Source: Candidatus Limosilactobacillus faecipullorum (lineage in GTDB: Bacteria; Bacillota; Bacilli; Lactobacillales; Lactobacillaceae). From it: a stretch of DNA of 32,667 nucleotides. The translations under genes were made by a program, and so were the position numbers. Below the pieces are notes generated by a model. The model ran no database searches, was not told the origin of the DNA, and saw nothing but the letters and a program-made list of their open reading frames with translations. The stretch's first letter is position 1. Every line of letters begins with the position of its first letter. The DNA lies in contig DWYX01000025.1 in assembly GCA_019118465.1 (NCBI GenBank), forward strand, positions 1-32,667, written 5' to 3'. Of this stretch, positions 1 to 32,667 are shown in pieces.

Positions 1-41
1 CTTTTAAAAACTGTTTCTACAATATCTTGTTTTTCTTCCAT
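1..41 (-). CDS. Possible 5' end of a divergent gene, cut by the window edge
   Basis: Reading leftward from an ATG at 41 gives MEEKQDIVETVFK and then the window ends. A G-rich Shine-Dalgarno (AGGGGG, complement of 52-57) lies 10 bases before the ATG. Only 13 codons are visible, so neither family nor function can be named. The reading frame could be chance, but the well placed ribosome binding site argues for a real divergent gene. Confidence 0.35.
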   Translation of the reverse strand, partial: MEEKQDIVETVFK

Positions 42-49
42 CCAAAGAG

Positions 50-90
50 AACCCCCTAACTGAGATTTAATGTCTCCAGTATAGGGGGTT
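50..90. repeat. Inverted repeat carrying Shine-Dalgarno sites for both divergent genes
   Basis: AACCCCCTA (50-58) pairs perfectly with TAGGGGGTT (82-90). A weaker inner stem, CTG/CAG plus AGA/TCT with a bulged C, closes a 7-base loop. The right arm holds the AGGGGG that serves the GTG at 97. The left arm, read on the minus strand, holds the AGGGGG that serves the ATG at 41. In RNA from either direction the hairpin would bury the ribosome binding site. There is no U-run, so it is not a standard terminator. Confidence 0.55.
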
Positions 91-96
91 CGCCAT

Positions 97-1494
97 GTGA
101 TTAATAGACGTGTCGTTATTCACCGCTTACGCTTGGACCCAACTTTAACAACGATTGACTTAATTGGGTTGGGAACTGGAATGGTGGTTGGAACCGCGAT
201 CTTTACTTTGCCAGGAATTGTGGCGGCTGAGCATACGGGGCCAGCGGTTCCCTTGGCTTTTATTGTGGCGGCCGTTGGGGCAGGATTATCTGCTCTGGCC
301 TATGCCGAAACTTCGTCGGTTCTTCCATTTGCGGGATCAGCTTTTTCGTGGATGAACGTTTTATTCGGAGAGTTTTTCGGTTGGATTGCTGGTTGGGCCT
401 TATTAGCCGAATACTTTATCTCAGTGGCCTTTGTTGCCTCGGGCTGGTCCGCTTATATGCGAGGTTTCTTAGCTTCGTGTGGGATAAAATTACCAGTTGT
501 CTTAACTGGTGGCTTCAATCCCGGAAAAGGATCTTACATGGATCTTTTTGCGGCCCTCGCAATCCTGATGGTTGGTTGGCTCTTGTCTCATGGGGTCCAC
601 CAAGTCAGTCGGGTTGAAAATGCGATTGTAGCGATCAAATTGTTAGTGATTATCCTCTTTATTGCAGTGGGGTTAACAGCGATTCATCCTAATAATTATG
701 TGCCGTTTATTCCACCTCATAAGCCGAAAACGACTTTTGGTGGTTGGCCTGGAATTATGGCTGGAGCTTCTCAAATCTTTATTGCATATGTCGGGTTTGA
801 TGCGATTGCAGCGAATACTGCTGAAACGAGAAATCCTCAAAAAACGATGCCCCGTGGTTTAATTGGAACCCTAGTTTTAGGAACGGGATTTTTTATCGCA
901 GTCTCTTTGGTTTTGGTGGGGATGTTTAAGTATAGCCGTTATGCCAACAATGCTGAACCAGCAGCTTGGGCTTTACGTCAGGCAGGCCATTACTTCACAG
1001 CTAACTTACTGTCTGTCGTTGCCCTAATTGGGATCTTCTCTGCCTTGATTGCCATTCTATTGGCGTCTTCCCGACTGATCTATGCATTTGGCCGAGATGG
1101 TTTATTACCGCACTTTTTAGGCAAGATTGACGACCGGCATGTACCAAATCGGGCGTTGTGGACGATTACCTTCCTAGCGATGGTTTTAGGTTCGATCTTT
1201 CCGTTCACTTTTCTAGCCACGTTGGTTTCAGCTGGGACGTTGGTGGCTTTTATTTTCGTTTCCTTAGGGATCTACGCTTTGCGGAAACGGGAAGGGAAGG
1301 ACTTGCCAGAAGCATCTTTTAGGATGCCGGGTTATCCAATTTTGCCAGCAATTTCAGCGATTTTCTCCGCTGTTATTTTTTGGAATTTAAATGTTGACGC
1401 GAAGTTGCTGATGATTGGATGGTTTGTAATTGGGTTATTAGTTTACTTTACTTATGGCATCCGCCATTCAGTCCTAATTAACCGCGAAAATTGA
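97..1494 (+). CDS. APC superfamily amino acid permease
   Basis: The 465-residue product is an integral membrane transporter of the amino acid/polyamine/organocation superfamily, most like YfnA/CAT-type amino acid permeases. The N-terminal segment IDLIGLGTGMVVGTAIFTLPG (about residues 21-41) is the classic glycine-rich first helix that binds the substrate backbone in this family. About twelve hydrophobic segments follow, and the length is normal. The substrate cannot be told from sequence. The start is GTG at 97, because an in-frame TAG lies at 82-84 and AGGGGG sits 8 bases upstream. The cytoplasmic N-terminus is short for the family, so a slightly trimmed gene is possible. It stands alone; the next gene, rplS, has its own promoter. 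Confidence 0.85.
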   Translation: MINRRVVIHRLRLDPTLTTIDLIGLGTGMVVGTAIFTLPGIVAAEHTGPAVPLAFIVAAVGAGLSALAYAETSSVLPFAGSAFSWMNVLFGEFFGWIAGWALLAEYFISVAFVASGWSAYMRGFLASCGIKLPVVLTGGFNPGKGSYMDLFAALAILMVGWLLSHGVHQVSRVENAIVAIKLLVIILFIAVGLTAIHPNNYVPFIPPHKPKTTFGGWPGIMAGASQIFIAYVGFDAIAANTAETRNPQKTMPRGLIGTLVLGTGFFIAVSLVLVGMFKYSRYANNAEPAAWALRQAGHYFTANLLSVVALIGIFSALIAILLASSRLIYAFGRDGLLPHFLGKIDDRHVPNRALWTITFLAMVLGSIFPFTFLATLVSAGTLVAFIFVSLGIYALRKREGKDLPEASFRMPGYPILPAISAIFSAVIFWNLNVDAKLLMIGWFVIGLLVYFTYGIRHSVLINREN

Positions 1495-1503
1495 GAGTTA
1501 AGC

Positions 1504-1532
1504 TTGAAAAATTAGGAAGGATATGCTATATT
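1504..1532 (+). promoter_or_regulatory. Promoter of rplS
   Basis: TTGAAA (1504-1509) and TATATT (1527-1532) are separated by 17 bases, with an extended -10 TGC just upstream. Predicted transcription starts at about 1539, exactly at the first helix of the leader RNA. Confidence 0.8.
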
Positions 1533-1539
1533 AATTATT

Positions 1540-1600
1540 GGCTGTGTAGCCGTTAAAAACGGTATTCCGCTGTTCCCAAGGGAAAGAATGAATATCGGCG
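1540..1600 (+). ncRNA. Ribosomal protein L19 leader (autoregulatory mRNA element)
   Basis: The leader shows three compact helices: GGCT/AGCC (1540-1551), CCGTT/AACGG (1550-1562) and TTCCC/GGGAA (1573-1584), followed by CGGCG that can pair back to the CCGC at 1567-1570. This position and architecture match the L19 leader family known from Firmicutes, in which L19 is thought to bind its own mRNA and limit synthesis. The family assignment is from memory of the motif, not from a covariance search. Confidence 0.7.
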
Positions 1601-1615
1601 AAAGGAAAGAAAATT

Positions 1616-1975
1616 ATGCGTCAAAATCAATTGATCGAAAAGATTACTGCAAGTCAATTACGGAACGACATTCCTGAATTCCGTGCCGGTGATACGGTTC
1701 GGGTTCACGCCTTGATTGTGGAAGGTTCCCGGGAACGGGTTCAAATGTTTGAAGGGGTCGTTGTTAAGCGCCATGGTGCTGGAATTTCCGCTACTTACAC
1801 GGTACGGAAGATCAGTAACGGGGTTGGTGTTGAACGGACTTTCCCTCTTCACTCACCACGGGTTGAAAAGATTGATGTCGTTCGTCATGGTAAGGTACGT
1901 CGGGCTAAGCTCTACTACCTTCGGGAACGGACTGGTAAGAGTGCTCGGATCGCTGAACGGCGGCGCGACATCTAA
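1616..1975 (+). CDS. rplS: Large ribosomal subunit protein bL19
   Basis: The 119-residue protein is bL19, a small basic protein at the 30S-50S interface of the ribosome. The family signature is clear: [24 protein letters not shown] early in the protein, then [18 protein letters not shown], then arginine- and lysine-rich [20 protein letters not shown] near the end. Length is normal. ATG 1616 follows AAGGA at good spacing. In many Firmicutes rplS closes the rpsP-rimM-trmD operon. Here the upstream gene is a permease, so rplS is a single-gene unit with its own promoter, leader and terminator. Confidence 0.98.
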
Positions 1976-1982
1976 TTACCGA

Positions 1983-2010
1983 AAAGAGCCCCAGACGGGG
2001 CTCTTTTTTA
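1983..2010 (+). terminator. Rho-independent terminator of rplS
   Basis: AAAGAGCCCC (1983-1992) pairs with GGGGCTCTTT (1997-2006) across the 4-base loop AGAC and runs into six T residues. It is a textbook intrinsic terminator directly after the rplS stop codon. Confidence 0.95.
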
Positions 2011-2081
2011 TTACATATGTATTATTACCCTTAATAGATTTTGTTATTTTCGGGTAATTTAGGTCTAAGGTAGCAAAAATT

Positions 2082-2995
2082 TTACAAACTTTCTAGTTTG
2101 TATTGATTTTTCACAAGCGCTTCATGGGTTACGTGGGGATAAATTTGCTTGGTAATTCGTGAATCTTTGTGGCCTACACGTTCTTGTATTAGATATAGAG
2201 GCATTCCTAATTCAGCGAGCTTTGAAATGTGAGTATGGCGAAAAATATGGGAACTAACTTTCTTTATAATGCCAAGCTTGTTAGCGGCAGTGCGGAGAAA
2301 AGTATTTAATGCACTCGATTGGATTGGTGTTCTATGAGTAGTCCGAAACAGAAACTTAGCATCTAGTTGAGCTTCATACCAACGCTGATAAATTTCAACT
2401 AATATAACATCTCTAACTGATGAAGCTGTTTTGGCGGTCTTTGCTTTCTTTTGATCATCAATCATATGATTATAGTCCAAGGTACTCGTTATTGAAGCAT
2501 GCCAAGTGCCTTCATCATCTCGACAAATATCGTGGTAATTTAGGGCAGTAGCTTCACCAACTCGCATCCCAGTTAGATAAAGCCACTCGCAAAGACTGGC
2601 ATAACGAACATTCTGTTCATAGGCATACTTTAAAATGTTATCTAGCTCATTTTGCTCTAGAAATTTATCAGAAGTCAATTTACCTTCTGGAACTGTTTGA
2701 AATACCAAATCTACGTCATTACTGGGTTATGCTCGATATAGGTATTCTTTTTAGCGTATTCAACAAGTTGATGTAAGAAAGACTTGTACTTTAAAATAAA
2801 TTCTCTTGAAGTAGAGTCTTTTCCAGTTATCCGACTTTCTAAGATTTTAGTAATTGCGGTTGCCATAATGTTTTCAATTAATGTATCATCGCCAAATAAA
2901 TTTCTAACTAGTTTAGCAATAGGTAGCTTATTATAATAAGTTGATGGTCGTGCTCTTTGATGTTTAGAATAAATCCTATGAAATGGAATTAACAA
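2082..2995 (-). pseudogene. Phage-type tyrosine recombinase, frameshifted and N-truncated
   Basis: Two adjoining minus-strand frames make one integrase. The upstream piece (2995-2711) is the SAM-like core-binding domain, ending YIEHNPVMT-stop. The downstream piece (2708-2082) is the catalytic domain with R49 (TGMRVGEA), K93, H154-x-x-R157 (HIFRHT), H180 (GHKDS) and Tyr190 all present, numbered within that piece. The frames differ by one base near 2719-2724. One added base restores a continuous NPVNDVDLV, so a single deletion is the simplest cause. The usual N-terminal arm-binding domain is missing: the frame upstream closes at a TGA (3020-3022). No excisionase, repressor or structural phage gene accompanies it. 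It is a prophage or integrative-element scar beside rplS, clearly more AT-rich than its neighbours. Confidence 0.85.
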
Positions 2996-3059
2996 AGTCT
3001 GTTTTAGATGTAGTTCAGATCAATGATATTTAAACCAAATTGAAGCTAGCCCCACTTAA

Positions 3060-3104
3060 AAAGCGATACACTCATTGAATAGGTACAATGATGTGTATCG
3101 CTTT
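3060..3104. terminator. Strong, possibly bidirectional hairpin terminator
   Basis: AAAGCGATACAC (3060-3071) pairs perfectly with GTGTATCGCTTT (3093-3104), and TCATTG (3072-3077) pairs with CAATGA (3086-3091) inside it, leaving one bulged T and an 8-base loop. Read on the minus strand it is followed by a run of five T residues; on the plus strand the T-run is short. It sits between the integrase scar and the terminator of mscL. Confidence 0.7.
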
Positions 3105-3153
3105 ATGTTTTCGTTAATTATTACTATCTGTAAACGTTTTAATTGACCGAAAA

Positions 3154-3191
3154 TAAAAAAAGAACCTAGAGAATTACAACTCAAGGTTCTT
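3154..3191 (-). terminator. Rho-independent terminator of mscL
   Basis: On the minus strand AAGAACCT and AGGTTCTT (complements of 3184-3191 and 3160-3167) form a stem extended by GAG/CTC, and seven T residues follow. It lies just past the mscL stop codon. Confidence 0.85.
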
Positions 3192-3197
3192 ATATCA

Positions 3198-3575
3198 TTA
3201 AGCTTTCTTTTCTTCTTCCAGCATCTTAACAATCTTTTCAAGGGATTCTTCAGCGCTGGCATATTTTGGTGTTTCAGGTTCAGCTGGCTTTGGCATGATC
3301 TTATTCATTGCCTTGACCAAAAGGAAGACCACGAAGGCAACGATTAGGAAGTTAATCACAGAATTCAAAAAGGCACCATACTTAAAGTGGGCGTTTCCAA
3401 CTGAAAGCACCAAATTTGAAAGATCAATCCGACCCAAGCAAACCCCGATTAGAGGATTGATTAAGTTCTTAACTAATGAAGTAACGATGGCAGTGAAGGC
3501 AGAACCAATAATCACTCCGACGGCAAGATCCATAACATTACCACGACTAATGAACTCTTTGAATTCTTTGAGCAT
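3198..3575 (-). CDS. mscL: Large-conductance mechanosensitive channel MscL
   Basis: The 125-residue protein is MscL, the pentameric membrane channel that opens under extreme tension to release solutes during hypo-osmotic shock. The N-terminal amphipathic helix and gate read [21 protein letters not shown] and lead into TM1 ([23 protein letters not shown]). TM2 is about residues 70-95 ([22 protein letters not shown]), and the C-terminal charged helix ends [15 protein letters not shown] place the start at ATG 3575, not at the in-frame TTG at 3581, because AAGGAAG lies 7 bases before the ATG and abuts the TTG. It is a single-gene unit with its own promoter and terminator. Confidence 0.97.
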
Positions 3576-3625
3576 AATCAAACTTCCTTTCCATTTATTA
3601 ACCTAATATTCAATCAACATTTAAC

Positions 3626-3653
3626 ATTATACGGAAATTTTTAGATTTGAAAA
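3626..3653 (-). promoter_or_regulatory. Probable promoter of mscL
   Basis: On the minus strand a perfect TATAAT (complement of 3626-3631) lies 16 bases after TTTTCA (complement of 3648-3653), about 50 bases upstream of the mscL start. The -35 match is weak. Confidence 0.6.
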
Positions 3654-3730
3654 GTTATAATTTCTAACTAACCGATTAAATTAGCAATTATTAATTGATG
3701 TGAAGGCTATGATTAGTATCAGGACTGCTA

Positions 3731-3771
3731 AGAAAAATAAAATAAAAGACCAAGAAATAAATCTTGATCTT
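3731..3771 (-). terminator. Rho-independent terminator of ldh
   Basis: On the minus strand AAGATCAAGA pairs with TCTTGGTCTT (complements of 3762-3771 and 3746-3755) with one G-T pair and a short AT loop. T-rich sequence (TTTTATTTTATTTTTC) follows. Confidence 0.8.
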
Positions 3772-3797
3772 CCATGATTATGGTTAGTTGATTTTAA

Positions 3798-4880
<1,083 letters not shown>

Positions 4881-4960
4881 CTATCAAATTAGTAATTTTT
4901 AAAATGGTGGTAGGTCTAAAAAATCATTCACATATTATTTAAAGGTAATTGTTAATAATA

Positions 4961-4991
4961 AAGCAACTCACTATCAAAACGTAAGTGATTT
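4961..4991 (-). terminator. Weak terminator candidate after the small membrane gene
   Basis: AACTCACT (4965-4972) and AGTGATTT (4984-4991) form a 7-of-8 pair stem. On the minus strand it is followed by the T-rich TTGCTTTATTATT. It is the only hairpin between the small gene at 5009 and ldh. Confidence 0.4.
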
Positions 4992-5008
4992 GTGAAGAAA
5001 AAGCATAA

Positions 5009-5185
5009 CTAGTGGTTGAATAAACCAAAACAGGCTAAACCAAGTAATAAGATCGCCGGGATTAGTAACAACTTAATAAAGATAGCCACAAAGGTAATCA
5101 GCAGAATGATCCCTAATAACCAAAATGAAAACTTAAATAGTTTCCATAAAATCCAAATTAATAAAAGGGCAATTAAAATTGACAT
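5009..5185 (-). CDS. Small hydrophobic membrane protein, function unknown
   Basis: The 58-residue product is almost entirely hydrophobic: two transmembrane segments (about residues 2-25 and 28-55) flank a short KLFKFS basic patch near residue 20, and it ends GLFNH. I do not recognise a family. The start is ATG 5185, since AGGAG (complement of 5193-5197) lies about 7 bases upstream; an in-frame TTG at 5200 overlaps that site and is excluded. It is divergent from the gene starting at 5326, and the shared intergenic region contains a palindrome. Possible roles for such proteins include stress-related membrane peptides or toxin-like peptides, but nothing in the sequence decides. Confidence 0.65.
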   Translation of the reverse strand: MSILIALLLIWILWKLFKFSFWLLGIILLITFVAIFIKLLLIPAILLLGLACFGLFNH

Positions 5186-5230
5186 TTTTGGTCTCCTCAA
5201 GTGTTTTTAATTATGGTAAAATATTTTCTT

Positions 5231-5245
5231 AACTATGGCATAGTT
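5231..5245. promoter_or_regulatory. Palindrome AACTATGGCATAGTT between divergent small genes
   Basis: Perfect 7-base half sites, AACTATG and CATAGTT, surround a single central G. The palindrome ends two bases before the -35 hexamer of the rightward promoter and lies about 45 bases upstream of the leftward gene. It is therefore well placed as an operator acting on both genes. Confidence 0.4.
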
Positions 5246-5246
5246 T

Positions 5247-5276
5247 TTGGCTTGTAAGCTAAAGCTATGTTAAAAT
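5247..5276 (+). promoter_or_regulatory. Promoter of the gene at 5326
   Basis: TTGGCT (5247-5252) and TAAAAT (5271-5276) are 18 bases apart, with TGT forming an extended -10. Predicted start is near 5283. Confidence 0.6.
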
Positions 5277-5325
5277 AAAACCATTGTAAAAGGCTGTGTC
5301 CTTAAGAGCTGAGGAGGTGATTACC

Positions 5326-5646
5326 ATTCTAAATCGGACTAAACAGTTTATGCGTGATAATGATCTTACGTATAAGAAAGAATACATCCGACCGATGATG
5401 ACGCCGGAACATGTCTATATCTTCCGGTTTGGCAAGCATAAACTTAATAACCGGGTAATCATTCGTTACTCTCATACCTGGACGGGACGGTTAAAAATCA
5501 ATGAAATTGATGTCCGTCTCCACCATCAACACCATCCCCGGATTTTCAAGACCGAACGTGATTTGATTATTTATTTAACCAATCATTTGGAAAAGAAACG
5601 CCAACAGATTGTGGATGGGCAAAAAAATGAGGCTTCAAAGGATTAA
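5326..5646 (+). CDS. Conserved-looking small protein of unknown function, apparent AUU start
   Basis: The protein is basic and soluble, 106 residues if it begins at 5326, and reads LNRTKQFMRDNDLTYKKEY near its start. A central tyrosine/histidine/arginine-rich part (NRVIIRYSHTWTGRLKINEI, then DVRLHHQHHPRIF) and a C-terminal helix follow. I do not recognise the family. The start is unusual. GAGGAGGTGAT (5311-5321) is a near-perfect full complement of the 16S 3' end, but no ATG, GTG or TTG lies at working distance. The codon 8 bases after GGAGG is ATT (5326). Alternatives are GTG 5296, which has only AAAAGG two bases before it and lies about 13 bases from the predicted transcript start, and ATG 5350, 32 bases past the site. 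Confidence 0.65.
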   Translation: MLNRTKQFMRDNDLTYKKEYIRPMMTPEHVYIFRFGKHKLNNRVIIRYSHTWTGRLKINEIDVRLHHQHHPRIFKTERDLIIYLTNHLEKKRQQIVDGQKNEASKD

Positions 5647-5675
5647 TCAACCTCATTTGTGGCTATCATACTTGA

Positions 5676-5722
5676 TAACGGAGCTGCGGCAAAGCTATTT
5701 TGTCGTGGCTCCGTTACTTTTA
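5676..5722 (+). terminator. Terminator hairpin before prmA
   Basis: TAACGGAGC (5676-5684) pairs perfectly with GCTCCGTTA (5708-5716), and the stem continues inward with several G-T pairs (TGCGGCAAA with TTTGTCGTG). CTTTT follows. The U-run is short, so some read-through into prmA is plausible. Confidence 0.7.
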
Positions 5723-5747
5723 ATAAAAATTTAAGTGAGGAATAAAA

Positions 5748-6710
5748 ATGGCTGATTGGACAGAAATTACGGTTGAAACAAGTACGGCAGCGGTTGAAGC
5801 AGTTTCCTATCAATTAACTGATCATGGAGCGACTGGCGTTAAGATTGATGATGCGGCTGACTTTGCCAAGCTAACGGTTGGAAAATACGGCAAGTATGGC
5901 GAGATTGTGGATCCCTTTGATCTTCCTCACCGAGAAAGCGGAGCAGCGGTAACCGGTTATTTTCCCCCAACGACTTTCGTTCCCGAAGTAGTTGCGGAAA
6001 TTGAAGCAGCTGTCAAGCAGTTGGCTGAGTATGGGATCGACCCAGCACCAGCTAAAGTGAGCGTTAACCAAATCACTAATGATGATTGGGCCCTAGCTTG
6101 GCAAAAGTATTATCATCCGGTTCGGGTTACTCACCAATTAACGATCGTCCCGGCTTGGGTTGATTACCAACCAAGTGACCAGAACGAAAAACAAATTGTA
6201 TTGGATCCGGGGATGGCATTTGGTACGGGGACGCACCCAACGACGAAGTTAATGCTCCAAGCCTTGGAAATGACGATTCGGGGTGGTGAAAGCTTATTAG
6301 ACGTTGGAACTGGTTCTGGAGTTCTTAGCATTGCCGCTAAGCAATTAGGAGTAGGTAAGATCCAAGCCTATGATTTAGATCCCGTTGCGGTTGAATCCGC
6401 AAAGAAAAATTTGGCTTTAAACTCAATGGATAAAGATGTTTTCGTTGGTCAAAATAGTCTTTTAGACGGGGTGAAAATCCAAGTTGATGTCGTAGTTGCT
6501 AATATTCTGGCAGAAATCATCTTACCTTTAATTCCCCAAGCAATGACAAATCTTAAAACAGGCGGAAAGTTTTTGACTTCGGGAATTATTAAGGATAAGT
6601 TTGAAGAAGTTTTGGCCGCCCAAGAAAAGGCTGGCTTTATTATTGATGAAACTATGCGGATTAAAGACTGGTATGGGATTATTGCCCACAAAAAGGGGGA
6701 AGATGACTAG
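5748..6710 (+). CDS. prmA: Ribosomal protein L11 methyltransferase
   Basis: The 320-residue enzyme uses S-adenosylmethionine to methylate ribosomal protein L11 in the cytoplasm. The N-terminal substrate-recognition domain (about residues 1-100) begins WTEITVETS. The methyltransferase core has [12 protein letters not shown] at 155-166, the SAM motif LDVGTGSG at 184-191, an acidic residue closing strand 2 (AYDLDP), and the [11 protein letters not shown] motif at about 251-261. Length is normal. ATG 5748 follows GTGAGGAA. The stop overlaps the GTG start of rsmE by one base, so the two rRNA/r-protein modification genes are translationally coupled. Confidence 0.95.
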
Positions 6711-7471
6711 TGCAACGGTATTTTTTACCTCATCAAACTTTAATTACGCAACCAATTCAGCTTCCTGAAGAACAGGCGCATCATTTACTAACGGTATTAC
6801 GAGGAAAAGTTGGGACTCCACTTGAGATTGTCCTTGCTGATCATTGCGTTTACCAAGCCGAGGTCAATGCTATTGATCCGGTGCCCACGGTAATGATCAA
6901 AGAAAGGTTAGCAACGGATGCAGAACTACCAGTTCAAGTTATCATCGCTTGCGGTTTGCCCAAAACAAAGGAAAAACCAGAGTTAATTGTTAAAAAGGGG
7001 ACGGAACTAGGAGCAACCCATTTTGTTTTCTTTGAGAGTGAACGCTCGATTAGTCATTGGGACCAAAAGAAAGTCACTAAAAAACTTGCCCGGCTTGAAA
7101 AAATTATTGAAGGAGCGGCTGAGCAATCCCACCGGAATGCTTTACCAACAATTGAGTATCTCCCTAATTTACAAGCGGTCGTGAACCTAAAGGCTGACGT
7201 TAAGCTAGTTGCTTGGGAAGAATCAGCAAAGCAAGGCGAAACTGCCATCCTAGTTAAAACTTTGCAATCCCTACGTCCTGGTCAAACCCTTCTTGCCTTA
7301 TTTGGACCAGAAGGGGGAATTACCGAGGCGGAAATTGCGAATTTAAAGCAAGCTGGGTATCTTTCAGCGGGGCTTGGTCCCCGGATTTTACGTGCGGAAA
7401 CGGCACCGCTATACTTCTTAGCGGCTCTTTCTTATCAATTAGAATTGCTAAATGCGGGCAAATCGCATTAA
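6710..7471 (+). CDS. rsmE: 16S rRNA (uracil-1498-N3)-methyltransferase
   Basis: The 253-residue SPOUT-class methyltransferase modifies U1498 in helix 44 of 16S rRNA. An N-terminal PUA-like domain begins MQRYFLPHQ. The C-terminal trefoil-knot domain carries EQSHRNALP (138-146), GPEGG (199-203) and LGPRILRAETA (222-232), the family's SAM-binding and knot motifs. GTG 6710 overlaps the prmA stop, and AGGGGGA about 10 bases upstream, inside prmA, serves as ribosome binding site. No terminator separates it from the next gene, though a promoter candidate lies in the 60-base gap. Confidence 0.95.
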   Translation: MQRYFLPHQTLITQPIQLPEEQAHHLLTVLRGKVGTPLEIVLADHCVYQAEVNAIDPVPTVMIKERLATDAELPVQVIIACGLPKTKEKPELIVKKGTELGATHFVFFESERSISHWDQKKVTKKLARLEKIIEGAAEQSHRNALPTIEYLPNLQAVVNLKADVKLVAWEESAKQGETAILVKTLQSLRPGQTLLALFGPEGGITEAEIANLKQAGYLSAGLGPRILRAETAPLYFLAALSYQLELLNAGKSH

Positions 7472-7486
7472 ATCGGGAAAAAGCTG

Positions 7487-7495
7487 TGCTAAAAT
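7487..7495 (+). promoter_or_regulatory. Extended -10 promoter candidate before 7532
   Basis: TGC followed by TAAAAT (7490-7495) resembles the extended -10 boxes of other promoters here. The -35 region (ATTAAA) is weak. It could drive the small membrane gene and rel. Confidence 0.45.
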
Positions 7496-7531
7496 AAGAA
7501 CAATCTAATTTTTAATTATGAGGAAAAGAGA

Positions 7532-7861
7532 ATGGAAAAGTTGAAGCAATGGTGGCAAAAAGCTGATTGGACAGTGATTATTACGAGCTTAATCATGGGG
7601 ATTGCTGTTACCGGTTTAGCGGCAAAGCTAGCTTTTGTTAGTCGGGTAATGATGGTTGGTATTTTGTTGTTAATTGTTAATTCTTTACTCAGTATTTGGC
7701 TCGGAAAACGCTCAGTTAACCGAAGTTGGGGAATGTTATTTTGGTTCCCGGGAGCTTTTTTAATTGGTGCTTATAACTTTGCACCTCGTTATATGTGGCC
7801 ATTCGCACTTGTTTACCTCGGAATTAGCTACCTTACTTGGTCAATGGCAAAAACGGATTAA
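7532..7861 (+). CDS. Membrane protein of unknown function upstream of rel
   Basis: The 109-residue protein has a short amphipathic start (MEKLKQWWQKADWT) and about four transmembrane helices: residues 15-33, 38-56, 66-84 and 88-105. Aromatic residues cluster in the last two (WGMLFWFPGAFLIGAYNF, then YMWPFALVYLGISYL). I see no catalytic motif and do not recognise the family. ATG 7532 follows GAGGAAAAG. The stop is 12 bases before the rel start with no terminator between, so co-transcription with rel is likely. Confidence 0.75.
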   Translation: MEKLKQWWQKADWTVIITSLIMGIAVTGLAAKLAFVSRVMMVGILLLIVNSLLSIWLGKRSVNRSWGMLFWFPGAFLIGAYNFAPRYMWPFALVYLGISYLTWSMAKTD

Positions 7862-7873
7862 GGGGGGAGTCAC

Positions 7874-10105
7874 GTGTCACGCAAAAAAGAATTAACTCAT
7901 GATGACGTAAAAAAGATGGTCGCTTCCTATATGAATGGGGAGCACGTTGCCCTCGTTGAGAAGGCTTATCACTTTGCGGCGGTTGCCCATGCAAACCAAG
8001 TCCGGAAATCCGGTGAACCCTACATTATTCATCCAATTCAAGTTGCGGGAATTTTGGCAAACTTACGGATGGACCCCGAAACGGTATGTGCTGGTTATAT
8101 GCACGATATTGTTGAAGATACTGGCGCCGCCCTTGACGATATTAAAGAATTATTTGGCCCAACGATTGCTTTAATTGTTGATGGCGATACCAAAATTAGT
8201 AAGATTCACTATAAGTCAAATAAGGAACAGATGGCGGAAACGCACCGAAAACTCTTGCTTGCGATGAGTAAAGATATCCGGGTGATGATCGTAAAGCTTG
8301 CTGACCGACTTCATAACATGCGGACTTTGCAACATCTCCGGCCAGATAAGCAACGGCGAATTTCAAACGAAACCTTGGAAATCTATGCTCCAATTGCCGA
8401 TCGGTTAGGGATTAGTACCATTAAATGGGAATTAGAAGACCTTTCCTTACGTTATCTTAATCCTCAACAGTACTACCGGATTGTGCACTTGATGAATTCT
8501 CGGCGGGACCAACGGGTTAACTACATTAACGTTGCGATCGAGAAAGTTAAGGCGGTAATTGGTGATCTTGATTTAGGCGGAAATGTCGAAATTTATGGTC
8601 GGCCAAAACATATTTATTCTGTTTACCGGAAAATGGTGACCCAACATAAGCAATTTAGTGAAATCTATGATTTACTTGCGATCCGGGTTGTAGTTGATTC
8701 GATTCGGGATTGTTACGCGGTTTTGGGGGCTATTCACACGAGCTGGAAACCAATGCCTGGGCGCTTTAAGGACTACATTGCCATGCCAAAGGCTAATGGT
8801 TACCAATCCTTGCATACCACGGTAATTGGACCAGAAGGGCGCCCATTAGAAATCCAAATTCGGACCCATAAGATGCATGAAGTGGCTGAATTTGGGGTCG
8901 CTGCCCACTGGGCTTACAAGGAAGGGAAGACCAATGGGGTTGACCAAACTAGTCGCGATAGCAAAAAATTAAACGTCGTTAAAGAAATCCTCGAATTACG
9001 CCAAGAAAGCAACGGTACTGACGAATTCATGCAAGGAGTCCAAAGTGATATCTTCGCTGATAAGGTTTATGCTTTCACTCCAAAGGGAGATGCCATTGAA
9101 ATGCCCAAGGGGGCCGGCCCCTTAGATATGGCTTACCAAATCCATACCGAAGTTGGTAATCATACCACTGGTGCCAAGGTCAACGGTCGGATTGTCCCGC
9201 TTAATTACGAAATTAAAAATGGGGATATTGTTGATATTTTAACTTCTTCCTCATCTGCAGGGCCCAGCCGAGACTGGCTTGATCTTGTTTCAACGCGGCG
9301 GGCTCGGAATAAGATTCGCCAATTCTTCCGGTTACACAATCGGGAAGAAAACATTGAAGCTGGTTTGCGGATGATTGAAAATTTGCTTCGTGATCACGGC
9401 TTTAATTCAAGTGACTTCTTGACTGCCAAACAAGAAGCTAAAGTTGCCCAACAAATGCATTACAATACGGCGGAGGATTTGTTTGCCGCCATCGGCTTTG
9501 GGGATGTACCACCACTCGGGGTTGTCAACCGCTTTACGGCAGATATCCGGAAGCAACAGAAGGCGGATCGGCAACGGCAAGCAGAAAAAGAGTTGTTGGA
9601 AGAACATAAAACCCTTGATCAACAATCGGAAAAGAAGCGGCTAACAACTTCAAATGACGGGATTATCGTCGAAGGGGTCGATAATCTATTAACCCGATTG
9701 AGTCATTGTTGTAGTCCGATTCCGGGGGATGACATTGTTGGTTACATCACGAAAGGCCGGGGCGTTTCGGTTCACCGGCGCGATTGCCCGAACGTTAAGG
9801 CGAGTGAACAAAGTGGGCAACGGTTAGTTTCGGTTTACTGGGCTAATCCACAGGGTGATAAAACCAATTACGATGCTGACATTGAAGTCCAAGGGTATAA
9901 CCGCAATGGCTTACTGAGTGATGTTGTGCGGACGGTTAATAATAAAACCCGGTACCTTAACTCAATTAACGGAAAGGTTGATCACAACCGAATGGTAACG
10001 ATTTCCTTAACTGTTGGTGTACGGAACTTAAACCATCTCCAATTAATTGAAGCTGCCTTGAAGAACTTGGCAGATGTTTATGTTGTTAAACGGGTCATTC
10101 ACTAG
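7874..10105 (+). CDS. rel: Bifunctional (p)ppGpp synthase/hydrolase
   Basis: The 743-residue Rel/RSH protein makes and degrades (p)ppGpp in the stringent response, on ribosomes. The hydrolase HD domain is intact: H53, H77-D78, E81-D82 (HDIVEDT), and D144 with N148 (LADRLHN). The synthetase has GRPKHIYS at 242-249, the catalytic Asp266 (IYDLLAIR) with Glu326 (LEIQIRT), and [19 protein letters not shown] between. A TGS domain follows (about 388-450), then a zinc-finger segment with HCCSPIPGD (about 614-622), and a C-terminal ACT/RRM domain. The start is GTG 7874 behind GGGGGAG. Nine bases separate its stop from dtd. All catalytic residues for both activities are present, so it should be bifunctional. 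Confidence 0.97.
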
Positions 10106-10113
10106 GAGGTTAT

Positions 10114-10551
10114 ATGCGCGTATTACTACAACGGGTTAATCACGCCCAAGTCAAAGTTGATGGTGAAGTGGTCGGTAAGATCAAGAAAGGCTACCTCCTT
10201 TTGGTTGGTTTTGCCCCTGATGACACCAGTGATAAGGTTGACTACTTAGTCCATAAGATTACGAATTTAAGGGTCTTTGAAAGCGAACCTGGGAAGATGA
10301 ACCTAGGTCTCAAAGATGTCGATGGTGAGATTCTTTCAGTTTCCCAATTTACTCTCTACGCTGACGTAAAAAAGGGGAATCGGCCGGGCTTCTCAAATGC
10401 AGCTAAGCCGGACTTGGCCAAACTTCTCTATGAAGAATTTAATCAAAAGCTAGCAGCAACTGGGATTCATGTTGAAACTGGCCATTTTGGTGCTGATATG
10501 AAAGTCGAACTGGAAAACGATGGGCCAGTAACGATTTTTTATGAGAAATAA
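10114..10551 (+). CDS. dtd: D-aminoacyl-tRNA deacylase
   Basis: The 145-residue enzyme hydrolyses D-amino acids mischarged onto tRNA, D-Tyr-tRNA being the classic substrate, and also acts on Gly-tRNA(Ala) in the family. The two signature motifs are SQFTLYAD (77-84) and the NDGPVT segment (135-140), whose Gly-cisPro enforces chirality. Length is normal. ATG 10114 follows AGGAGG. It is the last gene of the rel unit; rel-dtd adjacency is also seen in Bacillus. What follows is a structured non-coding stretch without a classical plus-strand terminator. Confidence 0.96.
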
Positions 10552-10836
10552 TAAGAGGATGGGAAAGCCTCATCCATTAGCCAGCGAACGAGTGAGCTCA
10601 TTCAGCTACTGCTCTGGCATGGCTAGTTAGTGATTATAGATACAACAAAAGGCCACTAATTAAGGTTAAGTAACCAACTTATCGTTAGTAGCTTGTCTGC
10701 CTACGATAAGATTAAGCATTGAAATTTTAACATTTTGGACGTTAGTGAAGAATGTCAAATTCAATGCTGTGCCGGCTACGTTCCAACCTTCAAATTAGTG
10801 GCCTTAGTAGTTTCTGTCCAGCTTCTTTATAAAAAA
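10552..10836. other. Structured non-coding element between convergent genes
   Basis: Nothing here looks coding, but it is full of paired elements. A small hairpin spans 10557-10575 (GGATG/CATCC). TAGCCA (10578-10583) pairs with TGGCTA (10620-10625) around the near-palindrome GAGTGAGCTCATTC (10590-10603). The main body is a three-way junction. P1 pairs AAGGCCACTAATT (10649-10661) with AATTAGTGGCCTT (10793-10805), and AAGGTT (10662-10667) with AACCTT (10785-10790). P2 pairs CTTATCGT (10678-10685) with ACGATAAG (10703-10710). P3 pairs GCATTGAA (10716-10723) with TTCAATGC (10760-10767) and goes on with TTT/AAA and ACATT/AATGT. Read on the minus strand P1 is followed by TTTTGTTGT. It could be a terminator-like 3' region, an RNA, or a MITE-like repeat. 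Confidence 0.6.
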
Positions 10837-11676
10837 TTAAAACCGCCCCAAGATTTGATCAACGCTTGGGCCATAGCTTTCCCCAAACAGGATTAAATGC
10901 ATGCACAGGTAATAGAACTGATACCATGAGAGGCGGTCATTTAAACCTGGTCCAAGGGGTAAGACGCTTTGATAACCATTGTAGAAATCCTTTTCAAAGC
11001 CCCCAAAGATAGTGGTCGTGGCAATATCGAATTCCCGATCACCGTAGACGGCATCAGGGTCAATTAATAAAGGTTGGCCTTGATCATCAAACATAAAGTT
11101 ACCGGCCCAAAGATCGCCATGAAGGAGGCTTGGTTGAACTGAATGGTTAGCGTAGTAATGTTTAAAGGCAGTGACCATCTTGTCAAAGTGTTGGGCTCGC
11201 CAGTCGTTCCAAACACCATTTGACTTAGCAGCTTCAACTTCAGGTAGTAAACGTTGATGCACATAGAAGTCGACCCAGTCGGGATTCCACTGGTTATTTT
11301 TAACTAGGACTTTTGTCTTATGGTTAGTTGAAAAGCCAAATTTATCATTAGTAATTTGGTGCAACTTTGCGACGGCTTGGCCAAGTTTATATTGGTCTTC
11401 CCAGCCGCTTTCAATCCATTCAAGAATTAAAAAGGCGTTGCCTTCGATTTCCCCTTGAGCAACTGGATGGGGAACCTTAATTGCTTGTTCGAGGGCGGCG
11501 AGGCCATCCCGTTCGTGATCAAAATACGTGGCGGGACGGTTTGGTTGGACCTTGATAAAGTAAGGCTTATTATCAGCAATAACCTTAAAGGCAAGGTTAA
11601 TATCCCCACCAGATACTGGTTGATGACTTGTAATTTTTGCTAAAGGTAATTGTTCAAACCATTGATCATTTAGCAT
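10837..11676 (-). CDS. Fructosamine kinase family protein
   Basis: The 279-residue protein belongs to the fructosamine/ketosamine-3-kinase family within the aminoglycoside-phosphotransferase fold. These enzymes phosphorylate sugar adducts on amino groups and help deglycate proteins or free amino acids. The ATP-binding lysine is in YFIKVQPN (about residue 42). The catalytic loop HGDLWAGN is at 186-193 with metal-binding LLIDPDAVYGDREFDIA at 203-219. Length fits bacterial YniA-like members. The start is ATG 11676; only a weak AAAGAAGA precedes it. It converges on dtd and follows the amidase gene on the same strand, with 21 bases between, so the two may be co-transcribed. The natural substrate is unknown. 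Confidence 0.88.
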   Translation of the reverse strand: MLNDQWFEQLPLAKITSHQPVSGGDINLAFKVIADNKPYFIKVQPNRPATYFDHERDGLAALEQAIKVPHPVAQGEIEGNAFLILEWIESGWEDQYKLGQAVAKLHQITNDKFGFSTNHKTKVLVKNNQWNPDWVDFYVHQRLLPEVEAAKSNGVWNDWRAQHFDKMVTAFKHYYANHSVQPSLLHGDLWAGNFMFDDQGQPLLIDPDAVYGDREFDIATTTIFGGFEKDFYNGYQSVLPLGPGLNDRLSWYQFYYLCMHLILFGESYGPSVDQILGRF

Positions 11677-11697
11677 GCTACTAATCTTCTTTCTAAA

Positions 11698-12579
11698 CTA
11701 TTTTCCAGCTCGATTTTGACAAAATTGGTTCAACCCGGTCACAACTTCGTTTGCGACTTGATTCTGGTAACGAACGGTTTTGATTTGATGAAAATCTTTT
11801 TTAGTATTAATGTAGCCCATTTCGCAGAGAATCGCTGGTTGGGTATTTTCACGGATAACTAAGAAGTCACCAAAGTTAATTCCTAAGTTTTTCAAGGGAA
11901 GTGCACTGAACTGGCGATTAACAATTTGCGCCAATTCCCTGCTTGCTCCCCGATGGTAATAATAAGTGGTGACCCCACTTCCTTCATTTGCTTGGGGTGA
12001 AGAATCATAATGAAAACTAATGAAGACATCGGCTTTCGCTTCTTCCGCCATTTTCGGCCGCGGTTTAAGATCAACAAATTGGTCATTATCCCGGGTCATT
12101 ATTACCCGGGCGCCTTGCGCTCGTAATTTATTGGCAACTCGTTTGGCGAGAGCTAAAGTATAGGTTTTTTCCATATATTTAGGGTTATTACTATTATCAT
12201 GGTATTCAGCTCCCGAATCAGAACCTCCATGACCGGCATCGACCACAATCGTTGCCTCGCTTAAAGCGTTATGAGCGCCAAACTTGGTTTGATTTTTTAA
12301 CCGCCAAGCGGGCGCCCACGCAATTTGATGATCACCAATTCGTAATTTATACCAGCTATTGCTTTGACCAATAATCCGTACGGTTTCCGTTGTTTCCTGC
12401 TTAACTGGGGCATAAGTTAAGCCCGGACCTTGTCGCAAAATAACCGCGTTTTTGTGAACGGTAATTTGATTTTGCTTGGTAACAACAAAAATCAAGCAGA
12501 GCGCAAGCAAGAGTGGAACTAGGCAGAGTAAAAGTTGACGACGATCAAATGTGGACTTCAAGCAAAACGACCCCTTCAT
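11698..12579 (-). CDS. N-acetylmuramoyl-L-alanine amidase with SH3b domain
   Basis: The 293-residue exported enzyme cleaves the bond between N-acetylmuramic acid and L-Ala in peptidoglycan. A basic N-terminus and one hydrophobic segment (about residues 15-33, LLLCLVPLLLALCLIFVV) form a signal anchor or signal peptide without a clear cleavage site. A bacterial SH3 domain (about 37-95) has the usual LRQGPGLTY and WYKLRIG strands. The Amidase_3 catalytic domain has zinc ligands H117 (DAGHGG), E137 (MEKTY) and H190 (SFHYD), with catalytic E253 (LCEMGYI). ATG 12579 follows AAGGA. In Bacillus subtilis a similar gene, yrvJ, lies between dtd and hisS on the same strand; here it points the other way. 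Confidence 0.93.
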   Translation of the reverse strand: MKGSFCLKSTFDRRQLLLCLVPLLLALCLIFVVTKQNQITVHKNAVILRQGPGLTYAPVKQETTETVRIIGQSNSWYKLRIGDHQIAWAPAWRLKNQTKFGAHNALSEATIVVDAGHGGSDSGAEYHDNSNNPKYMEKTYTLALAKRVANKLRAQGARVIMTRDNDQFVDLKPRPKMAEEAKADVFISFHYDSSPQANEGSGVTTYYYHRGASRELAQIVNRQFSALPLKNLGINFGDFLVIRENTQPAILCEMGYINTKKDFHQIKTVRYQNQVANEVVTGLNQFCQNRAGK

Positions 12580-12598
12580 TAAGTTTTCCTTATCAATA

Positions 12599-12626
12599 AG
12601 TTTACGGCGCGAATTAAAAAAAGCAA
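12599..12626 (-). promoter_or_regulatory. Probable promoter of the amidase and kinase genes
   Basis: On the minus strand TTGCTT (complement of 12621-12626) and TAAACT (complement of 12599-12604) are 16 bases apart, about 20 bases upstream of the amidase start. The 12627-12719 stretch beyond it shows nothing else convincing. Confidence 0.5.
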
Positions 12627-12719
12627 GCGTTGGATAAGCAAAATGAAGTGGTGAAATTTACCAAATTATTAATTTTAGTTAACCCTTTAATAAAGTCGAT
12701 CAACTTTACTAATAAATGC

Positions 12720-12749
12720 TTGACGGATCCTGGTAAAAACGAGTATTGT
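12720..12749 (+). promoter_or_regulatory. Promoter of the hisS-aspS operon
   Basis: TTGACG (12720-12725) and TATTGT (12744-12749) are 18 bases apart and place the transcript start near 12756, at the beginning of the T-box leader. Confidence 0.65.
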
Positions 12750-12750
12750 A

Positions 12751-12965
12751 GATGAGGATCAAATAGCGAAAAGTAGCCAGTGAGAAGGATTGATTAGTTA
12801 GAACTTACTTAGCGAACTGGAGATGGTGAAAGCCCAGTTAAGCGAAAACTAAGTGACCCCTTTGAGGTTATAATCGTCGTTTTGCGACGTTATCCCTGAG
12901 TGATACCAAGGTGGTACCGTGCTTTTTTTGCACCCTTGTGAAAGCAGGGGTGTTTTTTATTTTTA
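12751..12965 (+). promoter_or_regulatory. T-box leader of hisS-aspS, apparent GAC (Asp) specifier
   Basis: This leader senses uncharged tRNA and controls read-through into hisS-aspS. The T-box AAGGTGGTACCGTG (12908-12921) is a variant of AGGGTGGNACCGCG. The terminator pairs CACCCTTGT (12931-12939) with GCAGGGGTG (12944-12952), followed by six T residues. In Stem I, ACTTAG (12807-12812) pairs with CTAAGT (12849-12854) and AACTGG (12815-12820) with CCAGTT (12834-12839), enclosing AGATGGTGAAAG. The triplet directly 3' of the ACTTAG/CTAAGT stem is GAC (12855-12857). In the glyQ leader of this window the equivalent position holds GGA, which fits glycine, so GAC is the best specifier candidate. Confidence 0.88.
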
Positions 12966-13000
12966 GGGATAATGGTTAAAGAAGCTAGGAGGGAAATGAA

Positions 13001-14296
13001 ATGCGTTATCAACGACCAAAAGGAACGGCTGATATTCTACCAGGTGAATCAATTAAGTGGCAGTATGTTGAAGACCAAGCGCGGCGAATTTTCAAAACTT
13101 ATGATTATCAAGAAATCCGGACGCCGATGTTTGAAAGCTATGAAGTTTTCTCTCGTTCAGCCGGTGATACTTCAGATGTTGTAACGAAGGAAATGTATGA
13201 CTTTAAGGATAAAGGGGACCGCCATGTTGCCTTGCGACCAGAAGGAACAGCTGGGGTTGTCCGAGCCTTTAATGAAAATAAGCTTTATGGACCAGAATTT
13301 AAGCGGCCATATAAGGTTTACTACATGGGACCAATGTTCCGTTATGAACGGCCTCAATCCGGTCGGCAACGTCAATTCCACCAAATTGGGGTTGAAGCTT
13401 TTGGAAGTGACAATCCGGCGGTTGATGTGGAAGTCATCGCCATGGCTTGTCAACTTTTTGCAAAGCTTGGTTTAAGCAATCTCCGGGTGGCTGTTAACTC
13501 ATTAGGGGATAAAGAAAGTCGGGATAACTACCGGCAAGCCCTAATTGACTACTTAAAACCCCACTATGATGAATTAAGTGAAGATTCACAAGAACGGTTG
13601 GAAAAGAATCCGCTCCGGGTATTAGATAGTAAGGATCCACGCGATAAGCAATTTGTTGATGATGCCCCATCAATTCTTGACTACCTCACTCCAACGGCTC
13701 ATGACCGCTTTGAAATGGTAAAGCAAATGCTTGATGCCTTGAAAATTGACTACGTCGTTGATGACACCATGGTTCGGGGACTTGACTACTATAACCACAC
13801 GATTTTTGAGGTGATGGTGCAAGCTAAGTCCTTAGGTAAAGGTTATACGACGATCTGTGGTGGTGGTCGCTACAGTGGCCTAGTTGAACAACTCGGCGGT
13901 CCAGACATGCCAGGAGTTGGTTTCGGGATTGGCTTGGAACGGTTGATCTTGTTACTTGAAGAAGAAAAAGCCTGGTTGCCAGCCCAACCTAAGCTCGACC
14001 TTTACGTAGTTGGAATTGGTGAAGCAACTAACCTTGAATGCTTAAAGATCGTGCAGACGGCCCGGCAAGCTGGACTAATCGCAGAACGGGATTATCTTGA
14101 TCGCAAACCAAAGGCTCAATTTAAAACTGCTGCCAAAGCAGGCGCTAAGGTAGTTATTACGGTTGGAGCGCGTGAATTAGCAGATGGTAATGTTCACTTT
14201 AAGAATATGGCTAGCGAAGAAGAAGTCTCACTTAAGTTGACGGACTTATTAGCAGACTTTAACGGTGTTTACCAAGCACAATTGGGGGAAGAATAA
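13001..14296 (+). CDS. hisS: Histidine-tRNA ligase
   Basis: The 431-residue class II synthetase charges tRNA-His in the cytoplasm. The N-terminus [15 protein letters not shown] is typical. Motif 2 is [18 protein letters not shown] (about 113-130). The histidine-specific segments are [12 protein letters not shown] (about 259-270) and [14 protein letters not shown] (about 287-300), followed by motif 3 GFGIGLERL (about 307-315). The C-terminal anticodon-binding domain begins near residue 330. ATG 13001 follows AGGAGGG by 7 bases. Three bases separate it from aspS, and both respond to one T-box leader. Confidence 0.98.
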
Positions 14297-14299
14297 AAA

Positions 14300-16084
14300 A
14301 TGAAACGAACGAATTATGCAGGTCGAACGAATGAATCACAAATTGGCGAAGAAGTCGTCCTAAAGGGTTGGGTCGCTAAGCGCCGGAATCTTGGGGGCCT
14401 AATCTTTATCGATCTTCGTGACCGGGAGGGAATTGTCCAACTGGTCTTTAATGAAGAGGAAGATAAGACAGCTTTTGATGTTGCTAACGAATGCCGGAGT
14501 GAATACATTATTGAAATTCGGGGATTAGTTCGGGCACGAGCAGAAGCTAACCCTGACCTTCCAACTGGGAAAATCGAAGTTGAAGTTAAGGAAGCAAATA
14601 TCCTTGCTCGGTCAAAGACCCCTGCTTTTGAAATTAAAGATGATGTTGATGCATCAGAAGATTTACGGTTGAAGTACCGTTACATGGACTTGCGGCGGCC
14701 ACAGATGATGAAGAATATGAAGTTGCGGAGCAAAGTGGCTTCAATTGTTCACAATTACTATGACAACCACGATTTCATGGACGTTGAAACACCAAACCTA
14801 ACCCGTTCTACTCCTGAAGGGGCGCGGGACTTCTTAGTTCCTTCCCGGCTCTACGATGGTCATTTCTATGCTTTACCACAATCACCGCAATTGTTTAAGC
14901 AATTACTGATGGCAGCGGGAGTTGACCGGTACTACCAAATCGCCCGTTGTTTCCGGGATGAAGACTTGCGGGGGGACCGGCAACCTGAATTTACCCAAAT
15001 TGATACGGAAATGAGCTTTGCCACGGCGGAAGAAATTCAAGAAGTTACTGAAGGCTTGATTAAGCAAGTTATGAAGGAAGCGCTAGGGGTTGACGTCAAG
15101 ACTCCATTCCCAAGGATGGAATGGCAAGAAGCCATGGACCGCTTTGGTTCAGATAAGCCTGATACCCGGTTTGGGATGGAAATTCACGACCTTTCTGATA
15201 TTGTTAAGGATTCTTCCTTCAAGGTCTTCTCTGGAACGGTTGCAAATGGTAACTACGTTCGGGCAATTTGTGTTCCTGGTGGGGCTGATAAGTATTCCCG
15301 GAAAGATATTAGCAAAAAGGAAGAATACATCAAGCGTTACAATGCCAAGGGACTCGCTTGGGTAAAGGTAACAGCTGATGGTTACAATGGACCAATTGCG
15401 AAGTTCTTAAATGATTTGGCAACCCCAATCAATGATCGCCTTGGTGCAAAGGAAGGCGACTTGCTTCTCTTTGTTGCTGATTCCTTCCATGTTGTTTGCG
15501 ATTCCCTTGGCTATCTTCGGGAAGCGATTGCGAAGGAACTTGATATGATCAATCCTGGGCAATGGAACTACCTTTGGGTGGTTAACTGGCCAATGTTTGA
15601 ATACGACGAAGGCTTTGGTAAGTGGATTGCGGCTCACCACCCATTCACGATGTTGAATGAAGAAGACTTGCATTACCTTGAAGATGGGGAAGAACCTCAC
15701 AAGGCGCATGCCCAATCTTATGACATCATTTTGAACGGGAACGAAATTGGTGGAGGCTCAATCCGGATCCACGATCCAAAGGTCCAAGAGAAAGTTTTAC
15801 GAGCCCTTGGTTACACGAAGGAGCAAGCTAATGCTCGTTTTGGTTTCTTGCTTCGGGGACTTGAAAATGGGATGCCGCCTGAAGGGGGGCTTGCCTTTGG
15901 GTTTGACCGCTGGGTAATGCTCTTAGCTGGTGCTGATAACATTCGGGACGTCATTCCATTCCCTAAGAACTCCAAGGGGGTTGAACCAATGACGGCCGCT
16001 CCAGGAACGGTTGATCAAGCTCAACTTGATGAATTACACTTAACAGTTCAAAGTTCAACGACTGAGGATGACGAAGAAAAATAG
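14300..16084 (+). CDS. aspS: Aspartate-tRNA ligase
   Basis: The 594-residue bacterial-type class II enzyme charges tRNA-Asp. The order is an N-terminal anticodon-binding OB fold (about 1-105, with [19 protein letters not shown]), catalytic motif 2 [18 protein letters not shown] (about 218-235), the bacterial GAD insertion domain (roughly 285-420), and motif 3 [15 protein letters not shown] (about 530-545). Length is normal. Whether it is discriminating or also charges tRNA-Asn cannot be read with certainty. It is the second gene of the hisS-aspS operon. After the stop is a short AT-rich inverted repeat (AAATAGAA/TTCTATTT) that is a poor terminator. Confidence 0.98.
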
Positions 16085-16222
16085 AAGTTCTATTTAAAAA
16101 AGCTTTATTTAGCGCCAGCAACTCGCGGAATCGGTTTATGCTGAAATGCTTGGCCTAGTTGACTTTTAAGGTTTACATCATCAATTTATCAACAAAAAAT
16201 TGAGCAAAATTGAAACTTTCCA

Positions 16223-16251
16223 TTGACTTTCTTAGCGGCCTTGCCTAAAAT
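16223..16251 (+). promoter_or_regulatory. Promoter of rpsU
   Basis: TTGACT (16223-16228) and TAAAAT (16246-16251) are separated by exactly 17 bases. The 138 bases between the aspS stop and this promoter show no gene or clear terminator. Confidence 0.8.
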
Positions 16252-16268
16252 ATATTGCGTAGTGGATA

Positions 16269-16286
16269 AACCAGAACTTTCTGGTT
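16269..16286 (+). promoter_or_regulatory. Hairpin in the rpsU 5' leader
   Basis: AACCAGAA (16269-16276) and TTCTGGTT (16279-16286) form a compact perfect hairpin about 15 bases after the predicted transcript start and 40 bases before the rpsU start. It has no U-run, so it is not a terminator. It may stabilise the mRNA or be part of an autoregulatory r-protein leader. Confidence 0.45.
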
Positions 16287-16326
16287 ATAACAGTACGATT
16301 TTAAGCTCGGAGGGAGGGAATTAAAT

Positions 16327-16515
16327 ATGTCCAAGACTATCGTTCGGAAGAATGAATCATTAGACGATGCTCTTCGGCGCTTTAAACGTACGGTTTCACG
16401 GAACGGAACGCTTCAAGAATACCGCAAGCGTGAATACTATGAAAAGCCAAGTGTAAAACGCAAGTTGAAGTCTGAAGCGGCACGGAAGCGTAAGAATAAG
16501 CGCCGTCGTTACTAG
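16327..16515 (+). CDS. rpsU: Small ribosomal subunit protein bS21
   Basis: The 62-residue, extremely basic protein is bS21 of the 30S platform near the anti-Shine-Dalgarno end of 16S rRNA. The signature is plain: [19 protein letters not shown] at the start and an Arg/Lys-rich tail ending KRKNKRRRY. Length is close to the family norm of about 58. ATG 16327 follows GGAGGGAGGG. It is transcribed as its own short unit ending in a terminator before yqeY. Confidence 0.98.
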
Positions 16516-16522
16516 TTGGCTC

Positions 16523-16555
16523 AAAGCTCCTGTTCGGTTGAATGGGGGCTTTTTT
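16523..16555 (+). terminator. Rho-independent terminator of rpsU
   Basis: AAAGCTCC (16523-16530) pairs with GGGGCTTT (16545-16552), the stem continues with GTTC/GAAT-type pairs, and a run of T residues follows. Read-through could feed yqeY, which starts 24 bases later. Confidence 0.85.
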
Positions 16556-16578
16556 GATATCAAAGGGGATGCAGATTA

Positions 16579-17025
16579 ATGAGTTTGTTAGATCAATTAA
16601 CTAAGGATATGGTTGTCGCAATGAAGGCAAAGGACAAGGAAACATTAAGCGTTGTCCGGATGTTAAAAGCTGCGGTTGCGAATGAAAAAATTAAGTTGGG
16701 TCACGACCTTAGTGATGACGAAGCTAATGGTGTCCTAGCCCGTGAATTTAAGCAACGGAAGGAATCGTTAGTTGAATTTGAAAAGGCCGGTCGAGAAGAC
16801 TTGATTAAGCAAATGAAGCATGAGCTCGAAATTGTTTCAGCGTACATGCCAAAGCAATTATCCGAAAGTGAAGTTGCGCAAATTGTTAAGGAAACGGTAG
16901 CTCAAGTAAAGGCTGAAAGTATGAAAGATTTCGGTAAAGTTATGGGTGCCATTATGCCAAAGGTTAAAGGTAAGGCCGACGGTAAGGTAGTTAACGAATT
17001 AGTTAAGAAGCTACTGCAAAAGTGA
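16579..17025 (+). CDS. yqeY: YqeY-like protein (GatB/YqeY domain)
   Basis: The 148-residue soluble, helical protein is related to the C-terminal tRNA-binding domain of GatB. The family start MSLLDQLTKDMVVAMKAKDK and the segments SVVRMLKAAVANEKI, YMPKQLSESEV and KDFGKVMGAIMPKVKGKADG are clear. Its biochemical role is unsettled; interaction with tRNA or amidotransferase substrates is inferred from the domain. ATG 16579 follows AAAGGGGAT. It sits between rpsU and phoH as in other Firmicutes. Confidence 0.93.
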   Translation: MSLLDQLTKDMVVAMKAKDKETLSVVRMLKAAVANEKIKLGHDLSDDEANGVLAREFKQRKESLVEFEKAGREDLIKQMKHELEIVSAYMPKQLSESEVAQIVKETVAQVKAESMKDFGKVMGAIMPKVKGKADGKVVNELVKKLLQK

Positions 17026-17055
17026 TCTTTTCTTACATGAATAAGGTTTACTTTT

Positions 17056-17106
17056 AAAGACTGGTTGCGGTTGGAGAAATTTCCATCCTCGGCTAGTCTT
17101 TTCTTA
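17056..17106 (+). terminator. Terminator after yqeY
   Basis: AAAGACT (17056-17062) pairs with AGTCTTT (17095-17101). The interior also holds GGAGAAATTTCC, which can fold on itself, and TTTTCTT follows. It ends the rpsU-yqeY stretch before the phoH promoter. Confidence 0.65.
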
Positions 17107-17146
17107 TAATCTCAGTTTGCCTTTTTGATTCACCATAAACTGGGTT

Positions 17147-17156
17147 GTGCTATAAT
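17147..17156 (+). promoter_or_regulatory. Extended -10 promoter of the phoH-recO operon
   Basis: A perfect TATAAT (17151-17156) is preceded by TGC, giving a full extended -10. No good -35 is seen at 17 bases; TTGATT lies 20 bases upstream. Five genes follow with tiny or overlapping gaps. Confidence 0.6.
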
Positions 17157-17194
17157 TTTTAAAGATAGTTTAGAAAAAAAGGGGAAATACTTTT

Positions 17195-18169
17195 TTGACA
17201 GAAGCAGAAAAAAACATTGAGATGAAATTTGAAATTGATAATCCACGGGTTCAAATTGCTCTTTTAGGAACGCAAGACCAATACGTTAGCCTTCTAGAAG
17301 AAGGGATGGGCGTAACCATTAATCCGTTTGGTAATCAACTTAAAATTAGCGGGCCAGATGAAGCCGTCCATTTAACAATTGCGATTCTCAACCAATTAGT
17401 TGCTTTAGTTGAGCAAGGAATTACTATCGCCAGCACCGATATCGTGAGCGCAATGAAGATGGCTCATAAGGGAACGCTGGGGTACTTTGCGGACCTATAT
17501 CAGGAAAAGATTATTAACGACCGCAAGGGGCGACCAATTCGGGTTAAAAACTTTGGTCAACGGCAATACGTTCATGCAATGAAGAACCATGACGTTACCT
17601 TTGGGATTGGCCCAGCCGGGACCGGGAAAACTTACCTAGCAGTTGCAATGGCCGTTGCCGCTTTGAAACGCGGTGAAGTTGAACGAATTATTTTGACCCG
17701 ACCTGCCGTCGAAGCTGGTGAAAACCTTGGATTCTTACCGGGTGACTTAAAGGAAAAAGTTGATCCATATTTGCGTCCAATTTATGATGCCTTAAATAGT
17801 ATCTTTGGGGCTGACCATACGGAACGATTAATGGAGCGCGGCGTGATTGAAATTGCGCCACTGGCTTATATGCGGGGGCGGACCCTTGATAATGCTTTTG
17901 TGATTTTAGATGAAGCTCAAAATACGACTAAGGCTCAAATGAAGATGTTCTTAACCCGGCTTGGCTTTGGGGCAAAGATGGTGGTCAATGGGGATGCTTC
18001 GCAAATTGACTTACCGCGGGGTGCCAAAAGCGGTCTCCTTTCAGCTGAGCAGATTTTGAAAGGAATCGATGCAGTTGAATTTGTTTACTTTAAGGCCGAC
18101 GACGTTGTGCGGCATCCAGTAGTTGCCAAAATTATTTCCGCCTATGAAAAGGCAGAAGGGAAACAATAA
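17195..18169 (+). CDS. phoH: PhoH-like ATPase
   Basis: The 324-residue cytoplasmic P-loop ATPase belongs to the PhoH family, which resembles the helicase core and is linked to RNA metabolism through its partner YbeY. A small N-terminal KH-like region (about 15-75) precedes the ATPase. Walker A is GPAGTGKT (139-146) and Walker B is FVILDEAQNTT (about 235-245), with conserved ILTRPAVEAGENLGFLPGD between. The start is TTG 17195, about 10 bases after AAGGGG; the first internal ATG would remove conserved sequence. It leads phoH-ybeY-dgkA-era-recO. In Bacillus a pgpH-type gene lies between phoH and ybeY; it is absent here. Confidence 0.95.
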   Translation: MTEAEKNIEMKFEIDNPRVQIALLGTQDQYVSLLEEGMGVTINPFGNQLKISGPDEAVHLTIAILNQLVALVEQGITIASTDIVSAMKMAHKGTLGYFADLYQEKIINDRKGRPIRVKNFGQRQYVHAMKNHDVTFGIGPAGTGKTYLAVAMAVAALKRGEVERIILTRPAVEAGENLGFLPGDLKEKVDPYLRPIYDALNSIFGADHTERLMERGVIEIAPLAYMRGRTLDNAFVILDEAQNTTKAQMKMFLTRLGFGAKMVVNGDASQIDLPRGAKSGLLSAEQILKGIDAVEFVYFKADDVVRHPVVAKIISAYEKAEGKQ

Positions 18170-18170
18170 A

Positions 18171-18641
18171 ATGGAATTGACAATTTTTGATCACAGCCAA
18201 GGAAAATTAAGTGAACACCAAGAGGCCTTAGCTAAAGATTTATTAGCTCAAGCCGCAGAGAGGATTAACTTACCTGTCAATGCGGAACTTTCGTTAACTT
18301 TGGTTCGTAATCCGGAAATGAAGGACCTCAATCGGGAATATCGAGGTGTTGATCGGGCAACCGATGTCATTTCTTTTGCGATTAACGATGACCAAGATTT
18401 TGAAGTGCCAGAAGAACTGAAAGCAGAATTGCCAATGGATTTAGGAGACCTGTTTATTTCTTTGGATAAGGTTCAAGAACAAGCTCTTTTCCTTGGCCAT
18501 TCCGAGGATCGAGAATTTGGCTTTTTATTGGTTCATGGCTTTCTGCATTTAAATGGCTACGATCATGAAAACCCAACTGATGAAACAAAAATGTTCAAGC
18601 TCCAAGAAGAGATTTTAACTGCCTATGGTCTCACCAGATAA
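18171..18641 (+). CDS. ybeY: Endoribonuclease/rRNA maturation factor YbeY
   Basis: The 156-residue metalloprotein acts in 16S rRNA 3' end maturation and ribosome quality control. The three zinc ligands are in HGFLHLNGYDH at 122-132 (H122, H126, H132), and the family segment REYRGVDRATDVISFA is at about 55-70. I place the start at ATG 18171 (MELTIFDH), right after the phoH stop and preceded by AAGGG; an in-frame ATG at 18123 lies inside phoH and adds residues foreign to the family. Its 3' end overlaps dgkA by 17 bases. Confidence 0.95.
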   Translation: MELTIFDHSQGKLSEHQEALAKDLLAQAAERINLPVNAELSLTLVRNPEMKDLNREYRGVDRATDVISFAINDDQDFEVPEELKAELPMDLGDLFISLDKVQEQALFLGHSEDREFGFLLVHGFLHLNGYDHENPTDETKMFKLQEEILTAYGLTR

Positions 18642-19020
18642 GCGTCAAACCCAAAAGAACCGTCATTTTGGACAAGCTTTCTATCACGCAATCGTTGGAA
18701 TTGGGACGGTGATTAAAAACGAGCGTAACATGCGAAGCCACCTAGTATCAGCAACCTTTGTTGTTGTCGCTGGCTTTATTTTGCATGTTAATCTAAATGC
18801 TTGGTGCTGGCTTACATTAGCAATCGCCCTGGTCTGGTTCGCGGAGTTTTTGAATACGGTGATTGAAGCGATTGTTAATTTAATTGTTGGTGAAAAATTT
18901 GATCCAAATGCCAAAATTGCCAAGGATGTTGCAGCAGGGTTGGTTTTACTAGCAGCAGGGTTAGCGGTAATCATTGGGCTTTTAGTCCTAACACCCTACC
19001 TAATTAAATTTTTAAAATAA
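18625..19020 (+). CDS. dgkA: Undecaprenol/diacylglycerol kinase
   Basis: The 131-residue integral membrane kinase has three transmembrane helices (about 47-63, 66-87 and 105-128). Gram-positive members phosphorylate undecaprenol, feeding the lipid carrier pool for cell wall synthesis. The active-site segments are KNERNMRSHLVSA (about 32-44) and WFAEFLNTVIEAIVNLIV (about 72-89), with EKFDPNAKIAKDVAAGLVLL further on. ATG 18625 overlaps the ybeY 3' end by 17 bases, suggesting translational coupling. The N-terminal tail is basic and longer than in E. coli DgkA, as in other Firmicutes. Confidence 0.93.
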   Translation: MVSPDKRQTQKNRHFGQAFYHAIVGIGTVIKNERNMRSHLVSATFVVVAGFILHVNLNAWCWLTLAIALVWFAEFLNTVIEAIVNLIVGEKFDPNAKIAKDVAAGLVLLAAGLAVIIGLLVLTPYLIKFLK

Positions 19021-19032
19021 AGGATGGAATTA

Positions 19033-19938
19033 ATGACTGAAAATAATTTTCGTTCCGGTTTTGTAGCCTTGATTGGTCGGCCAAATGTTGGGAAGTCGAC
19101 CTTATTAAACTATGTCGTTGGTCAAAAAGTGGCGATTATGAGTGATGTTGCGCAAACTACCCGGAACAAGATTCAAGGAATCTATACTTCCAAAGATGCG
19201 CAAATCGTCTTTATTGATACCCCTGGTGTTCATAAACCAATGACAAAACTCGGCGATTTTATGGAACGGTCAACTTTATCTGCCTTGGATGAAGTTGATG
19301 CTGTGCTTTTTGTAGTCCCAGCCAATGAGAAAAAAGGGCCGGGGGATGACTTTATTATCGAGCGGCTAAAGCAGGTTCACCAGCCAATTTACTTGGTGGT
19401 TAACAAGATTGATCTAGTGCATCCAAACGATTTGCCAAAGATTGTTGCCCAATATGAAGATGTCCTCGACTTCAAAGGGATCATTCCGGTTTCTGCTCTT
19501 CAAGGAAATAACGTTAACCAGTTAATTAATGACTTAGTGGCTGAATTACCTGAAGGACCGCAATATTACCCAGCAGAACAAATTTCTGATCATCCAGAAC
19601 GGTTTGTGATTGCGGAAATGATCCGGGAAAAAGTTTTCCAATTAACGCGGCAGGAAGTTCCCCATTCAGTCGCCATTGATGTGACCTCGGTGAAACGAGA
19701 AAACGAAGACACAGTTCATATTAGTGCCAACATCGTGGTTGAACGGCCAGGTCAAAAAGGAATTATCATTGGTAAAAAAGGTTCAATGCTTAAAAAGATT
19801 GGCCAATTAGCTCGCCAGGATATTGAACACCTTTTAGGTGACCACGTTTACCTGCAACTTTGGGTTAAAGTTGTACCTGGTTGGCGGGATAAATCAGCCA
19901 TGTTAAAAGATTACGGTTACCGAAATACTGATTATTAA
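19033..19938 (+). CDS. era: GTPase Era
   Basis: The 301-residue GTPase binds 16S rRNA and assists 30S assembly, at the cytoplasm/membrane. The G1 motif is GRPNVGKST (15-23), with QTTRNKI as the switch I/G2 region, DTPGVHKP as G3 (62-69) and NKID as G4 (about 124-127). The C-terminal KH domain has [14 protein letters not shown] (about 238-251). I choose ATG 19033 over ATG 19024: the upstream ATG overlaps the AAAGGA ribosome binding site, while 19033 is 8 bases after it. It is followed 10 bases later by recO. Confidence 0.97.
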
Positions 19939-19948
19939 GGAGAAAATT

Positions 19949-20737
19949 GTGGCTCGCGTAAATACTGATTTTGAAGGCTTAATTTTATTTCGGCGTGATT
20001 ATCGCGAACACGATTTATTAGTTAAATTTTTAACTCGGAATTTAGGGCCAACAATGTTTTTTGTCCGGGGTGGTCGACGGAAGGGATCAAAGATTGCTTC
20101 TTCCTTACTCCCTTTTTCGTATGGAACTTATGTTGGATGGCTTGAAGCTGGTGAGCTTTCTTACTTGGTTGCGGCAAAGGAGACCCACCAATTTAAACGG
20201 ATTGGCCCCGATCTGGAGGCGAATGCCTATGCAACATACCTGTTAGATTTAGTTGGCGTGGCTTTTGAAGAGGGTCAAGGGATTGGGGCTTGGTATGATC
20301 AGATTTTAACAGCTTTAAAATTGATCGAGGCCGGAAAAGATCCCCAGGTGATTGTAAATGTTCTTGAGGTTCAACTACTTGGGCGATTTGGGGTGGCACC
20401 AATCTGGGATGGTTGTGTTATTTGTGGGCGTCAGGATTTGCCCTTTGATTATTCAGAAGCTTTCGGTGGTGTCCTTTGCCAGCAACATTGGGCAAAGGAT
20501 CCCCACCGTTTACATTTGCAACGCAAGATGGTTAATTATCTCCGGCTGTTTGCCCACCTAAATTTACAAAAAGTTTCTAACGTTAAGGTCGATCAAGCAA
20601 CCCAACGGGGTCTCCGCCAAGCACTCGATCAAATTTATGCTGATCAGGTTGGCCTTCGATTGAAGAGTAAGCATTTTATTGATTCATTAACGACCTGGCA
20701 AGATCAATTATCATTACCACCCCGAGAATCAAAATAA
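19949..20737 (+). CDS. recO: DNA repair protein RecO
   Basis: The 262-residue protein acts in the RecFOR pathway, helping load RecA onto gaps coated with single-strand binding protein. An N-terminal OB fold (about 1-80) begins VNTDFEGLILFRRDYREHDLLVKFLTR. The C-terminal helical domain carries a zinc-type cluster CVICGR...LCQQH (about 154-179), where the last ligand position is His. GTG 19949 follows AAGGAGAAA. It is the last gene of the phoH operon, followed by the glyQS promoter and T-box with no clear terminator between. Confidence 0.94.
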   Translation: MARVNTDFEGLILFRRDYREHDLLVKFLTRNLGPTMFFVRGGRRKGSKIASSLLPFSYGTYVGWLEAGELSYLVAAKETHQFKRIGPDLEANAYATYLLDLVGVAFEEGQGIGAWYDQILTALKLIEAGKDPQVIVNVLEVQLLGRFGVAPIWDGCVICGRQDLPFDYSEAFGGVLCQQHWAKDPHRLHLQRKMVNYLRLFAHLNLQKVSNVKVDQATQRGLRQALDQIYADQVGLRLKSKHFIDSLTTWQDQLSLPPRESK

Positions 20738-20772
20738 ATTTGATTTGAAACCGTTTTATATTGCGAGAAGAA

Positions 20773-20801
20773 TTGACTTTCCAGTTCGAGACGGGTACTA
20801 T
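20773..20801 (+). promoter_or_regulatory. Promoter of glyQS
   Basis: TTGACT (20773-20778) and TACTAT (20796-20801) are 17 bases apart. A perfect TATAAT at 20810-20815 is an alternative -10 but lacks a -35. Either places the transcript start just upstream of the T-box leader. Confidence 0.65.
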
Positions 20802-20828
20802 TAACATCGTATAATTTGAATAACTGTT

Positions 20829-21016
20829 GGCGATGATGGGAAAAAGAAAATTACTTTAGCGAGTAGGAAATGGTGGAAGCCTACACGATTTTCGGAGCAC
20901 CCGGAGCAATCATAAAATTAAGTTGTTTTGCTTTTGAGCAAAAAAACAGGGTGGAACCGCGAGTAATCGTCCCTGTAGTTACGGGTTGACCGTAGCTACA
21001 GGGATTTTTAAATTTT
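20829..21016 (+). promoter_or_regulatory. Glycine T-box leader of glyQS
   Basis: The T-box AGGGTGGAACCGCG (20948-20961) is canonical. Stem I pairs GAAAAT (20846-20851) with ATTTTC (20888-20893) and GTAGG (20862-20866) with CCTAC (20880-20884) around AAATGGTGGAAG. The triplet GGA (20894-20896) directly 3' of the stem is the likely glycine specifier. The terminator pairs CCCTGTAG (20971-20978) with CTACAGGG (20996-21003) and TACGG (20980-20984) with CCGTA (20990-20994), followed by ATTTTTAAATTTT. Uncharged tRNA-Gly should favour the antiterminator and expression of glyQS. Confidence 0.93.
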
Positions 21017-21045
21017 CACCAACAGGGTCTGAAAGGAGAAACAGC

Positions 21046-22020
21046 ATGGCCAAAAAAATGACGGTCCAAGAAATCATTTTCACCTTGGAAAAATATTGGA
21101 CAGATCAAGGATGTATGTTGATGCAAGCGTATGATAACGAGAAGGGGGCGGGGACGATGAGTCCGTACACCTTCTTACGGGCAATTGGGCCGGAACCATG
21201 GAACGCTGCTTATGTTGAACCATCCCGGCGGCCTGCTGACGGTCGGTACGGTGAAAATCCTAACCGGTTATATCAACACCACCAATTCCAAGTTTTAATG
21301 AAGCCATCTCCAGACAACATCCAAGAACTTTACCTTGGCAGTTTGCGGCAACTTGGGATTGAACCACTGGAACATGATATTCGCTTCGTTGAAGACAACT
21401 GGGAAAACCCATCAATGGGTTGTGCCGGTGTTGGTTGGGAAGTTTGGCTTGACGGAATGGAAGTCACCCAATTTACCTATTTCCAAGTTGTTGGGGAACT
21501 TCAAATGGATCCAGTGGCAGCCGAAGTTACTTATGGTTTGGAACGGTTAGCTGAATACATTCAAAATGTAAATTCTGTTTATGACTTAGAATGGTCAGAT
21601 GGGGTGCTTTATGGGGATATCTTTAAAGAGCCAGAATACGAACACTCTAAGTATGCCTTTGAAGAAAGCAACCAAGAAATGCTTCTTAAGGATTTTGACA
21701 ATTTTGAAAGTGAAGCTAAGCGCTTGATTAAGCTTGGCTTGATTCACCCGGCATACGACTATGTTTTGAAGTGTAGCCACACTTTTAATTTACTGGATGC
21801 CCGAGGAGCGGTTTCAGTTACGGAACGGGCCGGCTACCTTCACCGGATTCGGATTATGGCCAAGATGATTGCTAAAGCCTTTGTCGAAGAACGGCGGAAG
21901 TTAGGCTTCCCATTAATTCACGATGAAAAAGAACGGCAAGCAGTCGTTGCCAAGTACACAAAGGCGGCTGAAAAGGCGGCTGCTCGAGCGGCTAAGCAAG
22001 CAAAGAAAGGGGAAAAGTAA
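21046..22020 (+). CDS. glyQ: Glycine-tRNA ligase, alpha subunit
   Basis: The 324-residue subunit carries the class II catalytic core of the tetrameric alpha2-beta2 glycyl-tRNA synthetase. The family pattern is clear: [19 protein letters not shown] near the start, then [38 protein letters not shown] and [18 protein letters not shown], and the C-terminal helix [18 protein letters not shown] place the start at ATG 21046 behind GAAAGGAG. A GTG at 20986 lies in the leader terminator and is not a real start. The tail ends in an Ala/Lys-rich helix. Its stop overlaps the glyS start by one base. Confidence 0.98.
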
Positions 22021-24089
22021 TGACGCATTCATATTTATTAGAAGTTGGCGTTGAAGAAATGCCAGCTCACGTGGTAACAAAGAGTATTGCGCAATTGCAC
22101 CAGCGAGTTGCTGATTTTCTGAAGGAAGAACGGATTGATTTTGATACGATTCAAGAATTCGCTACTCCCCGACGGCTAGCCCTTTTAATTTCTGGTTTAG
22201 CTGACAAACAACCAGATGTTGATGAAGAAGTCAAAGGTCCAGCAAAGAAGATTGCCCAAGATGTTGATGGTAACTGGACTAAAGCCGCGCAAGGTTTTAC
22301 TCGGGGTCAAGGTGTGACGGTTGATGACATTGAATTTAAAGAAGTCAAAGGTATTGAATACGTCTTTGTCAATAAGCATGTCAGCGGGAAGCCGGTTGCG
22401 GAAGTATTAACGGCCTTACCAGATGTAATTACGGCAATGAACTTCCCAACTTTAATGAAGTGGGGACACCACAATTTACAATTTATTCGGCCAATTCGGT
22501 GGTTGGTATCACTTTTGGATGATGAAGTGGTCCCATTCTCCATTTTAGACGTCCAAGCTGGTCGCCAAACCCGTGGGCACCGCTTCTTAGGTCATGATAT
22601 TGAATTGAAGTCGGCAACTGATTATGAAGCTGCCCTTAAGGATGACTTTGTTATTGTTGACCAAGTAAAGCGGAAGACTTTAATTCAAGAACAAATTCAA
22701 AAGATTGTTGCAGACAATAATTGGGTTCTTGATGAGGACTTTGATCTTTTGGAAGAAGTTAATAACTTAGTTGAATGGCCAACCGCATTTGCGGGAGCCT
22801 TTGATGAAAAGTACCTCGTTCTTCCTGAAGAAGTCCTGATTACTTCTATGCGGGATAACCAACGTTTCTTCTGCGTTCGCGATCACGAAGGTAAGTTATT
22901 ACCCCACTTTATCTCAGTTCGAAATGGGAACGAAGACCACCTTGACAATGTGATCAAGGGAAATGAACGGGTCTTGGTACCACGGCTTGAGGATGCTAAG
23001 TTCTTCTATGAAGAAGACCAAAAGATTAGTATTGACCGATATGCTGAACGACTTCAAAAGGTTAGCTTCCATGACCAAATTAGTTCGATGGCCGAAAAGA
23101 TGGCCCGGGTTAGTGCTCTAGCCCAAGACCTTGGGCAGAAACTTGGTTTTACGGACGAAGAGTTAGCTGACCTTAAGCGAGCAAGTGAAATTTACAAGTT
23201 TGACTTAACGACCCAAATGGTTGGAGAATTTGCCGAATTACAAGGGATAATGGGTGAAATTTATGCTAACCTAGCTGGTGAAAAACCAGCCGTTGCCCAA
23301 GCAATCCGGGAACATTATTTACCAATTTCAGCAGACGGGGAACTGCCAACTAGCAAGTTGGGGGCCCTCTTGGCAATTGCTGACAAATTAGATTCAATCT
23401 ATAGCTTCTTTGCGGTTAATTTAATTCCGTCTGGTTCAAACGACCCATACGCTTTGCGACGTCAAGCAGCTGGGATTATGCGGATCTTGCTTGATCAAGG
23501 ATGGCACTTGCCAATTCTTGCTTTCCAAAACCAAGCAGCAAAGGCAATGGCTAACCAAGAGCTAAGCTTTGATTACGCAAAGAATACGGATCAAGTGCGG
23601 ACCTTCTTCTTGGATCGGATCAAGCAATTATTGAGTGACAAAGCTCTCCGTCATGACGTCATTGATGCTGCTACGGACACTCGGGTAGCTGACCCAGTTA
23701 ACATTGTTGCGGCCGCTAGGTTGTTGGCTGACCATCAGGATGACGAAAGCTTCAAGGATCAAATTGAAGCTTTGACACGGGTAATTCGGATTGCCAAGAA
23801 AGCGCCAGCTAACTTACCTGAAACGGTTGATGAAAGTAAATTTGTTAACCCATCTGAAGAAAAGTTACACACGGCAGTAAATACTTTGGCAAATCAGGCT
23901 GAACAATTAAGCCTAACTGACTTACTATCACAATTGTTGAGCTTAGAACCAGTTATTACTAACTACTTCGATGAAAACATGATTATGGATAAGGACGAAG
24001 CAATTAAGAATAACCGGTTAGCGCAACTCTCAATCTTAGCTAACCTAACGGGTCGGTTAGGGAACTTAGATCAATTGATTGTGAAGTAA
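22020..24089 (+). CDS. glyS: Glycine-tRNA ligase, beta subunit
   Basis: The 689-residue beta subunit binds tRNA-Gly for the alpha2-beta2 enzyme. The N-terminus LLEVGVEEMPAHVV and the B3/4-like region (ATPRRLALLISGL, then GPAKK) are typical. The conserved MRDNQRFFCVRD and VLVPRLEDAKFFYEEDQ segments and a C-terminal anticodon-binding domain follow (about 575-689). Length is normal. Start and stop overlap with glyQ (TAATG), so the subunits are made in a coupled way. No T-rich terminator follows; the dnaG promoter region comes next. Confidence 0.98.
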   Translation: MTHSYLLEVGVEEMPAHVVTKSIAQLHQRVADFLKEERIDFDTIQEFATPRRLALLISGLADKQPDVDEEVKGPAKKIAQDVDGNWTKAAQGFTRGQGVTVDDIEFKEVKGIEYVFVNKHVSGKPVAEVLTALPDVITAMNFPTLMKWGHHNLQFIRPIRWLVSLLDDEVVPFSILDVQAGRQTRGHRFLGHDIELKSATDYEAALKDDFVIVDQVKRKTLIQEQIQKIVADNNWVLDEDFDLLEEVNNLVEWPTAFAGAFDEKYLVLPEEVLITSMRDNQRFFCVRDHEGKLLPHFISVRNGNEDHLDNVIKGNERVLVPRLEDAKFFYEEDQKISIDRYAERLQKVSFHDQISSMAEKMARVSALAQDLGQKLGFTDEELADLKRASEIYKFDLTTQMVGEFAELQGIMGEIYANLAGEKPAVAQAIREHYLPISADGELPTSKLGALLAIADKLDSIYSFFAVNLIPSGSNDPYALRRQAAGIMRILLDQGWHLPILAFQNQAAKAMANQELSFDYAKNTDQVRTFFLDRIKQLLSDKALRHDVIDAATDTRVADPVNIVAAARLLADHQDDESFKDQIEALTRVIRIAKKAPANLPETVDESKFVNPSEEKLHTAVNTLANQAEQLSLTDLLSQLLSLEPVITNYFDENMIMDKDEAIKNNRLAQLSILANLTGRLGNLDQLIVK

Positions 24090-24112
24090 TAAAATTAAAG
24101 CATCAACTTTGC

Positions 24113-24140
24113 TTGTGTTTTATTTACTTTGTGTTAAAAT
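24113..24140 (+). promoter_or_regulatory. Probable promoter of dnaG-rpoD
   Basis: TTGTGT (24113-24118) and TAAAAT (24135-24140) are 16 bases apart, and TGT forms an extended -10. The transcript would start near 24147 and carry the hairpin at 24171-24206. Confidence 0.5.
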
Positions 24141-24170
24141 TTAGACTAGTATTATTAGGTAGTATTTAAT

Positions 24171-24206
24171 CGAAAGGTCGCATTCCATCTCGGGGGCGAC
24201 CTTTCG
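24171..24206 (+). promoter_or_regulatory. Perfect 11-bp hairpin in the dnaG leader
   Basis: CGAAAGGTCGC (24171-24181) pairs perfectly with GCGACCTTTCG (24196-24206) across the 14-base loop attccatctcgggg. The bases after it (TAACTATG) are not a U-run, so it is not an ordinary terminator. It lies 32 bases upstream of the dnaG start and would be at the 5' end of the dnaG-rpoD mRNA. Confidence 0.6.
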
Positions 24207-24237
24207 TAACTATGTTGCATTAACGGGGGGTTACTGA

Positions 24238-26142
24238 ATGCCAAAGATCCCAGAGGAGTTAATTAATCGGATTCGGAGCGCCGTTAATATTGCGGATGTA
24301 ATTGGTCAAGATGTTCAATTACAAAAGCAAGGAAAAAACTTGGTGGGACATTGTCCTTTTCATCAAGATAATACCCCGTCCTTTTCGGTTAACCCCGAGA
24401 AACAATTTTTCTATTGTTTTTCTTGTCACCGTAGTGGTAATGTTTTTAGTTTCTTGCAACAATATCACCATTTAAGCTTTCCTGAAGCGGTTGATGAGGT
24501 TGCTAAGTTCGCTAATATCCAAATTCCAAAGGAATATCAAGGCCATTCACAAACTACCCCGGAGAATCCGGAACAAGCCCAGTTATTTAAAATCCATGCT
24601 AAAGCAACTGAACTTTATCATCACGTTTTAGTTAATACGCCGGCAGGTAAAGAAGCTTTGCAGTATCTGACGCAGCGGGGGATGACGATTGAATTAATTA
24701 ATCGGTTTGAGCTTGGCTTTGCTCCTGATTTAGGGGCGGATAAGCAAATCTTATATGAATACACCCAAAAGGCCGGTTTTGATTATCAGTTACTTCGTAA
24801 GTCAGGGTTGTTTGTTGAACGAAATGATGGTCAATTAAGGGATCGCTTCCGTGGTCGGGTAATATATCCAATCAAGAATAGTAGTGGTCAAGTGATTGCT
24901 TTTTCTGGGCGAATTCTGAGCAAAAAGGCACCAGCTAATACTCCTAAATATTTGAATAGCCCTGAAACAGATATCTTTAATAAACGCCGAACCCTCTTTA
25001 ATTTAAATTTAGCCCGGGAGGCGGCCAGAGAAGCTGGTTATTTAACGTTGTTTGAAGGCTTTATGGATGTAATTTCTGCCTACGGCGCTGGGGTGAAAAC
25101 AGGAATTGCTTCAATGGGAACAAGTTTTACGAGTGAACAAGTTCAAATCATTGCCCGCCAGGTGAAGCAACTTAATATTTCCTATGATGGAGATGAGCCG
25201 GGACAGGCGGCAATTGACCGGGCCCTTAAGTTGGTTGAGGATACAGCCCCTAACTTAAAACTTCGCGTTGTTCAATTACCAGCTGGCCTCGATCCTGATG
25301 AATACATCCAAAAGTACGGGGCGATTAAGTTCCAAGATTACATGGATCACCGTGAAGAAACGCCGGTTGATTTTCGCCTTAGCTATCTCCGTAACGGATT
25401 GAACTTGAAAAAGCAAAGTGATTTAATCGCTTATTTAAAGACGGCTTTACAAGTCGTCCGGGCAATTCCTGATCAGCTTGGGCAAAGCGTTTATATTAAA
25501 AAGTTAGCGTCCGAATTTGGTTTAGATCAAGGAAGTCTGGAACGGCAACTAGCGGAAATACCGCAACCGCAAACCATTACGCCGCCACCAATTGAAGATG
25601 ATGGAGAATTGACACAACTTGATTTTGGTCCGCCACCGGCACCAGAATCACCGGGAGAAGTAATTTCTAGCAATCAGCAACCCGTTGCCCAGTTGCTATC
25701 AAAAACTGATCGGGCTGCACAATTATTGTTAAAGTATTACTGTAGTGATCAAGATATCCGTTACCAACTTGATGCTTTGCTTGAATTCCGGTTTCCACAG
25801 GCTAGTTACCAACATCTATATGAAGTAATTAAAGATTATTTTAGTGACCAAGAAAAGTTTGATGTCGCAGCGGTGATGGATCGTCTAGCACCTGCTGAAC
25901 AAACGCTTTTAGGCCAAATTGAAAAGCAATTGGTAAATGAGGAAGAGAAACAACAGGTTGTAAAGGATTGCCTTTTTGTTCTTGATGAGGAATTCCCTTT
26001 GGCTCAACAAATTGAGAAAACCCAGTCCGCAATTAATGAAGCTAGTATGATCGGGGATACCGAGCAATTGGTACGCCTTACAACTGAGTTGGTGCAACTC
26101 TATCAACGTCAGCAGTCAATGAAGACGGAGGAGATTAATTAA
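24238..26142 (+). CDS. dnaG: DNA primase
   Basis: The 634-residue primase makes RNA primers at the replication fork and interacts with the DnaB-type helicase. The N-terminal zinc-binding domain has C39, H42, C60 and C63 (CPFHQDN...FYCFSC). The RNA polymerase domain includes the conserved [23 protein letters not shown], and TOPRIM has [11 protein letters not shown] with its metal-binding Glu and the acidic [10 protein letters not shown]. The C-terminal helicase-interaction domain is about residues 460-634, preceded by a proline-rich linker (TPPPIEDDG, then [10 protein letters not shown]). ATG 24238 follows GGGGGG. It is two bases from rpoD, forming the dnaG-rpoD pair of the classic macromolecular synthesis operon, here without rpsU. 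Confidence 0.97.
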
Positions 26143-26144
26143 TA

Positions 26145-27293
26145 ATGGTAAAGAATATGAAAAAAGATCTTGTAATTTCGAACTTGGAAAACTTTGACCA
26201 AGCGGAATATGATAAGGCTGTTGGTAAGTTAATCCGGACTTACAAGCAAAAAAAAGAGATCGAATATAACGAATTAACTGATCAAATCGCGACACCGTTT
26301 GGGTTGAACGCTGATGGGATGGATAATTTGATGCAAAATGTTGAAGATGCCGGGATTAGTGTGGTTGACGAAAACGGTGATCCAGATCCTCGGGCCCTTA
26401 AGGCAACTGAAAAATTATCCAACAAAGCTTTGAAGGATAATGACACGTCAGCGCCAACCGGAGTAAAGATTAATGATCCCGTTCGGATGTACCTAAAGGA
26501 AATTGGGCGAGTTAACCTTTTAACAGCGGACGAAGAAGTCGCTTTAGCTTTGCGGATTGAAAAAGGTGATGAAGTAGCTAAGCAAGAATTAGCGGAAGCC
26601 AACTTACGGTTAGTGGTCTCAATCGCCAAGCGGTATGTTGGTCGGGGGATGCAATTCCTTGACTTGATCCAAGAAGGTAACATGGGGCTGATGAAGGCCG
26701 TTGAGAAGTTTGATTACCGAAAGGGATTTAAGTTCTCAACTTACGCTACTTGGTGGATTCGGCAAGCCATTACCCGGGCAATTGCCGACCAAGCGCGGAC
26801 GATTCGGATTCCGGTTCACATGGTTGAAACTATTAATAAGTTGATTCGGATTCAACGGCAACTTCTTCAAGACCTAGGTCGGGAACCGCTTCCTGAAGAA
26901 ATTGGGGCTGAAATGGACATGCCAACTAAGAAGGTTCGGGATATCTTAAAGATTGCTCAAGAACCAGTTTCCTTGGAAACCCCAATTGGTGAAGAAGACG
27001 ATTCTCACTTGGGTGACTTCATTGAAGATCATGATGCCACTAGTCCAGCCGACCATGCGGCTTATGAAATGATGAAGAAGCAACTTGAAAACGTATTGGA
27101 CACCTTGACTGACCGGGAAGAAAATGTGCTTCGGTTGCGGTTCGGTTTGGATGATGGGCGGACTCGTACTTTGGAAGAAGTCGGCAAAGTCTTTGGGGTT
27201 ACCCGGGAACGGATCCGGCAAATTGAAGCTAAGGCCTTACGAAAATTACGGCACCCATCACGTTCTAAGCAACTAAAGGACTTCTTAGAATAG
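26145..27293 (+). CDS. rpoD: Primary sigma factor RpoD (sigma-A)
   Basis: The 382-residue housekeeping sigma factor directs RNA polymerase to TTGACA/TATAAT promoters like those in this window. A short region 1.1 (about 1-90) precedes region 1.2 ([21 protein letters not shown]). Region 2 has [22 protein letters not shown] and the -10 recognition helix [17 protein letters not shown]. Region 3 begins [13 protein letters not shown], and region 4 ends with the -35 helix [23 protein letters not shown] 26145 follows GGAGGAG inside the end of dnaG, with a somewhat long 11-base gap. Length fits Gram-positive sigma-A proteins. A strong terminator follows. Confidence 0.98.
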
Positions 27294-27307
27294 TTATTAA
27301 ATAAGGG

Positions 27308-27347
27308 AGGGCAGAAAGAAGCAGTGGTTTTCTTTCTGCTCTTTTTT
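27308..27347 (+). terminator. Rho-independent terminator of dnaG-rpoD
   Basis: AGGGCAGAAAGAA (27308-27320) pairs with TTCTTTCTGCTCT (27330-27342), a 13-bp stem with one G-T pair, and T residues continue to 27347. Confidence 0.92.
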
Positions 27348-27368
27348 GCGTACAAACAAGAAAAGGAC

Positions 27369-28727
27369 ATGGAACAAGTAGCAATGATTAAATTAATTTC
27401 TGACCAGCTTCAAGCGAGTCAAGGGAAATATATTTCTTATACTTATGAAATTCCACTTCAAAAGCCTCTCCAGCTCTTCCAACGGACATCTGCTTATCAA
27501 GGGCAACGTAGCTTTTGGCAAACAAATGATGGTGAATTAACCATGATTGGTTTGCTACCTTTAAAACGGCTCTTTAACTGTGATTTTGAAAAGATACAAA
27601 ATTTTCAAGCTGAATTTAAGGCTAAGTGGCTAAATTTAACTCCCGAAGGAGGCTTGTCTCCGCGGTTATTGGGTGGTTTTGCCTTTAATTTAGCGGACCA
27701 ATCAACTACTGAATGGCATCGTTTAGAAAATGGTTATTTTATGCTACCGCAACTTTTGTTTTTGCTTTCCCCAAAGAAAGCCCAGGTCGTTTTAACCACC
27801 ATTGCGGATGCAAATTTAGAAGCGCAACTTCAAAATTTGCAAAAACAGGTTGAAAGGATCCTTGAAGACGCTCCAATCACTGAACCGACCCAGCCAATCA
27901 CGGGCGAAGAGCTCGCCGTTACTAAGTGGTTAAACTTGGTTGAAAGAAGTATTACCGAAATCAAAGCTGGCAAAATGAAAAAGGTGGTCCTAGCCCGACG
28001 ACTAAAGGTCACTGGAGAAAAAGCATTTAATTCGGCAGTGATTTTAGGTCGGTTAATGAAGCAACAAACAAATACCTATCATTTTCTCCTCGAAGATGGC
28101 GATACTTTCTTTATTGGGGCCACCCCAGAACGATTAGTTCGAGCAACAAAGGATCAGTTTGTGACGGCGAGTGTTGCTGGTTCAATTGGGCGCGGGCAGA
28201 CGCCAGTTGAAGATGATCAACTGGGAAATCAGTTACTCAATGATGCTAAAAATCAACTTGAGCATCAAATTGTTGTCGATCGGATTAAACAATCCCTCGC
28301 ACCTTTTGTTGAAAATGTAATCGTTGGTCCTGCCCAACTTTTAAAGAATCATGATATTCAACACATTTACCATCCAATTATGGGAAAACGACTGGCAAAC
28401 CAACCGTTACTAACCGTAGTCAAAGCTCTCCACCCAACTCCTGCTTTAGGTGGGGAACCCCGGTCAAAAGCATTACCTTGGTTAGCGACTGAAGAAGATG
28501 CCGGGCGAGGAATGTATGGTGGCCCGATTGGCTGGTTAGACCTGATTCGTGATGAAGGTGAATTTGCGGTTGGACTCCGGTCAGGAGTATTTAGTCAAAA
28601 TACCGGCTATTTATACGCTGGCTGTGGGATTGTTGCTGATTCAATTCCAGAAAAAGAGCGGGTGGAAACCCGGTTGAAATTTCAACCAATGTTAAGGGGG
28701 ATTTGTGATCAATGGATACTCAAGTAA
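27369..28727 (+). CDS. menF: Isochorismate synthase
   Basis: The 452-residue enzyme converts chorismate to isochorismate, the entry to menaquinone synthesis. The C-terminal chorismate-binding domain (about 190-450) shows the family motifs: MKKVVLARRLKV with the general base region, FFIGATPERLV, ASVAGSIGRG, HPTPALGGEPR, GRGMYGGPIGWLD, and the closing YAGCGIVADSIPEKE. Isochorismate synthases for siderophores look similar; the menD and menH neighbours decide for MenF. I place the start at ATG 27369, since the frame upstream runs through the rpoD terminator; AAAAGG is rather close to it, and ATG 27384 is a fallback. It overlaps menD by 16 bases. I see no convincing promoter of its own in the 22-base gap after the terminator. 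Confidence 0.93.
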   Translation: MEQVAMIKLISDQLQASQGKYISYTYEIPLQKPLQLFQRTSAYQGQRSFWQTNDGELTMIGLLPLKRLFNCDFEKIQNFQAEFKAKWLNLTPEGGLSPRLLGGFAFNLADQSTTEWHRLENGYFMLPQLLFLLSPKKAQVVLTTIADANLEAQLQNLQKQVERILEDAPITEPTQPITGEELAVTKWLNLVERSITEIKAGKMKKVVLARRLKVTGEKAFNSAVILGRLMKQQTNTYHFLLEDGDTFFIGATPERLVRATKDQFVTASVAGSIGRGQTPVEDDQLGNQLLNDAKNQLEHQIVVDRIKQSLAPFVENVIVGPAQLLKNHDIQHIYHPIMGKRLANQPLLTVVKALHPTPALGGEPRSKALPWLATEEDAGRGMYGGPIGWLDLIRDEGEFAVGLRSGVFSQNTGYLYAGCGIVADSIPEKERVETRLKFQPMLRGICDQWILK

Positions 28728-30403
28728 ACTTAGCCAAGTATTTATCAGCATTTATTCAGGGTTTGAAAGAAGCAGGGGTTTCTCAAGCAGTAATTAGTCC
28801 TGGCTCCCGTTCCACCCCATTGGCAATTATGTTGCATCGGGATCCGGAAATTACCACCTATCTAGACGTTGATGAACGCTCTGCTGCCTTTTTTGGTCTT
28901 GGCCTAACGAAGGTTAATCACCAACCAGTTGCCTTGGTCTGTACCTCTGGGAGTGCTGCTGCTAATTATTATCCAGCAATCTGTGAAGCGGAAGCGACTA
29001 ATCAATCGTTAATTATCCTAACTACGGATCGACCGGCAGAGCTCCAAGGGGTTGGCGCTCCCCAAGCAATGGATCAAGTTAATTTATATGCTAGTCATGT
29101 CAAAAGAATGGTCCAATTGGCCTTGCCGGAAGCAAGCACATCAATGGTGGAATATGCGCACTGGCAAGCTTTTGCAACTGCTACGGATGCTTTGACGATT
29201 CCTAAGGGACCGGTACAAATTAATTTACCTTTCCGTGAACCATTATTACCAGCGAATCTAGCGTCAGTTGATTCTCAAGTGTTACGACCAATTCAAAACC
29301 TCACGACCCAGCGTCAAGTTGATCTGACACCACTAAAGGAGCTTTTTACCCAACCAGGATTAATTATCGTCGGCGAGGAACGCTCGAAAGAAGAAGCCCA
29401 ATTATTGGTTCAACTAGCTCAAAAACTCAATTGGCCTTTATTGGGCGATCCCTTGACTAATTTGATAGATCATGATCAAAGTACCGTTTATTTACGTCAA
29501 GCAGGCCTAATTTTTCAAGCAACGGTCCCAACTCCAAGGGTAATCTTACGGTTTGGCCGCTTACCAGTGACAAAACCAGTTATACAATGGTTGACTAGGC
29601 AAACTTGCCCAACGGTTTTAGTTGAAGACGGCTTACAAATGAAGGACCAACTTCATCGTGCCAACTATTTGGTGAATGGCTCAGTAGCTAATTTTATGAC
29701 AGCAATTAATAAGCTGAATTTAGCACCGCTTGATGATACTTGGAAACTAAAGTGGCAAGCTTACCAAGATCTTGCAGAAGCAGTCGTTCAAGAGCATATT
29801 ACTCAGCTTCCCTTCGGACATTCTGTAGTGGCTGCAAGTTTAAGTGATCAGTTAAAGCAACAAAATTTGTTTTTGGCTAACAGTAATTCGATTCGCTTAG
29901 TCGATCGTCTTGCAGGAAGTCATAACCAGTCGGTTCAGGTATATGGAAATCGGGGCGTTAATGGGATTGATGGCCTAAACTCGACCGTGGCGGGGATTAC
30001 GCTAGCAAGTCAGCGAGCCACGACACTCTTGATTGGGGACTTAGCCTTTTTCCATGATATGAATGGCTTAGCGATGATTAAACGGTATCACTTACCGGTA
30101 ACGGTCATTCTTTTAAACAATAATGGCGGCGGAATCTTTGCCTTTCTGTCCCAAAGTCAGCTTCCAAAAGATGAATATCTGGCCTTATTTGGTACTCCGC
30201 AGGATTTGAATTTTAAAAAAGTCGCTGAATTGTATGATTTTAAGTATCACCGCCCGCAATCACAAGCGGAAATTGCCCAATTATTAAACCGACCAGGGCA
30301 ACATCTAATTGAAATTTTAGATGACCAACAGGCACCAGTTGATGCTTGGCAGGAAATGGTCCAGGATTATCAAGAAAGGGTAGCGCAAACCAATGAAAAC
30401 TAA
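28712..30403 (+). CDS. menD: SEPHCHC synthase (MenD)
   Basis: The 563-residue thiamine diphosphate enzyme joins 2-oxoglutarate (as succinic semialdehyde) to isochorismate, giving 2-succinyl-5-enolpyruvyl-6-hydroxy-3-cyclohexene-1-carboxylate. The isochorismate-binding SPGSRSTPL is at 29-37, the catalytic ThDP glutamate is E55 (LDVDERSAAFF), and CTSGSAAANYYPA is at 77-89. The C-terminal ThDP/Mg site is GDLAFFHDMNGL (about 444-455) with LNNNGGGIFAFL, and GNRGVNGIDGLNST precedes it. Length is normal. It starts inside the end of menF and overlaps menH by 11 bases, so the three are one coupled unit. Confidence 0.96.
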   Translation: MDTQVNLAKYLSAFIQGLKEAGVSQAVISPGSRSTPLAIMLHRDPEITTYLDVDERSAAFFGLGLTKVNHQPVALVCTSGSAAANYYPAICEAEATNQSLIILTTDRPAELQGVGAPQAMDQVNLYASHVKRMVQLALPEASTSMVEYAHWQAFATATDALTIPKGPVQINLPFREPLLPANLASVDSQVLRPIQNLTTQRQVDLTPLKELFTQPGLIIVGEERSKEEAQLLVQLAQKLNWPLLGDPLTNLIDHDQSTVYLRQAGLIFQATVPTPRVILRFGRLPVTKPVIQWLTRQTCPTVLVEDGLQMKDQLHRANYLVNGSVANFMTAINKLNLAPLDDTWKLKWQAYQDLAEAVVQEHITQLPFGHSVVAASLSDQLKQQNLFLANSNSIRLVDRLAGSHNQSVQVYGNRGVNGIDGLNSTVAGITLASQRATTLLIGDLAFFHDMNGLAMIKRYHLPVTVILLNNNGGGIFAFLSQSQLPKDEYLALFGTPQDLNFKKVAELYDFKYHRPQSQAEIAQLLNRPGQHLIEILDDQQAPVDAWQEMVQDYQERVAQTNEN

Positions 30404-31202
30404 ACTTTTCCATTCTGAATGGCTCCAGTGGCAAGGTGAAAAGCTACCGACTTTGGTCTGCCTTCATGGGTTCACGGGGACGCTAAATACTTTTCGCAGT
30501 TTAAATTGGCCCCCAAATTGGAATGTTTTAGGCGTTGATTTGATTGGCCACGGCCAAAGTCCAATTTTTGTCCACCCCGATGAATACCGCATGCCAAAAG
30601 TTATCCAAACCTTACGAAACTTGATGGTCAAACTAGGAATTGGAAACTACACCGTACTTGGTTACTCAATGGGCGGCCGCATTGCTCTAGCTTGGGCTTT
30701 AAGCGATCCAAAAATTGTTCGGGTGATTTTAGAAAGTTCTCGGCCAGGAATTGATAGCGAACAAGTTCGCCAAGAACGGCAACTTAAGGATAATCAACTT
30801 GCAACTCGGCTTTTAACCCAGCCCTTGCAGGCTTTTGTTGATGATTGGGAGAACTTACCCTTGTTTGCAACTCAACGCCAATTACCAGCCGCAGTTCAAG
30901 CCCGGGTTCGTAAGGAGCGATTGAGCCAGGTCCCCTATGGGTTAGCGATGAGTTTGATGATGCTGGGGACTGGTCAGCAAGCAAATTATTGGCCTCGACT
31001 ACCTCAAATTTGTCCGGGGCTCTTAATTACGGGAAAAGTGGATGCTAAATTCCAGGGAATCGCAACGGCAATGCAGAAAGCGGCGCCCCAATTACATCAC
31101 CAAGTACTCCCCGGCGGTCACTGCGTCCACTTGGAGAATCCGGCTTTGTTTAGCCAAATAATTAGTGATTACTTAAATCAGCGAGTTTCACAAGTTAATT
31201 AA
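30393..31202 (+). CDS. menH: MenH-type hydrolase, SHCHC synthase
   Basis: The 269-residue alpha/beta-hydrolase fold protein most likely eliminates pyruvate from the MenD product to give 2-succinyl-6-hydroxy-2,4-cyclohexadiene-1-carboxylate. The oxyanion-side motif LHGFTGT is at about 24-30, the nucleophile Ser92 lies in LGYSMGGRIAL, and the catalytic His in LPGGHCVHLENP near the C-terminus. ESSRPGI (about 114-120) is close to the ESASPGL-type motif of MenH. ATG 30393 overlaps menD by 11 bases. In Bacillus the operon continues menB-menE-menC; here it stops, and pepD follows with its own promoter. Confidence 0.9.
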   Translation: MKTKLFHSEWLQWQGEKLPTLVCLHGFTGTLNTFRSLNWPPNWNVLGVDLIGHGQSPIFVHPDEYRMPKVIQTLRNLMVKLGIGNYTVLGYSMGGRIALAWALSDPKIVRVILESSRPGIDSEQVRQERQLKDNQLATRLLTQPLQAFVDDWENLPLFATQRQLPAAVQARVRKERLSQVPYGLAMSLMMLGTGQQANYWPRLPQICPGLLITGKVDAKFQGIATAMQKAAPQLHHQVLPGGHCVHLENPALFSQIISDYLNQRVSQVN

Positions 31203-31219
31203 TTACGATGATTAATTCG

Positions 31220-31228
31220 TGATATAAT
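31220..31228 (+). promoter_or_regulatory. Extended -10 promoter of pepD
   Basis: A perfect TATAAT (31223-31228) has TGA just upstream as an extended -10. The -35 region (TTAATT) is weak. The transcript would start near 31235, ahead of AAGGAGG (31241-31247). Confidence 0.6.
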
Positions 31229-31255
31229 TAACTTGATAATAAGGAGGGGCTATCA

Positions 31256-32569
31256 ATGCCATGTACTACGGTTTTAGTTGGGAAGAAAGCAAGTTTGAAC
31301 GGGTCCACAATAATTGCGCGGCAAGAAGACTATGGTCAAGCCTTAAACCCACAACGGTTCGTTTTAGTGACTCCAGACCAGCAACCTCGGGAATATACTT
31401 CAAAGACGACCGGTTTTAAATGTACTTTACCAGATAATCCGCTTCGTTATACTTCTGATCCTGATGCGGATCCGTCCTTCGGGATCTTTGGAGCAGCTGG
31501 AATTAATGAGGCCAATGTTGCCATGACGGCCACTGAAACTAGTACTACCAATTCCCGAATCCTAGGACTTGATCCTTACAATGAAGAGAGCGGGATCGGG
31601 GAGGAAGATTTTGTTACTTTGGTTCTTCCATATATTCATAGTGCTCGGGAAGGGGTGCAACGCTTAGGGCAATTATTGGCTGAAGTTGGAACCTATGAAT
31701 CAAATGGGATCGCTTTTAGCGACCAAGATGAAGTTTGGTATGTCGAAACAATTGGTGGTCACCACTGGGCGGCGATTAAAGTTCCGGATGATTCCTACGT
31801 GGTCGCGCCAAACAGGTTTAACATTACCGACTTTAATTTTAATTCTGCTGATACAATGGCTAGTCCAGACTTGCAAACCTTGATTGAAAAGAATCACCTT
31901 AATCCTGACCAAAAAGGTTATAATCTCCGTCATATTTTTGGTAGTTCGACCATGCAGGATGCCCGTTATAACAATCCTCGGACTTGGTATGTACAAAAAA
32001 TTTTTGGTGGGGCTCCGATGACGGATCCAACTTCAATGGATCAACCATTCTTTTGCCATCCCGATCATTTAATTGCGGTTGAAGACATCAAGCAAGTATT
32101 GAGTTCTCATTACCAAAATACAGTTTACGATCCTTATGGTGGGGCTTCTGGGAAGCAGTTCCGGCCAATTGCTTTAAACCGTAATTTGGAACTACACATT
32201 CTTGAAATTCGTGCGCATGTTCCAGCAAGTCTAGCGGCTACTCACTGGTTGGCTTTTGGTCCGAATACCTTTAATGCGGTCGTGCCATTCTATGCGAATG
32301 TTTTATCGACCCCAGCGCCATACGAAAAGACTAGTCGCCAATATGACCCGACGAATATGTATTGGTTAACTAATACCTTAGCTGCCCTTGGTGATCGGCG
32401 TTATCAAGCCGTAGCTGGGAAAGTTGAAGCCTTTGAACAAACTGTGGTTGCCAAGTGTCGGCATTTACAATTACAAGCCGACCAACGGGCAAGGTTTCAG
32501 GAAAATATTCCGGCTTACTTAACTGAGGTTAATAATAAAATACGCGATTTGCTAGTTCGTAACATTTAA
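31256..32569 (+). CDS. pepD: C69-family dipeptidase (PepD)
   Basis: The 437-residue peptidase belongs to family C69 of N-terminal nucleophile hydrolases, which cleave a broad range of dipeptides in lactic acid bacteria. The start [27 protein letters not shown] is diagnostic; Cys3 should become the N-terminal nucleophile after processing. Later conserved segments are [52 protein letters not shown] and the C-terminal [11 protein letters not shown]. No signal peptide is present, so it should be cytoplasmic. Length is a little short for the family (usually about 470). ATG 31256 follows AAGGAGG by 8 bases. It is transcribed separately from the men genes. Confidence 0.93.
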
Positions 32570-32573
32570 CAAA

Positions 32574-32630
32574 AAAAGCCTAACAAGGTTAGACTCAAAG
32601 TAGACTAAAAAAGGAGTCTTTGCCTTGTTA
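32574..32630 (-). terminator. Terminator for a convergent gene beyond the window, with alternative pairing
   Basis: TAACAAGG (32581-32588) pairs with CCTTGTTA (32623-32630), and CAAAG/CTTTG-type and AGACT/AGTCT pairs extend it inward. On the minus strand it is followed by seven T residues (complement of 32571-32577), so it mainly serves a leftward gene ending near the window edge. On the plus strand no T-run follows, so it is a poor terminator for pepD. Confidence 0.65.
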
Positions 32631-32667
32631 AGCTACTTTAAGTCTAGTTATGATCGCCATGATTTTC

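Follow-up and report, generated by a model that had tools for sequence, protein, structure and literature searches.

A mosaic repeat of the Lactobacillaceae that keeps a three-way junction fold, usually as an inverted pair

What occupies the gap between dtd and a convergent kinase gene in Candidatus Limosilactobacillus faecipullorum? The window (the whole stretch of DNA analysed, 32,667 nucleotides of contig DWYX01000025.1) carries there a strongly folded sequence, which a preliminary description took for a multi-helix non-coding element with a three-way junction, with a MITE-like repeat as the alternative. The gap is filled by one copy of a repeat (10552-10836), the two flanking genes running towards each other and ending at 10551 and 10837.

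The copy in the window

The copy and its neighbours consist of the following parts.

10114..10551, + strand: dtd, D-aminoacyl-tRNA deacylase (TIGR00256, E 1.4e-58), flanking gene outside the element
10553..10830, + strand: the whole repeat copy, delimited by dispersed homologous copies and the neighbouring gene ends, with outer limits set by eye
10553..10566, + strand: left outer arm of GGATGGGAAA type, recognised from other copies and pairing weakly with the right arm here
10571..10634, - strand: probable decayed inverted partner core, now small hairpins, read by eye
10649..10667, + strand: 5' strand of the 19-bp closing stem (complementarity and fold)
10664..10789, + strand: core, the three-way junction and family-wide conserved unit (match to covariance model R2, 72.8 bits, E 4.0e-18 in its own genome)
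10679..10710, + strand: first inner hairpin, with a T.T mismatch at 10686/10702 (fold and core alignment)
10715..10768, + strand: second inner hairpin, of varying length among copies and absent from some (fold and copy comparison)
10785..10805, + strand: 3' strand of the closing stem, with a 2-nt bulge at 10791-10792 (complementarity and fold)
10812..10830, + strand: right outer arm (other copies and the fold of locus L013)
10837..11676, - strand: fructosamine-kinase family gene (PF03881, E 1.3e-82), convergent flanking gene outside the element

The 19-bp closing stem with one 2-base bulge around two hairpins, as first described, is confirmed. Its 13-nt arms (10649-10661/10793-10805) are perfectly complementary, and it continues past the bulge as 10662-10667/10785-10790; of the two hairpins that it encloses, the second (arms 10715-10726/10757-10768) is the longer. 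On the plus strand the interval 10552-10836 folds at -92.7 kcal/mol against a shuffle mean of -63.7 (sd 4.6; z -6.27, with 0 of 200 shuffles as good), and the minus strand gives a fold z of -6.31. The core scored E 1.6e-19 against R2 in a second scoring, being itself one of the 42 sequences behind that model. In the fold of locus L013, an arm of the GGATGGGAAA type closes the entire element.

The two smaller hairpins reported ahead of the stem are also present, and are best read as the probable decayed remnant of an inverted partner copy. This reading was judged by eye, because R2 detects no partner core in the window itself; intact opposite-strand partners occur elsewhere in the same genome (C28:16574-16677, E 1.5e-16; C41:6735-6827, E 3.3e-15).

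The view that the structure exceeds the needs of a bidirectional terminator is supported. Neither a terminator-like consensus (a GC-rich stem followed by a T run) nor a promoter-like one occurs in 10300-11000; the locus lacks the form of a rho-independent terminator, and short terminator-like hairpins are features distinct from the element. Hairpins of this short kind, of GGCTGGGAAGAAA type, lie elsewhere in the same genome (C58:22372, C31:15151, C31:27620, C17:21475 and C47:47993); some are followed by a common tail of ACACAGAAACTACGGTC type, and their stem resembles the outer arms of the large elements. Rfam 15 likewise bears out the statement that no known RNA class matches: nothing in the window reaches a gathering cut-off, SpF22_sRNA (15.7 bits, E 1.3) being treated as a chance-level hit, and a scan of eight loci returned an unrelated T-box and no match overlapping the cores. 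Like Rfam families, the element is a covarying multi-helix structure, but no such family overlaps its core above chance.

A family that keeps its fold while its letters change

The preliminary description had proposed searching for further copies in the genome and building a covariance model from relatives, looking for compensatory changes. The window's own genome (1.52 Mb in 59 contigs, 88% complete) returned 74 BLAST pieces for the interval at E <= 10, of which the weakest are chance and many are strong and lie at different loci; a longer copy used as the query returned 79 pieces at E <= 0.01. Twelve stretches of this genome unselected for the element (240 kb) held no core at E <= 0.01. The copies are mosaics of outer arms, a left branch, a core branch and interchangeable inner modules, and the modules around and inside the cores have been added, swapped or lost among copies.

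Two smaller pieces recur within these mosaics. One of them, module M, is a second repeat unit of roughly 95 nt that occupies varied branch positions (L034 3144-3244, with ten more copies in the same genome); aligned from 11 copies it has weak folding support, with 16 pairs of which 6 show double changes, and single folds at z -0.8 to -1.4. In the genome G025, a small insert CCAAATAGGCTAGCTTCGCGTCGC, or a near-identical one, sits at differing positions within the core at loci L221, L224, L226, L229 and L231, as if it were itself mobile.

The pairing is preserved as the letters change. Among 12 core copies from the window's own genome, 11 of 57 pairs have changed on both sides, where shuffles give 6.1 (1 of 500 as high); covariation scores 0.101, compared with 0.066 after shuffling (0 of 500 as high), and the outer helix has double changes in 5 of 12 pairs. 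For 42 cores from five species, aligned by sequence alone, RNAalifold gives 32 pairs, 29 of them with compensatory double changes, with 289 double-change cells against 80.2 in shuffles and a score of 0.599 against 0.203. Standard pairs fill 95.6% of the paired cells of this alignment, falling to 33-43% when the partner is slid; one of five covariation measures, the number of further pair types, is unexceptional (61 against 57.9, with 73 of 500 shuffles as high). The family's conserved unit, a three-way junction of 107 positions, keeps the T.T mismatch in 35 of the 42 cores, and its conserved unpaired letters include an internal loop, CAG / CGTTCC.

When the interval was compared by BLAST with the genus's 49 other genomes, no match reached E <= 1e-3, whereas a covariance model built solely from own-genome copies (R1) matched five of the 49 at E <= 0.1, four of them strongly and all four missed by BLAST (best matches 1.5e-19 in G025, 1.3e-18 in G024, 3.7e-17 in G047 and 1.8e-15 in G044); the sole weak match, in G009 (E 0.032), was taken as chance. 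Of 397 Lactobacillaceae genomes, 116 matched the second model, R2, at E <= 1e-4; they span 15 of 40 genera. The copy numbers of that survey are floors because nine candidates were scored per genome. Among 395 genomes drawn evenly across the order, all 24 positives belong to the Lactobacillaceae.

Copy number is often high. With up to 150 candidates scored, eight chosen carriers gave at least 150, at least 150, at least 150, 102, 78, 48, 48 and 22 matches at E <= 1e-3, G201 and G178 being among those with at least 150; within one genus, counts run from 2 matches among nine scored candidates in G129 to at least 150 copies in G201 and G178. Twenty evenly spaced stretches of G173 (400 kb) held 10 cores. 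Twenty stretches of G201 (382 kb) held 100, a density that overestimates the genome average because they were chosen around known copies. Plasmids carry the element too, with R2-confirmed cases in Levilactobacillus brevis, Lactiplantibacillus plantarum, Lacticaseibacillus paracasei, Loigolactobacillus backii and Pediococcus inopinatus, and a match by BLAST alone in Companilactobacillus futsaii; five copies used as queries matched plasmids, and the L015 and G254 copies matched neither plasmids nor phages. Two pattern scans of viral contigs gave no matches. A pattern scan of named genomes gave none either, the pattern being fitted to own-genome copies and saying nothing about the family.

These results dispose of the simplest explanation for the window locus, namely a chance fold beside a terminator. 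The position between convergent genes, and nothing else, speaks for it; it is refuted by copy number, covariation and homology across genera, and we regard it as practically untenable.

Inverted pairs, their ends and their settings

Cores keep a strict order. Across the stretches fetched from six genomes, together with 18 additional loci and with the window's own genome excluded, 78 of 81 pairs of neighbouring cores at most 700 bp apart are arranged as core(-) core(+), with two ++, one -- and no +- arrangement; 54 further cores have no neighbour within 700 bp, some as the stretch ended. All eight separate neighbouring pairs in the window's own genome are -+, some of them weakly scored (counted from the R2 match list), as are all 45 in G201, where the core-to-core gap is 149-187 nt in 44. 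The conserved GTTCCAG ends of paired cores point outward. The idea of one local RNA is wrong, because the junctions usually come as inverted pairs that recur throughout the genome; the inverted doublet as the dominant arrangement is a hallmark shared with REPINs and BIMEs, and the window copy has a single detectable core.

Terminal inverted repeats, as in MITEs, are present as well. G201 copies have imperfect inverted ends around CTARAACTGTTATRTTG, 481-515 bp apart in 39 of 45 copies, some ends matching poorly; beyond CTARAACTGTTATRTTG these ends extend outward as two types, and 32 of 41 copies combine the two. The outer arms in the window's own genome are less regular. With many loci in that genome and relatives across the family, the MITE-like alternative of the preliminary description stands as regards dispersal. 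The target duplications that it associated with a MITE are another matter: the 38 of 45 G201 pairs that passed the end filter share no common one at offsets 0-59 for words of 3, 4, 5, 6, 8 and 9 bases, and a duplication was possibly missed because the exact ends are uncertain.

Copies sit mostly between genes and, in the window's own genome (G000), mainly beyond the stop codons of gene pairs that converge. There, 11 of 15 classifiable strong loci are convergent, compared with 25 of 130 in a background of gaps 40 bp or longer from unselected stretches (Fisher p 3.8e-5), single assignments being liable to error because genes were simple ORF calls of at least 100 aa; this count leaves out C57:63971-64056 (E 2.2e-8), whose stretch was unfetched, and C28:1253, at an edge. 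A looser listing that admits shorter ORFs and fragmentary copies gives 24 of 42 by our own count of rows. The bias is strong in G000 alone and weaker or absent elsewhere: 13 of 41 loci are convergent in G201 against 39 of 198 gaps overall (p 0.029 against element-free gaps; 4 of 45 pairs unclassified), 9 of 20 in G025, 4 of 21 in G044, 0 of 6 in G024 and 0 of 1 in G047 (six loci of these last four genomes unclassified). Many copies lie in tandem or divergent gaps.

REP and BIME sequences have been proposed to absorb supercoils or to bind gyrase or a nucleoid protein, and cruciforms between transcription units could likewise organise the chromosome here. The long, near-perfect inverted repeats would suit such a role, as would the convergent bias of G000, weak in G201; but that bias is not general, as the counts for G044 and G024 show, and copy number varies widely in one genus, from the two matches in G129 to the abundance in G201 and G178, all of which makes this an unlikely account.

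Comparison of related sites gives some signs of movement. At one convergent gene pair, read by eye, the G201 element comes after the left stop codon and is followed in turn by a terminator-like hairpin; the same site in the congeneric G062, where the flanking genes are 79-81% identical to those of G201, has a short spacer and a terminator-like hairpin and no R2 core. This empty site may reflect gain in G201 or loss in G062, because G062 carries the element elsewhere. At the orthologous site, G099 (L324, about 2300-2600) has other hairpin-rich sequence, which R2 scores weakly (E 0.02) and which is possibly a diverged relative. The dtd-kinase spacer is 285 bp in the window, and 23 convergent orthologous rows have spacers of 43-209 bp (three rows repeat a listed genome; other gene orders and rows without a kinase match were omitted). 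R2 found no match over 39 named dtd loci, and the spacer of the nearest named relative by Dtd identity (94%), Limosilactobacillus alvi An810, is coreless. By eye, that spacer contains a fragment of module M (L041, about 3445-3490) and a terminator-like hairpin. An ISLre2-like insertion sequence, matching over 1.74 kb (98.7%) between L. brevis and L. plantarum plasmids, carries one core after its transposase gene. The core occupies 4006-4109 in both L268 and L269, between the transposase stop codon and the right end, and the insertion sequence is annotated ISLca4 in L268.

Of 14 genomes tested for the Y1 transposase domain (PF01797), 8 lack it; 7 of these 8 are carriers, one of them with at least 150 copies. 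G201, G062, G129, G254, G238, G069 and G173 are carriers without it, and it is absent too from G024, G025 (85% complete) and G047. A HUH/RAYT enzyme was rejected as the general mover because Y1 is lacking in so many carriers. A gene-bearing parent was considered at three widely spaced core pairs (L231, L195 and L316), in which no transposase was recognised: the cores of L231 and L195 enclose, respectively, a host aldo/keto-reductase-like gene (by eye) and no clear gene, and neither they nor L316 was accepted as such a parent. At L316 (14423-15622, in G201) core(-) and core(+) flank an ORF of 258 aa, membrane-like and with no significant family match; this is either a copy that bears a gene or a copy that has received an insertion.

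Selection on the fold, known systems and outlook

In a structured RNA, G.U pairs are expected far above A.C in the transcribed strand, and 19 distinct tRNAs from the fetched loci, our control, gave G.T 25 against A.C 0. The multi-species alignment of 42 cores gave 29 and 26, about equal and both rare. In G201, the 97 of 100 cores that passed the length filter, aligned by sequence, gave 95 against 38, with arms in core orientation at 44:22 and 51:16; model-fitted alignments, which lean towards pairing, gave G.T:A.C ratios of 19:7, 6:8, 99:36 and 144:70. G.T is the milder mismatch in DNA too. The counts appear to favour selection that acts chiefly on the fold and leans somewhat towards the sense strand, and the G201 excess hints at some selection on RNA.

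The near-equal rarity of the two mismatches across species is also what arm-to-arm copying predicts: quasi-palindrome template switching would correct one arm to the other, so that near-perfect stems would persist without function. Such copying should erase the T.T mismatch, yet most cores keep it, and the conserved internal-loop letters and the fixed -+ order would go unexplained; an unselected fold of this kind therefore seems very improbable.

The main rival is a role in RNA on both strands. A sense-orientation core in a transcript would serve as a 3'-end stabiliser, a processing site or a terminator, and the pair would serve the genes on both sides, as the convergent placement in G000 (11 of 15), the conserved loop letters and the G.T excess in both arms of the G201 cores could suggest. 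Against it, the multi-species G.T and A.C counts are alike whereas those of the tRNAs are not, a separate terminator-like hairpin stands beyond the element at the G201 site read closely (by eye), and many copies occupy tandem or divergent gaps. We consider this role possible, at well below even odds.

The reading that we prefer, with a probability of about 0.6, is that the element is a mosaic, non-autonomous, structure-preserving repeat of the Lactobacillaceae, a small mobile DNA recognised by its fold. The inverted pair would be its replicating unit, and the folded form, as single-stranded DNA or as a cruciform, would be the recognition target of a putative enzyme; selection would keep the fold and not the letters because this enzyme would recognise the folded form. 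Gene 3' flanks would be sites where insertions are tolerated. Whichever side a read-through transcript came from, it would contain one sense-oriented core, and any effect on transcript ends or stability would be a consequence of that core.

Among known systems, the closest parallels are with REPINs and BOX. In the accessible text of Bertels and Rainey (2011; PMC3116915), REPINs and BIMEs are inverted REP doublets, extragenic and present in many copies, with a hairpin showing compensatory changes and with clustered mosaics, and the element described here shares each of these traits. It differs in that REPs are short palindromes whereas its unit is a 107-position three-way junction, and in that many of its carriers lack the Y1 (RAYT) transposase of those systems. 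BOX, which combines boxA, boxB and boxC modules and belongs to S. pneumoniae and S. suis, is portrayed in the accessible text of Croucher (2011; PMC3049150) as modular, strongly folded, intergenic and over-represented between convergent genes, and is deemed non-autonomous mobile DNA. The likeness extends to modularity, strong fold, intergenic site and convergent enrichment; the inverted three-way-junction pair and the occurrence in 15 of 40 genera of one family set our element apart from BOX as described there. Prokaryotic MITEs, as outlined in the available part of PMC10969869, resemble it in that the typical copy is non-coding with imperfect terminal inverted repeats, about 500 bp in length in G201, but the target duplication of a MITE has no common counterpart in the 38 G201 pairs scanned, whose exact ends are uncertain. 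The element is best read as analogous to BOX or REPIN and larger.

The family has apparently gone undescribed. Titles and opening abstract lines of open-access papers, among the matches listed, mention no such repeat in lactobacilli; subscription papers fall mostly outside that body, and a prior description is possible. In the accessible text of two stem-loop surveys (PMC2267715, PMC1590033), L. johnsonii is the sole Lactobacillus named. The family was probably overlooked because its letters diverge too fast for BLAST, which found none of the four genomes in which R1 matched strongly.

A folded element that reaches at least 150 copies in a genome and shows deep covariation, seemingly undescribed in a much-studied bacterial family, bears on how the intergenic regions of lactobacilli are annotated. 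More tentatively, and as a conjecture that we hold to be rather doubtful, the inverted-pair three-way junction of about 107 positions, amplified in lactobacilli up to at least 150 copies in a genome, could be a new genome-wide element that signals Y1-independent, structure-directed mobilisation or, equally, a 3'-end RNA device working on both strands. The question that the element raises is what enzyme or RNA pathway would recognise a three-way junction set in an inverted pair.
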